Source of the DNA: Sphingobium arseniciresistens
Lineage (GTDB): Bacteria > Pseudomonadota > Alphaproteobacteria > Sphingomonadales > Sphingomonadaceae
Reading direction: 5' to 3'
NCBI GenBank assembly: GCA_029167225.1
Contig: JARFNK010000001.1
Coordinates: 124,001-188,000, forward strand
Length of the DNA stretch: 64,000 bases
The position numbers and the translations under genes are program-made. The notes beneath the pieces were generated by a model. It ran no database searches. It was not told where the DNA came from and saw only the letters and a list, made by a program, of their open reading frames with translations. Positions 1-64,000 of this stretch are shown here, one piece after another. Every line of letters starts with the position of its first letter. Positions within the stretch are counted from its first letter, which is position 1.

Positions 1-1
1 G

Positions 2-358
2 CTCCAGCCCCGCCGCGTCGCCATGGCGCCCGACGGGCACCTGTGGCTGCATCCCAAGGGTGGCCTGTTCTGCGACGATTTCTGCGCGACACCGCTCCAC
101 CTGCAGGGGCTTTTCATCCATGAGATGACCCATGTATGGCAGGCGCAGACCCGCGGCAAATATTGGCTGCCGCTGATGCGCCACCCCTTCTGCCGCTATG
201 GCTATGAGGCCGAGCCGGGCAAGCCCTTCACCCGCTATGGCATAGAGCAGCAGGCGGAAATCGTGCGCCATGCGTTTCTGCTGCGGCGGGGGGTGCCGGT
301 GGAGGACAAGCCCGACCGTGCATTCTACGAAGCGCTATTACCGTTCAAGGCAGCTTAG
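2..358 (+). CDS. HExxH-containing protein, 3' part only
   Basis: The reading frame is already open at base 2, so this is the C-terminal part of a gene that begins before the window; the first in-frame ATG is at 23. The visible residues carry an HEMTH motif (HExxH type, as in zinc metallopeptidases) inside an aromatic-rich stretch, followed by conserved-looking Tyr/Glu-rich sequence around YGYEAEPG. Similar short proteins are often labelled 'vgr-related' in sphingomonads, but I cannot assign a substrate. Whether it is a true peptidase or only has a zincin-like fold is unresolved. The stop codon TAG lies inside the left arm of the inverted repeat that follows. Confidence 0.6.
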   Translation, partial: LQPRRVAMAPDGHLWLHPKGGLFCDDFCATPLHLQGLFIHEMTHVWQAQTRGKYWLPLMRHPFCRYGYEAEPGKPFTRYGIEQQAEIVRHAFLLRRGVPVEDKPDRAFYEALLPFKAA

Positions 359-502
359 GGCCGATCGACATTCAGTTCAGATGGAGCCGAAAATGGTGAT
401 TTGACGTGCCCCGGCGCGCAGCGTGCTCAGGGCACGTGAGCACCGGAAGCGCGGGAAATCGCCATTTGCAGGCCCGTATGGGCTGAATGTCGATTGGCCC
501 TA
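356..502. repeat. 147-bp nested inverted-repeat element
   Basis: Outer arms 356-375 and 483-502 are 20 bp long with a single mismatch. A second pair, 391-402 and 456-467, matches at 11 of 12 positions (the exception allows G-U pairing). A third pair, ACGTGCCC at 404-411 and GGGCACGT at 430-437, is perfect; an alternative inner pair GTGCTCA/TGAGCAC also exists. The whole segment can fold into one long interrupted hairpin on either strand. It sits between convergent genes and its left arm supplies the stop codon of the upstream gene. This could be a dispersed palindromic or MITE-like repeat; no second copy was noticed in this window. Confidence 0.7.
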
Positions 503-537
503 GCGTCTGATTGGCCGAGGGATAGCCGATCACTGCT

Positions 538-1761
538 TTACAGCAAATCGAGATCGATCTCGCCATGCCGGTCCAGCCATTGGGTCGTCTCTGGCATGGG
601 ATATTTGAGGCCCGTCGCGCAGTTGAACAGCACGACGCGCTCATCCTCTCGCACCAAGCCCTCGCCCACGGCCTTGCGATAGGCGGCGAGCGTGGCACCG
701 CCTTCGGGACAGAGCAGCAACCCGTCCTTGCGGGCAACATCATCCACGGCCTGCAGGATCACATCGTCGTCCACCGCGATCGCGCGGCCGCCCGATTCTC
801 GCACGGCGCGCAGGATCAGGAAGTCGCTCACCGCGCGGGGAACACGGATACCGGCCGCGACCGTGGCTGCATTTTCCCAACGCTCAGCATGTTCCTCCCC
901 GGCCTCGAAGGCACGGACGATCGGTGCGCAGCCGCTCGCCTGCACCGCATACATGCGCGGACGCTTGGAGCCGATCCACCCCAGCCGCTCCATTTCGTCA
1001 AAGGCCTTCCACATGCCGATCAGGCCGGTACCGCCGCCGGTGGGATAGAAGATCGCATCCGGCAGCTCCCAGCCGAATTGCAGGGCCAGTTCCAACCCCA
1101 TCGTCTTCTTGCCCTCGATCCGGTAGGGCTCCTTGAGCGTCGAAAAATCGAACCAGCGCCCTTCGGCGGCGCCGCGCCCGACGATGGCACCACAATCGTC
1201 GATCTGGCCGTTCACGCGCCATACCCGCGCGCCCTGCGCAGCGATCTCGCGCACATTGATTTCGGGCGTTTCTTCCGGGCACAGGATGACGGTTTCAATC
1301 CCGCATCGCGACGCATAGGCCGCCAGCGCTGCGCCGGCATTGCCGTTGGTCGGCATGGCGATGCGGGTGACGCCCAGTTCACGGGCCATGGCAACCGCCA
1401 TCACCAGTCCCCGCGCCTTGAACGATCCCGTGGGCAGCCGCCCCTCATCCTTCACCAGCACCGACGAGGGGGCGGAATTCGGGATCGGGATCAGCGGGGT
1501 TTCGATCTCTCCCAGCGAGACGATGCTTTCCGTTCGGCGGACCGGCAACAATTCGCGCCAGCGCCACAGATCGCCATCACGCGCAGCAATGTCATCGCGC
1601 GACACCACCCTGCCCAGTGCTTCAAGATCGTAACGCACGAGCAGCGGGCGACCGGCACGGGAAAGCCCGTGCAGCTGGTCCGCCTCATAGCGCTCGCCGG
1701 TGATGGAACATTCGAGATGAGTGACGAAGGTCGGGCGATCAGTGATGACGTTGTTGTTCAT
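538..1761 (-). CDS. thrC: Threonine synthase, PLP-dependent
   Basis: A 407-residue fold-type II PLP enzyme. The Schiff-base lysine is K115 in the motif TGSFKARG, and a glycine-rich phosphate-binding loop (PTGGGTGLIGMW) lies in the second half. The N-terminus, with a cysteine and TGERYEADQLHGLS, resembles the short zinc-ribbon-like start of the class of threonine synthases that convert O-phosphohomoserine to threonine. I chose the ATG at 1761, not the upstream in-frame start at 1797, because homology-like sequence begins with MNNNVITDRP and the extra 12 residues look like read-through. It stands alone, without thrA or thrB beside it; a related PLP lyase remains possible. Confidence 0.8.
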   Translation of the reverse strand: MNNNVITDRPTFVTHLECSITGERYEADQLHGLSRAGRPLLVRYDLEALGRVVSRDDIAARDGDLWRWRELLPVRRTESIVSLGEIETPLIPIPNSAPSSVLVKDEGRLPTGSFKARGLVMAVAMARELGVTRIAMPTNGNAGAALAAYASRCGIETVILCPEETPEINVREIAAQGARVWRVNGQIDDCGAIVGRGAAEGRWFDFSTLKEPYRIEGKKTMGLELALQFGWELPDAIFYPTGGGTGLIGMWKAFDEMERLGWIGSKRPRMYAVQASGCAPIVRAFEAGEEHAERWENAATVAAGIRVPRAVSDFLILRAVRESGGRAIAVDDDVILQAVDDVARKDGLLLCPEGGATLAAYRKAVGEGLVREDERVVLFNCATGLKYPMPETTQWLDRHGEIDLDLL

Positions 1762-1883
1762 CCACCCTGGGTAGCGCCTGGGCAGCGCCGCTGCCAAGCC
1801 CTTGATCGCAGCGGGTGTGATACACGGGCGCGGCCAGAGAGTTTATTTAGGAGAGCCTCGCAGGAAAGAGCTGTCGACCTGCC

Positions 1884-2279
1884 CTATGCCTCGTCGTCAT
1901 GCCCCAGATCCTGCGCCACCTTGGGGTCGCGCAGCAGCTTGTCGATATGACTGCCTTCGTCGAAGCTCTCGTCCGCGAGGAACTTCAGTTTCGCCGCATA
2001 TTTCAGGGCGATGCGCTTGGCGACTTCGCGCTGGAGATAGGCAGTATTGGTACGCAGCGCCTTCAGCACCGCCTCTTCATCCTTGCCCAGCAGCGGCTTG
2101 ATGAAGGCGGTGGCGTGGCGCAGGTCGGGCGACATGCGCACTTCCGTCACGCTCACCACATGGCTGGCGAGCACATCGTCATGCACGTCGCCGCGCGCCA
2201 GGATTTCGGAAAGCACATGGCGCACCTGTTCGCCTACCCGCAGCAGGCGAACAGACGGTCCTTCAGCTTGGCCAGACAT
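1884..2279 (-). CDS. rbfA: Ribosome-binding factor A
   Basis: A 131-residue RbfA, the KH-like assembly factor that binds the 30S subunit near the 5' helix of 16S rRNA and supports late maturation and cold adaptation. Diagnostic sequence includes [14 protein letters not shown] at the start, the strand [16 protein letters not shown] and the helix [17 protein letters not shown]. It is the last gene of the rimP-nusA-ylxR-infB-rbfA operon, 109 bp after infB, the usual order in proteobacteria. The C-terminal tail is short and acidic (LGHDDEA). Function and start are clear. Confidence 0.95.
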
Positions 2280-2388
2280 ATCTTATCCCCGTCAATCCGG
2301 TCGAAGGTCGGCGCGTTGGAACGCGAAGCGAAACATTGCAAGGCGACGGGCCGCCCCCCGGGTCTCTCCGGGAAGCGGCCCAAAGTCG

Positions 2389-5022
2389 TTACAGCGTCCG
2401 CGAGCGCTCCTCGACCTCGAACAGTTCGAGCGTATCGCCCGCCTTGATGTCGTTGGTATCCTGAAGCACCGCACCGCATTCCATGCCCGCACGCACTTCG
2501 GATACGTCGTCCTTGAAGCGGCGCAACGAAGCGATGTGGGTACGCGATACGATGACATCGTCGCGGGTAAGGCGTGCATTGAGCCCCTTGCGGATGATGC
2601 CGTCCATGACGAGCAGACCTGCGGCCTTGTCCTTCTTGCCAGCCGGGAAGACCTGAAGCACCTCTGCACGGCCGACGATCGTCTCGATCCGCTCGGGCGC
2701 CAGCTGGCCGGCCATCTCGTTCTTCACTTCCTCGATAAGGTCGTAAATCACGTCATAGTAGCGCAGCGACACCTTGTCCCGCTCGGCAAGCTGCCGGGCC
2801 TTGGCGTTGGGGCGAACGTTGAAGCCGATCAGCGGCGCACGGGATGCGGCAGCAAGCGTCACGTCGGATTCGGTGATGGCACCAACGCCGGAGTGCAGCA
2901 CGCGGACCTTGATCTCATCCGTCGATGCGCGGTTGAGCGAACTGACGATCGCTTCCACCGAACCCTGCACGTCACCCTTGATGACCACCGGATATTCGAT
3001 GACCGAGGTGTTGAGCGCAGAGAACATATGCTCGACGCTGGTCGGCGCAGAGGTCGTCCGCTTCTTCGTCGCCTGCTCGGCGCGATAGGTCGCGACTTCG
3101 CGGGCGCGGGCTTCATTCTCCACGACGGAGAGCTGGTCGCCGGCCATCGGCACGCCGGAAAGGCCCAGCACCTCGACCGGGGTCGAAGGCCCCGCGGTCT
3201 TCACCTGCTGGCCCTTGTCGTTGACCATGGCGCGCACCTTGCCGCTTTCGGCGCCGACGACGAAGGTGTCGCCGATCTTGAGCGTGCCCTTGCGCACTAG
3301 GATGGTGGCGACGGGACCGCGGCCCTTATCCAGCTTCGCCTCGATCACATTGCCATCGGCGGCGCGATCGGGGTTGGCGGTCAGTTCCAGGATTTCGGCC
3401 TGGAGCAGGATCTTCTCGATCAGGTCGTCAAGGCCAAGGCCCTTGAGCGCGGAGACTTCGACATCCTGGACGTCGCCGCCCATGTCCTCGACCACGATCT
3501 CATGCTCCAGCAGGCGCTCGCGCACCTTCTGGGCATTGGCTTCGGGCTTGTCGATCTTGTTGATCGCCACGATCATCGGCACGCCGGCCGCCTTGGTGTG
3601 GTTGATCGCCTCGATCGTCTGCGGCATCAGGCCGTCGTCGGCCGCGACCACCAGGATGACGATGTCCGTCACATTGGCGCCGCGCGCACGCATTTCAGAG
3701 AACGCCTCATGGCCCGGCGTATCGAGGAAGGTGATGATGTCACCGCCCTTGGTCTTCACCTGATAGGCGCCGATATGCTGGGTGATGCCACCGGACTCGC
3801 CGGACACGACGTTGGTGCCGCGCAGCGCATCGAGCAGCGAGGTCTTGCCGTGGTCGACATGGCCCATGATGGTCACGACCGGCGCACGCGGCTTCAGCGT
3901 CTCGACCGCGTCATCGTCACCAACCACGCCGATCTCGACGTCGGAGTCCGACACGCGCTGGATGCGATGGCCGAATTCCTCGACCAGCAGTTCCGCCGTG
4001 TCCTGGTCGATCACGTCGTTCATGGTGACGGGCGTGCCCATCTTGAACAGTGCCTTGACCAGATCCGCGCCCTTTTCGGCCATGCGGTTCGCCAGTTCCT
4101 GAATGGTGATGGCTTCCGGCACGACGACGTCGCGAACCTGCTTTTCGCGCGGCTGCGAGGAGCCACCGAAATGGGCACGGCGTTCCTTCTCGCGCGCACG
4201 CTTGAGTGCGGCGAGGCTGCGGGCACGGGCGCTGTCGTCGTCGGCGAGCGCACGGCTGACCGTGAGCTTGCCGGACTGGCGACGGTCATCCACGCCACGC
4301 TTGGCGCGATCGGGCTTGGCCGGCTCGGGACGACGCACGGGCTGTACCGGGGTGAAGCGGCGTGGCGGCGGGTGGCCGGCGGCGCGTTCCTCGATCTTGG
4401 CTTCGCCAGCAGCAGCGGGCGCTGCCGCTGCCGCAGGGGCATCGGCAGTCGCTGCGGGGGCAGCGGCCACGGGCTCTGCGCCGGACGCAGCAGTAGCAGC
4501 CGGCGCTTCCGGCGCGGGGGCAGCGGCAGGGGCCGGCTCGGGCGGATTGGCAGCCGCAGCGGCGGCATTTTCCTCGGCGCGACGATTTTCCTCGGCGCGG
4601 CGCTTTTCTTCCTCGATCGCGGCCAGACGCTGCGCATCCTCACGGCGGCGGGCGTCTTCCAGCGCGGTCATGCGGGCTTCTTCCGCCTCACGGAGCAGCT
4701 TGGCCTGCAGTTCCTGCCGCGACATCAGGCTGCCGCTGGCGGACTGGCGCACCGGCTGGGGCGCGGGACGCGGGGCGGGCTGCGGCGCGCGGGCAACCGG
4801 CGCGGGGGGCGGCGGAGGCGGCGGGGACGCTGCTTCGGGCACGGCATCAGCCACCGGGCCTTCGCCCGGCTTGCCGATGAGGCGGCGTCGCTTCACCTCG
4901 ACCACGACCGTATTCTTGCGGCCATGGCTGAAGCTCTGCTGTACCTGCCCAGCCTCCACGGTCCGCTTGATGCCCAACGGCTTGCGGCCCAGAGTCGGCT
5001 TGTCTTCCTTGCTGTCACTCAT
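2389..5022 (-). CDS. infB: Translation initiation factor IF-2
   Basis: An 877-residue GTPase that delivers initiator tRNA to the 30S subunit and promotes subunit joining. The first ~270 residues are low-complexity: a basic start with an IF2_N-like region, then a long Ala/Glu/Pro-rich coiled stretch and a second IF2_N region near residues 290-350. The G domain begins about residue 384 with [12 protein letters not shown] (P-loop), followed by DTPGHE (G3) and NKIDKP (G4). Domains III and IV (the fMet-tRNA-binding C-terminal part) are complete. It lies 69 bp downstream of ylxR and upstream of rbfA in the same operon. Confidence 0.97.
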
Positions 5023-5091
5023 CGACTAAACTTAACCCTTCACTTCCATACGCGCGAACCGGGCGCCTTGCGGCGGCACGGTCCCTTGCCG

Positions 5092-5904
5092 TCAATCCGT
5101 TACCGGAACATCCTGATCGGGCACCCCTTCGGCGGACCGTTGGTCCACGCGCGAAGGCGCCTCGTTAGCGCATCCCAGATAGCTTTGCCAGCGGGCAAGC
5201 GCGCCACGTAAGCGCGATGCTGCCCGTTCGTCCGTAACGGCGATGTGGACGACGTTCTCGCGTCCCATTGCCATAGATAGGGCGTTTCGGTCCACAGGCA
5301 AGACGAGACCGGCAAGATCACTGCCTTCCGCCCCCTGCCCGACCCGCAAGGCCTGGTCGAGTTTTCGGCTGCCATCCGCCGCGGCATCGGCCGCATGCAG
5401 CAACAACGTCACCTGTCCGCGCCGCGCCGCGACATCGATTTTTTCAGAGCCGGTGAGCAACATGGAGCTTTTCGCCTCCAGCCCCAGCCGGTCGAGGAAG
5501 GCCCCGCGCAACGCCGAGTCGATCCGCTCGGCGAGGTCTGCCGGAATGTCGAGCTGGCCGGTCTTGAACCCCCGCGCCAGTGCGCCCCGCAGCTTGCCAT
5601 TGCCCAGCGCCTTTTCCAGCGCTGTGCGATCGACGCCGATCCAGGCACCGCGACCGGGCGCCTTGGCGCGGATGTCGGGCATCACCTGCCCGTCCGGGCC
5701 AAGCGCCAGGCGGATCAGTTCGTCGGGATTCTGTCGTTCGCCCGACAGGATGCAGCGGCGCTCGGGATCGGTGCGCTCCGCCTTGTCCCGCGCTGCCTGC
5801 GCGTGGCGATTCCTGGACGCACGCCCGCGCTTGCCCTCGCCACTTGCGGGGGCAGCGCCCGTTGCGTCGACCTTCAGGCCGTCGGCAGTATCATCGTTTT
5901 CCAT
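5092..5904 (-). CDS. ylxR: YlxR (DUF448) RNA-binding protein with L7Ae-like C-terminus
   Basis: A 270-residue protein with a YlxR domain (RRCILSGE, then LIRLAL and KAPGRGAWI) followed by a ribosomal L7Ae-like half (GLEAKSSMLLTGSEKID, AMGRENVVHIAV). YlxR-family proteins are nucleoid/RNA-associated and normally sit between nusA and infB, as here. The ATG at 5904 is preferred over the upstream in-frame start at 5961 because an AGGAGG lies about 12 bases upstream of it on the coding strand. The start overlaps the 3' end of the tautomerase gene by 14 bp, suggesting translational coupling. The Ala/Arg/Lys-rich N-terminal ~45 residues are probably disordered. Confidence 0.88.
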   Translation of the reverse strand: MENDDTADGLKVDATGAAPASGEGKRGRASRNRHAQAARDKAERTDPERRCILSGERQNPDELIRLALGPDGQVMPDIRAKAPGRGAWIGVDRTALEKALGNGKLRGALARGFKTGQLDIPADLAERIDSALRGAFLDRLGLEAKSSMLLTGSEKIDVAARRGQVTLLLHAADAAADGSRKLDQALRVGQGAEGSDLAGLVLPVDRNALSMAMGRENVVHIAVTDERAASRLRGALARWQSYLGCANEAPSRVDQRSAEGVPDQDVPVTD

Positions 5905-6133
5905 CCGCAAGAGCGTCCTCCTGCGATGGGGCCGCCGTGGCGGCCGGCGCGCGGTCGGCAATCAATATGCCGCCCGCGCCATAATTTTCGAGGCTCAGCT
6001 CGGTGATGTTGATCTGTACGGCAGCCGCCGGCTTGCCCAGCCGCTCCACGAGCGAACGGGTGACGTCAGCAACGATCGCCGCCTTCTGCTCGCGGGTGGC
6101 CGGTCCAGCCAGGCGGATGTCGACAAATGGCAT
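5891..6133 (-). CDS. 4-oxalocrotonate tautomerase family protein
   Basis: An 80-residue protein beginning Met-Pro-Phe-Val-Asp; after Met removal, Pro1 would be the catalytic base typical of 4-OT/tautomerase enzymes. The family pattern continues with REQKAAIVADVTRSLVERLG (helix) and VQINITELSLENYGAGG. The gene overlaps nusA by an ATGA and ylxR by 14 bp, so it is co-translated with the NusA operon. Its substrate is unknown. The last ~20 residues (after ADRAPA) are low-complexity and specific to this protein. Its position inside a core information-processing operon is unusual in my knowledge of the locus. Confidence 0.85.
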   Translation of the reverse strand: MPFVDIRLAGPATREQKAAIVADVTRSLVERLGKPAAAVQINITELSLENYGAGGILIADRAPAATAAPSQEDALADGKR

Positions 6134-7722
6134 CAGGCTTCGCTCGCCTCCGAAGTTTCCTCGTCGGCGAACCAGTGCGCGCGCGCGGCCATGATGATCT
6201 CATTGCCCTGGTCTTCGTTGAGGCCATATTCGGCGAGCACGCCGCCCTTGTCCTCGGACGTTTCCTTCGCACGGCGACGCGGATCGGTGCGCTTGCGCGC
6301 GATCAGCTCGTCGGTGGCGAGATCGGCCAGGTCGTCCAGCGTCTTGATGCCGGCCTTGCCCAGCGTCACCAGCATGGCTTCGGTGAGGTGCGGGATGTCG
6401 GCCAGCGCATCTTCCACGCCCAGACCGCGACGTTCCTCGCGGGCTGCGGCCTCGCGGCGGTCCAGCGCTTCCTGCGCGCGGCTCTGCAGCTCGGCGGCCA
6501 GATCGTCGTCGAAACCTTCGATCGAGGCCAGCTCGTCGATGGAGACATAGGCGACCTCTTCCAGCTCGCCAAAGCCTTCGGCAACCAGCAGCTGCGACAG
6601 CGTCTCGTCCACGTCCAGCTCGTTCTGGAACATTTCGGAGCGCTCCACGAATTCCTTCTGGCGCTTCTCGCTGGCGTCGGCCTCGGTCATGATGTCGATG
6701 GCCTTGCCGGTCAGCTGGCTGGCAAGGCGGACATTCTGGCCGCGACGACCGATGGCAAGCGACAGCTGGTCGTCGGGAACGACCACCTCGATGCGGCCTT
6801 CGTCCTCGTCGATGACGACGCGGCTGACGGTCGCGGGCTGCAGCGCGTTGACGACGAAGGTCGCCGTGTCTTCGCTCCACGGAATGATGTCGATCTTCTC
6901 GCCCTGCATTTCCTGCACGACGGCCTGCACGCGGCTGCCCTTCATGCCGACGCAGGCGCCGACCGGATCGATGCCGCTGTCACGCGAGATCACGCCGATC
7001 TTGGCGCGGCTGCCCGGATCGCGGGCGGCGGCCTTGATCTCGATGATGCCGTCGTAGATTTCGGGCACTTCCTGCGCGAACAGCTTCTTCATGAAGTCGG
7101 GATGCGCGCGGGAGAGGAAGATCTGCGGCCCGCGGTTTTCGCGGCGCACGTTCAGGATGATCGAGCGGATGCGATCGCCGACGCGCACGACTTCGCGAGG
7201 GATCTGCTGGTCGCGGCGGATGACGCCCTCGGCCCGGCCGAGGTTGACGACGACATGGCCGAACTCGACCGACTTGACGACGCCGGTGATGATCTCACCC
7301 ACGCGATCCTTGAATTCCTCATGCTGGCGCTCGCGCTCGGCGTCGCGGACCTTCTGGAAGATCACCTGCTTGGCGGACTGCGCGTCGATGCGACCAAGGT
7401 CGATGGGGGGCAGCGGATCGACGATGAAGTCGCCGACGGCGGCGCCCTTCTGCAGCTTGCTCGCCTGCTTCAGGTCGACCTGCTTGAAATAATCCTCGAC
7501 CACTTCGACCACTTCCACCACGCGCCACAGGCGCAGGTCGCCGCTGTCCGGGTCCAGCTTGGCGCGGATGTCGTTCTCGGCGCCATAGCGGGCACGGGCG
7601 GCGCGCTGGATCGCGTCTTCCATCGCCTCGATGACGATGGACTTGTCGATCATCTTCTCGCTGGCGACGGAATTCGCGATCGCGAGCAGCTCGGCCTTGT
7701 TGGCGGAAATGGCGTTTGCCAT
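6133..7722 (-). CDS. nusA: Transcription termination/antitermination factor NusA
   Basis: A 529-residue NusA, which binds RNA polymerase and nascent RNA and modulates pausing, termination and antitermination. The N-terminal RNAP-binding domain starts at [13 protein letters not shown]; the S1 domain covers roughly residues 130-200, and two KH domains follow, including the motif [13 protein letters not shown] and the second GxxG-type loop [10 protein letters not shown]. The C-terminal part carries acidic repeat-like helix-hairpin-helix segments ([16 protein letters not shown] and [15 protein letters not shown]). It is 11 bp downstream of rimP and ends in an ATGA overlap with the tautomerase gene. 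Confidence 0.97.
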
Positions 7723-7733
7723 GATCTAGACCT

Positions 7734-8258
7734 TCATCCTTCCGTTTCGATTTCGTCCGCACCCTCGGAAGAGAGCGGCATTGTAGCAGCAATCAGCGCA
7801 TCGGTCAGCACCAGCTTGGCGCTGTTGATATTCTCAAAGGCGATGGCGACGTCGCCGACCTTGGCATCCTTCAGCTGGATCGTCTCGCCATCCAGGCCGA
7901 CAAGCAGCCCCTTGAACGTCTTGCGCCCGTCAATGCCCTCCAGCGTGGTGATCCGCGCCTCATGGCCCGCCCAGTCGGCAAAGTCGTGCAGGCGGGTCAG
8001 CGGCCGGTCGATGCCGGGCGAGCTGACTTCCAGCCGATAGGCCTCCTCGATCGGGTCGGTCTCGTCCAGCAGGTCGGACAAGCGGCGCGAAATCGCCATG
8101 CAGTCCTCGATCACCAGCTGGCGGGTCTCGCGCCGCTCGGCCATGATCTGCAGCGTGCGCTCGTCACCCTGACCGAACAATTTCACGCGCACCAGGTCGA
8201 AACCGAGGGCTTCCACCTCCGGCGCGATCATCTGGGTCAGTTCGGCGATATCCGCCAT
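7734..8258 (-). CDS. rimP: Ribosome maturation factor RimP
   Basis: A 174-residue RimP, needed for 30S subunit maturation. The N-terminal domain begins MADIAELTQMIAPEVEALGF and contains LRLEVSSPGIDRPL-type sequence (here YRLEVSSPGIDRPLTRLHD), the family's signature; the C-terminal Sm-like domain follows (FKGLLVGLDGETIQL). The upstream extension to 8381 lacks family resemblance, so the ATG at 8258 is chosen. First gene of the rimP-nusA-infB operon; a sigma-70-type promoter about 90 bp upstream fits this. Confidence 0.94.
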   Translation of the reverse strand: MADIAELTQMIAPEVEALGFDLVRVKLFGQGDERTLQIMAERRETRQLVIEDCMAISRRLSDLLDETDPIEEAYRLEVSSPGIDRPLTRLHDFADWAGHEARITTLEGIDGRKTFKGLLVGLDGETIQLKDAKVGDVAIAFENINSAKLVLTDALIAATMPLSSEGADEIETEG

Positions 8259-8349
8259 CGAGGCTCCAAAATTCTGTGCATGGGCTGGTTCCCGCCGGTG
8301 CCCTCTGGCGCCGACCCTGACATGTTTGACGATGTAAGGAAGCAAGCGC

Positions 8350-8378
8350 CATATATGCGCGTTGCCTTTCATGCGCAA
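8350..8378 (-). promoter_or_regulatory. Predicted sigma-70 promoter of the rimP-nusA-infB operon
   Basis: On the minus strand, TTGCGC (8378-8373) and TATATG (8355-8350) are separated by exactly 17 bp, a good housekeeping-type promoter. The predicted start of transcription near 8343 would give a leader of about 85 nt before rimP. This is a pattern match only. Confidence 0.45.
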
Positions 8379-8549
8379 CATTATTCACGCGAGGCGGTTT
8401 GAGCGGATATGGAATCCGTTCGCACCATTCGTTCCCGTCGTCGGGCCGAAGCAGGATCGGGGCTCCACAGCGCCGTGAATGGCCGGAAAGAGGGCCGCGA
8501 TGGTCCTGCAATGATGAAGACCGGGCTTGAAACAATATGGAGCAGAACA

Positions 8550-9683
8550 GTGCGCAAAGTCTTCGCAACCACCCTCGCCATCACCCTCATGGCCTGCAGC
8601 GGCAGCAACGGCGCGGCAGGGCAGGCCGCGACATCGGACACGCCGTTCAAGACATCGGTGATCGCCGACTTCGAGTCGCCATGGGCCATGACCTTCCTGC
8701 CCGACGGGCGGATGCTCATCACCGAGAAGGCCGGCGAACTGCTACTGTTCGATCCGAAGAACGGCACGAAGATCCCCGTCGGCAATGTGCCCAAGGTGGA
8801 CAGCGCCGGCCAGGGCGCGCTGATGGACATCGTGCCGCACCCCCAGTTCGCGCAGAACGCCATGGTCTATCTCAGCTGGTCGGAGACGGGCGAAGGCGGC
8901 AAGGGCGTCGCGCTGGGGACGGGGAAGTTCGTCCAGGCGAGTGACGGCACGGCCAGCCTGCAGGGCTTCAAGACGATCTTCCGCGCGACACCCTTCGTCG
9001 ATGGCAACGGCCATTATTCGGGCCGGATCGCCTTTTCGCCGGACGGCAAATATCTGTTCTTCACCAATGGCGAGCGGCAGAAATTCGATCCTGCGCAGGA
9101 TCCGAAAGCGACACTCGGCAAGGTGCTGCGCCTGAACCTCGACGGCACGCCGGCCGCCGGCAATCCGCTCGCCGCCAAGGGCTTTCACCCGGCCATCTGG
9201 TCCTATGGCCATCGCAACCTGCTCGGCGTCGCCTTCGACAGCGAGGGCCGCCTGTGGGAGCAGGAAATGGGGCCGCAGGGCGGCGACGAGGTGAACCTCA
9301 TCAAGCCCGGCCTCAACTATGGCTGGCCCAAAGCGTCGAACGGCACCCATTATGACGGCCGCGACATCCCCGACCACAAGCCCGGCGACGGCTTCGAAGC
9401 GCCCAAGGTCTGGTGGAACCCGTCAATCTCGCCCGGCGGCCTTCTCTACTACACCGGCGCGATGTTCCCGCAATGGAAGGGGTCGCTGTTCATCGGCGGC
9501 CTTTCCAGTAAGGCGCTGGTCCGGGTCAAGCTGAACGGCGAACAGGCCAACAAGGCCGACCAGTGGGACATGGGCGCCCGTATCCGCGAGGTAGAACAGG
9601 GGCCGGATGGCGCGCTGTGGGTGATCGAGGATGGCGCCAGTGGATCGCAGGGACGGCTGCTGAAGCTCACCCCGGCAACATAA
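8550..9683 (+). CDS. PQQ-dependent aldose sugar dehydrogenase, lipoprotein
   Basis: A 377-residue soluble-type aldose/glucose dehydrogenase-like beta-propeller (GSDH family, as E. coli YliI): SPWAMTFLPDGRMLITEK opens the propeller, and YSGRIAFSPDGKYLFFTNG, WSYGHRNLLGVAF and EQEMGPQGGDEVN are family landmarks around the PQQ/calcium site. The start is placed at GTG 8550 because GGAG lies about 9 bases upstream and the resulting N-terminus (VRKVFATTLAITLMAC) is a textbook lipoprotein signal with the lipobox Cys. Earlier in-frame ATGs exist at 8409, 8511 and 8514. Expected in the periplasm, oxidising aldoses and feeding electrons to the respiratory chain. Divergent from rimP. Confidence 0.85.
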   Translation: MRKVFATTLAITLMACSGSNGAAGQAATSDTPFKTSVIADFESPWAMTFLPDGRMLITEKAGELLLFDPKNGTKIPVGNVPKVDSAGQGALMDIVPHPQFAQNAMVYLSWSETGEGGKGVALGTGKFVQASDGTASLQGFKTIFRATPFVDGNGHYSGRIAFSPDGKYLFFTNGERQKFDPAQDPKATLGKVLRLNLDGTPAAGNPLAAKGFHPAIWSYGHRNLLGVAFDSEGRLWEQEMGPQGGDEVNLIKPGLNYGWPKASNGTHYDGRDIPDHKPGDGFEAPKVWWNPSISPGGLLYYTGAMFPQWKGSLFIGGLSSKALVRVKLNGEQANKADQWDMGARIREVEQGPDGALWVIEDGASGSQGRLLKLTPAT

Positions 9684-9717
9684 CCCTTCCCATGATGCAA
9701 CGGGGATGACGCCTGCC

Positions 9718-10473
9718 CTATCGACAGGCGCGCCACCCCATCGCACCGCGCTCTGCCTGATCCAGATGCAGGTGGTCGCGGTGCGCGGCGTTGTAGTCGG
9801 GTGACAGCACGGTGGAGAACAGCCGGCACGCGCCATCGCGCACCTCGCGCAGGAAAAGGGCATCCTTGTCCGTGGCACTTTCGCGCCCCTTGCCCGTCCG
9901 CCATCCCTTGAGCACGGCGACGCGGCGCCCATCGGCCAGCGTGAAGGCCGAAATGTCGATGGCGTCGGCGGTCGCATGTTCGCTGAAGTCCCCTTGCGAA
10001 CGACCATATATCCGCCGACAGCTATAGCTGCCGAAATGGCTGATGGTCTTTACCGGCTGCCCGTAGATCCGCTGGGCGGCGGGCTGGACAACCTGCCATT
10101 CCCACAGGCGCAGGGCTGCCGCGACCGGGCAGGATGGCGCGACCGATGCCGGCGCCAACGCAATCCCGCCCACCTCCGGCTTCAACCGGACCGCGTCGGC
10201 AAAGGCGCAGCGCCCTTCCCCGCCCGGTGCCTGCGCGACATAAGCGATGCCAGCGCGCTCCAGCAGCGCGCGGCATTGCGCCCTATCCCCGGTCAGCGCC
10301 GCCAGCTTGCGTCCCGTGAATAGGCCGATGGGCTGCGCCAGGTCCAGCGCCGTCCACGGCAGATCCTGCGGCCGCTGCCGCAGCACGGCATAGCCGACAA
10401 AGGCCAGCGCCATCACCGCAGCGACCAGCAACACCCGCCGCAGGAACAGATGAAGCGGGCGCATCGCCCTCAA
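9718..10473 (-). CDS. Extensin-like family protein
   Basis: A 251-residue protein with one N-terminal membrane helix (residues ~11-30, LFLRRVLLVAAVMALAFVGY) and a C-terminal extensin-like domain. Conserved features are paired cysteines (CRALLERAGI, GRCAF, SCPVA, SYSCRRIYG), the SEHATADAIDI motif and a terminal HRDHLHLD, which together resemble a metal-binding D,D-peptidase-type site. This bacterial family is periplasmic and thought to act at the cell wall, but activity is not established. Its start overlaps the stop of the upstream Nudix gene by 4 bp (ATGA), so the two are co-translated. Confidence 0.8.
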   Translation of the reverse strand: MRAMRPLHLFLRRVLLVAAVMALAFVGYAVLRQRPQDLPWTALDLAQPIGLFTGRKLAALTGDRAQCRALLERAGIAYVAQAPGGEGRCAFADAVRLKPEVGGIALAPASVAPSCPVAAALRLWEWQVVQPAAQRIYGQPVKTISHFGSYSCRRIYGRSQGDFSEHATADAIDISAFTLADGRRVAVLKGWRTGKGRESATDKDALFLREVRDGACRLFSTVLSPDYNAAHRDHLHLDQAERGAMGWRACR

Positions 10474-11267
10474 CCGCGCCTGATCGCGTCCATCCGTGCC
10501 GATGTCACGGGATAGCCCAGATGGCCAGGAATGCAGAGGTGACGCTCCCCGTCCCGCTCCTCGATCCAGGGTGTCACCTTTTCCACCGGGATCATGCGGG
10601 CATGCGCGGCGGCGGCGGAAAAGCTCTCAAACTGCGCCAGCCGCTCCAGGTTGCACCGGGTTGGAAAGATCAGATGCGCCTCGCCATCCGCATGGCGTTT
10701 GAGGACTTCGCTCGCGCTTGCCCAGAACAGCCGCACATTCTCGGTCGCGTCCACGCTGGGCAGATGCTGCTCGCCCGTCAGGTGGAACAGGTAGAAACGG
10801 GTGTCGAAGATATGGCGCACCGCCTCGCGCGGATTGGGGTGCCAGCGGGCAAAGGGCACCAACGCGGCAAGGTCCAGCGACAGGCCGAACCGTGCGAGCA
10901 GCGTCGCGAAGCCCGCGCCGCCGGCGAGCGCGTCCCGCATGGCCACGGTCGTCGCGGCGTCAGGCAGGGGCAGCAGGGCGGTCGCGAGCCCCGATTCCTC
11001 CAGCGTCTCGCGTATCGCCGCGATCCGGGCCGATGCCTCATCGACATCCAGCCCGTTTTCCGCCGCCAACGATGCCGCGAGATGGCGGTCGCCCTCATCT
11101 ACCGCGCCGCCGGGAAACACCATCGCCCCCGCCGCGAAGGCCATGGTCTGCGCACGCTCCAGCATCAGCAGTTCCGCCGGGCCATCGGCGCGATCCCGAA
11201 AGATGACGAGCGTCGCGGCATCGCGCGAGAGGTGCATGGTCGAAGGCTGTTCGCAGGGCACGGTCAT
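10470..11267 (-). CDS. Nudix hydrolase, NUDT19/RP2-like
   Basis: A 265-residue Nudix protein. The box is split by an insertion: GGAVDEGD supplies the first part and, about 25 residues later, RETLEESGL supplies the catalytic REUXEEXGU helix; such an insertion is typical of the NUDT19-like branch that acts on CoA derivatives in animals. The downstream region (WHPNPREAVRHIFDTRFYLFH) matches bacterial members of this branch. The ATG at 11267 (MTVPCEQPST) is preferred; the longer frame up to 11429 runs through basic sequence without similarity. Co-transcribed with the extensin-like gene. Substrate unknown. Confidence 0.85.
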   Translation of the reverse strand: MTVPCEQPSTMHLSRDAATLVIFRDRADGPAELLMLERAQTMAFAAGAMVFPGGAVDEGDRHLAASLAAENGLDVDEASARIAAIRETLEESGLATALLPLPDAATTVAMRDALAGGAGFATLLARFGLSLDLAALVPFARWHPNPREAVRHIFDTRFYLFHLTGEQHLPSVDATENVRLFWASASEVLKRHADGEAHLIFPTRCNLERLAQFESFSAAAAHARMIPVEKVTPWIEERDGERHLCIPGHLGYPVTSARMDAIRRG

Positions 11268-11536
11268 GGCGCCATTATGGCCATTGGAAGCCCAACGGCA
11301 AAGGCGCCGGCGGGGAAAGGAAGAGATTGAAGGCCATATCGCCCTTCCCTGCCCTTTCCCGCGCCATAACGCCACCTTTGCGCGACATCGCCGAAGCGAG
11401 ATCGGCGGGGCTAAGGGGCATATCGCCACGGGCAGTCGGGCACGGCGACAGGTTATACTGTTGAAGGGGCAGCATTGTTGAAGGGATCGCGGCGTCGATC
11501 CGAGCCCGTGTCGATGCGCTTCGCCAACTTCGTCGA

Positions 11537-12451
11537 TCAGGTCGTCGACGATTGATGCCCGCTTGCGACCTGCTCCAGCATGAACACTGCCGCCACGCCC
11601 TTGTCATGGGTCACGAGCGGCGCCGCGCTCACGAACACCGGCGTCGTTTCAGAGCCACGAGCGAGCAGCGCCGCTGCCATGGAGAAGGAACGCCCGCCCG
11701 TCAGCAGCGCCTCTACCGCGTCGGTGATCCGGCTCCGGCTGGAAGCATCGAACAGGGCGGCGAAGCGGATGCCGACGATCCTGCTTTCATCCGACTGGAT
11801 CAGTTCGGCCAGCGTAGGGGAGGCATCGGTCACCATACCGCGGACGTTGATCGTGCCCCGTGCCAGTTTCGGCAATCGATCGATCAAAGTTTCATAGGCG
11901 AGCGCCCGTGCCTCAAGTTCGCGGATGGCAAGACGTTGCGCGATCTCGTCGGCGAAGACTGCAAAGCCGCCGGGAAAGCGCGTGACAGTGACGCGGAACG
12001 TCACCGCCGGCTGCTCGCTCAGATCGACCTCGAACGACTCTACGATGCCGGTTTCGCGCACCCTTTCCAGCGCACGGACGATGATCTGCTGCCGTGGATC
12101 GGCGAGCAGCCGCGACAGCGGCTGGCCATGCATCTCCTCGTCGCTGACCTGTAGGTAGCGTCGGGCCGCCGGATTGACGCGGAAGACATCCCCTTTGTCG
12201 TCGGTCAGGATCACGAGGGTCGGCACCGCATCAAGAACGATGTCGAACTTCGCCCGCATACGATCGTCATCCGGCCCGCCCGATGGAGAATTGGCAAAGC
12301 GCATGAACAAATCAGTGGCGATCAGGGAGAGACCGACCTGGCCGTGGTTCAAAATATGCACCGGCTCGCCAAGCGCACTGCGCGCATAGGAGGCGAAGTT
12401 GCGAACAAAGGAGGTGGCACTGACAACTTGCCCAGGAAGATTGCCATTCAT
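11537..12451 (-). CDS. PAS-domain regulator with Phd-antitoxin-like N-terminus
   Basis: A 304-residue protein. Residues 8-50 (QVVSATSFVRNFASYARSA, then PVHILNHGQVGLSLI) resemble the Phd/YefM antitoxin DNA-binding fold: SAT-x-F-x-RNF, then a proline-valine strand and an H-G-[RQ] turn. Two PAS domains follow, about residues 65-175 (VPTLVILTDDKGDVFRVNPAARRYL) and 195-290. There is no kinase, GGDEF or HTH output, so DNA binding by the Phd-like part may be the output. The start at 12451 is chosen because AAGGA lies 6 bases upstream; starts at 12457 and GTG 12472 are also in frame. No toxin gene is adjacent. Confidence 0.7.
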   Translation of the reverse strand: MNGNLPGQVVSATSFVRNFASYARSALGEPVHILNHGQVGLSLIATDLFMRFANSPSGGPDDDRMRAKFDIVLDAVPTLVILTDDKGDVFRVNPAARRYLQVSDEEMHGQPLSRLLADPRQQIIVRALERVRETGIVESFEVDLSEQPAVTFRVTVTRFPGGFAVFADEIAQRLAIRELEARALAYETLIDRLPKLARGTINVRGMVTDASPTLAELIQSDESRIVGIRFAALFDASSRSRITDAVEALLTGGRSFSMAAALLARGSETTPVFVSAAPLVTHDKGVAAVFMLEQVASGHQSSTT

Positions 12452-12829
12452 CGTCATTCCTTGATCCCCCACCTGATGTTTTTCTGTTTCTTCCCTCTGG
12501 TGGGGATGCTGACCCTACAGAAAATTACATGTGCTTTCGGATTGCAACGAAACGGATAGCTAACACTCTGGCTCCCATCGCCAGCATAACGAAATTTCTA
12601 TTCTAAGCCACTTAAATTGGAGCAGAAATTTTCTCGATCAGAACCGGCATTCTTGATATGGTTAACGGCAATTTCCCATATTGTGCGCAAATTCCTCATG
12701 CCGCACCTTGGTCTGATCTTAGCCCGAAACGACGACTCTGCGCTTCGAGGAGACGGGCGCTCGGCCCCCGCACAATGAGCGGGGCCGGAGACAGCGAGAC
12801 GCCCGGATGCCTCGCAGCAGGGCGGAACC
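12452..12829. other. AT-richer divergent intergenic region
   Basis: This 378-bp stretch separates the PAS regulator (minus) and the adhesin gene (plus). It is visibly richer in A and T than its surroundings, as expected for two divergent promoters, but I could not identify a -35/-10 pair with good spacing or a clear palindrome. No convincing gene is present on either strand. Confidence 0.5.
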
Positions 12830-15040
12830 ATGAACAATCGACCAATCCATGATAGCGAGCCCGGCGCGTGTCGCCATTCTTGCGATGGTGCAGGCTCAAG
12901 AGAGCCAAAAGCAATCAACACGGCAGCACGGACATCGTTCCCTCGCGCTGGTCGCTCATCATGCGGACTGCGCCTGCTCGGCGTGGGGCCGATCCTGCTG
13001 GCTCTCGGTCAGGCGATGCCGGCCCATGCCAATGTCGTGAGCGCCTGCTCGGGCGTAAGCCTACCCAAATCGGTGCTGACCGACGCGATCGGCGATGTCA
13101 TCACTCCGGTTCTGAGCCCGGTGGAATCGATCCTGAGCACGCTGACGCTTGGCAGCGTCAACCTCGGCATCAGCTCCACCCTCACCAATGTCGCATCGGG
13201 CGCACCGATCACGCTGAACGTGCTTGATATCAACGGCAATGCCGTCAATCTGCTGAGCGATCCGGTGTGCGAGACCACGGCCGACAGCTTCAGCATCACC
13301 GATCCGAAGGGCATTTCCTTCGGCGGCAACAAGATCACTGGGCTGGGCGCAGCGGGACAAGCCGCCAGCGCCGGCGAACTCGACGCCATCGCGATCGGCA
13401 ACTTCGCCCAGACGTCCGTGGGCGCTTCGGGCGCTGTCGCCATCGGCGCGGGAGCGACTGCCACCCACTCCGGCAGCGTGGCATTGGGTGCCGGATCGCT
13501 GGCAAACGGCGCGACACTGGGCAACCAGGCCTATCTGGCCGGCGGCACGGCGAGCGCGGAAGTGAATATCGGCGGCCGCCGCCTGACCGGCCTTGCCGCC
13601 GGCGCCGACCCCACGGATGCGGTGAACGTGCAGCAACTGGCCATCGTCAACGACGCGCTGCTCGACCTGACCGACCAGGCCGTACAATATGACAGTGCCT
13701 CCAAGGACCGCGTCACGCTGGCCGGCGCGAACGGCACCACCATCACCAATGTCGCCGCAGGCGTGAACCCGACCGATGCGGTCAACGTCCAGCAGCTGTC
13801 CGACATCAGCAACAATGTGAGCAACCTGTCCGACCGCGCGGTGCTGTACGACAGCAGCGCGATGGATGTCGTGACGATGGGCGGCAGCGCCGGCACGCGA
13901 ATCACAAATGTTGCTGCCGGCGCCGTCAATGCGTCCAGCAGCGATGCGGTGAACGGCGCGCAGCTGCATGCGACCAACTTGGTGGTTGCGCAGAACAGCA
14001 GCGCGATCACGCAGCTGTCCTATGATTTCGCGGCGCTCAGTGCGCTGGCGGTCAAATATCAGGACTCCTCGAAATCCAGCATCGTTCTGGAAGGCGCCGG
14101 CGGCACGCTAATCTCCAATGTCGCGCCCGGCGTAACGGGCGGGGATGCCGTCAACCTGTCGCAACTCGACGCGGCGGCTGGGGGTGGAGGCGGAGGCGGC
14201 ACGACGACTGTCAATGTCGTCAACAACGCGATCAACCAGGATGCGCTGAGCTACGATCACGGCAGGCTCGCCTATAATGCGGCACGCGGCGGGACCGACC
14301 AGAAGATTACGGGCGTTGCCGCAGGGGATGTCAGCGACACCTCCAGCGACGCGGTGAACGGCGCGCAGCTGCACGCCACCAACGTCCAGCTCGTCTACAA
14401 CACCGCCGCCATCACCGATCTTCAGAACGGCGCCGCCGGCTATTTCCAGGTCAACAACAGCGCAGGCTACACGACACCGCAGACGGCAGGCGCCAACAGC
14501 GTGGCAGGCGGCGCGGGCGCGCTCGCATCGGGCGCCAGCAGCACGGCGCTGGGCGCGCGGGCACAGGCCTTCGCCGATTCGAGCGTGGCAATCGGCTATG
14601 CCTCCATTGCCGACCGGGCCGGCACCGTCTCCGTCGGCAGCCTGGGCGCGGAACGGCAGATCGTTTCCGTCGCCGATGGCACCGCCGCCACCGATGCCGT
14701 CAACCTGCGCCAGCTGCAGAGCGGGATGACGCAGGCGACCGAGAGCGCCAACGCCTATACCGACATGCGCTTCAGCCAGTTCGGATCGAGCCTGCGCGCG
14801 CTGCGCGACGATGCCGAGGCGGGCACCGCCGCGTCAATGGCGATGTCCGGAATCCCGCAGTCGATGGAGCCGGGCGCCGGCATGTTCGGCATGGGGGTCA
14901 GCACATGGCAGGGCCAGCATGCGGTGGCGATGGGCGTCTCCAAGGCGTCGGACAATGGCCGCCTCGTCATCCGGGCCGCCGCGACCTATAACAGCCGCAA
15001 TCAGGGAGGCGCGAATGCGGGCTTTGGCGTTGCGTTCTGA
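12830..15040 (+). CDS. Trimeric autotransporter adhesin (YadA/Hia type)
   Basis: A 736-residue type Vc secreted adhesin. A long signal region ends near residue 68 (LLALGQAMPAHA). The passenger holds YadA-like head repeats (AIAIGNFAQTSVGASGAVAIG; SVALGAGSLANGA; later STALGARAQAFADSSVAIG) and at least five neck/connector motifs of the form TDAVNVQQL or SDAVNGAQLHATN, alternating with short stalk segments. The last ~75 residues are the YadA anchor (GTAASMAMSGIPQ...GVSTWQGQHAVAMGVS) ending in Phe, as expected for BAM-dependent outer-membrane insertion. The next gene overlaps its 3' end by 26 bp, indicating coupled expression. Likely role: surface attachment or autoagglutination; the ligand is unknown. 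Confidence 0.92.
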   Translation: MNNRPIHDSEPGACRHSCDGAGSREPKAINTAARTSFPRAGRSSCGLRLLGVGPILLALGQAMPAHANVVSACSGVSLPKSVLTDAIGDVITPVLSPVESILSTLTLGSVNLGISSTLTNVASGAPITLNVLDINGNAVNLLSDPVCETTADSFSITDPKGISFGGNKITGLGAAGQAASAGELDAIAIGNFAQTSVGASGAVAIGAGATATHSGSVALGAGSLANGATLGNQAYLAGGTASAEVNIGGRRLTGLAAGADPTDAVNVQQLAIVNDALLDLTDQAVQYDSASKDRVTLAGANGTTITNVAAGVNPTDAVNVQQLSDISNNVSNLSDRAVLYDSSAMDVVTMGGSAGTRITNVAAGAVNASSSDAVNGAQLHATNLVVAQNSSAITQLSYDFAALSALAVKYQDSSKSSIVLEGAGGTLISNVAPGVTGGDAVNLSQLDAAAGGGGGGGTTTVNVVNNAINQDALSYDHGRLAYNAARGGTDQKITGVAAGDVSDTSSDAVNGAQLHATNVQLVYNTAAITDLQNGAAGYFQVNNSAGYTTPQTAGANSVAGGAGALASGASSTALGARAQAFADSSVAIGYASIADRAGTVSVGSLGAERQIVSVADGTAATDAVNLRQLQSGMTQATESANAYTDMRFSQFGSSLRALRDDAEAGTAASMAMSGIPQSMEPGAGMFGMGVSTWQGQHAVAMGVSKASDNGRLVIRAAATYNSRNQGGANAGFGVAF

Positions 15041-15848
15041 CCGCCGCATCCCGAGGGGCGCGCCCATCCGTTCCGCCATGTTGCTGGCGACGGCCATGCT
15101 GGCGAGCACTCCGCCCGCCATCGCCGCCGAGCCGCAGTTCCTGCCGGACATCGCGCCGTCCTCCGCCTTCCCCGACCCGCGCCGCGCAACCCGCAGGGAC
15201 GGCATTTTCGTCGCGCCGGAGCAGCTCCGGCTAATCACGCCGGGCATGACCAAGCGTCAGCTCTATCCGATCCTGGGCGCACCCCATTTCCACGAAGGCC
15301 TCTTCGGCGAGCGGCGGTGGGACTATATCGTCAATCTCTATACCGGAGAGGGCACATCCTATCGCATCTGCCGCCTGCAACTGCGCTGGGGGCAGCGCAT
15401 GCGGCTGGACGGGATAAGCTGGGATGCGGAGGCCTGCAGTGCGGTGGTGTATCAAGGCGCGACCAGCAAGGGCATGCCAATCGCGGCGGCACCGGCTATC
15501 GCGGGGGATGTTGTCGCCGTGGCGCCGCTGACCATCTATTTCGCCCATGACAGCGCGGCGCTCGCGCCCGACGCAAGGCAGGCGCTGGACAACTTCGCCG
15601 CATCGGCGTCCGGCAGCGCAGGTGTCGACGTCATCGGCTATACCGACAGCGCCGGCCCCGACGCCCATAACGACCGGCTGAGCCTTGCCCGCGCCGACGC
15701 CGTCTCCGAATATCTGGGCGCTACCGGCATGGCGGCCACGCGGCGGCACGTGGCGGGCGCCGGCGAACGCGGGTTGGCGACGAGTACGGCGGACAATGTG
15801 CCCGAAGCCCGCAATCGCAGGGTTGTGGTCACGATCCGCGCTCAATGA
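15015..15848 (+). CDS. BamE/OmpA-domain lipid-free envelope protein, probable adhesin partner
   Basis: A 277-residue protein with a signal peptide (MLLATAMLASTPPAIAA), a BamE/SmpA-OmlA-like domain (LRLITPGMTKRQLYPILGAP ... RRWDYIVNLYTG) and a C-terminal OmpA-type peptidoglycan-binding domain (IYFAHDSAALAPDARQALDNF, VIGYTDSAG, ARNRRVVV). This architecture recalls TpgA, which ties the trimeric adhesin AtaA of Acinetobacter to peptidoglycan. The start at 15015 has GGGAGG about 6 bases upstream and lies inside the 3' end of the adhesin gene. The overlap strongly suggests a functional pair; interaction is inferred, not shown. Confidence 0.85.
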   Translation: MRALALRSDRRIPRGAPIRSAMLLATAMLASTPPAIAAEPQFLPDIAPSSAFPDPRRATRRDGIFVAPEQLRLITPGMTKRQLYPILGAPHFHEGLFGERRWDYIVNLYTGEGTSYRICRLQLRWGQRMRLDGISWDAEACSAVVYQGATSKGMPIAAAPAIAGDVVAVAPLTIYFAHDSAALAPDARQALDNFAASASGSAGVDVIGYTDSAGPDAHNDRLSLARADAVSEYLGATGMAATRRHVAGAGERGLATSTADNVPEARNRRVVVTIRAQ

Positions 15849-15884
15849 GCCCGTCGTGCGATCTCGCGGTGATTTGGGGAAAAC

Positions 15885-15960
<76 letters not shown>

Positions 15961-16140
15961 AAGGCGCTCGCCTATAGGCGAGCCATTCGCACCATGCAAT
16001 GCCCTTTTGACATGCCGCATCGCGCTCTGTCCGATCGCCTTTCCTGCCGGGCCGCCCATCACCTGCCCATATGATTTTGCCCGGCGCCGGCCGGCAAAAT
16101 GGTTTCGGCTTCGGCCATGCGTGCCCCAGACCCGATATTG

Positions 16141-16159
16141 TCCTGCCGTAACGGCAGGA
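16141..16159. promoter_or_regulatory. Perfect 9-bp-arm palindrome upstream of DUF2171 gene
   Basis: TCCTGCCGTAACGGCAGGA is a perfect inverted repeat with a single central base, 75 bp before the DUF2171 start. It may be an operator or a short RNA hairpin. About 40 bp upstream (16074-16100) lies a second inverted repeat with ATTTTGCC/GGCAAAAT arms around a GC-rich centre. Neither has the 3' T-run of a terminator. The rest of the 15961-16234 gap shows no gene. Confidence 0.4.
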
Positions 16160-16234
16160 ACATCCCCCCTGCCCCATCATTGATCCGCACGACGGCGCAG
16201 CCCGCGCCGCCAACAGAAATTGAGAGGAACCATC

Positions 16235-17152
16235 ATGGGCTATCAAGATGGACGCCAGGCCGGCCGCGGCTATGGCTATACCTACGGCTATGGCGCCACC
16301 GGCAATGATCGCGACCGCTACGGCGAGGATCGCGCGTCCGACCGCTATCGGGCCGACCGCTCGGCGCAAGACCGTTATGGCGCGCAATCGCGTTCCCGCT
16401 CTGGCCCGCCAGCGGATTATGAGCCGGATGATCGCGGCTTCTTCGATCGCGCGGGCGACGAGGTGCGCAGCTGGTTCGGCGACGAAGAGGCCGAGCGCCG
16501 GAGGGAATATGACGCCTGGTACAATCGCCGCTATGGCGACCCGCGTGACCAGTCCAGCCGCATCGGCTTCGCCTCGGCCAACAACGGGAGCTATCGACCA
16601 AATCAGGGCTATGTGCCCTTCACCGGGCAGGACAGCGGCCAAGCGCCCGACCAGAGCTATCGCAGCCGTCCCTCTGCCGATGTCGGTTACGGCTCGCCGC
16701 ATGACAGCCATTATCACAGCTGGCGGCAGGATCGCATCGCCGAGCTGGACCGCGACTATGCCGAATATCAGCGCGAGCACCGCGCTCGCTTCGACAATGA
16801 ATTCGGCAGCTGGCGCAGTCGCCGCACGGAACAGCGCTCCTCGCTCTCGCAAGTACGCGAACATATGGATGTGGTCGGCAGCGACGGCGAGCATGTCGGC
16901 ACGGTCGACAAGGTGCGCGGCGGCCGCGTGATCCTGACCAAGACGGATCGGGATGCCGGCGGCGTACACCACTCGATTCCCTCATCCTGGATCAACAGCG
17001 TCAGCGCCGACACGGTGACGCTGGAGAAGACGGCAGCGCAAGCCCAGGACGCATGGCGCACCGAGCAGGAACGCAACGCCCTGTTCGGCGAGGAAGATCG
17101 CGACGGACAGGCCAGCCGCGGCAATCCATCACGCAGCTACAGCGGCTATTAA
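16235..17152 (+). CDS. DUF2171 / PRC-barrel-like protein
   Basis: A 305-residue protein. The N-terminal ~70 residues are Gly/Tyr/Arg/Asp-rich and repetitive (GYGYTYGYGATGNDRDRYGE), followed by a short RSWFGDEEAERRREYD segment of the kind found in stress-related sphingomonad proteins. Residues ~215-275 form the DUF2171 domain (VREHMDVVGSDGEHVGTVDKV ... HHSIPSSWINSV), a small PRC-barrel-like fold. There is no signal peptide. The start at 16235 is preceded by GAGAGG. Related proteins are linked to stress response, but the function is not known; the disordered N-terminus may be a nucleic-acid or surface-associated segment. Confidence 0.8.
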   Translation: MGYQDGRQAGRGYGYTYGYGATGNDRDRYGEDRASDRYRADRSAQDRYGAQSRSRSGPPADYEPDDRGFFDRAGDEVRSWFGDEEAERRREYDAWYNRRYGDPRDQSSRIGFASANNGSYRPNQGYVPFTGQDSGQAPDQSYRSRPSADVGYGSPHDSHYHSWRQDRIAELDRDYAEYQREHRARFDNEFGSWRSRRTEQRSSLSQVREHMDVVGSDGEHVGTVDKVRGGRVILTKTDRDAGGVHHSIPSSWINSVSADTVTLEKTAAQAQDAWRTEQERNALFGEEDRDGQASRGNPSRSYSGY

Positions 17153-17176
17153 GCTGTAGCGCGAACCACCACATGG

Positions 17177-17209
17177 AAAAGGCCCGGCCAATGACGGCCG
17201 AGCCTTTTT
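17177..17209. terminator. Bidirectional Rho-independent terminator
   Basis: AAAAGGCCCGGCC and GGCCGAGCCTTTTT form a 13-bp stem (one G-U pair) with loop AATGAC, carrying A and T runs on the two sides. It lies between convergent genes (DUF2171 plus, DEAD-box helicase minus) and can serve both. Confidence 0.85.
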
Positions 17210-17254
17210 CTATGCCCTTGATCCGTCAGCGGATCGGGCCAGCGTTTCAACGGC

Positions 17255-18733
17255 TCAGTTGTTGAAGCCGTAGGAGAGGAAATCAGGCATCGGGCCGTTC
17301 CAGCCATCGTCCGGCCCGTCGTCCATCTCGTGACGGCGGCCACCGCGCGGCGCGTCCCGGCGCTGGCGGTTATCCTCATTGCGATCGGCATGGCGGGGTG
17401 CGCGCGACTGCGGCGCGGCCGGCGCGCTCGGACGCTCGCTCTGGGCCTTGGGCGCGCGCGGTTCAGCCGGTGCGGGCGTAGCCGCCACGACATCCACAGG
17501 CGCCTCGACAGCCGCCTCGCGGCCACCACGGCCCTTGCCGCCGCGACGGCGCGATTTCGGTGCGGGCTTTTCGTCGGCAGTTTCAGCGACCGGCTTGTCC
17601 GCGCCCGCAGGCTCGACCTTGCCATCGGTCATCTTCGGAATCTTGGTGCCGATCAGCTTCTGGATATTGTCGAGCGCTTCGGCGTCTTCCGGCGTAACGA
17701 AGGTATAGGCGACCCCGCTCGCGCCCGCGCGACCGGTACGGCCGATACGGTGGACATAGTCGTCCGGGTGCCAGGGCGCGTCATAGTTGAACACATGGCT
17801 GACGCCCTTGATATCCAGCCCGCGCGCGGCGACGTCCGACGCCACCAGGATGTTGACCGTGCCGTTCTTGAACCGGTCCAGCTCCGCGATGCGTGACGAC
17901 TGGTCGATATCGCCGTGGATCTCGCCCGACTTCAGGCCATGGCGCTGCAGGCTCTTGTTGAGATCCCGCACCGTCGTCTTGCGGTTGCAGAAGATGATCG
18001 CGGTGTTCACCTCTTCCCGGTCCAGCAGCGTCAGCAGCGTATCGCGCTTCTTGCGCGATTCGACCGGCACCAGCCACTGGGTGATGTTGATCGAGGCGGT
18101 CGCGGGGCGTGCGACCTCGATCGACTTGGGGTTGGAGAGGAACTTGTCCGCCAGCTTCTTGATCGGCGCCGGCATCGTCGCGGAGAACAGCAGCGTCTGC
18201 CGCGTCGCGGGCAGCTTGGTGCAGATTTCCTCGATGTCGGGAATGAAGCCCATGTCGAGCATCCGGTCGGCTTCGTCGATCACCAGCAGCGAGCAGCCGT
18301 TGAGCATGATCTTGCCGCGCTGGAACAGGTCCATCAGGCGGCCCGGCGTCGCGATCAGCACGTCCACGCCCTTTTCGAGCGCCGCGACCTGATCGCCCAT
18401 GTTCACGCCGCCGATCAGCAGCGCCATGGAAAGCTTGTGATACTTGCCGTATTTCTCGAAATTCTCGGCCACCTGCGCGGCGAGTTCGCGCGTCGGCTCC
18501 AGGATCAGCGAGCGCGGCATCCGCGCGCGGCTGCGGCCATGGGCGAGAATGTCGATCATCGGCAGCACGAAGCTGGCCGTCTTGCCGGTGCCGGTCTGGG
18601 CGATGCCGATGATGTCCTTCATCATCAGGACGGGCGGGATCGCCTGCGCCTGGATCGGCGTCGGCGTGTCATATCCGGCCTCGGTTACGGCCTTCAGCAA
18701 TTCGTCGGAAAGGCCGAGATCGGCAAAAGTCAT
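17255..18733 (-). CDS. DEAD-box ATP-dependent RNA helicase, RhlE-like
   Basis: A 492-residue RNA helicase. The Q motif (TPIQAQAIP), motif I (AQTGTGKT), Ia (PTRELAAQV), Ib (TPGRLMD), DEAD as VIDEADRM, SAT as LFSATMP, IV (IIFCNR), V (ASDVAARGLDI) and VI (HRIGRTGRAG) are all intact. The last ~120 residues are a basic, Arg/Gly/Pro-rich tail (SRRRGGKGRGGRE), an RNA-binding extension typical of RhlE-like helicases in ribosome assembly, cold adaptation or RNA decay. The precise RhlE/DeaD assignment is inferred from the motif set and tail. Confidence 0.92.
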   Translation of the reverse strand: MTFADLGLSDELLKAVTEAGYDTPTPIQAQAIPPVLMMKDIIGIAQTGTGKTASFVLPMIDILAHGRSRARMPRSLILEPTRELAAQVAENFEKYGKYHKLSMALLIGGVNMGDQVAALEKGVDVLIATPGRLMDLFQRGKIMLNGCSLLVIDEADRMLDMGFIPDIEEICTKLPATRQTLLFSATMPAPIKKLADKFLSNPKSIEVARPATASINITQWLVPVESRKKRDTLLTLLDREEVNTAIIFCNRKTTVRDLNKSLQRHGLKSGEIHGDIDQSSRIAELDRFKNGTVNILVASDVAARGLDIKGVSHVFNYDAPWHPDDYVHRIGRTGRAGASGVAYTFVTPEDAEALDNIQKLIGTKIPKMTDGKVEPAGADKPVAETADEKPAPKSRRRGGKGRGGREAAVEAPVDVVAATPAPAEPRAPKAQSERPSAPAAPQSRAPRHADRNEDNRQRRDAPRGGRRHEMDDGPDDGWNGPMPDFLSYGFNN

Positions 18734-18829
18734 TCAGATGTCCGGGATAAGGCCCGGCCGGCAACGGCCAAGGCGCGTCTTAATCCGGCGCCCTCTGCGC
18801 AAAATGCCGCGCGATGTCAAGGAAATCCG

Positions 18830-19336
18830 CTATTTCTCGGGGACGAGTTGCCTGAAGGCGGTAATTTCGCATTCGCGGCCGCCCCGCGCCTGCAAATCGT
18901 CCCTCTGCGCGCACAGCGAACCGTCCTCGGTGGGTTCGATATAGAAGCCCATGTAGAAATCCGCCGCGCGGCACGCCTTCTCCAGCCGGGCGCGGTAGCG
19001 CTGACCATTGGTCAGGATCATGTCCACCCCGTCATCGGATGTGATTCCGGCCGAGCGGATGGAACGGATGGCAATGCAGCGCGGCCCCTTCTTCTCGTTG
19101 AAATCCAGCCTGGGCGGATCGGGCACGTGGGCACGCGCAGGCGGGCGCGCCATCGGCACGCGAATGATCACGCGCTGCTCGATCTGCAACTGGGCGAGCA
19201 GGACCGGCTCACGATCAGCGGCAGCGCTCGTGGGCACGAGAAGCAGGAACAGGATGGCCTGAAACAAGGATAAACCCCTTTTGGGAGAAAGGGCGATAAC
19301 GGGCAGCGGTTGAACATTCGATGAATTCGCGCACAT
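18830..19336 (-). CDS. Exported hypothetical protein
   Basis: A 168-residue protein with a hydrophobic signal segment (LFQAILFLLLVPTSAAA) and a small periplasmic domain containing four cysteines (PRCIAIRSI, KACRAADFYMGFYIEP, SLCAQRDDL, GRECEITAF) that probably pair as disulfides. I do not recognise a named family. The first in-frame start is at 19336, but a TTG at the beginning of the signal peptide, preceded by AAAGGGG, may be the true start, because the upstream residues do not look like a signal peptide. Divergent from the FAD oxidase gene. Confidence 0.65.
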   Translation of the reverse strand: MCANSSNVQPLPVIALSPKRGLSLFQAILFLLLVPTSAAADREPVLLAQLQIEQRVIIRVPMARPPARAHVPDPPRLDFNEKKGPRCIAIRSIRSAGITSDDGVDMILTNGQRYRARLEKACRAADFYMGFYIEPTEDGSLCAQRDDLQARGGRECEITAFRQLVPEK

Positions 19337-19345
19337 AACAAGGCC

Positions 19346-20824
19346 ATGGTCACACCCCTCGTCAAGCCGCGCGTGTCATCCGCGCTCATCGATCGCTTTC
19401 GCCCCCTGCTCGACGCCAAGGGCGTGATCGACGACCCGGACGACATCGCCCCCTGGACGCGCGACTGGCGCGGCCGGTTTTTCGGCCAGGCGGCGGCGAT
19501 TCTCTCGCCCAGCAGTACGGAAGAGGTTGCCGCGGTCGTGGGGCTTGCCGCATCGCTCGGCGTCGCGCTGGTGCCGCAGGGCGGCAACACGTCGATGGTC
19601 GGCGGCGCCACGCCGCCCGCCGATGGCAGCGCCCTCATCCTCTCGCTCCGGCGGATGAACCGCATCCGCAGCCTGTCCGCCGACGATTCGCTGGCGGTAT
19701 GCGAAGCGGGGGTGATTCTCTCCAACCTGCACGACGCGGCAGCCGCGCAAGGCATGCGCTTTCCGCTCAGCCTTGGCGCGAAGGGATCGGCGACGATCGG
19801 CGGGCTCATTTCGACCAATGCGGGCGGGACGCAGGTGCTGCGCCACGGCACGATGCGCGCGCTGGTGGAGGGACTGGAGGCCGTGCTGCCCGACGGCAGC
19901 ATCCATCACGGGCTTGCGGCGCTGAAGAAGGACAATCGCGGCTATGACCTCAAGCAGTTGCTGATCGGCGCGGAGGGCACGATCGGCATCGTCACGGCAG
20001 CCTCGCTGCGCCTCGTGCCAGCCATTGGCGACCGCGCGGTCGGCTGGGTCGGCGTGACCTCGCCCGAGCAGGCGTTGGCGTTGCTGCGCCTGCTGGAAAC
20101 GCGCATCGGCGCCCTGCTGGAAGGTTTCGAGATCATCGCGGACGACGGCCTTGGCCATGTCCTCTCCCACATTCCCGGCACCCGCTGCCCGATCGGGACG
20201 CGCACGCCATGGCATGTGCTGGTGGAGGCAGACCTGCCCCGTCGGCAGGGCGACGCCGGGGGAGGGAGCAGCGCCGCGCAGCTGCTCGAATCGGCGCTGG
20301 CCGACGCCTTCGAGGCCGGCATCGCGCTCGACGCCGCCATCGCCGCCAATGACGCGCAGGCCGACGCCTTCTGGCGCATCCGCGAATCGCTGTCGGAATC
20401 GGAGAAGGCGCAGGGGCCGGCGCTGCAGTTCGACGTCAGCGTGCCCGTGCCGGCGATGCCCGGCTTCATGACCGGCGCGGCGGCGGCGGCGGAGCGCGCC
20501 TTTGCCGGCTGCACGGCCTCCTCCTTCGGCCATCTGGGCGACGGCAATGTGCATTTCCACGTCCGCGCGCCCAAGGGCACGCCGGACGGCCCCGCCTGGA
20601 TCGCGGCCGAGGGCGAGACCATCAGCGCCTTCGTCCACGACATCGTGGTCGCCGCCGGCGGATCGATCTCGGCCGAACATGGCATCGGCCAGATGAAGCG
20701 CGCGGAGCTGGGCCGGCTCGCCGAACCCGCGCGGATCGGCGCGATGCGGGCGATCAAGGCGGCGTTCGACCCCAAGGGCATCATGAACCCCGGCAAGCTC
20801 ATTCCGCTACCCGAAGAAGGGTGA
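19346..20824 (+). CDS. FAD-linked oxidase (GlcD / D-lactate dehydrogenase family)
   Basis: A 492-residue flavoprotein of the vanillyl-alcohol-oxidase superfamily. The PCMH FAD-binding domain has VPQGGNTSMVGGATPP and SLGAKGSATIGGLISTNAGG; the FAD-oxidase C-terminal domain ends with SFGHLGDGNVHFHV and SAEHGIGQMK, which supply substrate- and metal-site residues in D-2-hydroxyacid dehydrogenases. Likely substrates are D-2-hydroxy acids (D-lactate, D-2-hydroxyglutarate, glycolate); the exact one cannot be told. It stands alone, without glcE/glcF, which argues against a three-subunit glycolate oxidase. Confidence 0.88.
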   Translation: MVTPLVKPRVSSALIDRFRPLLDAKGVIDDPDDIAPWTRDWRGRFFGQAAAILSPSSTEEVAAVVGLAASLGVALVPQGGNTSMVGGATPPADGSALILSLRRMNRIRSLSADDSLAVCEAGVILSNLHDAAAAQGMRFPLSLGAKGSATIGGLISTNAGGTQVLRHGTMRALVEGLEAVLPDGSIHHGLAALKKDNRGYDLKQLLIGAEGTIGIVTAASLRLVPAIGDRAVGWVGVTSPEQALALLRLLETRIGALLEGFEIIADDGLGHVLSHIPGTRCPIGTRTPWHVLVEADLPRRQGDAGGGSSAAQLLESALADAFEAGIALDAAIAANDAQADAFWRIRESLSESEKAQGPALQFDVSVPVPAMPGFMTGAAAAAERAFAGCTASSFGHLGDGNVHFHVRAPKGTPDGPAWIAAEGETISAFVHDIVVAAGGSISAEHGIGQMKRAELGRLAEPARIGAMRAIKAAFDPKGIMNPGKLIPLPEEG

Positions 20825-20893
20825 AGGCCCGGTTCCGGCGCTGGAAAGCGGATACCCCGCCCGCCAGGGACTTCGTAAGGCTGCGCGCGGCGG

Positions 20894-20927
20894 GCCTCGG
20901 CGACACGGCAATGCCGGCAGGCTTTTT
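20894..20927 (+). terminator. Probable Rho-independent terminator
   Basis: GCCTCGGC and GCCGGCAGGC can pair with a 2-nt bulge, followed by five T residues. It lies 70 bp after the FAD oxidase stop and 135 bp before sapC. The remaining gap to 21061 shows nothing else. Confidence 0.5.
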
Positions 20928-21061
20928 CCCGAAAGCCGTATTCCTTGGGCCGTTTACCGACAAAGCAATTGCGTCGGGCGCGCGAGCCCTTTACTGCGCT
21001 GACCCCATCCGACCGATCAGCCCGGCAACGTCCGCGCACCCGACCCGATGGAGAATTTTTG

Positions 21062-21856
21062 ATGGCGACCGCGCCGACCAGCACCCTGCCGATCTTCTAT
21101 GGCGACCTGATTCCGCTCAACAGCCAGGAGCATGCCAACTGGCACACGCGCCCGGTTGAATCGCTGCCGTTCCTGGCGCAGCACCATGCGGTGCCGCTGA
21201 CGATCGACGAGTTCGTTCCCGCCCAGCGCTTCCTGCCGATCATCTTTTCGTCGGGCGATGCGCCTGTGCCGCTGGCGCTGATGGGCCTCAACGAGGGCAC
21301 CAACGTCTTCGTGGACGAGGCCGGCAAGCTGCTCGGCCGCTGCTATGTGCCCGCCTATATCCGCCGCTACCCCTGGCTGCTCGCCAAGCTGCGCGCTGAT
21401 TCGGAAGAGCTGTCGCTCTGCTTCGATCCCACGTCCAATGGCGTCGGCGAGTTCGAGGAAGGCGAGGCGCTGCTCGAGGCAGACGGCCAGCCGACCGAAG
21501 TCACCAAGAGCATCCTGAGCTTCTGCGAGGAATTCGAGCAGGCGGCCGCGCGCACCGGCCAGTTCATGAACGACCTGAAGGACATGGACCTGCTGATGGA
21601 AGGCGAAGTCGCCATCCAGGTGCCCGGCAACGAGCAGCCGTTCATCTATCGCGGCTTCCAGATGGTCAACGAGCAGAAGCTGCGCGACCTGCGCGGCGAC
21701 CAGCAGCGCAAGCTGGCCCAGAACGGCATGCTGCCGCTGCTCCACGCCCACCTCTTCTCGCTGCAGCTTGTGCGTGACATCTTCCAGATGCAGGTCGAGC
21801 AGGGCAAGGGCCCCATCGTGCCCGCGCCCCAGCAGCCGGTCGTCGCCAACGCCTGA
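21062..21856 (+). CDS. sapC: SapC family protein
   Basis: A 264-residue SapC-like protein with the family opening (FYGDLIPLNSQEHANW), VPLTIDEFVPAQRFLPIIF and RRYPWLLAKL. The name comes from Campylobacter fetus, where SapC is tied to S-layer export; alphaproteobacterial members are common but their role is not established, and there is no signal peptide here. The start at 21062 is preceded by GGAGAA about 6 bases upstream. The C-terminus is an Ala/Pro/Val tail. Confidence 0.88.
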   Translation: MATAPTSTLPIFYGDLIPLNSQEHANWHTRPVESLPFLAQHHAVPLTIDEFVPAQRFLPIIFSSGDAPVPLALMGLNEGTNVFVDEAGKLLGRCYVPAYIRRYPWLLAKLRADSEELSLCFDPTSNGVGEFEEGEALLEADGQPTEVTKSILSFCEEFEQAAARTGQFMNDLKDMDLLMEGEVAIQVPGNEQPFIYRGFQMVNEQKLRDLRGDQQRKLAQNGMLPLLHAHLFSLQLVRDIFQMQVEQGKGPIVPAPQQPVVANA

Positions 21857-21892
21857 CGCGCTGCACAAACGAAGCGCCTGAAAAACTTTGCG

Positions 21893-21934
21893 CGGCCATG
21901 GCGGTCCGGGGGCTTTTTCCCGGCGCCATGGCCG
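21893..21934. repeat. Perfect 11-bp inverted repeat downstream of sapC
   Basis: CGGCCATGGCG (21893-21903) and CGCCATGGCCG (21924-21934) are exact complements around a loop that itself contains CCGGG/CCCGG pairing and a T5 tract. This may act as the transcript end of sapC or stabilise its 3' end. It lacks a T-run after the outer stem. Confidence 0.5.
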
Positions 21935-21983
21935 TTTGCGCATAACGCTTCGTCGCATCGCGGCAGAATGTTTGCGTAAAGAC

Positions 21984-22012
21984 TTGAAACCCTTCGACCT
22001 CTCCCCTATTTT
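21984..22012 (+). promoter_or_regulatory. Sigma-70 promoter of candidate sRNA
   Basis: TTGAAA (21984-21989), a 17-bp spacer and TATTTT (22007-22012) form a good housekeeping promoter. The predicted transcription start is near 22019, immediately before the structured RNA. Confidence 0.65.
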
Positions 22013-22018
22013 GAAATC

Positions 22019-22131
22019 ATGCAGCGCACCTGCCCCCCTTTCGGGTGTGTTGCATTGGGCGTCTCCTCCCCTTTGGAGACGTCTCCTCCCTGAACCTTGG
22101 CCGCCCCATGCATTGCATGGGGCGGTTTTTT
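22019..22131 (+). ncRNA. Candidate trans-acting sRNA with duplicated anti-SD motif
   Basis: An autonomous transcription unit of about 113 nt with its own promoter and a strong terminator. Predicted folding: stem-loop 1 (22021-22053) with a C-rich loop; stem-loop 2 (22060-22081) with the perfect stem CGTCTCC/GGAGACG and loop TCCCCTTT; and the terminator hairpin 22101-22129. The 10-mer GTCTCCTCCC occurs twice (22061-22070, 22081-22090), once across stem-loop 2 and once single-stranded before the terminator. CTCCTCCC is complementary to a strong Shine-Dalgarno sequence. Alphaproteobacterial sRNAs such as CcsR and the 'cuckoo' RNAs use the same kind of motif to repress translation. No ORF of note lies within it. 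Confidence 0.75.
22101..22131 (+). terminator. Strong Rho-independent terminator of the candidate sRNA
   Basis: CCGCCCCATGCA and TGCATGGGGCGG form a perfect 12-bp stem with a very small loop, followed by TTTTTT. This is among the strongest terminators in the window and no coding gene ends directly before it. Confidence 0.9.
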
Positions 22132-22240
22132 CTTGGTCTTCAGGGTATGCCGACAATAGGAGGCTCCGGCGCGTGGCGATATTCAGGCCATGCGGAACCG
22201 GAAACCTGCTCCCGCTTTTCAAGATAGCGCTTTGTTCAGC

Positions 22241-23137
22241 TTATTCAGCGGCCAGCGCATAGCCTTCGCCGGGCATCTCGCTCGCCAGGGCGGCGGCGAT
22301 GTCCGCGACCAGCGCGCGGATCGTGGCCAGCCCCGGCGTGATCCGGTCCCGCGCGATGTCGAGATAGAGGCTCCGGTCGACCTCGAGCTGGATCGCATGC
22401 CGGTCCCGTGCGGGGCAGCCATGCCGCTCCACCGTATAATGCCCCGCATAGGGATGATTGAGCGCCGCATTAATGCCACGGCTCTTGCAGATGTCGGCGA
22501 CCAGTGCCGAGAGCCGGGGCGCCGCGCCGCGCCCGAACAGGTCTCCCACAACGATCCGCGGCGGCCGGCGATCCTCCCCCGGCGGCAGGGGCGGCATCGA
22601 ATGCACGTCGATCAATATGGCATGGCCATGGCGATCGCGAGCCTCCCGCATCATCTGCTCGATCGCTTCATGATAGGGGCGGTGCCAGCGCGCCACCCGA
22701 TCCTGGACATCGGCCCATTCCAGCGGCCCTACCCACAGGTCGCCGACTCCGGGCAGTCGCTGCGGAATGAGGCCCAGGCCGCCCCGCAGCTTCGCACTGG
22801 TGATAAAAGCCTGACCATGAGGCGCCCCCCTGATGACACTGGGGTCAATTTCCCGCTCATGGCGGTTGAGATCGATGAACGCGCGGGGAGCATGCGCCAC
22901 CAGCACGGGAAATCCCTGCGCGATCGCATCGTGCGCGAGCAGGTCGGCATAGCGGTCTTCCAGACGCTGCAACATGGCTGGACGTGCCCGGGAACGGGCC
23001 AAAAGCTCGGCTGTATAGGCCCGGCCGGCATGCGGGACGGACAGGATCACGGCACCCTTGCCAGGCTGTGGCCCGTAACGATCAAAGGCCGCCGTACGCT
23101 CAGCGGGCTGATGGGGCGTGGCCGTCAGACTGTCCAA
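22241..23137 (-). CDS. N-formylglutamate amidohydrolase family protein
   Basis: A 298-residue member of the FGase family, zinc hydrolases that release glutamate and formate in one histidine-degradation route. Family landmarks are ILSVPHAGRAYTAEL near the start, RAFIDLNRHEREID, LIDVHSMPPLP (metal-binding His) and HAIQLEVDRSLYLD. No hut genes are adjacent, so the physiological substrate may differ. It is divergent from cpdR across 173 bp. Confidence 0.87.
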   Translation of the reverse strand: MDSLTATPHQPAERTAAFDRYGPQPGKGAVILSVPHAGRAYTAELLARSRARPAMLQRLEDRYADLLAHDAIAQGFPVLVAHAPRAFIDLNRHEREIDPSVIRGAPHGQAFITSAKLRGGLGLIPQRLPGVGDLWVGPLEWADVQDRVARWHRPYHEAIEQMMREARDRHGHAILIDVHSMPPLPPGEDRRPPRIVVGDLFGRGAAPRLSALVADICKSRGINAALNHPYAGHYTVERHGCPARDRHAIQLEVDRSLYLDIARDRITPGLATIRALVADIAAALASEMPGEGYALAAE

Positions 23138-23310
23138 TCACACATCCTTTCATTGCCCGATTCGTCGAAAATCGGTCGGGTGGCTGGAAAATATTAAACC
23201 CTTGTCGCATAAGCACTGACTTCCTGTCACCTCCCATGGTGCATCGCGCTCACGCGTTGGATGGTCATGGTGCGGCGGGTCGGAACAAAAAAAGAGATGT
23301 AGAGGCGGAA

Positions 23311-23688
23311 ATGATCCGTATCCTGTTGGCGGAAGACGATGACGCAATGCGCCAGTATCTGTCGCGTGCGCTCGAGAAATCCGGTTATGCGGTGGTGGCG
23401 GTGGACCGCGGCACGGCGGCCGTTCCCCTGATCGAGGCCGAGCATTTCGACCTGCTGCTGACCGACATCGTGATGCCCGAAATGGACGGCATCGAACTTG
23501 CCCAGCATGCGGCCACCGTGGCGCCCAACATGCGGGTGATGTTCATCACCGGCTTCGCCGCGGTCACGCTGAAGGCGGGCAAGGCCGTGCCCCAGGCAAA
23601 GGTTCTCTCCAAGCCCTTCCACCTGCGCGACCTGGTGCTGGAGGTCGACCGCATCTTCGACACGAACAGCGTCACCGGCCTCAGCTAG
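23311..23688 (+). CDS. cpdR: Single-domain response regulator CpdR
   Basis: A 125-residue stand-alone receiver. The acidic pocket is EDDD at the start, the phospho-acceptor is D52 in LLTDIVMPEMDG, and the conserved lysine is K101 in LSKPF. Sequence and size match CpdR, which in alphaproteobacteria is phosphorylated by CckA via ChpT and, when unphosphorylated, primes ClpXP for degradation of CtrA and other substrates. The start at 23311 (MIRILLAEDD) is preferred over the long upstream frame, which has no similarity. ChpT is encoded 34 kb away in this window. Confidence 0.9.
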   Translation: MIRILLAEDDDAMRQYLSRALEKSGYAVVAVDRGTAAVPLIEAEHFDLLLTDIVMPEMDGIELAQHAATVAPNMRVMFITGFAAVTLKAGKAVPQAKVLSKPFHLRDLVLEVDRIFDTNSVTGLS

Positions 23689-23817
23689 GGCCTTCCGCCG
23701 CAAGCGGCGTTGCGGGCGCGGCATGGGCCGTCGATGTCCATGTTCATCTTTCGCGTTGCAGATGCAGATTCCCGCTTGCAACGAGTCACCACCCCCGCTA
23801 ATGGCTCGCTTCCCCGT

Positions 23818-23892
23818 GGGCGTGTAGCTCAGTGGTAGAGCACTGTGTTGACATCGCAGGGGTCGCAAGTTCAATCCTTGCCACGCCCACCA
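23818..23892 (+). tRNA. tRNA-Val (anticodon GAC)
   Basis: A 75-nt cloverleaf: acceptor GGGCGTG/CACGCCC with encoded ACCA, D arm GCTCAGTGGTAGAGC, anticodon stem CTGTG/CGCAG with loop TTGACAT giving GAC, and T arm GCAAG/CTTGC. It reads GTC and GTT. Confidence 0.95.
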
Positions 23893-23896
23893 TGAC

Positions 23897-23931
23897 AAGG
23901 CCCGGACATCCAAGCGATGTTCGGGCCTTTT
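23897..23931 (+). terminator. Terminator after tRNA-Val
   Basis: AAGGCCCGGACAT and ATGTTCGGGCCTT form a 13-bp stem (one G-U pair) followed by T4, starting 4 bp after the tRNA CCA end. Confidence 0.85.
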
Positions 23932-24005
23932 CTGTACCCTCCCCCCAATATCGGCTCAGCGGGTAGCCAAAGCGCCCCTTTCATGGTGCGTACACAGGGT
24001 ATCTC

Positions 24006-24677
24006 TCAATTCCCGCCACCTGCCAGCGGCGGAGGAAGCGGCGGCGGACTGTTGCCCAGGGTCGCGAGATATTTGATGATCGCGGCGCGATCTTCGGGCC
24101 GGGAAATGCCGGCAAATCCCATCTTAGTGCCCGGTACGGCGCGGGCCGGAGAGGCCAGGAAAGCGAACAGCCGGTCATAGGTCCAGTTCCCCTGCTGCGC
24201 CGTCATCGCGGGCGAATAGGCAAAGCCCGGATGCGCCGCGATATCGCGGCCGATCACACCCCAGAGATTGGGGCCAATGCGATTGGGGCCGCCCGAGGTC
24301 AGATCGTGACAGGTCAGGCATGGCGCGGCCTTGCCCTTGCCGCTGCCTGCATCGGCGCTGGCGAGTAGGGCACCCAGATCGACGGGCGCGGCCGGCGCAG
24401 CCATGGCGGCCGGCTTCACCACGGGGGCCTGCCGTGCCGGGTCATGCAGATAGGCGACCAGCCTGCCGCGCTCACCCGCCCCCTCCAGACTGTCGGGCCA
24501 GCCCCGCTGGACGGATGCGAGATCGACCAGCGGCGGCAGGTCATCCGCTGGCCTTGAGGCAAGCCTTGCGGGATAATCCGTCGGGATCAGCCGGTGCGCG
24601 AACCAGTTGCCGGCGAAGACGACCGCGATGGCGCTCGCGACGGAGATGCCGGCCATGCGCAGGCGGCTGCGGTCCAT
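24006..24677 (-). CDS. Membrane-anchored class I cytochrome c
   Basis: A 223-residue protein with an N-terminal anchor (ISVASAIAVVFAGNWFAHRL) and one heme-binding motif CLTCH near residue 120, followed by GPNRIGPNLWGVIGR and an axial methionine candidate in TKMGFAGI. It resembles short mitochondrial-type cytochromes c. Last gene of the oxidase operon, 3 bp after the subunit IV-like gene, so it probably donates electrons to the CuA site of this oxidase. The linker (residues 45-105) is Ala/Pro-rich. Confidence 0.87.
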   Translation of the reverse strand: MDRSRLRMAGISVASAIAVVFAGNWFAHRLIPTDYPARLASRPADDLPPLVDLASVQRGWPDSLEGAGERGRLVAYLHDPARQAPVVKPAAMAAPAAPVDLGALLASADAGSGKGKAAPCLTCHDLTSGGPNRIGPNLWGVIGRDIAAHPGFAYSPAMTAQQGNWTYDRLFAFLASPARAVPGTKMGFAGISRPEDRAAIIKYLATLGNSPPPLPPPLAGGGN

Positions 24678-24680
24678 GGC

Positions 24681-25040
24681 TCAGCCCTCGCCGCCCAGGA
24701 AGATCGCCCTGGTCCAGAACACATAGTCGGATTCGATGCTCATGATGCCGACAAGGACGATGAGCACCAGCGGCGGCACTAGTATCGCGTAGATCAGCGA
24801 CAGCCGTTCCCAGGCCATGTGCATGAAGATCGAGACGATGAGCCCCGCCTTCAGCAGCATGAAGGTGACGATAAGCGTCGAGCGCGTGATGCCCTGGAAA
24901 TTGAAATAGTCGACCAGATAGGACAGTGTGCTGAGCACGAAGAGATAGCCCCATACCTTGAGATACAGCCCGATCGGATGATGCTGTGTGCTGTCGGCGG
25001 CGGGCGCCTGTTGCATCGTGGGAGAGATATGCTGTTCCAT
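24681..25040 (-). CDS. Cytochrome c oxidase subunit IV-like (COX4_pro/CyoD family)
   Basis: A 119-residue three-helix membrane protein: LYLKVWGYLFVLSTLSYLVD, TLIVTFMLLKAGLIVSIFMH and LSLIYAILVPPLVLIVLVGI. This matches the small bacterial subunit IV that stabilises heme-copper oxidases. The ATG at 25040 has GGAGAA 7 bases upstream; the longer frame to 25061 would overlap the previous gene. Sits between a subunit III gene and cytochrome c. Confidence 0.85.
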   Translation of the reverse strand: MEQHISPTMQQAPAADSTQHHPIGLYLKVWGYLFVLSTLSYLVDYFNFQGITRSTLIVTFMLLKAGLIVSIFMHMAWERLSLIYAILVPPLVLIVLVGIMSIESDYVFWTRAIFLGGEG

Positions 25041-25054
25041 GCGCTTTCTCCGCT

Positions 25055-25747
25055 TCACCACAGGTAGAAGAAGGCAAAGATGAAGACCCAGACGAGGTCG
25101 ACAAAATGCCAGTAGAGCCCGGCGATCTCGACCGCCGAATAGTCGCCCGATCGGTCATAATGGCCACGCCAGACCTTGGACGCGATGACGAGCAGCAGGA
25201 TGACGCCGCAGCTCACATGCAGCCCGTGGAAGCCGGTGATCATGAAGAAGCTGGCGCCGAATTGCGGCGCACCCCAGGGATTGCCCCATGGGCGCACCCC
25301 TTCATGGATAAGCTTGGTCCATTCGAACGCCTGCATGCCCACGAACATCGCGCCGAACACAGCCGTTGCGAGCATCAGCGCGGCCGTCGTCCTGCGGTCG
25401 CGCCGGTATCCGAAATTGACCGCCATCGCCATCGTGCCGCTGGAGCTGATCAGCACGAAGGTCATGATCGCGATGAGGATGAGGGGAATGGACTGCCCCG
25501 CAATGGTGAGGGCGAAGACCTCAGCCGTATTGGGCCAGGGCAGCGTCGTGGAGGACCGCATCGTCATATAGGCGGTGAGGAAGCAGGAGAAGATGAAGGT
25601 GTCGCTGAGCAGGAACAGCCACATCATCGCCTTGCCCCAATGGGTGTGGCGAAAGACCTCCCGGTCAGCAGACCAGTCGTCGGCAAAGTCGCGCATGCCC
25701 TGCGCGACCTCTTCGTGACCTTCCGTCTCCATCGTCAGTTGCGACAT
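25055..25747 (-). CDS. Cytochrome c oxidase subunit III (second copy in operon)
   Basis: A 230-residue five-helix subunit III protein. Landmarks are KAMMWLFLLSDTFIFSCFLT, QAFEWTKLIHEGVRPWGNPW, the FFMITGFHGLHVSCGVILL helix and the terminal YWHFVDLVWVFIFAFFYLW. The cytosolic N-terminus is acidic. It follows another subunit III-like gene by 24 bp; the pairing of two such genes recalls coxO and coxP of Bradyrhizobium japonicum. Confidence 0.9.
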   Translation of the reverse strand: MSQLTMETEGHEEVAQGMRDFADDWSADREVFRHTHWGKAMMWLFLLSDTFIFSCFLTAYMTMRSSTTLPWPNTAEVFALTIAGQSIPLILIAIMTFVLISSSGTMAMAVNFGYRRDRRTTAALMLATAVFGAMFVGMQAFEWTKLIHEGVRPWGNPWGAPQFGASFFMITGFHGLHVSCGVILLLVIASKVWRGHYDRSGDYSAVEIAGLYWHFVDLVWVFIFAFFYLW

Positions 25748-25771
25748 GACAGCAGCATCCCGCCTTCGTTT

Positions 25772-26395
25772 TCACGTCAAGAATAACAGTCCCGCCAGCA
25801 AGACCCAGATCAGCAGCAGGTAATGCCAGTAGAGCGCGCACAGCCGCACGCCCAGAGGCGTGGAATGGTTCAGAACCCGCAGCCAGCCGATGACCCCGCC
25901 GATCAGGTGCAGGCCATGGGTCGCCGTCAGCAGGTAGAAGAAGGCGTTGGCCGGGTTGGCCGAGAGATAATAACCGGCGGCATCGAACTGCCGCCACAGG
26001 AGCAGTTGCCCGCCGAGAAATGCGATGCCCAGCAGCCCACCGGCCAACATGCCACGGCGCATGGTCTCCGCGCTGTTCTGGCCATCAGGCGCCACAGCCG
26101 CTCGCCTCGCCCATTCCCATGCCACGCTGGCGAGCAGCAGAACCCCCGTGTTCACCCAGAGCAGCGCCGGCTCGGGCATCGGCCTCCAGTCGCCGGATGC
26201 GTGCCCCATCGCCACATGCATCTCCATCCGCATGAGATAGGCCATGACGATCAGCGCGAAGATCATCGCCGCGACCGCGCAATAGACGTAGAGCATCACC
26301 TGCACGGCTGGCGGGCGGTAGTCGCTGGGGTCGATCCCGGCGTCCACGCCTGGCGTCAGCCAGCTCTTTTCGGTGAGGCGGCCGAGCAGGCTCAT
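25772..26395 (-). CDS. Cytochrome c oxidase subunit III-like protein (first copy)
   Basis: A 207-residue five-helix subunit III homologue: VQVMLYVYCAVAAMIFALIV, LLGIAFLGGQLLLWRQFDAAG, FFYLLTATHGLHLIGGVIGW and YWHYLLLIWVLLAGLLFLT. It overlaps the subunit I stop by 4 bp (ATGA). It is more divergent than its downstream neighbour, with an N-terminal extension replacing helices I-II in canonical seven-helix subunit III. Confidence 0.85.
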   Translation of the reverse strand: MSLLGRLTEKSWLTPGVDAGIDPSDYRPPAVQVMLYVYCAVAAMIFALIVMAYLMRMEMHVAMGHASGDWRPMPEPALLWVNTGVLLLASVAWEWARRAAVAPDGQNSAETMRRGMLAGGLLGIAFLGGQLLLWRQFDAAGYYLSANPANAFFYLLTATHGLHLIGGVIGWLRVLNHSTPLGVRLCALYWHYLLLIWVLLAGLLFLT

Positions 26396-28110
26396 GACGG
26401 CGGCTCGTTCTGCGGGATGAAGTCGCGCGGTGCGCCCGGCACGCTATAGTCATAGGCCCAGCGGTAGACGGTGGGCAGCTGCGCGCCCCAATTGCCATGG
26501 CCCGGCGGGGTATCGGGCGTCTGCCATTCCAGGCTCGCCACGCCCCAGGGATTGGGATCGGCCTTCGGCCCGCGGAACAGGCTCCAGATCATGTTCGCGA
26601 AGAACAGGCCCTGGGCGGCGAATACCACCAGCGCGGCGACCGTGATCGCCTGATTGGCGAGATGGACCGAAGGCGGGATGAACGCCGTCTCCCCGAGCGC
26701 GAAATAGCGGCGCGGCACCCCCAATATGCCCAGATAATGCATGGGCAGGAAAATGGCGTAGACGCCCAGGAAAGTGATCCAGAAATGCAGCTTGCCCAGC
26801 ATGTCGTTCCACATCCGCCCGGTGATCTTGGGATACCAGTGATAGATGGCGCCGAAGATGACGAGGATCGGCGAGACGCCCATTACCATATGGAAATGGG
26901 CGACGACGAAGAAGGTGTCCGACAGTGGCACGTCGACGCTCACATTGCCCAGGAACAGCCCGGTCAGCCCGCCATGGATGAAGGTGAAAATGAAGCCGAT
27001 GGCGAACAGCATCGGCACGCGCAGATGGATGTCGCCGCGCCATAGCGTGAGCAGCCAGTTATAAACCTTGATGGCGGTCGGTATGGCGATGACCAGCGTC
27101 GAGACGGCAAAGAAGAACCCGAAATAGGGGTTCATGCCGCTCACATACATGTGGTGCGCCCAGACGAGGAAGCTGAGGCCGCCGATGATGACGATCGCCC
27201 ACACCATCATCCGGTAGCCGAAGATGTTCCGCCGGGCATGGACACTGATGAGGTCGGAGACGATGCCGAATGCCGGCAGCGCGACGATATAGACCTCCGG
27301 GTGGCCGAAGAACCAGAAGAGATGCTGGAACAGGATCGGGCTGCCGCCGGTGGTATCGCCCGTCTGCCCCATGGACTGCATCGCCGGCATGAAGAAGCTG
27401 GTGCCCGCCAGATGATCGAGCAGCATCATGATCGCGGCCACGAACAGCGCCGGGAAGGCGAGCAGCCCCATGATCGATGCAATGAAGATGCCCCAGACCG
27501 ACAGCGGCATCCGCATCAACGTCATCCCCCGCGTACGCGCCTGCAGCACCGTCGTCACATAATTGAGCCCGCCCATGGTGAAGGCGACGACGAAGATGGC
27601 GAGGCTGGCCAGCATGGTGACGATGCCCCATTGGTGGCCGGGCGTGCCCTCGCTGATCGCCTGGGGAGGATAGAGCGTCCAGCCCGCGCCCGTCGGACCG
27701 CCCGGCACGAAGAAGCCGGCGACCAGCACGATAACGGAGAGCAGGTAGAACCAGAAGCTCAGCATGTTGACGAACGGGAACACCATGTCCCGCGCGCCGA
27801 TCATCAGCGGAATGAGGTAATTGCCGAAGCCGCCCAGCAGCAGCGCCGTCAGCAGATAGACGACCATGATCATGCCGTGCATCGAGACGAACTGCAGGTA
27901 ATTGTCCGGCTGGATCGCGGGGACGGCGCCGGGAAAGCCGAGTTGCAGCCGCATCAGGGCCGACAGGACCAGCGCGACCAGGCCAATGCTGATCGCGGTC
28001 AGCCCATATTGGATGGCGATGACCTTATGGTCCTGGCTCCAGACATATTTGCCCACCCATGTCCGGGGATGATGCATGGGCCTCAGGTCATCGGCGATCG
28101 TCGTGGCCAT
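26392..28110 (-). CDS. ctaD: Cytochrome c oxidase subunit I (heme-copper, A1 type)
   Basis: A 572-residue 12-helix catalytic subunit. FWFFGHPEVYIVALPAFG contains the CuB histidine and the helix VI glutamate of the D proton channel; AHHMYVSG carries two further CuB histidines; FFVVAHFHMVMG carries the heme a3 and heme a ligands. The glutamate indicates an A1-type oxidase. The start at 28110 (MATTIADDLRPMHHP) is chosen because the extension to 28296 lies inside the subunit II gene. ATGA overlaps at both ends tie it to subunits II and III. Oxygen is reduced to water with proton pumping. Confidence 0.95.
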   Translation of the reverse strand: MATTIADDLRPMHHPRTWVGKYVWSQDHKVIAIQYGLTAISIGLVALVLSALMRLQLGFPGAVPAIQPDNYLQFVSMHGMIMVVYLLTALLLGGFGNYLIPLMIGARDMVFPFVNMLSFWFYLLSVIVLVAGFFVPGGPTGAGWTLYPPQAISEGTPGHQWGIVTMLASLAIFVVAFTMGGLNYVTTVLQARTRGMTLMRMPLSVWGIFIASIMGLLAFPALFVAAIMMLLDHLAGTSFFMPAMQSMGQTGDTTGGSPILFQHLFWFFGHPEVYIVALPAFGIVSDLISVHARRNIFGYRMMVWAIVIIGGLSFLVWAHHMYVSGMNPYFGFFFAVSTLVIAIPTAIKVYNWLLTLWRGDIHLRVPMLFAIGFIFTFIHGGLTGLFLGNVSVDVPLSDTFFVVAHFHMVMGVSPILVIFGAIYHWYPKITGRMWNDMLGKLHFWITFLGVYAIFLPMHYLGILGVPRRYFALGETAFIPPSVHLANQAITVAALVVFAAQGLFFANMIWSLFRGPKADPNPWGVASLEWQTPDTPPGHGNWGAQLPTVYRWAYDYSVPGAPRDFIPQNEPPS

Positions 28111-28979
28111 CAGCGGCTCCCCCGGTTTGCCGGCACGGTGCAGGAATTGGCGCTGGCGAGCAGTTGGGACAGAGACGGCGTATCGATCAGCACCAGCCTC
28201 TGCGCGAAGGTCTGCTGGCTCGCCAGCCAGCGGTCGAACGCCTGCTTGCCCTCGACGATCACAGTGCCGCGCATGGCGTGATGCCCGATGCCGCACAGTT
28301 CCGCGCAGAGGATTTCATACTGGCCGCTGACCGTCGGCGTCATCCAGAAATAGGTGACGATGCCGGGCACCAGATCCATCTTCGCTCGAAACTCCGGCAC
28401 ATAGAAGTCGTGCAGCACATCCTTCGATCGCAGGACCATCTTGACCGGCCTGCCCACGGGAAGATGCAGTTCGCTGCTTTCCACCAGCACGTCGTCACGG
28501 CCGAACGGGTCGACGGGATTGAGGCCCAGCGGATTGTCCGGCGTCATATATTTGACGGCGGCGGTGCCGAGCACGCCGTCGGCACCGGGAAAACGGAAGG
28601 ACCATTGCCACTGCTGGCCGACCGCCTCCACCACGCCCGCATCCTCGGGCACCGTCACATATTTGCTCCAGGCGGTCAGCCCCGGCGCCAGCATTCCGGC
28701 GATCCCGATCGCCGTCCAGAAGATCAGTTGCTTTTCCAGGCCGGCATTTTCGGGCTCATAATGGGCACGATGGCCGGCCCGGTGCCGATAGCGCATGAGC
28801 ACATAGGCCAGGAACAGGTTGAGCAGCACGAAGGCGAGCGCGCAGATCCAAAGGGTGATGTTGAGCGCGGAATCGATCGCCCCCCAGTTGGACGCAATCG
28901 GCGTCTGCCACCAGGGGCTGAACATGTGGAAGGCAACAGAGCCCAGCACGAGCGCGGCGATGGCAATCGCGACAGGCAT
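28110..28979 (-). CDS. coxB: Cytochrome c oxidase subunit II (CuA)
   Basis: A 289-residue subunit II with two N-terminal helices (IAIAALVLGSVAFHMF; LWICALAFVLLNLFLAYVLM) and a cupredoxin domain. The CuA site is intact: the His in VLHDFYVPEF and C-AEL-C-GIG-H-HA-M. Presence of CuA means the donor is cytochrome c rather than quinol. WQWSFRFPGADG is the electron-entry aromatic region. First gene of the six-gene oxidase operon; gene content and order resemble B. japonicum coxMNOP plus a small subunit and a cytochrome c. No heme A synthase or CuA/CuB assembly genes are adjacent. Confidence 0.94.
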   Translation of the reverse strand: MPVAIAIAALVLGSVAFHMFSPWWQTPIASNWGAIDSALNITLWICALAFVLLNLFLAYVLMRYRHRAGHRAHYEPENAGLEKQLIFWTAIGIAGMLAPGLTAWSKYVTVPEDAGVVEAVGQQWQWSFRFPGADGVLGTAAVKYMTPDNPLGLNPVDPFGRDDVLVESSELHLPVGRPVKMVLRSKDVLHDFYVPEFRAKMDLVPGIVTYFWMTPTVSGQYEILCAELCGIGHHAMRGTVIVEGKQAFDRWLASQQTFAQRLVLIDTPSLSQLLASANSCTVPANRGSR

Positions 28980-29162
28980 AGGCTCTCCCCTCCTGCGTGG
29001 GTGGTCCCGGCCCTGTCATCAGGCTTTGTTCGACTCACCTCACTGGAAACAACCAGTGCGGGCAGCATACCCCAAAACCCCGGAAAAAGCAGCAGTTCTG
29101 CTTTTGGCGCAGCCCGGCGGCTCCCGACCAGTCATCGCCCGGACGAAGCGGACGTTCATTGA

Positions 29163-29178
29163 CCTACCGATCGGTAGG
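29163..29178. promoter_or_regulatory. Probable TetR operator (16-bp perfect palindrome)
   Basis: CCTACCGATCGGTAGG is a perfect palindrome 40 bp before the TetR gene start and within the 238-bp gap between it and the divergent oxidase operon. CTACCGATCGGTAG-type sequences are common TetR-family operators, so autoregulation, and possibly control of the divergent coxB operon, is likely. Confidence 0.7.
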
Positions 29179-29217
29179 CGTATTGTCGGAGCGCCATTGC
29201 GACGGAGCACGACAGCC

Positions 29218-29808
29218 ATGACATCCACGCGCGAACAGGGCCGGATAGAGCGCCGTCGCCTGATCCTGGAGCAGGCCGCCACCATCGTCAGCGAATGCGG
29301 CTATAACGGCTTCGGCCTGCAGGAACTGGCGGCGCGCTGCGGCCTGACCAAGCCGGGCCTGCTGCATCATTTTCCGTCCAAGGAGGCATTGCTGGTCGCC
29401 GTCCTTCGCGACCGCGATCGGCGGGATGAGATCGCCGTGGTCGCCGCGACGCGCGCCCACACATCGGCGGGAAACCCGCCAGGCCCATCCCTGTCCGAGG
29501 TTCGCGAAACCCTGCACGCCATCGTCGCGCGCAACGGCAGCCAGCCGGAGCTGGTGCGCCTCTACGCAGTGTTGCGGGCCGAAGCGCTGAGCCCATCCCA
29601 CCCTGCCCATGACTATTTCAACGCGCGCGAAGCCGCCGCGCGGGATCTGTTCGCCCAGATGCTCTCACCCCATGTGGCCGATCCGCCGGCGGCTGCGCGG
29701 TATGTGATGGCGCTGATGCTGGGGCTGGAGATGCAGTGGTTGCGCGACGGCCTGTCCTTCGACCTCGTCGAGGCATGGGACGGCGCGGTGTCAGCCTTGC
29801 TCGACTGA
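29218..29808 (+). CDS. TetR/AcrR family transcriptional regulator
   Basis: A 196-residue regulator with the TetR helix-turn-helix at residues 10-57 (RRLILEQAATIVSECGYNGF, LQELAARCGLTKPGLLHHF). The ligand domain is all-helical and the C-terminal half (YVMALMLGLEMQWL) fits the TetR_C group. The ATG at 29218 is supported by GGAG upstream and by the fact that the preceding reading frame runs into the divergent oxidase gene. Just upstream lies a perfect palindrome; just downstream start the glycosidase island genes, which it may control. Confidence 0.87.
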   Translation: MTSTREQGRIERRRLILEQAATIVSECGYNGFGLQELAARCGLTKPGLLHHFPSKEALLVAVLRDRDRRDEIAVVAATRAHTSAGNPPGPSLSEVRETLHAIVARNGSQPELVRLYAVLRAEALSPSHPAHDYFNAREAAARDLFAQMLSPHVADPPAAARYVMALMLGLEMQWLRDGLSFDLVEAWDGAVSALLD

Positions 29809-29865
29809 TCAGCAATCGAACCATCAATCCCAAGCAAAACATAAGACAGAGACTGGAGAGTTCAT

Positions 29866-30165
29866 ATGGATGCCCCGCTATATCCGCCGTCGAGCGCGTT
29901 CGAGCAGCCCGCCATCCTCCCCCATAGGCTGAACACGACCACGACATCGATCGCCGCACTGCTTGCAGACCCCGCCGCGAAGGCGATCCTGATGCGGGAA
30001 ATCCCCCATCTGGAACAGCGCATCGGAAATGAGCAGATCAAGCCCCATCTCGACAATTTCTCGCCGCGCTCGCTGGTTCAGTTCGGCGTGTTCAAGGCTG
30101 CGGACCTCGACCGGGTCGATGCGCAATTGAGCGCCCTGCCCGGCACGACGGGAGCCCGGCCATGA
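29866..30165 (+). CDS. Small protein with ThuA-neighbour module
   Basis: A 99-residue protein of unknown function with GGAGAG before its ATG and a 4-bp ATGA overlap with the GH2 gene, so it is translated with the glycosidase. Residues ~30-92 (LLADPAAKAILMREIPHL ... LDRVDAQLSALPGT) resemble residues ~32-100 of the ThuA-domain protein encoded at 35532-36656 (LLSPAARAVLDKAVPG ... LATIDTELRALPVT). The shared module appears to be a small helical domain. No signal peptide. Confidence 0.7.
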   Translation: MDAPLYPPSSAFEQPAILPHRLNTTTTSIAALLADPAAKAILMREIPHLEQRIGNEQIKPHLDNFSPRSLVQFGVFKAADLDRVDAQLSALPGTTGARP

Positions 30166-32669
30166 ACCGGGACGAGGATTTCGCGATCGGCCGCCGCTCC
30201 GCCCTCGCCATTGCCGGTGCCGGTGTAGGTCTCGGCGCCGCGATGCTGTCGCTCTCGCAACTGGCGCAGGCCGCCGCGCCGGACGACGCACGCATCGGCC
30301 TGGGGCGGGACCAGTCGTTCGATCTCGGCTGGCGCTTCGCCCGCGAGGCCTCGAAGGGACTGGAGGCGCCCGGCATCGACGACAGCGGCTGGCGCAAGGT
30401 CGACCTGCCGCATGATTTCAGCATCGAGGATGTGCCCGGCGGTCAGGCGCCAGGTCAGCTGGGGCCGTTCGACAAGACCTCTCAGGGCGGCACCGCGACC
30501 GGCTTCACCGTCGGCGGCGAGGGCTGGTATCGCAAGCATTTCCGCCTGTCCGCCCTGCCCGCCGATGCCCGCGTAGACATCGTGTTCGACGGGGTCGCGG
30601 TCACGAGCGACGTCTGGCTGAACGGCAAGCCGCTGGGCAGCCACGTCCAAGCCTATACCCCCTTCGCCTTCGACCTGACGCCGCATTTCGATCGCGACGG
30701 CGACAATGTGCTGGCGGTGCGGGTCTGCAATCTCGGCCATAACAGCCGATGGTATGCCGGCTCCGGCCTCTACCGGCAGGTCCGCCTGAACGTCACCGCC
30801 GGTCCCGCCCGCCTCGCACGCTGGGGCGTGGGCGCGTGGACGCGGCGGATCGCCGATGGGCGTGCGGAGGTCGATGTCACCACAAATCTTGAGGGGAACG
30901 CGGAAGGGCTGACGCTCGTCACCCGGCTGCGCACGCAGGATGGCCATGTCGTCGCCGAGGCGAGCGGCGCGGCGGCGGATGGCATCAAGCAGACCCTCAT
31001 CGTCGCCAGCCCGGCGCTCTGGTCACCCGATGCGCCGATCTTGCACAGCCTTGAAACCGAACTGCGGCAGGGCAAACGCATTGTCGACCGCATCGTCCAG
31101 CCCTTTGGCATCCGCATCGTCACCATGGATGCCGCAAGCGGGCTGCGGATCAACGGCGTGGGGATGAAGCTGCGCGGCGGCTGCATCCATCATGACAATG
31201 GCCTGCTGGGCGCGCGCGCGCTCTACGATGCCGATGAGCGGCGCGTGCTGCGATTGAAGGCGCGGGGCTACAATGCCATCCGTTCCTCCCACAATCCCGC
31301 CTCGACGACGCTGCGGACCGCCTGCGACCGGCACGGCATGCTGCTGATCGAGGAATCCTTCGACATGTGGCAGGTGCCCAAGGAAAAGGACGATTATTCC
31401 AATTTCATCCGGCAGGACTGGCAGGCCGCCCTCGCCGCCATGGTGCTGAGCGCGCGCAACAGCCCCAGCGTCATCATGTGGAGCATCGGCAATGAGATCC
31501 CCTACCGCTCCCAGCCCGAGGGCATGGAATGGTGCTGGAAATTCGCCAATGAAGTGCGACGGATAGACCCGACCCGCCCCGTGACCGCCGCGCTGAACGG
31601 CGTGCTGGGCGCGCCGGTCATGCCGTCGGACAAGGCCGCGCGTGTCGGCTTTGCTGGCAAGGTGGACGAGGCATCGACCGTATTTCTGGACGTCGCGGGC
31701 TATAATTACCGGCTGGAAGACATCGAGGCGGATCATGCGCGTTACCCGGATCGGGTCATCTATGCGTCAGAGACCTTCCCCAAGGATGCTTATGACTATC
31801 GGGCGCTGGGGGAACGCGCGCCCTATATGCTGGGCGAATTCGTGTGGACGGCGATGGACTATCTGGGCGAGGCGGGCATCGGCGCCAGCCTGCAAATCCC
31901 CGAGAAGACGCCCTTCTATCTTGCGCAGTTCCCCTGGGTGAACGCCTGGTGCGGAGACATCGACCTGATCGGCGACCAGAAACCGCCATCACTGGCACGC
32001 GACGTCATCTGGGGCCTCAGTCCGCTGGAGATGTTGGTCGAGCCGCCGGTGGAATACGGCAGGAAAGCCTTCGTCGCCGCATGGGGCTGGCCGAACGAAC
32101 TGTCCAGTTGGAGCTGGCCGGAGGACGGGGCGAAACCCCTGACCGTGCGCCTCTACACGTCGGGCGACCGGGTGGAATTGCGGCTCAACGGACGCAGCCT
32201 GGGCGAAAAGCAGCTTGGCCCGGCCGACAAGATGCGGGTGGAATTTTCGGTGCCCTTCGCGCCGGGCACGCTCGAAGCCGTCGCCTGGCGCGCGGGCAAG
32301 GAGATCGGTCGGCGCAGGCTCGAAACCGTCTCCGCGCCCGCCCGCCTGCGACTGACACCGGAGAAGGCGCAGGTCGGCGCGACCCGGCAATCGCTGGCCT
32401 ATGTCGGCGTCGACATTCTCGACGCACAGGGCCGCCGGGTGATGGACGGCACGAGGAAGATCAGGCTGACGATCACGGGACCGGCCGAACTGGTCGGCTT
32501 CGGCAGCGCCAATCCGATGGCGGTGGGGTCTTTCCAGTCGAACGCCGCGGAGAGTTTCCGGGGCCGCGCCCTCGCCATCCTGCGCAGCGCCGGCCGTTCC
32601 GGGCGCGTGCGGATCGAAGCGCGGGCCGAGGGGCTGGAGGCAGCGACGGCGACGCTGCGGCTGGGCTGA
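30162..32669 (+). CDS. Glycoside hydrolase family 2 (beta-galactosidase-like)
   Basis: An 835-residue exported GH2 enzyme. The N-terminus has a twin-arginine-like signal (GRRSALAIAGAGVGLGAAML). A jelly-roll domain (FDLGWRF, DLPHDFSI, GWYRKHF) is followed by an Ig-like domain and the TIM barrel with WSIGNEIP (acid/base E445) and YASETFP (nucleophile E537). C-terminal Ig-like domains (DUF4982-type, LSSWSWPED; then ADKMRVEFSVPFAPG) complete the architecture. Acts on beta-linked galactosides or related glycosides in the periplasm. The ATGA overlap with the 99-residue gene upstream suggests one operon. Confidence 0.92.
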   Translation: MNRDEDFAIGRRSALAIAGAGVGLGAAMLSLSQLAQAAAPDDARIGLGRDQSFDLGWRFAREASKGLEAPGIDDSGWRKVDLPHDFSIEDVPGGQAPGQLGPFDKTSQGGTATGFTVGGEGWYRKHFRLSALPADARVDIVFDGVAVTSDVWLNGKPLGSHVQAYTPFAFDLTPHFDRDGDNVLAVRVCNLGHNSRWYAGSGLYRQVRLNVTAGPARLARWGVGAWTRRIADGRAEVDVTTNLEGNAEGLTLVTRLRTQDGHVVAEASGAAADGIKQTLIVASPALWSPDAPILHSLETELRQGKRIVDRIVQPFGIRIVTMDAASGLRINGVGMKLRGGCIHHDNGLLGARALYDADERRVLRLKARGYNAIRSSHNPASTTLRTACDRHGMLLIEESFDMWQVPKEKDDYSNFIRQDWQAALAAMVLSARNSPSVIMWSIGNEIPYRSQPEGMEWCWKFANEVRRIDPTRPVTAALNGVLGAPVMPSDKAARVGFAGKVDEASTVFLDVAGYNYRLEDIEADHARYPDRVIYASETFPKDAYDYRALGERAPYMLGEFVWTAMDYLGEAGIGASLQIPEKTPFYLAQFPWVNAWCGDIDLIGDQKPPSLARDVIWGLSPLEMLVEPPVEYGRKAFVAAWGWPNELSSWSWPEDGAKPLTVRLYTSGDRVELRLNGRSLGEKQLGPADKMRVEFSVPFAPGTLEAVAWRAGKEIGRRRLETVSAPARLRLTPEKAQVGATRQSLAYVGVDILDAQGRRVMDGTRKIRLTITGPAELVGFGSANPMAVGSFQSNAAESFRGRALAILRSAGRSGRVRIEARAEGLEAATATLRLG

Positions 32670-33158
32670 TCGGATCGCGGGCCAATTGGATAGCCGTTCC
32701 CGCGAACCGCCGGGCCGCGGGCAAGCGGAGCGGAACTTTGCCGATTATTTTGTCCTCAACAGCCATTCACCTTGACCTTGCGCGCGCCACAGGCATATTC
32801 GAACCAACGAGTTCGATAATGGCGCTCGGAGGCTTCGGATTGGATCACAATCGGAAGCTGGCAGAAGCGCCGACACCGTTTGGAGAGAGAGAGATGCCCT
32901 GCCCTCGGCCCCGGGGCCGCGTTCACGCATGATATCATGCATGTCGCAGCCCATGCACGCCTGCCAGCGCGTGCTCCGCTCGAGCGCGAAGGCTGAGCGG
33001 ATGATCGACATCGACATGCCGCTGCGACCCGATCGGACCAACCACTCCTCCGCACATACCGGGGCGCTCACGATGTGGCGCGCGTCGGCACTGCCGCCCC
33101 AAACCCCGCTGCCCTTATCCCCGCCGCATATCCCCTGCGGCAAGAAGGAGTGATGCCC
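32670..33158. other. 489-bp intergenic region with palindromes
   Basis: No convincing gene is seen on either strand. The region holds two perfect palindromes close together, CGGCCCCGGGGCCG (32906-32919) and GCATGATATCATGC (32927-32940), and ends with AAGGAG before the next gene. It probably contains the promoter and operator of the dehydrogenase/ThuA genes. Confidence 0.5.
32927..32940. promoter_or_regulatory. 14-bp palindrome, possible operator
   Basis: GCATGATATCATGC is a perfect palindrome 220 bp before the gluconate-dehydrogenase-subunit-3-like gene. An ATGATATCAT core is the kind of site bound by GntR- or LacI-class sugar regulators, but no such regulator is encoded in the window, so the binder is unknown. 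Confidence 0.4.
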
Positions 33159-33782
33159 ATGGACGAACTGCTGCCTGTGGACCGGCGTTCGCTGATCCAG
33201 CGCCTGATGCTGCTCGCGGGGGCCTCGGCTGCCGGAGGGTTCAGCCCCGCGGTACTGGCGCAGGCGGCCGCACGGCCTTCGCCTTATCTTTCCCCGGCGC
33301 TCTTCGCGCTGCTCGGCGCGGTGGCGGACACCATCATCCCGCAGACCGATACCCCCGGCGCCGTCGGTACCAGGATACCGGCGACCTTCGATGCGCTGAT
33401 CGCCCATTGGGCATCGCCTGACCGGCGCGCTCAACTCACCAGTGCGTTGACGGCGATCGACAGCCTCGCCCGCGAAAAGCGGGGGATGGGTTTTGCAGAA
33501 CTGCCTCCCGCCGAACGCCTCGCGCTGCTGCTGCCCTATGATGCGGACGCGCTGAAGGTCATCCCTCGCCCCGCCGCTGCCGGCCCGGCGTCGCTGATGC
33601 AGGGGCCGTCCTATGCGAACCCCGGCTATGGCAAGCTGAAGGAACTGATCGTGATCCTCTATTACATATCGGAGCCCGCGCTCACCCATGAGCTGGTCTA
33701 CGAGCATGCGCCAGGCGAATGGCTGCCCTCCGTTCCCGTCACCCCCGAAACGCGCGCCACCGGCGGCGCGGGTCTGTTCTGA
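33159..33782 (+). CDS. Gluconate 2-dehydrogenase subunit 3 family protein
   Basis: A 207-residue small subunit. It begins with a Tat-like signal (VDRRSLIQRLMLLAGASAAGG) followed by the family pattern LLGAVADTIIPQTDTPGAVG and ends with a segment around YGKLKELIVILYYISEPA. Members pair with FAD-binding GMC large subunits (gluconate 2-dehydrogenase, glucoside 3-dehydrogenase) and escort them to the periplasm through their Tat signal. The ATG at 33159 has AAGGAG 8 bases upstream, better spaced than the ATG at 33153. The GMC gene follows after 9 bp. Confidence 0.88.
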   Translation: MDELLPVDRRSLIQRLMLLAGASAAGGFSPAVLAQAAARPSPYLSPALFALLGAVADTIIPQTDTPGAVGTRIPATFDALIAHWASPDRRAQLTSALTAIDSLAREKRGMGFAELPPAERLALLLPYDADALKVIPRPAAAGPASLMQGPSYANPGYGKLKELIVILYYISEPALTHELVYEHAPGEWLPSVPVTPETRATGGAGLF

Positions 33783-33791
33783 ACGGAGGAT

Positions 33792-35485
33792 GTGACGATG
33801 TTCGATGCAATCGTAATCGGTTCGGGCATGAGCGGCGCCATCGCCGCCAAGGAATTATGCGAACGCGGCCTCAAGACGCTGGTGATCGAGCGTGGCCGCA
33901 AGATCGAGCATGGCGTGTCCTATACCGACAGCCTGCAGCCCTGGGAACTGCCCGACGGCGGTATGGTGCCCGAGGAAGAGGTGGCGCGCGACTATCCCGT
34001 CCAGAGCGAATGCTACGCCATGACGTCGGCGAACAAGCAGTTCTGGGTGAAGGACAGCGAGCATCCCTATTCCACGCCCGACGACAAGCCCTTCAGGTGG
34101 ATTCGCGGCAATCATCTAGGCGGTCGCTCGCTCATGTGGGGGCGCCAATCCTATCGCCTGTCGGCCATGGACTTCGAGGCCAATGCCAAGGACGGCCATG
34201 GCGCCGACTGGCCGATCCGCTATGAGGATATAGCCCCCTGGTACGATCATATCGAACGCTTCATCGGCGTGGCGGGATCGAAGGAAGGGCTGCCGCAACT
34301 GCCTGATGGCGAGTTCCTGCCGCCATTCGCGCTCAACGACGCCGAGCTGCTGTTCAAGCAGGCGGTGGAAAGCAAGTTCCCCGGCCGCAATGTCATCCCC
34401 GGGCGCGTCGCCAACCTGTCTCAGGCGCAGCCCCATCATGAGGAGCTTGGGCGCGCGAGTTGCCAGGTCCGCTCCTTCTGCGAACGCGGGTGCAGCTATG
34501 GCGCCTATCATTCGAGCCTCAGTTCGTCATTGCCCGCGGCGGAGCGTACCGGAAACCTGACGATCGTGACCGATGCGATCGTGCATTCGATCATCCACGA
34601 TCCGAAGACCGGCAAGGTCACGGGGGTGCGCGTCATCGATGCCAATACGAAACAGGGGAAGGTCTATGAGGCGAAGGTGATCTTCGGTTGCGCCTCGACC
34701 ATCGGCACGACGCAGATCCTGCTCAATTCCAGGTCGGAGGCGTTCCCGGACGGGCTCGCCAACAGTTCCGGCATGGTCGGGCGCAACCTGATGGATCATC
34801 TCTACGGGCTTTCCGTGGCGGGCCTGCTGCCGAAAGGACCGAACAGCTTCTACAAGGGGCGTCGTCCCACCGGGCTCTACATCCCCCGTTTCCGCAATGT
34901 GTCCGAACCGGGCACCTTCCTGCGCGGCTATGGATATCAGGGCGCGGTGATGCGGATGGGTTGGCGCACCGCAGCACTGGGGCGCCCCGGGCTGGGCGCC
35001 GACCTCAAGGCGCGCACGCGCAAGCTCGGCCCATGGATGGCGTACATCTCGGGCTTTGGCGAAATGCTGCCGAACCCGGAAAATCGCGCGTAACGCTCCA
35101 TCCCAGCCGCAAGGACCAGTGGGGCATGCCGATCGTCCACATCGCCTGCGCATTCGGGCCGAACGAGGAGAAGATGACCCAGCAGATCATCGCCGACGGC
35201 AAGGAGATGATCGAGGCAGCAGGCGGACAGGTCATGAACGCCGCGACCACGCCGGGCATTCCGGGCCTGGGCATCCATGAGATGGGCACCGCGTGCATGG
35301 GCAAGGATCCCAAGACGTCGGTGCTCAACCGCTACAACCAGGCACATGACGTGCCCAACCTGTTCATCACCGACGGGTCGGCGATGGCATCGAGCGGATG
35401 CCAGAACCCCTCGCTCACCTACATGGCGCTCTCGGCCCGCGCGGCGCACCATGCCACGGAATTCCTGCGCGAAAACAAGATCTGA
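33792..35485 (+). pseudogene. GMC oxidoreductase, frameshifted (large subunit of sugar dehydrogenase)
   Basis: A GMC flavoprotein of about 564 residues if read through. The first part (33792-35093) has the FAD-binding GSGMSGAIAAKEL, ERGRKI and GGRSLMWGRQSYR. At about 35080-35092, CGCGCG appears where CGCG would keep the frame, so the first frame ends in NPENRA-stop while the +2 frame continues as VTLHPSRKDQWGMP and carries the whole GMC C-terminal domain (HEMGTACMG; SSGCQNPSLTYMALS) up to 35485. Either the gene is truly broken, or this is a dinucleotide-repeat slip or sequence error. Intact homologues oxidise sugars or glycosides at C3. It follows its small subunit directly. Confidence 0.85.
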
Positions 35486-35531
35486 CCCTGCTGCATTCCA
35501 AGAGTGCAGGCACAGCAAAGGATATCATTCA

Positions 35532-36656
35532 ATGTTCGCCAAACATGCGTTCTTCAGTGGCCTCGCGGCCCTCGCTTCGGTGATGGCCGTGCCCGTCTCG
35601 GCAAAACCGGTGACGGATTGCCCGCTGCGCGACATGCCCTTTTCCGCCGCTTCGCCGCTGATCGACGTGCTGCTCAGCCCGGCGGCGCGGGCCGTGCTGG
35701 ACAAGGCGGTGCCCGGCCGGTTCACTAACCTGCCCTCGCAATTTGCCGGAACCCAGCCCCCGACCTTTGCCGCGATCCTCTCGCTCCGCGAAGCCGCCGG
35801 TTTCCTGCAGATCAAGGACGACACGCTCGCAACAATCGACACCGAATTGCGTGCCCTGCCGGTGACGGCCGCCGACAAGGCGGCGCGGTGCGCGCGCTAT
35901 GACAATGACGTGCCGAAATTCGCGCTGCCCGCCGGCCGGCCGAAGCTGCTGCTGTTCGAGAAGATCAACGGCTTCCGCGACGGCCCCTCGGTGGATGCGG
36001 CGCGGGCGAGCCTGGAGGCCATGGCCAGGCGAAAGGGCTGGGCGATGGTCGTCACCGAGAAGGGCGGCGCATTCAATCCCGCGACACTGCGCCAGTTCGA
36101 CGCCGTCATCTGGAACAATGTGAGCGGTGACGTGCTAACGCTGGCACAGCGGCGCGCGCTCCAATCCTATGTCGAGGGCGGCGGCGGCTTCGTCGCGATG
36201 CATGGCTCCGCCGGCGATCCGGTCTATTTCTGGGACTGGTATGCCGACACCCTGATCGGCGCCCGGTTCAAGGGCCATCCGCAAGTCCCCCATTTCCAGG
36301 AAGCCCGCATCGCCGTGAACGAAGCGCATCCGCTGGCGAAGGCCCTGCCGAAAGAATGGCGGATGACCGACGAATGGTATTCGTTCAAGACCAACCCGCG
36401 CGCCGCCGGCGCCAACATCGTGCTGACGCTGGACGAAAGCACTTATCAGCCCGTCGGCATGATGAACCAGGATCTGCGCATGGGCGATCATCCGCTGGCG
36501 TGGACCAACTGCGTGGGCAAGGGACGCATGTTCTATTCCGCAATCGGCCACATGCCCGAAACCTATGGCCAACCGCAGCATGTCGCCTTGCTGGAAGACG
36601 CCATCACATGGGCATCTGACCGGCGGACCTCTTGTGCAGCCGGGGGCAAGCGCTAA
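35532..36656 (+). CDS. ThuA-domain exported protein
   Basis: A 374-residue protein with a signal peptide (AFFSGLAALASVMAVPVSA), a small module at ~32-100 shared with the 99-residue protein at 29866, and a ThuA/trehalose-utilisation domain (LLLFEKINGFRDG, DAVIWNNVSGDVL, GGGGFVAMHGSAGD, GKGRMFYSAIGHMPETY). ThuA-domain proteins are class-I-glutamine-amidotransferase-like and frequently accompany GMC dehydrogenases in pathways that process 3-keto-sugars. It lies 46 bp after the GMC gene. Its exact reaction is unknown. Confidence 0.87.
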   Translation: MFAKHAFFSGLAALASVMAVPVSAKPVTDCPLRDMPFSAASPLIDVLLSPAARAVLDKAVPGRFTNLPSQFAGTQPPTFAAILSLREAAGFLQIKDDTLATIDTELRALPVTAADKAARCARYDNDVPKFALPAGRPKLLLFEKINGFRDGPSVDAARASLEAMARRKGWAMVVTEKGGAFNPATLRQFDAVIWNNVSGDVLTLAQRRALQSYVEGGGGFVAMHGSAGDPVYFWDWYADTLIGARFKGHPQVPHFQEARIAVNEAHPLAKALPKEWRMTDEWYSFKTNPRAAGANIVLTLDESTYQPVGMMNQDLRMGDHPLAWTNCVGKGRMFYSAIGHMPETYGQPQHVALLEDAITWASDRRTSCAAGGKR

Positions 36657-36733
36657 GGCGATCGGGCATACCCGCGACCGGCGCGGGCGTGCCTGACGCC
36701 ACTATCAGCATGGAAGCTGGAACACGAAACAAC

Positions 36734-37414
36734 ATGACAAGGCCCGGCAAAGATGGAACGGCAGACGCTGCCCGTTCGCCGGGTCGCCGGGGTCGCCCCA
36801 CGGCAGAGCGCGTGGGCGAGATCGACACCGCCATCCGGCTGGCTGCACGGCAATGCTTCATCGATACCGGCTTCGATGCGACGCGGATGGAAGACATAGC
36901 GGCCACGGCGCAGGTTTCGAAGGGAACACTCTATGCGCGCTATGCCAGCAAGCAGTCGTTGTTCCGTGCCGTCGTTACAGACCTGCTCGAAAATCTGTCG
37001 GCGCGTGCGTCCCGGCAGGGTCATCTCATCCCGGAGGCGTTTGAACCCCGCATGCGCCATCATGCGCGCGTCCTGATCACCGTCTACAGCTGGAGCGACT
37101 ACACGCAAGTCACGCGCCTCATCCACGAGGCATCACGCAGCTTCCCGGAAATTCTGCATGTCTGGGAAGAGATGGGGACACGGCACTATATCGATTTTCT
37201 GGCCAGGGACATGGCCAGCGCGAGCAAGCTGCCGCCAGGTATCGGCGTCGACTGGACGCTCCTGGCCCACATCTTCCTGCACAGCATCGCCGGCTGGTAC
37301 AATCACCAGATCATGGCTGGAACGGTCTGCGAGCGGGAGACGGAAGCCCATTGCAACAAGGTGATCGGCGCGATCATGGCGATCATCGATGCCTCGCGTC
37401 CGCAGCTGAGCTGA
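36734..37414 (+). CDS. TetR/AcrR family transcriptional regulator
   Basis: A 226-residue regulator: basic N-terminal tail (RSPGRRGRPTAERVGEID), HTH at ~25-75 (AARQCFIDTGFDATRMEDIA, VSKGTLYARYASKQSLF) and an AefR-type C-terminal domain (LIHEASRSFPEILHVWEE). The starts at 36710 and 36734 are both possible; neither has a strong ribosome-binding site. It is the last plus-strand gene of the carbohydrate island and may regulate it or a distant target. Confidence 0.85.
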   Translation: MTRPGKDGTADAARSPGRRGRPTAERVGEIDTAIRLAARQCFIDTGFDATRMEDIAATAQVSKGTLYARYASKQSLFRAVVTDLLENLSARASRQGHLIPEAFEPRMRHHARVLITVYSWSDYTQVTRLIHEASRSFPEILHVWEEMGTRHYIDFLARDMASASKLPPGIGVDWTLLAHIFLHSIAGWYNHQIMAGTVCERETEAHCNKVIGAIMAIIDASRPQLS

Positions 37415-37493
37415 CCGGCCAGCCCGATCATCTTCCCATCCGCTGCGATGCCGGGACGTTTACCGAACCGCCACAGGCGTCCATTCGCCCGGA

Positions 37494-38393
37494 CTATGCG
37501 CCGACACCCTGCCGGGCGATTAGGAAATCCAGCAGCGCCTGGACGCGCGCCGGCCGCAGGCGGGAAGGCGGCGTCACCAGATGCAGACCGAAGGGCGGCG
37601 GCCGCCATTCGGGCAGGATTTCCACCAGCGTCCCATCCGCCAGATCATCGCCGACGATGAAATCCGGCAGCATTGCCACGCCCACGCCCTGCCGCAGGGC
37701 CGGGAGCATCGCTTCGCCGCTGTTGGTGAGCAGCCGCGGCTTCACCTGCACCACCACCTGCTGGCCGCCCGGTCCCTTCAGGCGCAGGACATCAGGCGTC
37801 GGAATATTGGTATAGCACAGATAGTCATGCTGGCCGAGATCGGAGGGGTGGGTCGGCGTCCCTCGCGCCGCCAGATAGGCGGGCGACGCAATGAAATGCG
37901 CCGAAACATCCGCCAGCCGCCGCGCGCGCAGCGAGCTGTCCGGCATGTCGGCGATCCGCAAGGTCGCATCCAGCCCCATCTCGACGATGTCGATGCGCTC
38001 GTCCGACAGGTGCAAATCCACGTTGACGCCGGGATATTGGATCATGAAATCCGCGAGCAGCGGCGCGATCCGCTTGAGACCGAAAGTCATCGGCGCGCCC
38101 AGACGCACGATACCGGTAAGGTCGGCGGTCTCGTCGCGCGCGGCCTCCTCGGCGGCGATGCCCTCGCCCATGATCCGCGCCGCATGATCCGCCAGTCGCT
38201 TGCCGCTTTCCGTCAGCGCCAGGCGGCGGCTGGTGCGGCTGAACAGGCTGGTGTCCAGATGCTGCTCCAGCCGGGTCACGGCCTTGGAAACGGTGGCCTT
38301 GGAGACGCTGAGCGCCCGCGCCGCGTCGGTGAAGCTGCGATGTTCCACCACGGCGGCGAACATCGCCCATGCTTCGAAATCCGGTAACCTCAT
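37494..38393 (-). CDS. LysR family transcriptional regulator
   Basis: A 299-residue LTTR. The winged HTH covers residues ~3-60 (FEAWAMFAAVVEHRSFTDAA, VSKATVSKAVTRLEQ), and the LysR substrate-binding domain follows from ~88. The ATG at 38393 gives a normal N-terminus; the frame to 38462 adds 23 unrelated residues. Divergent from the pirin gene across 126 bp, the usual arrangement for a regulator controlling pirin and quinone-reductase genes. Confidence 0.9.
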   Translation of the reverse strand: MRLPDFEAWAMFAAVVEHRSFTDAARALSVSKATVSKAVTRLEQHLDTSLFSRTSRRLALTESGKRLADHAARIMGEGIAAEEAARDETADLTGIVRLGAPMTFGLKRIAPLLADFMIQYPGVNVDLHLSDERIDIVEMGLDATLRIADMPDSSLRARRLADVSAHFIASPAYLAARGTPTHPSDLGQHDYLCYTNIPTPDVLRLKGPGGQQVVVQVKPRLLTNSGEAMLPALRQGVGVAMLPDFIVGDDLADGTLVEILPEWRPPPFGLHLVTPPSRLRPARVQALLDFLIARQGVGA

Positions 38394-38421
38394 GGAGAAA
38401 CAATCCGTTTCAATACTGCCT

Positions 38422-38432
38422 GTTTCGGAAAC
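38422..38432. promoter_or_regulatory. Candidate LysR-type binding site
   Basis: GTTTCGGAAAC is a short perfect inverted repeat in the divergent LysR/pirin promoter region. A second GTTTC half-site lies 15 bp upstream (38407-38411). The T-N(n)-A symmetry and position suit an LTTR site. Pattern only. Confidence 0.35.
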
Positions 38433-38519
38433 GATCCTGTCGACTATCTTGGCTGCATGCAAGGCGAAACCGCATCTCGCACAGGCAGATACGGCTTCCC
38501 CCCTTTAAGGATTTGGACG

Positions 38520-39236
38520 ATGGACAGCGCCACCCCCCGCGTCGATCGACGCAGCTTCGCCTCTCTGGGCCATGCCGACCATGGCTGGCTGGATGCGCGG
38601 CATCATTTTTCCTTCGCGGACTATCATGATCCGGCCCGCATGGGCTGGGGCGCGATCCGCGTGTGGAATGACGACAAGATCGCCTCGCGCTCCGGCTTCC
38701 CGCCGCACCCGCATGCGGACATGGAAATCATCACCTATGTCCGCACCGGCGCCATCACGCATCAGGACAGCCTGGGCAATCAGGGGCGCACGGCAGCGGG
38801 CGACATCCAGGTGATGAGCGCGGGCAGCGGCGTGCGCCATGCCGAATATAATCTGGAGGATGAGGACACCACGCTCTTCCAGATCTGGATCCAGCCCCGC
38901 GAGCGCGGCGGATCGCCCTGCTGGGGCGCCCGTCCCTTCCCGAGGGAGGCTCGTTCCGGCAAGCTCGTCGTGCTCGCCAGCGGCTTCTGCGAGGACAGGG
39001 AAGCCCTGCGCATCCGCGCCGATGCGCGCCTGCTCGGCGGAACGCTCAAGGCCGGCGAAAACGTGACGCATGAAAGTGCCGAGGGCCGCCACATCTATCT
39101 GGTCCCCGCGACCGGCCGCATTGCGATCGATGGACAGACGATCGAAACCCGCGATGGCGCGGCGCTGACCGGCGGCGCGCCCATCACCATCACCGCGATC
39201 GAGGACAGCGAGATCGTGCTGGTGGATAGCATATGA
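38520..39236 (+). CDS. Pirin family protein
   Basis: A 238-residue bicupin pirin (YhhW type). Metal ligands are visible in the N-terminal cupin: HPHADMEIITYV and SGVRHAEYN provide the His-His-His-Glu set. Some pirins are quercetin 2,3-dioxygenases; others act as redox sensors. The ATG at 38520 is used; the preceding in-frame sequence to 38457 is in the promoter region. WrbA follows 126 bp downstream. Confidence 0.9.
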   Translation: MDSATPRVDRRSFASLGHADHGWLDARHHFSFADYHDPARMGWGAIRVWNDDKIASRSGFPPHPHADMEIITYVRTGAITHQDSLGNQGRTAAGDIQVMSAGSGVRHAEYNLEDEDTTLFQIWIQPRERGGSPCWGARPFPREARSGKLVVLASGFCEDREALRIRADARLLGGTLKAGENVTHESAEGRHIYLVPATGRIAIDGQTIETRDGAALTGGAPITITAIEDSEIVLVDSI

Positions 39237-39362
39237 CGCCTTAGCCCTACCCCCAATACGCTCACCCCCTCGTCGCCCGCGCCACCTCCCCCCTCCCTGA
39301 ACCGGCGCGGGCGGCACCCCCGATCACGTTTCACACTCATGCATATGTAAAGGAGCATCATC

Positions 39363-39962
39363 ATGGCGAAAGTTCTGGTTCTCTATTATTCCACCTATGG
39401 CCATATCGAGACGATGGCGCAGGCCGTCGCGGAAGGTGCCCGCTCTGCCGGCGCGACCGTCGACATCAAGCGCGTGCCCGAGACCGTGCCCGAAGAGATC
39501 GCCCGCAAGAACCATTTCAAATATGATCAGGACGCGCCGATCGCGACCGTCGCCGACCTTGAGAATTACGATGCGATCATCGTCGGCACCGGCACCCGTT
39601 TCGGCCGCATGTCCAGCCAGATGGCGGCCTTCCTCGACCAGGCCGGCGGCCTGTGGGCACGCGGCGCGCTGAACGGCAAGATCGGCGGCGCCTTCACCTC
39701 GTCGGGCAGCCAGCATGGCGGCAATGAGACGACGCTGTTCTCGATCATCACCAACCTGTTCCACTTCGGCCTGACCATCGTCGGCCTCGACTATGGCCAT
39801 GCCGGCCAGATGGGTCATGAGATCGTCGTTGGCGGCGCACCCTATGGCGCCACCACCATTGCCGGTGGCGACGGCAGCCGCGCGCCCAGCGAGGCCGAAC
39901 TGGACGGCGCCCGCTATCAGGGCAAGCGCGTCGCCGAAGTCGCCATCAAGGTGCACGGCTGA
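39363..39962 (+). CDS. wrbA: NAD(P)H:quinone oxidoreductase WrbA
   Basis: A 199-residue flavodoxin-fold enzyme reducing quinones by two electrons with FMN. The FMN loop is [12 protein letters not shown], and the family signature [19 protein letters not shown] and [13 protein letters not shown] are intact. AAAGGAG precedes the start. With pirin and LysR it forms a quinone/oxidative-stress module, likely co-regulated. Confidence 0.96.
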
Positions 39963-40156
39963 AGAAGACACGGCTGGGCCGCTCCGGCGACGTCTAGCCA
40001 TAGGAGCCCTGGGTCGCACCGGGCTCAGACCGGGGGGATGGCGTCGGCGCAGCGTGTGCCGGCGCCATCCTTTCCCGTCCCCTGCGTGGGTCTCGCCACG
40101 CGCATTCCCGCCGCTGCCCCCAATTATCGCGGCGGGAATGCACCGGGGGCTAGCAC

Positions 40157-41083
40157 CTATCCCTGCGCGAGGAAAACCCTGCGCGTGATCCGCGTGCGGG
40201 CGAGCAACCACCACAGGCTGAGCGGCAGGATGATCGCCATCGCCAGCAATGCAGGCTTTCCGGCATAGGGCGAAAGATAGTGGATTACCGGCACATGCAG
40301 GTACATGATCACCAGCGACGCCCGGCCGAGCAGGCGTAGCGGGGCCACATCCACCATCGGCAGCCGCGCCGCCCGCATGACGAGAAAGGAGATGGCGATG
40401 GCGCCCGCAATCGACGCGATCGGCCAGCCATAGTCGCCGGCCTTCATGTTGACGGCGGGAAACAGCAGCAGGCCCCCTGCACCGACACACAGCAGCGGCA
40501 GCAGATGCCATGGCCGCCACCCCCTCGCCCGCCATGCCGACCCTACCCAGAGCAGGAACAGCGCCATCGGCGCGCTCAGCAATCCCAGCGGCGAGACATG
40601 GGTCGCGATCCCCGCTGCATAGGCAAGGGCGAGACTGGTTGCCGCGATCCACAGCCATGGCCAGGCCAGCACATTGTGCCAGCGTGCCAGCAGCATGTTC
40701 TGCGCGATCCGCGCCGCGATGAGGCAGGGGACGAACCAGAACACAGTGAACGGCCCGCCCAGCCATGTCCCGCCCAGCAGCAGCAGCAGGATATCGTGCG
40801 GCCAGTCATGGAAGATCGGCCGATGCCCCCGCGCCCCTTCGATCCACAGGTCTGCCACCAGCACCAGCAGCAGATAGGCGGCATAGCCCGGCATCTGCTG
40901 CGCCACTTGCCGCCGCGCAAAGGCCAGCGGCGGACGGGAACGGGTGCAGAGCCAGCCGGACAGCAGGAAGAAGAACGGCATGTGGAAGGCATAGGCGAGG
41001 TGATGCAGCGCGCCGCGCGTCCACACATGGCCGATCACCACCGCGACGATGCCGATGCCGCGCGCCGCATCCACCCAGTCCAT
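40157..41083 (-). CDS. Acyltransferase 3 family membrane protein
   Basis: A polytopic membrane acyltransferase of about 308 residues (OafA/acyltransferase-3 family, which O-acetylates polysaccharides or similar). It starts with MDWVDAARGIGIVAVVIGHV, which contains the conserved family motif with the catalytic His, and continues with ~10 hydrophobic helices (HMPFFFLLSGWLC, FTVFWFVPCLIAARIA, SLVIMYLHVPVIHYL). The frame remains open to a GTG at 41278, which would add a 65-residue Ala/Gly/Pro-rich tail; I consider that less likely but cannot exclude it, since neither start has a strong ribosome-binding site. Confidence 0.82.
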   Translation of the reverse strand: MDWVDAARGIGIVAVVIGHVWTRGALHHLAYAFHMPFFFLLSGWLCTRSRPPLAFARRQVAQQMPGYAAYLLLVLVADLWIEGARGHRPIFHDWPHDILLLLLGGTWLGGPFTVFWFVPCLIAARIAQNMLLARWHNVLAWPWLWIAATSLALAYAAGIATHVSPLGLLSAPMALFLLWVGSAWRARGWRPWHLLPLLCVGAGGLLLFPAVNMKAGDYGWPIASIAGAIAISFLVMRAARLPMVDVAPLRLLGRASLVIMYLHVPVIHYLSPYAGKPALLAMAIILPLSLWWLLARTRITRRVFLAQG

Positions 41084-41359
41084 CCGCGCATCGACCGGGG
41101 CAAAGGGGCCGCAGGCGTCGGGGGTGGAGGCGGCGCAAGTTGCTGCAGGGGCAGATGCTGGCGCAGGTCCGGCCGCAGCTCCGGGCACGGATCGGGGTGC
41201 GCCGCCGGAGCTGCCGGGCATGGCCGAACCGCGCCGCGCTTCGCCCCCTGCCCCCTCCCCTGCCGATCCTGCCTTCACGCCACTTCCCCGATTGATGCCG
41301 AGTGCCTATAGCAACCGGGACCAACGTCAATTCTCCTCACATAAGGACCGACCCCGCCT

Positions 41360-42106
41360 GTGGCCCTGCTTTCCGAACGAGTGCTCTTCATCGATGGTGA
41401 GGCCATCATTATCGACAAGCCATCGGGCCTGCCGGTCGATCCCCCGCGCGACGGGTCGCTCAGCCTCGAAAATCATCTCGAGGCGCTGGCCTTCGGGTTC
41501 AAGCGCTGGCCGTTGGCGGTACACCGGCTTGACCGCGACACCAGCGGCTGCCTGCTGCTGGCGCGCAACCCCAAGGCGCACAAGCGCTTCACCGCCGCGT
41601 TCGAGGCGGGCACGGTCGAAAAAACCTATGTCGCCGTGCTGACCGGCGTGCCGGAAGCGGAAAGCGGCACGGTCGACCTGCCGCTGCACAAGGTTTCCAG
41701 CGAAGAGCGCGGCTGGCGCATGGTGCATGACCAGAAGCGCGGCAAGGCCGCCTCCACCCGCTGGCAGGTGCTGGCGACCAAGGGCGGCCGCGCGCTGGTC
41801 GCCTTCATGCCCGCCACCGGCCGCACCCACCAGATCCGCGTCCATGCGCTGGAGGGCCTGGGCTTCCCGATCGCCGGCGATCCCGTCTATGGCGACGGCA
41901 AGGGGCCGATGCTGCTCCATGCCCTCTCCCTCTCCATCCCCCGCGACGGCAAGCCGCCGGTCGCCGCGCGCGCGCCGCTGCCCGAGGCCTTTGCGGACGC
42001 CGTCTTCAGCCCCGACGATCTCGTGGCGCTTGGCGACATGCCCGCGAGCGAGCCCATCCTTGACGCAGCCGTCATCGACCGGGAGGATGGCGACGATGAT
42101 GCGTAA
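41360..42106 (+). CDS. RluA-family pseudouridine synthase
   Basis: A 248-residue stand-alone pseudouridine synthase. The catalytic aspartate is D58 in HRLDRDTSGCLLLAR; RTHQIRVHALEGLGFPIAGD and LLHALSLSIP are further family motifs. There is no S4 domain, so it resembles RluA/TruC/RluC-short proteins acting on 23S rRNA or tRNA; the target nucleotide cannot be fixed. The start is GTG 41360. It is followed after 27 bp by arfB, so both translation-related genes are probably co-transcribed. Confidence 0.9.
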   Translation: MALLSERVLFIDGEAIIIDKPSGLPVDPPRDGSLSLENHLEALAFGFKRWPLAVHRLDRDTSGCLLLARNPKAHKRFTAAFEAGTVEKTYVAVLTGVPEAESGTVDLPLHKVSSEERGWRMVHDQKRGKAASTRWQVLATKGGRALVAFMPATGRTHQIRVHALEGLGFPIAGDPVYGDGKGPMLLHALSLSIPRDGKPPVAARAPLPEAFADAVFSPDDLVALGDMPASEPILDAAVIDREDGDDDA

Positions 42107-42133
42107 GCGCACATACCGCTAGGGGCGCCGGCC

Positions 42134-42559
42134 ATGCCGCTGATCCATGTCACCCGGTCCATCAGCATCGACGAGGATGAGATCGAGGAAAGCTTCACCC
42201 GGTCGAGCGGCGCGGGCGGGCAGCATGTCAACACGACGGACTCCGCCGTGCTCCTGCGCTTCGACGTCGCCCGCTCGCCGGGGCTGCCGGACCTGGTGAA
42301 GACGCGGCTGGCCGACATTGCGGGATCGCGGATGACGCGAGAGGGCATATTGGTGCTGCGCAGCGAGGGATCGCGATCGCAGCTGCTCAACCGGCAGGAG
42401 GTGCGCGAGCGGCTGTTCGCGATGATCCGCGAGGCGACGATCATCCCCAAGAAGCGCCGCCCCACCAAGCCCAGCCGCGCCGCCAAGGCCCGCCGCGTCG
42501 ACGCGAAGAAGGCCCGCAGCGGCGTGAAGGCCGGGCGCGGCCGCGTATCGCACGACTGA
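42134..42559 (+). CDS. arfB: Alternative ribosome-rescue factor ArfB (YaeJ)
   Basis: A 141-residue class-I release-factor-like peptidyl-tRNA hydrolase. The catalytic GGQ is at residues 28-30 (SGAGGQHVNTTDSAVLL), and the basic C-terminal tail (KKRRPTKPSRAAKARRVDAK) is the part that enters the empty mRNA channel of stalled ribosomes. Downstream partner of the pseudouridine synthase; the next gene starts 44 bp later. Confidence 0.94.
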   Translation: MPLIHVTRSISIDEDEIEESFTRSSGAGGQHVNTTDSAVLLRFDVARSPGLPDLVKTRLADIAGSRMTREGILVLRSEGSRSQLLNRQEVRERLFAMIREATIIPKKRRPTKPSRAAKARRVDAKKARSGVKAGRGRVSHD

Positions 42560-42603
42560 CCGGCTTTTCCGCTCACCTGTCCAAGCCTTCACCGGATCGC
42601 CCC

Positions 42604-43296
42604 ATGCTCTCTCCCGTCATCTTCCTCCCCGGCCTGCTCTGCGACGCCACGCTTTGGCGCGGGCAGGTGGAGGATCTGGCCGATCTCGTCGCCCCCTTCG
42701 TCGCGGACCTGACGCTGGACGACAGCATCGCGGCGATGGCGGCACGCACATTGGCCGCCGCGCCGCCACGCTTCTCGCTGTGCGGGCTGTCGATGGGCGG
42801 CTATGTCGCCTTCGAGATCATGCGGCAGGCGCCCGAGCGGGTGGAGCGGCTCGCCCTGTTTTCCACCAGCGCCGCGCCGGACGACGACAGCCGCAGCAGT
42901 GAGCGACAGCGTGGCATGGCATCGCTGCGCCACGGGCGCTTCGTCGGCGTGACCAGCCGGCTGCTGAGCCAGCTCGTCCACCCGTCCCGCATCGACAGCC
43001 CGGAAGGCGAACAGGTGCAGGCGATGGCCAAGCGCGTGGGCAGCGCCGCCTTCCTGCGCCAGCAGCAGGCGATCATGACACGGGCGGACAGCCGCCCTTC
43101 GCTGTCGGCCATCCATGTCCCGACGATGGTGGTGGTAGGCGACAGCGACGTGCTGACCCCACCAAAGGCGTCCCGCACGATCCATGAAGGCGTCGCGGGG
43201 TCCAGCCTGCACATCCTTGAGGCCTGCGGCCACCTACCCGCCATGGAACTCCGCGCGCAGACCAGCGCCCTGCTGCGCGACTGGCTGGCGAGCTGA
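42604..43296 (+). CDS. Alpha/beta hydrolase
   Basis: A 230-residue alpha/beta hydrolase. The oxyanion segment is LPGLLCDATLW, the nucleophile is S63 in LCGLSMGGYVAF, a catalytic Asp lies in VVVGDSDVLTPP and the His in EACGHLPAMELR. Size and sequence suit a small esterase or BioH-like enzyme, but the substrate is unknown. Follows arfB by 44 bp on the same strand. Confidence 0.87.
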   Translation: MLSPVIFLPGLLCDATLWRGQVEDLADLVAPFVADLTLDDSIAAMAARTLAAAPPRFSLCGLSMGGYVAFEIMRQAPERVERLALFSTSAAPDDDSRSSERQRGMASLRHGRFVGVTSRLLSQLVHPSRIDSPEGEQVQAMAKRVGSAAFLRQQQAIMTRADSRPSLSAIHVPTMVVVGDSDVLTPPKASRTIHEGVAGSSLHILEACGHLPAMELRAQTSALLRDWLAS

Positions 43297-43395
43297 AGCG
43301 CCGGAGCGCGCGCAAGGGCGCCGCTTAACCCGCCCTTCACCATATCTTAGGGCTTTCGGTGGCATTTCTTTCCCTGGCATTTTCCGGGGACATAG

Positions 43396-44526
43396 ATGCG
43401 CCATTTCGCACCCGATCTTCTCACCATCCAGCCCGATCGCGCGCTGGAACTGACGGTGGTGATCCCGACACTCAATGAACGCGGCAATGTCGCCCGACTG
43501 TTCGAGCGGCTGGCCATCGCGCTCGCCGACATCGAATGGGAAGCGATGTTCGTCGATGACGGATCGCGCGACGGCACGCCCGACATCCTCACCGGCATGG
43601 CGCAGAGCGACCGCCGCATCCGCCTGATCCGTCGCTTCGGCCGGCGCGGCCTGTCCTCCGCGGTGATGGAGGGCATGTTCGCCAGCACCGCGCCGGTCGT
43701 CGCGGTGATAGACGCCGACCTGCAGCATGACGAGCGGATCCTGCCCGACATGCTGAAGGCCGTGACCGATGGCGGCCATGAACTGGCGGTCGGCACGCGC
43801 TATGCCAGTGGTGGCTCCATCGGCCAGTGGAACGCAGGCCGCGCCCGCATCAGCCGCGCCGCGACCCGCCTTGCCTCGGCCGTGGTCAAGACACCGCTCA
43901 GCGATCCCATGAGCGGCTTCTTCATGCTGCGCCGCGAGGTGCTGCTGGAAGCGGTGCCGCAGGTGTCCGGCATCGGCTACAAGGTGCTGCTGGACCTCGT
44001 CGCCTCCACCCCGCGCGCCTTGAAAGTCTCTGAAATCCCCTATGAATTCCGCACCCGCGACACGGGCGAGAGCAAACTCGACAGCCTTGTCGCGCTGGAA
44101 TATCTGGAACTGCTGCTGGAGAAATCCATCGGCCGCTGGATCCCCGTGCGCTTCATCATGTTCGGCACGATCGGCGCGCTCGGCCTTGGCGTCCACCTGA
44201 CGGTGCTGGCGCTGGCGACCGGGGCGCTCGGCCTGCGCTTCGACGTCGGCCAGACGATCGCCGTGCTGACCGCGATGACCTTCAACTTCGTGCTCAACAA
44301 CCGCCTCACCTATCGCGACCGGCGCCTGACCGGCTGGGGCTTCCTTGGCGGCCTCGCCAGCTTCTATGCGGTTTGCAGCCTTGGCGCCGTCGCCAATGTC
44401 GGCGTGGGCACCGCGCTGTTCGCCCGGCAGGAAAGCTGGTGGATGGCGGGCGCTGCCGGCGCGGTCGTCGGATCGGTGTGGAATTATGTGATGGGCAACC
44501 TCTTCACCTGGCGCAAGAAGCGCTGA
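43396..44526 (+). CDS. GT2 glycosyltransferase fused to GtrA-like membrane domain
   Basis: A 376-residue two-domain protein. Residues 15-235 form a family 2 glycosyltransferase of the dolichol-phosphate mannose synthase kind (VVIPTLNERGNV, FVDDGSRDGT, VIDADLQHDE). Residues ~250-370 are a four-helix GtrA-like domain (RFIMFGTIGALGLGVHLTV ... NFVLNNRLTYRD). Such fusions attach a sugar to undecaprenyl phosphate and flip it for cell-envelope glycan decoration. Sugar and acceptor unknown. Confidence 0.9.
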   Translation: MRHFAPDLLTIQPDRALELTVVIPTLNERGNVARLFERLAIALADIEWEAMFVDDGSRDGTPDILTGMAQSDRRIRLIRRFGRRGLSSAVMEGMFASTAPVVAVIDADLQHDERILPDMLKAVTDGGHELAVGTRYASGGSIGQWNAGRARISRAATRLASAVVKTPLSDPMSGFFMLRREVLLEAVPQVSGIGYKVLLDLVASTPRALKVSEIPYEFRTRDTGESKLDSLVALEYLELLLEKSIGRWIPVRFIMFGTIGALGLGVHLTVLALATGALGLRFDVGQTIAVLTAMTFNFVLNNRLTYRDRRLTGWGFLGGLASFYAVCSLGAVANVGVGTALFARQESWWMAGAAGAVVGSVWNYVMGNLFTWRKKR

Positions 44527-44542
44527 GACGTACCGGAACGGA

Positions 44543-44570
44543 GAAGGGCGGCCCAGATGGACCGCCCTTC
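44543..44570. terminator. Hairpin between convergent genes
   Basis: GAAGGGCGG and CCGCCCTTC form a perfect 9-bp stem 16 bp after the GT2 stop codon. There is no long T-run, but position between convergent genes suggests bidirectional termination. Confidence 0.6.
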
Positions 44571-44607
44571 CCCCTTGTGACATCGGAAATGCGTGGCAAT
44601 GCAGGCC

Positions 44608-47139
44608 TCAGCCCAGCGGCGGTCCGGGCGGCTGCGGGAAGCGCGAGCGCGGCCCCTTGCCCCAGGGCGAGGATGACGTCTTGGGCGCATGCGCCTTGGG
44701 ATCTTCCAGATAGGTGGCGATGGTGCGGGCGGTCTGGCGGTAGAAGCCGGCCGTCAGCGGATCGCTGTCCTTGCGGGTCTTGAGCGTCTCGCCCAGCTGC
44801 GCGATCTGGTCGAGCACATAGGCCCGCGCTTCGGGCGAGGTCTCGTCGTCGGCGCCCAGGATCATCATCGATTCCAGCGCGACCTCCTGCGTCACCCGGC
44901 GCAACGCCCTGGCCGACACCGTGCTGTCGCCGCTGGCCTTCCACGTATGCGCCATGACGGCATCCACGACTTGCGGCAGGGTGACGGCGTCGCTCTGCCG
45001 CGCGCCGATCGCCACCAGCCGGGCAGCGCGGGCACCGTCGAACAGCGGCTCCAGCACCAGCGCTGAGAGGATGCGCGCGGCGCGCAGCTGGTCGAACACA
45101 TCGTCCTTCGACAGGTCTTCCAGATTCTTGCCGGGATCGGGCGTCAGCTGCGCGAGCAGGCTTTCGGGGATCGCCAGATTGCCGGGCTCGATCGCATCCA
45201 TCAGCAGCCCCAGCACATCCTTCTGCAGCGTGCCGGGGATGAACTCCGTGGCGGGCATCGCCTCGCCCTTCACCGTGATGTTGGTGTAGAGGCCACCGAT
45301 ATATTTGACGGCCGATTCAATCGCATACCGGTGATGCAGATAGACCATCCACATCCGCACATTGCGCAGCGATCCGATCGGCTCATCGGGCAGCAGCATG
45401 TTCGGACCGTAATTTTCCAACATGATCTTGCGCGCGGCCAGCGCCTCGCCCAGGCTTTCGGTCGGCGTCGCGCGGTCGTCATACCAGGTCCAGCGCGGGT
45501 CGCTGTCCGGCACGTACAGCAGGCCCTTGGCGCGCATGTCGGCAATCACCCCGTCCAGCCCGCTCTTCTCGCCAGAGACGGCGAAGGGCGTATAGGAATA
45601 GCGCACCATCGACGTGTCGTAGGCGCCGATTTCCTTCATGAAGCTTTCGGAAATGTCGAGCTTGCCGTTCACCACCTTCACGCGGGGCGTGGGATATTCC
45701 ATCACCGATGCGCGATCGTTGAGGCTGGAGGCGAAATTGTGGCCGAAGCCGAGCGCATGGCCCAGTTCATGCGCGGTCAGCAGCGCCTGACGCAGCAGCA
45801 CCATGTCGCGCTGGCCATTGGGCATGCCGGTGATGCCATTCGGCGCAAGCAGGCTGGGGTCCGCCACCGTGATCCCGCTGCCATCGGCCGGCAGCCCGCC
45901 CATATAGGCATCCCAATAATTGCCGATGGTGCGGATGCGATGCGTATCCATGCGCGTCTTGGAGCCAAGGATCTCGCCGGTGCGCGGATCGCGATAGGTG
46001 CCGCCGCTGGAAAAGCCGCGCTCGTCGCGGTTGATCCACTGGACATAGGCGTAGCGGATGTCCTCCGGGTCCATGTCCACCGGGGCATCCTTCGCCTCGA
46101 TGGCGTTAATGAAGCCAGCCGCCTCGAACGACTTGTTCCACCACAGCAGCCCCACCTTCATCGCATGGCGGATGGCCGGGGGGATGGCGGGATCGAAATA
46201 GAAGGTGATCGGCTTCTTGGGCGGGCTCATCGCCGCGGAGGGATCCTGCTTCTCCAGCCGCCAGCGCGTGATCCACGCGGTTTCCGGCCCCTCGCTCACC
46301 GGCTTGGAATAATCCTGGAAGCGCATGGCGCTCACGCCGATGCGCGGGTCCGCCTCTCGCGCGGCATAGCCCGTCGGCGCCTTCAGGAAGCTGTGATGGA
46401 TACGCATGGTCAGCGCGGTCGGATCGGGCGTGACATTGCGCACCAGCGCGCCCGCCGCATCGGTCGAGAAGGTCGAGATCGTCTCGATCTCGGTATTTTC
46501 CGGGAAGGCCTTCAGATGCTTGGTGTAGAAGGCACTGCGGTTCGCATCGAACTTGAAGCTGCCCTGATTGGCGCGTTTCAAGGTCGCCTCGATTCCGGCG
46601 GCGTCGCGCATGAACAGCGATGTCGCATCGACGATCACCTTGCCGCCGGCTTCGGATTCGATGGGCAAAGCGGCCAGCACGGAGGTCGGGAAGGAATCGG
46701 CCACGCCCTGCGCATGGGCGGCGTTGCCGCTGAGCGAGCGGAAGTCGGTGTTCATGTCGGTGACGAGCACCTTCTTGCCGACCTTCTCGAAATGGATGAC
46801 GGCCGTGTTCATGATGCCGCGGTCGAAGGGTAGCTCCACCGATCCGCCGCCGGTCGCCGCCGACACATAATAGAGCACGTCCTCGCCGAAGCTGCCGATC
46901 TCCAGATAGACCTTGCCCTTCGCCGCATCCCAGATGATCGGGATGAAGCCTTCGATGCGCTGGCCGGTCACGCCCTTTGCCGGGGCCGCGTTTCCTGCTG
47001 CAGCGGGCGCCTGCGCCATCGCGGCGGGCGCCGCCATGACCAGTGCCAGAGCGGATGCTGCCAGCGTGGACAGGGCGCAACCGCGCAGCGCCAGCGATAG
47101 ACGCGCCGTTGCGCCTCGCGACCCGTTCTTATGCTTCAT
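44608..47139 (-). CDS. Exported zinc-dependent metalloprotease (DUF5117/DUF4953 type)
   Basis: An 843-residue protein with a signal peptide (LSTLAASALALVMAAPAAMA). The N-terminal half matches the DUF5117/5118 beta-rich domains of this family (RIEGFIPIIWDAAKGKVYLE; SVELPFDRG). The metzincin motif HELGHALGFGHN, with its distal Met-turn candidate ASVMEYPTPR, marks the zinc site around residue 450. The C-terminus is Pro/Gly-rich. Large members occur in Bacteroidetes and sphingomonads; substrates are unknown. The ATG at 47139 has GGGAG upstream; the frame to 47193 is an extension. Likely periplasmic or outer-membrane associated. Confidence 0.9.
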   Translation of the reverse strand: MKHKNGSRGATARLSLALRGCALSTLAASALALVMAAPAAMAQAPAAAGNAAPAKGVTGQRIEGFIPIIWDAAKGKVYLEIGSFGEDVLYYVSAATGGGSVELPFDRGIMNTAVIHFEKVGKKVLVTDMNTDFRSLSGNAAHAQGVADSFPTSVLAALPIESEAGGKVIVDATSLFMRDAAGIEATLKRANQGSFKFDANRSAFYTKHLKAFPENTEIETISTFSTDAAGALVRNVTPDPTALTMRIHHSFLKAPTGYAAREADPRIGVSAMRFQDYSKPVSEGPETAWITRWRLEKQDPSAAMSPPKKPITFYFDPAIPPAIRHAMKVGLLWWNKSFEAAGFINAIEAKDAPVDMDPEDIRYAYVQWINRDERGFSSGGTYRDPRTGEILGSKTRMDTHRIRTIGNYWDAYMGGLPADGSGITVADPSLLAPNGITGMPNGQRDMVLLRQALLTAHELGHALGFGHNFASSLNDRASVMEYPTPRVKVVNGKLDISESFMKEIGAYDTSMVRYSYTPFAVSGEKSGLDGVIADMRAKGLLYVPDSDPRWTWYDDRATPTESLGEALAARKIMLENYGPNMLLPDEPIGSLRNVRMWMVYLHHRYAIESAVKYIGGLYTNITVKGEAMPATEFIPGTLQKDVLGLLMDAIEPGNLAIPESLLAQLTPDPGKNLEDLSKDDVFDQLRAARILSALVLEPLFDGARAARLVAIGARQSDAVTLPQVVDAVMAHTWKASGDSTVSARALRRVTQEVALESMMILGADDETSPEARAYVLDQIAQLGETLKTRKDSDPLTAGFYRQTARTIATYLEDPKAHAPKTSSSPWGKGPRSRFPQPPGPPLG

Positions 47140-47246
47140 TCCCGCACTCCCGCCTTCACTGCCTGCGGGATGGGAAAACGTGCGAGCGATCATGAACCCG
47201 CTATGGAGCGGTTCGCTAAAGGGCGGAAATCATGACCGGGTTCCGG

Positions 47247-48053
47247 CTAACGCGCACTATTGCCTGCCACCGCCTGCACGAAATCGGCTTTGCGCTTTTC
47301 GTTGAAGGCGGCCACGCCCTCGCGCCCTTCCGGCCCCGCGGCGGCGGCGGAAATGCCGCGTGCTTCCAGCTCCAGCTGGGTTTCGAGCCCCGCGCCGAAA
47401 CTGCCGAGAAGCTGCGCGCGCACCGTGGCGATCGCCGCGACCGGCGATGCAGCGAGCCGCTCCGCCACCGCCATCGTCTCGCCGATGAGCGCCTCGTCAT
47501 CGACGGCGCGGGTGACGAGACCGATCGCCTCCCCCTCTTCCGCGCCGACGCGCCTGTTGAGGATCAGCATTTCCTGCGCCCGCCGCAGCCCGATCAGCCG
47601 GGGCAGCAGGAAGGTCGCGCCGCCATCCGGCGTCAGGCCGATCGCGCCATAGGCCGGGGTGAAATGCGCCGATTTCGCCGCCAGCACGATGTCGCCCATG
47701 ATGCCAAGGCCCAGCCCCGCGCCGGCGGCCGGGCCGTTGACCGCGCAGACGAGCGGCTTGGCCATGCGCGCGAGCCGGGTCGTCGTCATGTGGACGAGGC
47801 CGGCGAGTTCGCTCAGCGCATGGCCGGCCTGTCCGCCCGCCGCGAGCATCAGTGTCACATCGCCACCCGCGCAGAACATCCGCCCCGCGCCGGTCAGCAC
47901 GACCACCCTGATCCCCGCATCCTGATCGCAGCGGATCACCGCATCGAGCAGCCCCAACGCCATCTCGCGGTTAAGGGCGTTGCCGACATCGGGCCGGTTG
48001 AACGTGATCGTGGCGATGCTGCCCTGCTGCGCGAAAAGGACGGGTTGGGTCAT
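47247..48053 (-). CDS. Enoyl-CoA hydratase/isomerase family protein
   Basis: A 268-residue crotonase-fold protein. FAQQGSIATITFNRPDVGNAL opens the fold; FCAGGDVTLML and NGPAAGAGLGLGIMGDIVLA form the oxyanion hole region, and the C-terminus (EGREGVAAFNEKRKADF) is typical. Catalytic Glu/Asp positions are not typical for a bona fide hydratase (PAYGAIGLTPDGGATFLLPR), which leaves isomerase or PaaG-like functions open. Encoded alone between the metalloprotease and the ferredoxin genes. Confidence 0.9.
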   Translation of the reverse strand: MTQPVLFAQQGSIATITFNRPDVGNALNREMALGLLDAVIRCDQDAGIRVVVLTGAGRMFCAGGDVTLMLAAGGQAGHALSELAGLVHMTTTRLARMAKPLVCAVNGPAAGAGLGLGIMGDIVLAAKSAHFTPAYGAIGLTPDGGATFLLPRLIGLRRAQEMLILNRRVGAEEGEAIGLVTRAVDDEALIGETMAVAERLAASPVAAIATVRAQLLGSFGAGLETQLELEARGISAAAAGPEGREGVAAFNEKRKADFVQAVAGNSAR

Positions 48054-48234
48054 TCTGCCTTCTACCTCTCACCGATATTCTGGGGACGGAGCCCGGTTGT
48101 ACGGACACACATATCGCGTCTGCGCAGGCCATGCGACCCCGTGCTGATGGTCTTCCCGGCGGAGGGCTCAACGGTAGCGATGGAAATGCCTGTCCACGGA
48201 CGGACGACGCGGCGGGAACCGGGCGGACGATGCC

Positions 48235-48564
48235 CTAGGCCTCGTTCAGTGCAAGCTCGCTTGCAAGATCCTCGAGCGAGGCACCGGGGCGCACCAGCAG
48301 CCATTCGCGGCTGTCGCTGCCATTGACCACTGTCACCGCGCCCTTGGGGCAGACGCCCAGGCAGCCGACCTCGATAATGCCCGCCGCCGCCTTGCGCCCT
48401 TTCTTCAGTGCCAGTTGCTTGCGCAGCGCCTTGGCGAGCGGCATCCGCCCCTTCTCGCCAAAGCCGCCGTCGAGCTTCTTGGAGCATTTGCGGCAGACGA
48501 GCACGGCATTGCGCCAGTTGGACCGGACGTGCTGCGTCAACCGGCGGTGCCCGTGGGCTTCCAT
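48235..48564 (-). CDS. Thioredoxin-like [2Fe-2S] ferredoxin
   Basis: A 109-residue small protein. Four cysteines, C24 and C27 (VCRKCSKKL) and C68 and C72 (VGCLGVCPKGAVTVV), form a probable [2Fe-2S] site in a thioredoxin-like fold, the pattern of the short-chain NuoE-like ferredoxins. Its 5' end overlaps the J-domain gene by 28 bp, so the two are translated together. Confidence 0.85.
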   Translation of the reverse strand: MEAHGHRRLTQHVRSNWRNAVLVCRKCSKKLDGGFGEKGRMPLAKALRKQLALKKGRKAAAGIIEVGCLGVCPKGAVTVVNGSDSREWLLVRPGASLEDLASELALNEA

Positions 48565-49085
48565 GTCCGGCGCTCCTCGGCGGCGCGCAGCACTTCATAG
48601 GCGGCCTGGATCGCGTGGAACCGCACCGCCGCGTCGGCGTCACCAGGCTTCACGTCCGGGTGATTTTCCTTCGCGAGGCGACGCCAGCTCTTCTTCACCG
48701 CCTCGAAATCCACATCGTCTTCCAGTTCCAGCACGGACAGCGCGCGCATCTCGTCGCGCGAGCGGGTGCCGTCGCCCGGCCCGCCCCAACTGTAGAAGCC
48801 GCTGCCCTGATAGCCGCCGGCATCGCGCTGCTCATTATGCGTGCGCTGGGCGCGCTCCTCGGCATCCAGCCCCTGAAAATAGTCCCAGTTGCGGTTATAT
48901 TCGCCGGCATGCTCGACGCAGAAATACCAGCGTTCCGGGCTGTTGGGCGATTTGGGCGCAGGGCAGTTGCCCGGCTGGTCGCACCCATGCCGGTCGCACA
49001 GCCGCACCTGCTGCGCCTCACGGCTGGAACCGTAGCTACGCCAGCGGGGAAAGCCCCAGTCATTGGATCGAGAAGAACGCGCCAT
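48537..49085 (-). CDS. J-domain protein with N-terminal cysteine cluster
   Basis: A 182-residue protein with a C-terminal J domain (ALSVLELEDDVDFEAVKKSW, HPD at residues 142-144, FHAIQAAYEVL), the DnaK-stimulating module. The N-terminal half has cysteines at about residues 30, 35, 41 and 56 (LCDRHGC, NCPAP, YFCVEHAG), which could bind a metal, and a WDYFQGL segment. The ATG at 49085 (MARSSRSNDW) is preferred over 49142. Likely a DnaK co-chaperone with a specific client; translated with the overlapping ferredoxin. Confidence 0.88.
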   Translation of the reverse strand: MARSSRSNDWGFPRWRSYGSSREAQQVRLCDRHGCDQPGNCPAPKSPNSPERWYFCVEHAGEYNRNWDYFQGLDAEERAQRTHNEQRDAGGYQGSGFYSWGGPGDGTRSRDEMRALSVLELEDDVDFEAVKKSWRRLAKENHPDVKPGDADAAVRFHAIQAAYEVLRAAEERRTWKPTGTAG

Positions 49086-49167
49086 CTTGTCAAAATAGGG
49101 GAGGCAGGTGCGGAAAGCCAGCCCCGCAGCGGCGGTTATCATGCGGCTCGTTTATGGCGCACCTCGG

Positions 49168-51204
49168 TCAGGGCATTCTGAAAACAATATTCTGGTCACT
49201 ACCTGAGCAGCCGAGCCCACCTTCGGGCCGATAGCTTTGCTCATACAGCGAGGCCCGCATAATTCGCTGCCCGGCATTACCGAAAATGAACGGCGGATAA
49301 CTGACGATCGCCCGCTGGTTCAGCGTCCTGCCGTTCGCTGCGATATCAAAGCCAACTTTTGTCCAGCCTTCCACGCCCCGCTGAATGATTGCGATGGGAT
49401 AGTCATTCCCACCAAAGCCTTTGACTTTCACCTGCGGACGGGCGTCGACAATGGAACATTGCTGATCGGTCAGCCCGGTCGCCGCGAAATCCGCCTGCGC
49501 ACCAGACAGATCACCCAGCTTTGCGCGCAAGGTCGCCCGGCGGACAAGCACCGCAGTCCGCATCATGGGACTGTTCATGATCCGCGTGTCCGACGCCAGC
49601 TCATTCAACACGGCAGCGTTGCGATTTTTTTCCCGCGGAGACAGATCGTCATAATAGGAAAGGCGCGCCACCGCATAGGTCTGCGGGTCGTCCCGATAAT
49701 TCAGGCTGATCGTATTTGCCATCGCAATGCGCGCTGAATTTGAGCGCTCCCGATTCTCAGCCGGGAGATGATCCAGATAGAAGCGGGCAAGCGTCGGCAT
49801 GGGGCGGGGCGCGACGATCGCGCGCAAGGCAGACGCCATCTCAAGGCGATCCTTCTGAGTGACGAGCTTGTTCATCACCAGGACGGCCAGAACCGGCGCA
49901 AGATCCGGCGAGGTCGGGCCTGCGGCCTTCCGCCTCCTGTCCAGTTCCTCCAGTGCCTCCACACGCTGACGGGCGGCATCCGAGGCAACCGGCTGGAAAG
50001 GCTTCGCTCCGATGCCGTTCGCCCATTCCACCAGCGCCGCCGGGGCCATGGAGAAGAGCGAAGGCGGCGGCGTGTTCGTCGAGCAACGCAGTTCCAGCCG
50101 CGTCACCAGGCGGAACAGCAAGGGAATGTCCTTCACCTCCTCCGGGCGCCAAGACCATTGGGCAACATGCCGGGCGAAGATCAACCCCATGTCGCCCTGA
50201 CGCGAGGCATAGATGGGCCGCGCGAAAGCGACGCTGCCATTGTCTGAAATCCCCAGTTCGACCACGGCGACGTCTTCCGGTGTAACCCCGCCCTCGCCGC
50301 AGTTGGGCACCACCATATCGACCCCGGTCGAGAAGTCCTGCTTCGGCAGGCGGCCAGCGCCGGTATAGATCAGATATTCCAGCGCCTTGTCCTTGTGCCC
50401 GGCCAATGTCGCCGCGATCGCCGCATCGGAGCGCGAGACGACGTCGCTATAATCGACCTTCAGCGTCAGCCCGCCCAGCGCGGCTACGGCCTTGCCCAGC
50501 TCCTTCTCCGCTTCATCGAAGCGGCCAAGGTTCATGAGCAGGCGACCGCGCACCGTGTTCAGGCGGCCCGTATAGGATGGGGCGGGCTTGGACATGCCGG
50601 CCAGGAGGGCGACCGCGTCGTCGGCGATCGGCAATGCAGCCTGCGGGTCAACGAACGTGCCGGTTTCGACCTGCCCGATCATCGCCTGCAGCTTCTCGTC
50701 CGCCTCTTGCGCGATCGCGCGGGCGCGGCCGTAATGGGCAAGGGCCTCGGCATAATCGAGTTCGGTCAGCGCGATGCGGGCAAGACCGGTTTCAGCCAGA
50801 TACCGGTCCACCCGCAATGACGGCTCATTGGCAGGCAGGGATGCCAGCCCGGCGGTCAAGGCCTGCCGCGCATCCGATCCACGGCCAAGCCCCACGAGCG
50901 CCTGCCCCTTGCGGACCTGCACGATGGCGTTGCTCCGCGGATTTTTCGCGACGCGCGGCTCCAGCGCGGTAAAGGTCGCCAACGCCTCCTCATGATTTCC
51001 CGCATCCAGCGCCTGCGAGCCCGACTGAAACAGTTGCTGGGTCGTTTGTCCCCCCGGCTGGGCCGTGGATGCAGCCGCACTACCTTCAGGCTTGTCCTGC
51101 GCCTTTGCCGCCTGACCCCCGGCCGCGATGCCATGGGCGCTGACGCCAAGGCATAGCCCCGCGCACAGGGCAGCGCCCCGCGCAGACATCCTGCCGATAT
51201 GCAT
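49168..51204 (-). CDS. TPR protein with TonB-like C-terminal domain
   Basis: A 678-residue exported protein with a signal peptide (MSARGAALCAGLCLGVSAHG), several TPR helices (ALDAGNHEEALATFTALEPR; LAHYGRARAIAQEADEKLQ; LMNLGRFDEAEKELGKAV), a middle region of unknown fold and a C-terminal TonB_C-like segment (NDYPIAIIQRGVEGWTKVGF ... ANGRTLNQRAIVSYPP). A short second half-TonB-like segment (DVAVVELGISDNGSVAFARP) occurs near residue 320. The family is common in sphingomonads but uncharacterised. The ATG at 51204 (MHIGRMSARG) places the signal peptide at the N-terminus; the frame to 51300 overlaps rnpB. Confidence 0.75.
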   Translation of the reverse strand: MHIGRMSARGAALCAGLCLGVSAHGIAAGGQAAKAQDKPEGSAAASTAQPGGQTTQQLFQSGSQALDAGNHEEALATFTALEPRVAKNPRSNAIVQVRKGQALVGLGRGSDARQALTAGLASLPANEPSLRVDRYLAETGLARIALTELDYAEALAHYGRARAIAQEADEKLQAMIGQVETGTFVDPQAALPIADDAVALLAGMSKPAPSYTGRLNTVRGRLLMNLGRFDEAEKELGKAVAALGGLTLKVDYSDVVSRSDAAIAATLAGHKDKALEYLIYTGAGRLPKQDFSTGVDMVVPNCGEGGVTPEDVAVVELGISDNGSVAFARPIYASRQGDMGLIFARHVAQWSWRPEEVKDIPLLFRLVTRLELRCSTNTPPPSLFSMAPAALVEWANGIGAKPFQPVASDAARQRVEALEELDRRRKAAGPTSPDLAPVLAVLVMNKLVTQKDRLEMASALRAIVAPRPMPTLARFYLDHLPAENRERSNSARIAMANTISLNYRDDPQTYAVARLSYYDDLSPREKNRNAAVLNELASDTRIMNSPMMRTAVLVRRATLRAKLGDLSGAQADFAATGLTDQQCSIVDARPQVKVKGFGGNDYPIAIIQRGVEGWTKVGFDIAANGRTLNQRAIVSYPPFIFGNAGQRIMRASLYEQSYRPEGGLGCSGSDQNIVFRMP

Positions 51205-51263
51205 ATTTCCACCCCCGTGCAGACACTTAAGCGTGCCGCCCATCGGAATATCATGTCTGCTGC

Positions 51264-51664
51264 GATTCGCCAGAGGGCCTGTAAGCCGGGTTCTGTCCAC
51301 CCTTTGCAGGGATGGGCGACCATTCCTCTAGGGACGGGATTGCTCCCGTCCTCAAGCAACCAACCCGGGCGATCTCGGCCGAAACAAGCCTAGCGAGTTG
51401 CCTCGCGCGCCGCCCCTATTCGGTCTTGCTCCCGGTGGGGTTTACCATGCCGTTCCCGTTGCCGGGTCCGCGGTGCGCTCTTACCGCACCCTTTCACCTT
51501 CGCTGGGCCGAAGCCGTAGCGACCTGCTCTCTGTTGCACTGTCCCTGAAGACCGGGCGAACCCGACCCCCGCCGGACGTTATCCGGCACCGTTGTTTCGT
51601 GGAGCCCGGACTTTCCTCGCCGTGGATCGCTCCACGCCGCGGCCGCCCGGCCCTCTGGCAGGGG
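51264..51664 (-). ncRNA. rnpB: RNase P RNA
   Basis: About 400 nt on the minus strand. Conserved landmarks are the 5' P4 strand GAGGAAAGTCCGGGCTCC (51601-51620 region), the CR motif GGTGCGGTAAGAGCGCACC (P10/P11 region), and the 3' P4 strand ACAGAACCCGGCTTA (51281-51295). The P1 helix is formed by GCCAGAGGGCC near 51649-51659 and GGCCCTCTGGC near 51269-51279, which fixes the ends to within a few bases. It is the catalytic RNA for tRNA 5' maturation. Lies between the amidase and the TPR gene. Confidence 0.95.
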
Positions 51665-51691
51665 CGGCCCTACACCCTGCCGGGCAAAAGC

Positions 51692-52378
51692 TCAATCGTC
51701 TCCGCGCGGCTTGGGCAGCAGCAGCGCGAGCAGGATGGCGCGGCACTCGCCGTCGATGATGCCGTCGATCATCTCCGGGCGGAAACGGCGTTGGAAGGCC
51801 ACGACGGCGGCCTGCGGATCGGCGATGTCATAACCGAAGCGTTCGAGCGCCAGCAGGAAGGCGCTGTCCGACCAATGCGGGTCCATCAGGTTCTTGGTGG
51901 GGCGCGGCAGCGCGAGGCGGAGCCGCGCCAGCTTGCCCCAGGGGAACAGTTCGCCCGGATCCTGCTTGCGGGCCGGGGCGACATCGCTGTGCCCGATGAT
52001 GTTGCCGCGCGTGATGCCGCGGCGCTGCACGATGTCATGGATGAGCGGGATCAGCGCGCCCATCTGCGTATCGGGGAACGGGCGATAGCCCCATTCATGG
52101 CCGGGATTGACGATCTCTATGCCGATGCTGGCGGAATTGATGTCGGATATGCCGCGCCAATGCGCCCGGCCGGCGTGCCAGGCGCGCTTTTCCTCGTCCA
52201 CCATCCGCACCACCTGGCCGTCTTCGGTCACGCAGTAGTGGCAGGACACCTTGGATTCCGGGCTGGCCATCCAGTTGATGGCGCTCGCGGCATCCGGCAT
52301 GCCGGTATAGTGCAGCACCAGCATAGAGATAGGCAGCGTGCGTTCGTCAAAATTGGGAGACGGCGTATCTATCATCAC
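51692..52378 (-). CDS. N-acetylmuramoyl-L-alanine amidase (AmpD/AmiD type)
   Basis: A 228-residue zinc amidase (Amidase_2). Zinc ligands are visible in MLVLHYTGMP, and in the IIGHSDVAPARKQDPGELF segment, with HAGRAHWRGISDINSASIGIEIVN between. The C-terminal ~70 residues form a peptidoglycan-binding helical domain (AFLLALERFGYDIADP ... VVAFQRRFRPEMIDG). No signal peptide is evident, which favours a cytosolic muropeptide-recycling role like AmpD. Directly upstream of rnpB on the minus strand. Confidence 0.9.
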   Translation of the reverse strand: MMIDTPSPNFDERTLPISMLVLHYTGMPDAASAINWMASPESKVSCHYCVTEDGQVVRMVDEEKRAWHAGRAHWRGISDINSASIGIEIVNPGHEWGYRPFPDTQMGALIPLIHDIVQRRGITRGNIIGHSDVAPARKQDPGELFPWGKLARLRLALPRPTKNLMDPHWSDSAFLLALERFGYDIADPQAAVVAFQRRFRPEMIDGIIDGECRAILLALLLPKPRGDD

Positions 52379-52499
52379 GGCTAACGATCATGGGCAGGGT
52401 CGATCAACGGCGCGACCATGGCCGGGTTCCGGCGCGCGATCAAGCCCGCTGACGATGGCACGATAAGGGCCGATGAGCCTTGCCGGCAGTCCCGCGAGA

Positions 52500-53354
52500 T
52501 CAGCTGGCCTGCGCGAGCGGCGCTAGGGGCTCGGCGGGGCGACGCTGGTAGCAGCCGCGATAGTCCCGGCTGGCGACGAAATCCTCGCTGTGGCCGATCA
52601 CCGTTTCGCCCGCGCCCAGCAACAGGAAGCTGCTGTCATGGCTGTGCCGGGCGAGGAGGTTGAAGACCTTCTGCCGCATCTCGTTCGAGAAATAGAGCAG
52701 CACGTTGCGGCACAGGATCAGGTCATAGGTGCCAGCGGGCGCATGGCTGTCGAACATGTTGTCGTGCCGGAAGTCGATCATCCGGCGCAGCTCGTCCTTC
52801 ACCTTCCAGGCGTCGCCCACAGGCTCGAACCAGCGCAGCAGGTCGCTGATCGGCAGCCCGCGCTGGACGTCGATCTGCGAATAGATGCCCGAGCGCGCCT
52901 GTGTGATCGCCGCGGTCGAGATGTCGGTCGCCAGGATGGACACCCGCCAGCCTTCCCACAGCGCCGGCGCCCGGTGGATGTGCATCGCCAGCGAATAGGC
53001 CTCCTGCCCTGTCGAACAGCCCGCGCACCAGATGCGCAGTGTCCGCCCCGGCAAGCTCGCGGCAAGCTGTGGCAGCAGGTCGCGGCCGAGCATGCCGAAC
53101 ACCTGCAGGTCGCGGAAGAAGCTGCTCTCATTGTTGAGCAGCGCATCGACCACCTGGTCGGCCAGTTGCCGCCCCCGGCCGCAGGCAAGCGCCGCGACCA
53201 GCGCATCCAGATCCGCAAGATCATTGGCGCGCAGCACCGGCATCAGCGCCGTCTCGATCCGCCAGCCCCGGTTTTCAGACAGGATCTGTCCCGTGCGCGC
53301 CTCGAGCAGCTGGGCGAGTACGCGGAACGCGCCGGTGAATGCGCAGTCGCTCAT
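52500..53354 (-). CDS. cheR: Chemotaxis protein methyltransferase CheR
   Basis: A 284-residue SAM-dependent methyltransferase that methylates glutamates of chemoreceptors. The N-terminal helical domain begins FRVLAQLLEARTGQ; NNESSFFRD is the receptor-side motif, and LRIWCAGCSTGQEAYSLAM is the SAM-binding loop, followed by DLILCRNVLLYFSNE. The start (53354) overlaps cheB's stop by an ATGA; the long upstream extension lies inside cheB. Last gene of the che operon. Confidence 0.95.
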   Translation of the reverse strand: MSDCAFTGAFRVLAQLLEARTGQILSENRGWRIETALMPVLRANDLADLDALVAALACGRGRQLADQVVDALLNNESSFFRDLQVFGMLGRDLLPQLAASLPGRTLRIWCAGCSTGQEAYSLAMHIHRAPALWEGWRVSILATDISTAAITQARSGIYSQIDVQRGLPISDLLRWFEPVGDAWKVKDELRRMIDFRHDNMFDSHAPAGTYDLILCRNVLLYFSNEMRQKVFNLLARHSHDSSFLLLGAGETVIGHSEDFVASRDYRGCYQRRPAEPLAPLAQAS

Positions 53355-54430
53355 GCCGAGACTGCCGCGCGCCGTGCGACCATCGCCATCATCGCGTCGG
53401 GGGGAACGATCGCGCTCGCCAGCCCGGCGCGGGCAATGGAGCCCGGCATGCCCCACACGACGCTGCTGTCCTGATCCTGCACGATCACCCAGCCACCTTC
53501 GTCTACCATGCAGCGGGCGCCCTCGGTGCCGTCCCGCCCCATGCCGGTCAGCACGATCGCGCCAGCCCTGGGGCCGAAGCATTGCGCCATGGAGGCCAGC
53601 ATGGGGTCGACCGCAGGCAGGCTGCCGGAGGGCGGACGATCGTGGGAGAGCAACACCGACACGTCGCCCGAAAGCGAACGGCGGCAGGTGAGATTGGCTT
53701 CGCCCGGCGCGATGTAGATCCAGTCGCGGCGCAGGATTTCCCCCTGTTCGGCGATCTTGACCGGCAGGGTGGTCATCCGGCCGAGCTGAACCGCGAAGAA
53801 GGGCATGAAGCTGGGTGGCAGATGCTGGGTGAGCAGGATCGGGATGCCCGGCGGCTTGGTCATCGCCGAAAACAGCTGGCCAAGGGCGTGGATGCCCCCG
53901 GTCGAAGCGCCGATGCCGAGGCAGGCGATCTTTTCCTTCCCCTCGCTGGCGCGCAGCCTTGGCGTCTGCGGCACCTCAGGCGCCAGCCCCGTCCGCCCCA
54001 TGATGCGGGCGATTCGCTCCAGTAGCGCGCGGGAGAACTGGTCGCCAAAGCTGCCGCTGTTCGGCTTTTCCATGATGTCGCTGGCGCCGATGGCCAGCGC
54101 CTCGACCGCCGCCGCACTGCCCTCCTGGCAATTGCCGGACAGGATGATGACCTTTGCCCCCTGTCCTGCCGCCAGGATCGCGGGCAAGGCGGCCAGACCG
54201 CTTTCACCGGGCATTTCCACGTCCAGCAGGATCAGGTCGAACCGCTCGCGCGCGAGGGCGCCCAGCGCATGGGCCGCGCTCGACGTCTTCTGGGCGACTC
54301 CGAATGCCGGGTGCGAGAGGACGATGCGTTCCAGCACCGTGCGCGCGACCACGGAATCATCCACGATCAGCAGGCGCAGCGGCTCAGCCTTGCTGCTCGT
54401 CCAGGCACTGGCTGGTGTGATTGCGGACAT
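53351..54430 (-). CDS. cheB: Chemotaxis methylesterase CheB
   Basis: A 359-residue receiver-methylesterase. Receiver: LIVDDSVVART and phospho-acceptor D70 in LLDVEMPGESG. Catalytic domain: S176 in GIGASTGG, H203 in TQHLPPSFM and an Asp in LTGMGRDGTEGAR. It removes methyl groups from receptors when phosphorylated by CheA. Overlaps cheR by 4 bp; cheY is 78 bp upstream. Confidence 0.95.
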   Translation of the reverse strand: MSAITPASAWTSSKAEPLRLLIVDDSVVARTVLERIVLSHPAFGVAQKTSSAAHALGALARERFDLILLDVEMPGESGLAALPAILAAGQGAKVIILSGNCQEGSAAAVEALAIGASDIMEKPNSGSFGDQFSRALLERIARIMGRTGLAPEVPQTPRLRASEGKEKIACLGIGASTGGIHALGQLFSAMTKPPGIPILLTQHLPPSFMPFFAVQLGRMTTLPVKIAEQGEILRRDWIYIAPGEANLTCRRSLSGDVSVLLSHDRPPSGSLPAVDPMLASMAQCFGPRAGAIVLTGMGRDGTEGARCMVDEGGWVIVQDQDSSVVWGMPGSIARAGLASAIVPPDAMMAMVARRAAVSA

Positions 54431-54508
54431 CGGCTTGAAACTTTCGCTGCGTGCCGTGAAGCGGTTCCGGGGCGGGGATCGGGTGGCGTGTCTGCGGGCA
54501 AGCGCCCG

Positions 54509-54874
54509 TCAGATGACGCCCACGATCTGCAGCTTGCTTTCCAGCGTGTCGCGATCGAACGGCTTCATCACATATTCGTCGGCGCCGGCCTCGACCGCCG
54601 CCTTGATATGGCCGATGCCGTTCTCCGTGGTACAGAAAATCACCTTCGGGCGGGCCGACAGTTTCACGCGCGAGAGTTCCTGCAGGAATTCCATGCCGGT
54701 CATGACAGGCATGTTCCAGTCCAGCAGCACGACGTCGGGCACGTTGCTGACACATTGCGTGAGCGCGTCACGCCCGTCGCAGGCTTCCGTCACGGCAATA
54801 TCCAGGGATTCCAGGATATGCCGGGCGACCTTTCGGATCACCTTGGAATCATCGACCACCAGGCAGTTCTTCAT
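54509..54874 (-). CDS. cheY: Chemotaxis response regulator CheY
   Basis: A 121-residue single receiver. VVDDSKVIRKV gives the acidic pair, LLDWNMPVMTG the phospho-acceptor Asp, and VMKPFDRDTL the conserved Lys. Position between cheW and cheB makes it the flagellar-switch CheY of this pathway; no receptor or flagellar genes are in the window. Confidence 0.94.
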   Translation of the reverse strand: MKNCLVVDDSKVIRKVARHILESLDIAVTEACDGRDALTQCVSNVPDVVLLDWNMPVMTGMEFLQELSRVKLSARPKVIFCTTENGIGHIKAAVEAGADEYVMKPFDRDTLESKLQIVGVI

Positions 54875-54977
54875 GAAGGCAACCCTTTGTTTTTGGCTAT
54901 CTTGACTTCCCCCATCGCGACCCTAGCCAACAAAGTTGAGCGATTGGTAAATATGGATGGCGCGCGATCCACGGCCG

Positions 54978-55412
54978 TCATGCCGCCAGCGCGTGGGCGG
55001 GTTCGATGAAGCCAGCCAGCGATACCAGCAGGCTCAGCCCCTCCTCGCCCTCCACCAGCGCGCGGGCATGCGGCGCCCAGGCGGGGTCGAGCTGGCCGCG
55101 GAGCGACAGTTCGCCATCGGGCACGGCGCAAATATCGGTGACGGCATCAACCATCAGGCCATAGCTGTGCCCGGCGATGTCGGCGATGATCGCGAGCGAC
55201 CGCCCGCTGGCCGGCGTCGGCGTGCCATGCACCAGCGCCGCGATGTCGATGATCGTCAGCACCCGGCTGCGCAGGGCCGAAAGCCCGGCGATATGCACCG
55301 GCATGCCGGGCACGGGAGACACGTCGCCGAGCTTCACGACCGCCTCGACCTCTCCCGAGGCGACGGCGATCTGCGTGTCGGCGACGCGTGCGAACAGATA
55401 AAGCTGGCTCAT
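54978..55412 (-). CDS. cheW: Chemotaxis adaptor CheW
   Basis: A 144-residue SH3-like adaptor coupling receptors to CheA. Sequence LYLFARVADTQIAVASGEVE and LSALRSRVLTIIDIAALVHG match the family. It begins at the base where cheA ends (stop and start overlap by 4 bp). Confidence 0.92.
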   Translation of the reverse strand: MSQLYLFARVADTQIAVASGEVEAVVKLGDVSPVPGMPVHIAGLSALRSRVLTIIDIAALVHGTPTPASGRSLAIIADIAGHSYGLMVDAVTDICAVPDGELSLRGQLDPAWAPHARALVEGEEGLSLLVSLAGFIEPAHALAA

Positions 55413-57790
55413 CAGGCGGCCTCCCCCTGCTGTGCCGCCTCGATCGCGGCGATCAGGGCGTCACGGTCATAGCGATAGATGCTGCGGTCGGCCGTGCCCT
55501 GCGGACTGGGCGAAGGGCGAAGGCGCACGACGGGAAGATCGGTCGGCAGCGCGATGGCAGGAGCAAAGCCGGTGGAGACGATCACATCGTCATGGCGCAG
55601 CCCGGCATCGGCGCCGATGCCCAGCACCACGTCATGCCCGGCCTGCCGCAGCAGGGGCAGCAGGATCTCACGCGCCCAGATATCGTCGGCTTCCGCGATC
55701 ACGCAGCGCCGGGGCGCCGCCTCGACCACCGGCTCCGGCGGGACCGACCCGAACAGCGCGAAGGGATCGATCACCTCCACATGGTCGCCGTCCAGCACGG
55801 TCACGCCGCTGACATGGCCGCGCGACAAACGCATTTCCGGCACCAGCGGCATCTGCACGATATCCACGACTTCGGCGACCGGATAGCAAAGCTCCCGATC
55901 CCCATCGCGCAGCCGCAGCGCCGTCACGCTGCTGCGGGCGAACTGGAAATGGCCATTGATGACGGGAAGCAGCCGATCGTCGATCCGCACGAAGGCCCGC
56001 CCGCCCGAACAGCCGAAGCGCCCGGCGTCGATGTCCTCCACCCGTTCAATCAGCGACAGCTTGAGAAGCCTCTCCTCGCCGGATATTTCAGTGAAGCGCA
56101 GGGCCGCGACGGTTTCGACCGCCCGCGCTTCCGCGCCCGCGTCGATGACGGGGGCCGCATGGTCCTCCAGCACGGTCGAAAGGCCCGCGCGATTGCCGAT
56201 ACCCCCAGCATCGAGCAGCAGCATCGGCTGGCCATTGTCGGGCAAGGTCATGCCGGCATAGACGCCAGACGCCATGATGAGCGGCGAGGCCGGGCGGATC
56301 ACCAGTTCCTCGTGATTTTCCACAGCGGCGACGCCGATCGCGAACGGGCTGCCGGTCGAAGAACGCACGACCATGATCGTCCGCGGGCCGCCTTGCTCCA
56401 GCTTCGGCAGGCCCAGCACATCTTCCAGGTCAATCATCGAATGGCGGACGGAGCGGATCGTCGCGACGCAGGCACCGCCGACGCTCGCCATCGAGAGCAT
56501 CGCGTTGTTGTCATGCAAGATTTCTACCACAGCAGCGCGGGGAATGGCGAATTGCTGGCCGCCCGCCTTGATGATGAGGCCGGGGATGATCGTCAGCGTC
56601 AGCGGCACGCGCAAGGTGATGCGCAGGCCGCGGCCAGGGCTGTTCTCCAGCGAGATCACCCCGCCGATGCGCTCCACATTGGCGCGCACCACATCCATGC
56701 CGACACCCCGCCCCGACACGGCCGTCACCTGCTGCGCGGTGCTGAAGCCCGGCGCGAAGATGAGTTCCAGCTTCTGCTTCTCGCTCATTCGCGCGGCCGC
56801 TTCGGCGGTCAAGATGCCGACGCTGACCGCCTTGGCCACCAGTGCCGCCGGGTCGATCCCGCGCCCATCGTCGATCACCTCGATCACGATCTGGTTGCCG
56901 GACTGGCGGGCCGACACCCGCAGGCTGCCCGTCTCCGGCTTGCCTGCGGCACGCCGCGCTTCCGGCGCCTCGATGCCATGGTCGACGGCGTTGCGGACAA
57001 TATGGGTCAGCGGATCGACCGCCATCTCCACCATCTCGCGGTCCATTTCGACATCGCCGCCGTCCAGCGTCAGGTCGACTTTCTTGCCAAGGTCGCGGCA
57101 CAGGTCGCGGACCATGCGGGGGATCGCCGCGAACAGGCGGTCGACGCGCTGCATCCGCGTCTTGGAAATCGCGTCGCGCATGTCGGCGACGCAGGTGGAA
57201 AGCCGCTCGAACGCGCTTTCCAGTTCAGGGTCGGAGGAGCGGTCGCGCAGCTTGCGCGAGAGTTCGTTGCGCGCCAGCACCATGTCCGACACGCCGTTCA
57301 TCAGCTGGTCGATCAGGCTGAGCGGCAGGCGAATGGTGCGCGGCATCGCCCCGCCACCGCCTCGTCGGGCGACGCTGGAGGGGGCGTCGAGCGCAACTGC
57401 GCTGTCCTCTTCCACCACATCGTCCACCTGCTGCAGCGCGCCGATGAGCAGTTCGTCATCCTCGAATTGCAGCGCCGCGCCGGAGGAGACGGCTTCGGAA
57501 AGCTCGCCGATCCGGTCCATCACGGCAAGCACGCTGCTTACCGTCGCGCTGTCGGCCGTTCGCTTGCCCGCGCGCAATTCGGCCAGCACATCCTCGGCGG
57601 CGTGGCTGAGGCGTTCGAAGCGCGGCAGGTTGAGGAAGCCGCAGCTGCCCTTGACCGTGTGGAAGAACCGAAAGATCGCATCCAGCCGGTCACGGTCGGT
57701 CGGGTCAGCTTCCCAGGCGACGACTTCGCCGGCCAGGGCCTCAAGAGTCTCCTGAGTTTCAGAAATGAATTCCGCTAGAAGATCGTCCAT
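55412..57790 (-). CDS. cheA: Chemotaxis histidine kinase CheA, with two CheW-like domains and degenerate receiver
   Basis: A 792-residue kinase. HPt domain with phospho-acceptor H44 in FRFFHTVKGSCGFL; dimerisation domain (RTIRLPLSLIDQLMNGVSDM); HATPase with HIVRNAVDHGIE (N box) and GRGVGMDVVRANVERIGG. Two CheW-like regions follow, about residues 490-620 and 625-720. The last ~100 residues (RRCVIAEADDIWAREILLPL ... DDVIVSTGF) look receiver-like but the usual phospho-acceptor motif is not apparent. No P2 domain is obvious. The start at 57790 (MDDLLAEFIS) is used; 57799 and 57823 are alternatives. First gene of the che operon, downstream of a CtrA box. Confidence 0.93.
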   Translation of the reverse strand: MDDLLAEFISETQETLEALAGEVVAWEADPTDRDRLDAIFRFFHTVKGSCGFLNLPRFERLSHAAEDVLAELRAGKRTADSATVSSVLAVMDRIGELSEAVSSGAALQFEDDELLIGALQQVDDVVEEDSAVALDAPSSVARRGGGGAMPRTIRLPLSLIDQLMNGVSDMVLARNELSRKLRDRSSDPELESAFERLSTCVADMRDAISKTRMQRVDRLFAAIPRMVRDLCRDLGKKVDLTLDGGDVEMDREMVEMAVDPLTHIVRNAVDHGIEAPEARRAAGKPETGSLRVSARQSGNQIVIEVIDDGRGIDPAALVAKAVSVGILTAEAAARMSEKQKLELIFAPGFSTAQQVTAVSGRGVGMDVVRANVERIGGVISLENSPGRGLRITLRVPLTLTIIPGLIIKAGGQQFAIPRAAVVEILHDNNAMLSMASVGGACVATIRSVRHSMIDLEDVLGLPKLEQGGPRTIMVVRSSTGSPFAIGVAAVENHEELVIRPASPLIMASGVYAGMTLPDNGQPMLLLDAGGIGNRAGLSTVLEDHAAPVIDAGAEARAVETVAALRFTEISGEERLLKLSLIERVEDIDAGRFGCSGGRAFVRIDDRLLPVINGHFQFARSSVTALRLRDGDRELCYPVAEVVDIVQMPLVPEMRLSRGHVSGVTVLDGDHVEVIDPFALFGSVPPEPVVEAAPRRCVIAEADDIWAREILLPLLRQAGHDVVLGIGADAGLRHDDVIVSTGFAPAIALPTDLPVVRLRPSPSPQGTADRSIYRYDRDALIAAIEAAQQGEAA

Positions 57791-57838
57791 CTGCCCCATC
57801 CGCTGCATGCGCGCGGCGGACATCTTTGGCGGTCCACG

Positions 57839-57854
57839 GTTAAATCGGCGTTAA
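57839..57854 (-). promoter_or_regulatory. Predicted CtrA binding site upstream of cheA
   Basis: On the minus strand the sequence reads TTAA-CGCCGAT-TTAAC, an exact match to the full CtrA consensus TTAA-N7-TTAAC, 49 bp before the cheA start in the 85-bp gap after chpT. It is also embedded in an inverted repeat, ATCGGCGTT/AACGCCGAT. CtrA controls motility and chemotaxis genes in alphaproteobacteria. Confidence 0.65.
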
Positions 57855-57875
57855 ACGCCGATCCGGGGCGAGCGA

Positions 57876-58532
57876 TTAGATGGAGATGCTGGCACCGAAC
57901 AGCAGCATCGGCTCGCCCGGCGGCGAAAGCATCACCTCTCCGCCTGCGCCGGCGATCAGCTCATGGGTCATCCATGCAGCCGCCGTGCGTGCCGAGAGCC
58001 CGTCGGCCCCCAGCGTTCCTGCGAGGGCGGCGCGCAGTTCCGGATCGAGCACCAACTTGGGGCCTTCGCTGCGCACGACGATCTCCACGATATTGCCCCG
58101 GCATTCCGCGCCGATATCCAGCTGGCCGCCGCGCACCAGCGCGTCGCCGGCGATCAAGGCAAGGTTGAGCAGGATCTTGGCGGCGCGCTTGGGCAACTGG
58201 TCGTCGGCCACCAGCCAACCAAGCTTCACCCGGCCGGTGGCGGAAAACATGCCCTCGATCGCCAGCCGCACCTCATGCGCGGGCACCGCGTCGCCATAGC
58301 CGCCGGCAGACCCGAAGGCGAGGCGGAAGAATTTGAGTTTGTTGGCGGATGTCCGCGCGCTGTCCGTCAACAGGTCGACGCAGCGCTGCCGCATTTCCGG
58401 GTCGGTCTCGTCGGCCATCAGTTCCAGGCCGTTGTTGAGCGCGCCCACGGGGCTGAGCAAATCGTGGCACAGGCGTGAACAGAGAAGCGCGGCAAAATCA
58501 ATGCTGCCGGTGTCGTCGAGGGAAGCGGTCAT
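57876..58532 (-). CDS. chpT: Histidine phosphotransferase ChpT
   Basis: A 218-residue protein resembling a histidine-kinase dimerisation domain with degenerate ATPase. H23 in LCSRLCHDLLSPVGALNNGL is the phosphorylation site; the C-terminal region keeps a kinase-like fold (GDALVRGGQLDIGAEC; LSARTAAAWMTHELIAGAGG) without ATP-binding motifs. In Caulobacter ChpT relays phosphate from CckA to CtrA and CpdR. The start at 58532 is chosen; the frame upstream to 58871 runs through the neighbouring gene. Directly upstream of cheA, so transcription may continue into the che genes. Confidence 0.87.
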   Translation of the reverse strand: MTASLDDTGSIDFAALLCSRLCHDLLSPVGALNNGLELMADETDPEMRQRCVDLLTDSARTSANKLKFFRLAFGSAGGYGDAVPAHEVRLAIEGMFSATGRVKLGWLVADDQLPKRAAKILLNLALIAGDALVRGGQLDIGAECRGNIVEIVVRSEGPKLVLDPELRAALAGTLGADGLSARTAAAWMTHELIAGAGGEVMLSPPGEPMLLFGASISI

Positions 58533-58662
58533 GAGGGCTTGGCTGCCTGTTGTTGTCGGATCCGGCCAGAAATGGCGTCGCGGCCGTTTCCTTGCTATTG
58601 CCCCCATGCCCTGCGCGATGCAACCCATTGCACGCCCATGCCGCCACGGCTCGTCGGCCTGT

Positions 58663-59061
58663 TCACTCGGGGCATAGCGTGACCTCGGTGAAGCGCCCCC
58701 ACTTCCCCCCGTCGCCCGCCCGCCACAGCCGCGCGACGCCGCCGCCCATGATGAGCCACAGGGCGTCATCGTCTCGCGCCGCCCTGGCATCCGTGGCGGA
58801 GGGTTCGGGGTCGCCCGAAGGATGCGAATGATAATGCCCCAAAATGGAGGGACCACCTGATCGCGCTGCACGATGCGCCATGATCAGCACCGCCGGATCG
58901 ACCTCGAAATGCGTGCGCGGGTCGGGCGCGACATTGGCCGAGACGATATGGTGCTCGATCCGATCCGCCGTTCCCGTCAGCAATCCGCAGATTTCCTCAT
59001 CCGTTGCCGCCGCCAGCATTGTCAATTCGGCCAGCAACGACCTTGAAATCCGCACCATCAT
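58663..59061 (-). CDS. Mov34/MPN/PAD-1 (JAMM) family peptidase-like protein
   Basis: A 132-residue JAB domain. The JAMM metalloprotease motif is intact: E23 (DEEICGLL), then H78, H80, S88 and D91 in HYHSHPSGDPEPSATD. Bacterial stand-alone JAB proteins are predicted zinc peptidases, often in small-protein or sulfur-carrier processing. It sits between chpT and the divergent rluD and its partner is unknown. Confidence 0.85.
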   Translation of the reverse strand: MMVRISRSLLAELTMLAAATDEEICGLLTGTADRIEHHIVSANVAPDPRTHFEVDPAVLIMAHRAARSGGPSILGHYHSHPSGDPEPSATDARAARDDDALWLIMGGGVARLWRAGDGGKWGRFTEVTLCPE

Positions 59062-59077
59062 TCCTACATGCTAGGCA

Positions 59078-60034
59078 ATGGTTCCGGGGGTTTCCAGCAT
59101 TGATGCGCGGATCGACGCCGCATTGACCGGCATGCGGCTGGACCGCGCGCTGGCAACCATGCTGCCTGACCTGTCGCGCGAACGGCTGAAGGCCCTCATT
59201 CTCGATCGCCAGGTCACCCGCGATGGCGGGGTTCCGGTCACGGACCCGGCCTATAAGGTCGCGGCGGGACAGGATTATGCCATCGTCCTGCCGCCCCCGG
59301 TGGAAGCCGAGGCGCAGCCGCAGGACATTCCGCTGACGATCCTGTTCGAGGACGACTATCTGATCGTGGTGGACAAGCCCGCCGGCATGGTCGTGCATCC
59401 GGCCGCCGGCAATGCCGACGGCACGCTGGTCAACGCCCTGCTCCACCATTGCGCCGGGCGGCTTTCGGGCATTGGCGGGGTCGCGCGGCCGGGCATCGTA
59501 CACCGGATCGACAAGGACACGTCCGGGCTGCTGGTTGTCGCCAAGACGGACAAGGCACATGAGGGGCTGGCCCGCCAGTTCAAGGACCACAGCATCCAGC
59601 GGCGCTATGCCGCGATCGTCTTTGGCCACCCCCGCCCGGCGAGCGGCACCATCGACACATGGATCGGGCGATCCGACAGCGACCGCAAGAAAATGGCCGT
59701 CCAGCGCGAGGGACGCGGCAAGCATGCGGTAACGCACTATAATGTAACCCATCGGCTGCGGGAGTCGGCGATGGTGGAATGCCGGCTGGAAACCGGGCGC
59801 ACCCATCAGGTTCGCGTGCATATGGCGCATATTGGCCACCCCTTGATCGGTGACCCGGTTTACGGTAGAACGCAGAAAGGTTTCAAATCAATACTGGAAA
59901 CTCTGGGTTTCAAACGTCAGGCTTTGCACGCACGTACCCTGGGGTTTATGCATCCGGTGCATGACGAAAGTTTAACGTTCGAGAGCCCGATTCCTGCGGA
60001 CATGCAGGAACTGTTCAGTCATCTCAACGTATAA
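59078..60034 (+). CDS. rluD: 23S rRNA pseudouridine synthase RluD
   Basis: A 318-residue enzyme with an N-terminal S4 RNA-binding domain (MRLDRALATMLPDLSRERLK) and the synthase domain. The catalytic Asp is D145 in HRIDKDTSGLLVVAK; RTHQVRVHMAHIGHPLIGD and HARTLGFMHP follow. RluD modifies helix 69 of 23S rRNA. The adjacent rpoH starts 76 bp downstream, a common alphaproteobacterial arrangement. Confidence 0.93.
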   Translation: MVPGVSSIDARIDAALTGMRLDRALATMLPDLSRERLKALILDRQVTRDGGVPVTDPAYKVAAGQDYAIVLPPPVEAEAQPQDIPLTILFEDDYLIVVDKPAGMVVHPAAGNADGTLVNALLHHCAGRLSGIGGVARPGIVHRIDKDTSGLLVVAKTDKAHEGLARQFKDHSIQRRYAAIVFGHPRPASGTIDTWIGRSDSDRKKMAVQREGRGKHAVTHYNVTHRLRESAMVECRLETGRTHQVRVHMAHIGHPLIGDPVYGRTQKGFKSILETLGFKRQALHARTLGFMHPVHDESLTFESPIPADMQELFSHLNV

Positions 60035-60110
60035 GAGATTAAGTTTTCCGCAGCCTGTAAGGATGCCGCTTCTGGGTCCGGCTGCGCACGAAAAGGGAAG
60101 GAATTGAGAC

Positions 60111-61013
60111 ATGGCCAATAAGAGCAATGTCCCCGCAACGATACCGGCGCTGGGCGGAGACGCCAGCCTGAACCGTTATCTGGCGGAGATCCGCAAGTTT
60201 CCCATCCTCACGCCCGAGCAGGAATATATGCTCGCCAAGCGCTATGCCGAGCATGAGGACACGGAGGCTGCGGCGCAGCTCGTGACCTCTCACCTGCGTC
60301 TCGTGGCGAAGATCGCCATGGGCTATCGCGGCTATGGACTGCCGGTCAGCGAACTCATCAGCGAAGGCAATATCGGCCTGATGCAGGGCGTGAAGAAGTT
60401 CGAACCCGACAGGGGTTTCCGCCTGGCGACCTACGCCATGTGGTGGATCCGCGCGTCGATGCAGGAATTCATCCTGCGCTCGTGGAGCCTCGTCAAGATG
60501 GGCACCACCGCCGCGCAGAAGAAGCTGTTCTTCAATCTGCGCCGGATGAAGAACAGCATCGAAGCGTTCGAGGACGGCGATCTGAAGCCGGAGGATGTCG
60601 AGAAGATCGCCACCCATCTGGGCGTGACGCATGACGAAGTCATCAACATGAACCGCCGCATGGCGATGGGCGGCGACACGTCGCTCAACGTTCCCTTGCG
60701 CGAGGATGGCGAAGGCCAGTGGCAGGATTGGCTGGCCGACACCGATCCGCTGCAGGACGAGCGCGTCGCCGAGGCCCAGGAGCATGATCTGCGACACGGC
60801 ATGCTTGTGGAAGCGATGGAAGACCTGAACGACCGCGAGAAGACCATCCTGGCCGAGCGCCGCCTGGCCGAAGAGCCCAAGACGCTGGAAGAGCTGTCGC
60901 AGGTCTATGGCGTGTCGCGCGAGCGCGTCCGCCAGATCGAGGTGCGCGCGTTCGAGAAGCTGCAGAAGGCGATGATGCGTATCGCCGGATCGAAGCGCCT
61001 CGCGGCGATCTGA
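60111..61013 (+). CDS. rpoH: Heat-shock sigma factor RpoH (sigma-32)
   Basis: A 300-residue sigma-70 family factor. Region 1.2 (NRYLAEIRKFPILTPEQEYM), region 2 (LVAKIAMGYRGYGLPVSELI, FRLATYAMWWIRASMQEFI), the RpoH box (TAAQKKLFFNLRRMK) and region 4.2 with its helix-turn-helix (TLEELSQVYGVSRERVRQIE) are all present. It directs transcription of chaperone and protease genes. GGGAAGGAA precedes the start. A strong terminator follows. Confidence 0.97.
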   Translation: MANKSNVPATIPALGGDASLNRYLAEIRKFPILTPEQEYMLAKRYAEHEDTEAAAQLVTSHLRLVAKIAMGYRGYGLPVSELISEGNIGLMQGVKKFEPDRGFRLATYAMWWIRASMQEFILRSWSLVKMGTTAAQKKLFFNLRRMKNSIEAFEDGDLKPEDVEKIATHLGVTHDEVINMNRRMAMGGDTSLNVPLREDGEGQWQDWLADTDPLQDERVAEAQEHDLRHGMLVEAMEDLNDREKTILAERRLAEEPKTLEELSQVYGVSRERVRQIEVRAFEKLQKAMMRIAGSKRLAAI

Positions 61014-61045
61014 CGGGCTTCGGCCCAGCTTTCAGGACAAGAACG

Positions 61046-61073
61046 AAAGGCCCGGATCACTCCGGGCCTTTTT
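61046..61073 (+). terminator. Terminator of rpoH
   Basis: AAAGGCCCGGA and TCCGGGCCTTT form an 11-bp perfect stem around the loop TCAC, followed by a T-rich tract (TTTTTG). Confidence 0.9.
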
Positions 61074-61182
61074 GTTTGCCTGCGTCGCGGATAGCCCCCG
61101 CCTCCCATTTGGGGAGGTTGCGCCCCGTAGCACGCAGCTTTGCCCACAAGGCGCGCGCCTCGCGCGCCGGTGAGCGGGCGGA

Positions 61183-61827
61183 TCAGGCTGTCGATACCGC
61201 CTCTTCCAGTTCCGGGACCAGGCCATCGACATCCAGCGCCATGCGCGCGGCCGACAGGATTTCCTCGGCAAAGGCCAGGTCGTTCACGCCGCGCGCGAGC
61301 ACTAGCGCGCCAACCATCTGCGCCATGGTGGCAAGTGCGCGTTGCCGCGCCTCTTCCCCGCGCTTGGCGTCCACCACCCGTTCCATCACCGGCAGGATCG
61401 CCTTGAACCCATCGGTGAACGCAGCCGACACGGCACCGCCCACGCGCATGGAATCCCCGTTCAGCGCGGCAAGCGTGCAGCCCAGTGCCGGATTTTCCCG
61501 GTGCCAGTGTGACAGATATTCGCGGATCATCGCGCGCCGGGCAGGCTCATGCCATCCCTCCCCGGCATCGCCGCCATGCCGCGCCTCATGCTCGCGCTGG
61601 ATGCCTTCCCACTGCGCCTTGTTCTGCGTCAGCGCTCTTGCGCAGGACTCCCCGGCGAGCGCCTCCTTCGAAGAGAATTGCCCGTAGAAACCGCCATGGG
61701 TCAGCCCGCTTTCCCGCATGACATCGGCAATGCCCACGCCCGCAACGCCATATTTGCGGAACATGCCCGCAGCCGTGTTCACCACCGTCTCGCGATTGCG
61801 CTGCGCCTGGGCGCGCGTGACTTTCAT
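61183..61827 (-). CDS. TetR/AcrR family transcriptional regulator
   Basis: A 214-residue regulator with an N-terminal TetR HTH (RETVVNTAAGMFRKYGVAGV, GIADVMRESGLTHGGFYGQF). The second part matches TetR regulators of the YxaF/AcrR-like 'GGFYGQFSSKEAL' group. No divergent target gene is immediately adjacent on the plus strand (mtgA is 297 bp away), so its target is unknown. Confidence 0.87.
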   Translation of the reverse strand: MKVTRAQAQRNRETVVNTAAGMFRKYGVAGVGIADVMRESGLTHGGFYGQFSSKEALAGESCARALTQNKAQWEGIQREHEARHGGDAGEGWHEPARRAMIREYLSHWHRENPALGCTLAALNGDSMRVGGAVSAAFTDGFKAILPVMERVVDAKRGEEARQRALATMAQMVGALVLARGVNDLAFAEEILSAARMALDVDGLVPELEEAVSTA

Positions 61828-62123
61828 TATCGTTTCTCCGGGGAAAAGACCTGACTGGCCTTAAGATGTTAAACATAATGTAACGAAAATCGTGCCCACC
61901 ACGTTTACGATAAAGATCCGAAATGGATATTTTCTTTGTGATCCAATGTCTTGGCTCGACTTCTTTCGCATCGCAACATCCATTTTGCGAAGTTTTTGCC
62001 GCCCGCCTCTGCCGCTCGTCGAGCTTGGCAGGAGGGCGCTTGGATGCGTGTGTCCAGCCTCCTTGTCTCGCGATCGATTTTTAGGAAGAGGCCGCGCGAA
62101 ATCGGTTTTCACAGCGCCACGGA
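61828..62123. other. AT-rich divergent intergenic region
   Basis: This ~300-bp gap between tetR (minus) and mtgA (plus) is clearly more A/T-rich than the rest, especially 61861-62000. A short palindrome ACATAATGT lies near the tetR start and could be an operator half. No gene is supported on either strand. Confidence 0.5.
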
Positions 62124-62855
62124 ATGCTAGTTTCCGCGCCTATGCCTGAAAAACCCAGCCCCCGCCGCAAACGCCCCGCCACCCGCCCGCGCCGCCGCTG
62201 GCTCATGATCCCGGTCAAGATCGTTGCCGGGTTCGTGGCGCTCTCGCTCTTCTTCGTGGTCCTCTACCGCTTCGTGCCGCCACCGGTGACGATGACGATG
62301 CTGCTCGACGGCAACGGCATCACCAAGGACTGGATGAGCCTGTCGGAGATGGACCCGGACATGGCCCGCGCCGCGATCGCGGCGGAGGACAGCAAATTCT
62401 GTTCGCACCACGGCTTCGATGCGCTCGCGATCGCCAAGGCCATGCGGCACAATGCCAGCGGCGGGGTGATCCGCGGCGGCTCCACGATCAGCCAGCAGAC
62501 CGCGAAGAATGTCTTCCTGTTCCAGGGTGGCGGCTTCGTGCGCAAGGGGTTCGAGGCGTGGTTCACCGTCTTGATCGAGGCGATCTGGGGCAAGCGGCGG
62601 ATCATGGAAGTCTATCTGAACGTCGCGGAGACAGGCATCGGCACCTATGGCGCCAATGCGGGCGCCATGCGCTATTTCCACCATGACGCGTCGAAGATGA
62701 CCCCCGCAGAGGCCGCCCGCATCGCCGCCATCCTGCCGCTGCCCAAGAAGCGCGCCGCCGTCGCGCCCAAGGGCTTTACCCGCCGTTATGGCAACAGCGT
62801 CGCAGCCCGCATCGGCGTGGTGCGCAGAGACGGGCTCGACAGCTGCCTGAAGTGA
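62124..62855 (+). CDS. mtgA: Monofunctional peptidoglycan glycosyltransferase MtgA
   Basis: A 243-residue GT51 enzyme. A basic cytosolic tail (EKPSPRRKRPATRPRRR) and one membrane helix (VKIVAGFVALSLFFVVLYRF) precede the catalytic domain with AIAAEDSKFCSHHGFD (catalytic Glu), GGSTISQQTAKNVF and EVYLNVAETGIGTYGANA. It polymerises lipid II into glycan strands. ATGs at 62124 and 62142 are both possible starts. Confidence 0.95.
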   Translation: MLVSAPMPEKPSPRRKRPATRPRRRWLMIPVKIVAGFVALSLFFVVLYRFVPPPVTMTMLLDGNGITKDWMSLSEMDPDMARAAIAAEDSKFCSHHGFDALAIAKAMRHNASGGVIRGGSTISQQTAKNVFLFQGGGFVRKGFEAWFTVLIEAIWGKRRIMEVYLNVAETGIGTYGANAGAMRYFHHDASKMTPAEAARIAAILPLPKKRAAVAPKGFTRRYGNSVAARIGVVRRDGLDSCLK

Positions 62856-62879
62856 CCGACTGAGGCCACCCATCAATGG

Positions 62880-62914
62880 AAAAGGGGCGCGCCCGGCAGG
62901 ACGCGCCCCTTTTC
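62880..62914. terminator. Bidirectional terminator between mtgA and the TonB receptor
   Basis: AAAAGGGGCGCG and CGCGCCCCTTTT form a 12-bp perfect stem with A and T runs on each side, between convergent genes. Confidence 0.88.
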
Positions 62915-62933
62915 TTTTAGCTGCCGGTCGCGA

Positions 62934-64000
62934 TCAGAAGCTGAAGCGCGCGCCGATACGGACCGCATAGAGCGACTGGTTCGCGTAGATCGTGTCGGTC
63001 GGGGTCGCGGTCGGCATCGAGTAGCGATACTGCCCGCAAGCCTGCGACGTGTTGGTCACGGGCGTGCCCGCCGTGCCGGTGGGCGTGGGTGCCGCAATGC
63101 ACTGCACCCGCGCCGCAACGGCATTGTACGGGAAGGTATATTCGCGGATCTGGCCCCACTTCTTGTTCAGCATGTTCGTGAAGTTCTCGACATCAGCGAA
63201 CAGCTGGAAGCGCGCGCCCGACCAGCCCGGTACCGGCAGGTCCTGCGACACGTGCAGGTCGATGCGGGTGAACCATTTGGAGTTGAACGCGTTGCGCGGC
63301 GCGATCTTGCCGCGATATTTGGACAGCCCGCTCGCCTCGAAGAAGGCATTGAGCGCCGAGGCCGTGGCGGCCGAATCATAGGAAACCAGCGGATCGTCGA
63401 CACCGGTCGGCACGTAGACGAGATAGCGGGTCAGCGAACCGGTGGTGCCGAAAATGGCGCTCCGGCCGCTCGACGTATCCTGGAAGGTGTAGCTGTACGG
63501 ACGACCGATGCGCGTCTCGCCGAACAGCGACAGGGTGGTCTTGTAGTCACCGATGAAGGCGTGGTCGAACGTCACATCATATTTGAACGCGTGCTTCACC
63601 TCGTCGTTCGACGTGCCATAGGCCGCGCCATTGGCGTCGAGGAAGGCGCCGTTGGCATAGTTGGAGCCTGCGGTCGAGGACGTGGCCGGCGCCTGGTCCT
63701 TGATGTTCTGATAGGTATAGCTCGCGCCGATGTTCAGGCCGAAGTCGAAATCCTTGCGGACCCGCGCCACCGCCACATAGCTGCGGCCCTTCTTGGTGTT
63801 GGTCAGCAGGATGTCATTGAGCGTATCGCTGAAGGTCGTGCGCGAGGTGTAGCGGACACGGCCATCGGGGGTGCGCTGCGCCGTCGGGACGGAGCGGATG
63901 TCGGTGAAGAACACCTGATTGCGTACGTCGGAATAGAACAGGTCGCCGCCGAAGTTCCAGCCTGTGCCCAGCGAGCCAAGATCCGGGCTCCAGTCAGCCG
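62934..64000 (-). CDS. TonB-dependent receptor (Oar-like), 3' part only
   Basis: The frame is open to the end of the window, so only the last ~355 residues are visible; the gene starts outside. These are the final beta strands of an outer-membrane barrel: alternating segments such as GLNIGASYTYQNIKD, FKYDVTFDHAFIGDYKTTLS and RIDLHVSQDLPVPGW, ending in the terminal aromatic ARFSF. The sequence around WNFGGDLFYSDVRNQ and the long loop (SNYANGAFLDANGAAYGTSN) resemble Oar-type receptors, which in sphingomonads and xanthomonads often transport carbohydrates or secrete proteins. Substrate unknown. Confidence 0.87.
   Translation of the reverse strand, partial: ADWSPDLGSLGTGWNFGGDLFYSDVRNQVFFTDIRSVPTAQRTPDGRVRYTSRTTFSDTLNDILLTNTKKGRSYVAVARVRKDFDFGLNIGASYTYQNIKDQAPATSSTAGSNYANGAFLDANGAAYGTSNDEVKHAFKYDVTFDHAFIGDYKTTLSLFGETRIGRPYSYTFQDTSSGRSAIFGTTGSLTRYLVYVPTGVDDPLVSYDSAATASALNAFFEASGLSKYRGKIAPRNAFNSKWFTRIDLHVSQDLPVPGWSGARFQLFADVENFTNMLNKKWGQIREYTFPYNAVAARVQCIAAPTPTGTAGTPVTNTSQACGQYRYSMPTATPTDTIYANQSLYAVRIGARFSF

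Follow-up and report, generated by a model that had tools for sequence, protein, structure and literature searches.

The closest described relatives of the RNA studied here are the αR8 RNAs, among them SisA of Caulobacter crescentus and MmgR of Sinorhizobium meliloti. According to the part of the published account available to us, an αR8 RNA carries the single-stranded 10-mer UUUCCUCCCU after a weak hairpin, followed by a terminator, and most species have one copy adjoining a gene for N-formylglutamate amidohydrolase (FGase) (PMC12559287). The same part reports that SisA represses many mRNAs, including those of TonB-dependent receptors, by Hfq-aided pairing of its core with Shine–Dalgarno (SD) regions, and that αR8 RNAs steer carbon use in Caulobacter and the storage polymer in Sinorhizobium (PMC12559287). 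A further member of the same Rfam family, the 61-nt SuhB of Sphingopyxis granuli TFA, acts in trans with Hfq, binding the 5′ UTR of thnR and lowering its translation, as stated in the accessible portion of PMC6563040. The literature that we searched contained no account of an FGase-linked αR8 copy in sphingomonads, and the family survey given as ref. 42 of PMC12559287, a source available in part, may include one.

In the window, i.e. the whole 64-kb stretch of DNA that was analysed, our data support a conserved sRNA gene whose core is of the anti-SD type and which has a promoter, a terminator and covarying stems (Table 1). The original prediction had described a TTGAAA-17-TATTTT promoter, about 113 nt of highly structured RNA and a terminator at this place, and each of these elements held up. 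The RNA at 22019–22132 is predicted to form a very stable three-hairpin fold of −63.3 kcal/mol, far better than that of shuffled sequence (z = −8.17, 0 of 200 shuffles equally good), and the terminator has a hairpin and a U run. The promoter boxes are also present, and in an alignment of 30 Sphingobium loci they are conserved against their spacer, with invariant columns at 5/6 positions of the −35 box, 3/6 of the −10 box and 0/17 of the spacer. Taken alone, the sigma-70-type pattern is not significant (one site in 20000–24000 compared with 0.6 ± 0.8 in shuffles) and the count of terminator-like hairpins is weak (two in the region scanned compared with 2.7 ± 2.1), so it is conservation that lifts the locus above chance. 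In the same 30 loci, all 16 columns of the linker 22081–22096 are invariant, compared with 0 of 13 in the downstream flank. Among 44 sequences of the family a loose promoter pattern, written after the alignment had been viewed, fits 32 loci, compared with 162 of 4400 shuffles. A coding function was rejected as unlikely: mechanically called ORFs overlap the gene, but the ATG at 22019 is ATA in several relatives, and gaps in the loops among relatives are not multiples of three.

Table 1. Positions in the window of the sRNA gene, its predicted elements and the neighbouring genes
Feature	Position	Strand	Details
SapC-family gene, upstream neighbour	21062..21856	+	Pfam PF07277, E 1.4e-68
Promoter	21984..22012	+	−35 TTGAAA 21984–21989, 17-nt spacer, −10 TATTTT 22007–22012
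sRNA gene, very probably an αR8 (mmgR/sisA) orthologue	22019..22131	+	start judged by the −10 box, end by the U run
Stem-loop 1	22019..22055	+	14 pairs, loop CCCCCCUUU
Stem-loop 2	22057..22084	+	contains most of the first GTCTCCTCCC copy (22061–22070)
Conserved core GUCUCCUCCCUGAACC with the second motif copy; probable seed region	22081..22096	+	
Intrinsic terminator	22099..22131	+	13 pairs and U run; hairpin 22099–22127
FGase (N-formylglutamate amidohydrolase) gene, convergent neighbour	22241..23137	−	Pfam PF05013, E 2.5e-62
Single-domain response regulator gene	23293..23688	+	Pfam PF00072; start codon uncertain

The spread of the gene was determined with sequence and covariance searches. By blastn in 61 genomes the RNA was found in 35, all of them Sphingobium (the window genome and 34 of the 36 others of the genus), and no match was obtained in the 24 genomes from other families. 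The two misses within the genus are G002 and G025, the latter 60% complete; a search with our covariance model R1 likewise gave no RNA beside their FGase genes. Model R2, built from Sphingobium sequences only, detected the RNA in 85 of 99 family genomes at E ≤ 0.01, 81 of these at E ≤ 1e-6, with one match in 83 genomes and two in G087 and G134. The earlier model R1, whose results rest mostly on sequence, had given 84/99 in the family and 49/60 genomes at E ≤ 0.01 in an order-wide search, mostly weakly outside the family. Moreover, a 19-base core pattern matched at least 120 stretches in named genomes, including Sphingobium chlorophenolicum NBRC 16172; among the 80 matches listed, 7 are loosely named bins or a Streptomyces, and the other 73 bear names of Sphingomonadales.

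The three stem-loops are kept with compensatory changes, and thus the covariation of stem-loops 1 and 2 across sphingomonads, which the original prediction had proposed to compare, is present. In the genus alignment (MAFFT, 25 of 30 rows), from which L018, L024, L028, L029 and L030 were omitted because MAFFT shifted stem-loop 2 or for cleanness, 99.9% of cells pair and six pairs changed on both sides; shuffles gave 1.9 such pairs, none of 500 reached six, and every slide was worse. The number of pair types in this alignment was not above shuffles (16 vs 15.9). In the family alignment, pairing cells make up 97.6% of the total and both sides have changed in 30 of 35 pairs, compared with 20.8 in shuffles, figures that lean towards structure since the 44 sequences had been fitted to R2. 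Of these 44, 11 come from the 30 genus rows, 5 are additional genus loci and 28 belong to other genera; they were taken at a stricter cut-off so as to drop antisense terminator matches, and across them the 13 terminator pairs are kept with 99.7% of cells paired. When all 30 genus rows were given to RNAalifold, stem-loop 1 and the terminator were recovered, but stem-loop 2 was replaced by a short helix that pairs GGAG with the core.

The original prediction had called the RNA an orphan, a label that does not stand, because score, core and gene neighbourhood point to αR8. The Rfam search proposed there gave RF00519 (suhB/mmgR) as the best family, with 40.4 bits just under the cut-off of 41 (E 4.8e-7, or 1.8e-6 for the whole genome). 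All 20 Sphingobium orthologues scanned matched this model, at 32.3–43.8 bits and with 4 of them reaching 41 bits or more; of 20 loci from other genera, 10 matched at E ≤ 0.1 and none reached the cut-off. The window core UCUCCUCCCU is alike to the αR8 10-mer at 9 of 10 bases, as given in the accessible part of PMC12559287, and the exact 10-mer occurs in 7 of 44 orthologues. The core follows a hairpin, with CCUCCC predicted to be unpaired and the preceding bases mostly paired; a Rho-independent terminator lies right after it, and an FGase gene stands beside the copy. The window RNA shares with SisA and MmgR the order of hairpin, single-stranded CCUCCC core and terminator, as well as the convergent FGase neighbour, as far as the published part describes them (PMC12559287). 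It differs from them in its core sequence, in a further 5′ stem-loop with a C-rich loop, and in the position of the core, which lies at about nt 63–72 from the presumed start, compared with a paired region at nt 33–45 in the part of PMC12559287 that treats SisA. By eye, inverted repeats are also found upstream in several class-wide αR8 loci, and a 5′ hairpin in itself may therefore be nothing unusual.

We conclude that the window RNA is very probably the single-copy, FGase-linked αR8 sRNA, orthologous to MmgR and SisA. The reading that an unrelated sphingomonad sRNA merely resembles αR8 through a shared CCUCCC core before a terminator would account for RF00519 scores that fall slightly short of the cut-off in the window and far short of it in other genera, and for the fact that copies of another type in the same genome outscore the window RNA. 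This reading is improbable, however: the similarity extends past the core (GAACYTGG), R2 recovers 24 of 29 class-wide RF00519 loci at E ≤ 0.01, although it was built from Sphingobium alone, and the convergent FGase and the regulator recur as neighbours in class-wide loci.

In the window the sRNA is followed by the convergent FGase gene, the response regulator, which we take to be CpdR-like, and a tRNA-Val gene. Among 30 family loci, which are the best-scoring R1 matches with the window included and not a random draw, FGase is next door in 28, the response regulator beside FGase in 27 and SapC upstream in 25. FGase lies no further than about 1.5 kb away in 18 of the 29 class-wide RF00519 loci retrieved, and in all 18 it is convergent. 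Within the genus, SapC lies upstream in 35 of 35 loci and FGase adjoins the RNA in only 5 of 35, the window among them, while FGase is present somewhere in all 37 genus genomes searched. A tRNA gene is close by in the place of FGase in all 20 genus loci scanned, and this was tRNA-Glu in 6 of 6 checked. In the SapC tree the window falls just outside 30 rows without FGase (support of that clade 95/93); the node that joins it to these rows has weak support (91/37), and three changes in total are required to explain the FGase label. Most simply read, the window retained the old FGase order and most Sphingobium lost that neighbour. Coincidence of the FGase adjacency had been considered, since at first look 29 of 29 other Sphingobium loci lacked FGase, and was ruled out by the old arrangement in the loci of G017, G027, G031 and G033 and in other genera. 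As a side observation, the block of FGase, response regulator and tRNA-Val at 22241–23892 itself looks old. In one relative (L024, 2394–2635) a cobalamin riboswitch of 95.2 bits lies downstream of the sRNA.

The original prediction had laid weight on a duplicated 10-mer, GTCTCCTCCC, starting at 22061 and 22081. Both copies are present, and as had been claimed, the first spans stem and loop of stem-loop 2, with its first six bases predicted to be paired and its last four unpaired. The second had been called single-stranded, which fits CCUCCC at 22085–22090 (predicted unpaired 0.89–0.98) but not GUCU at 22081–22084 (0.00–0.22). The shorter CTCCTCCC occurs at 22063–22070 and 22083–22090 and nowhere else in the window, where 2.63 ± 1.78 would be expected by chance. 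The stems and the second copy (22081–22090) are kept in relatives, the latter in 30 of 30 genus loci; the first (22061–22070) is restricted to the window genome and is therefore a change of one lineage. Accordingly, the importance that the original prediction had given to the layout with two copies is not supported: CCTCCCTGAACC occurs in 44 of 44 family sequences, whereas two copies of CTCCTCCC occur in 1/30 Sphingobium loci and 1/44 family sequences, both times the window, and two functional anti-SD copies were rejected on the latter count. In an αR8 locus from another family of the class (L280, about 1500–1570) two UUUCCUCCCU cores stand in tandem, so doubled cores arise elsewhere too. Core accessibility was predicted for the family: CCUCCCUG is unpaired at 0.8 or more in 35 of 44 sequences (median 0.89) and below 0.8 in the other 9, with a lowest value of 0.30. 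In 37 of 44 sequences the loop of stem-loop 1 is C-rich, with at least four C followed by U3C.

In the mechanism that we propose, transcription from a sigma-70-type promoter would yield about 113 nt of RNA, in which two 5′ stem-loops precede an exposed pyrimidine core, CCUCCCUGAACC, and an intrinsic terminator forms the end. This core would pair, probably on Hfq, with G/A-rich SD regions of several mRNAs, and ribosome binding would be blocked there. By analogy with SisA and MmgR, the RNA would be expressed, would use Hfq and occlude SD regions, and would act on targets that serve nutrient uptake or storage. Given αR8 identity, we consider it quite likely that the RNA would be an SD-covering repressor, and the whole reading, a sphingomonad αR8 orthologue that would act in trans in this way, seems probable to us. 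The broad translational repressor of the original prediction would fit the action of SisA as published in the accessible part of PMC12559287. An hfq gene is present in the genome (L294 1486–1970; G000:C27:62235–62666). This gene has two PF17209 matches, of 106.9 and 88.7 bits, in one 194-aa frame and seems to encode two Hfq domains in that frame; double Hfq proteins occur in sphingomonads.

The complement of the core, AGGGAGGARA, is not enriched in the genome, with 10 matches including the gene itself and 10 for the control, so that targets, if any, would use shorter or imperfect pairing. Two of the nine other matches sit 12 and 5 nt before an ATG, followed by frames of 496 aa (L139) and 224 aa (L142), respectively. 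The lack of excess would also agree with an αR8 relative whose main role is that of a sponge or decoy, directed at another RNA or protein, rather than that of a repressor covering SD regions. The available part of PMC12559287 describes a mutual action of αR8 RNAs and the sponge CrfA in Caulobacter, but it also states that SisA is itself a repressor of mRNAs, 8 of its 10 tested targets having been confirmed. We give the decoy function little likelihood.

The genome has other RNAs of the same Rfam family: RF00519 matches six more loci, five above the cut-off and one at 37.5 bits (L032, L033, L034, L035, L036 and L038). These six SuhB-type copies share another core, CATCCTCTCC, and differ from the window RNA in their neighbours as well: neither FGase nor SapC was found within about 1.5 kb of them, two of these loci ending at a contig end. 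R2 detects one of the six, weakly (16.8 bits). From its length of 61 nt, TFA SuhB appears to belong to the type with this core. In some relatives, copies of the SuhB type lie a few hundred bases apart, e.g. G095:C10:100449 and 100673. A tentative scenario, which we regard as rather unlikely in its entirety, is that αR8 evolved into a two-handed regulator in the sphingomonads. The single copy linked to FGase and SapC would combine the αR8 core with a second, always exposed seed, the CCCCCCUUU loop, for G-rich sites; the dispersed SuhB-type copies would have switched their core to CATCCTCTCC and to other targets; and the window genome would be trying a third site, the extra CTCCTCCC half exposed in stem-loop 2.

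Membership of the αr14/cuckoo family (NfeR1), whose RNAs have an anti-SD motif on each of three hairpins and act on many mRNAs, is very improbable. RF02344 (ar14) gives 35.2 bits over the whole window RNA (E 4.6e-5), which also has three hairpins with pyrimidine-rich loops, and the model matches 2 of 20 family loci at E ≤ 0.1. This score does not reach the cut-off of 58.8, the neighbourhood is that of αR8, and the motif is not in all three hairpins of the window RNA, one copy being partly in a stem and one in the linker. In the accessible part of PMC10746234, αr14 RNAs occlude ribosome sites and carry CCUCCUCCC in unpaired parts of each of the three hairpins, whereas the relatives found here have CTCCTCCC once and outside hairpin loops. 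CcsR1 (RF02791), with a pyrimidine-rich motif of the CCUCCUCCC type, was also rejected as a family (13.0 bits compared with a gathering score of 65.3, E 1.7). That the locus amounts to no more than a bidirectional terminator for two converging genes, upstream of which any structure is due to chance, would suit the hairpin and the gene order of the window but is scarcely credible, since the promoter boxes, stem-loops 1 and 2 and the core show conservation and covariation, and do so as well in the 30 of 35 genus loci where FGase is not the neighbour. The hairpin 22099–22127 itself is close to a palindrome and gives matches on either strand; it may therefore act for the convergent FGase gene too.

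The FGase-linked αR8 gene occurs once in most sphingomonad genomes sampled, yet the Rfam cut-off misses the window and all 20 loci scanned from other genera; R2 could help to divide RF00519 into FGase-linked and SuhB-type groups. Members of Sphingobium and related bacteria find use in the breakdown of pollutants, and together with the roles of αR8 RNAs in carbon use and storage this makes the gene a plausible handle on catabolite control. Elsewhere in the window, at 51266–51658 on the minus strand, lies a class A RNase P RNA (265.4 bits).
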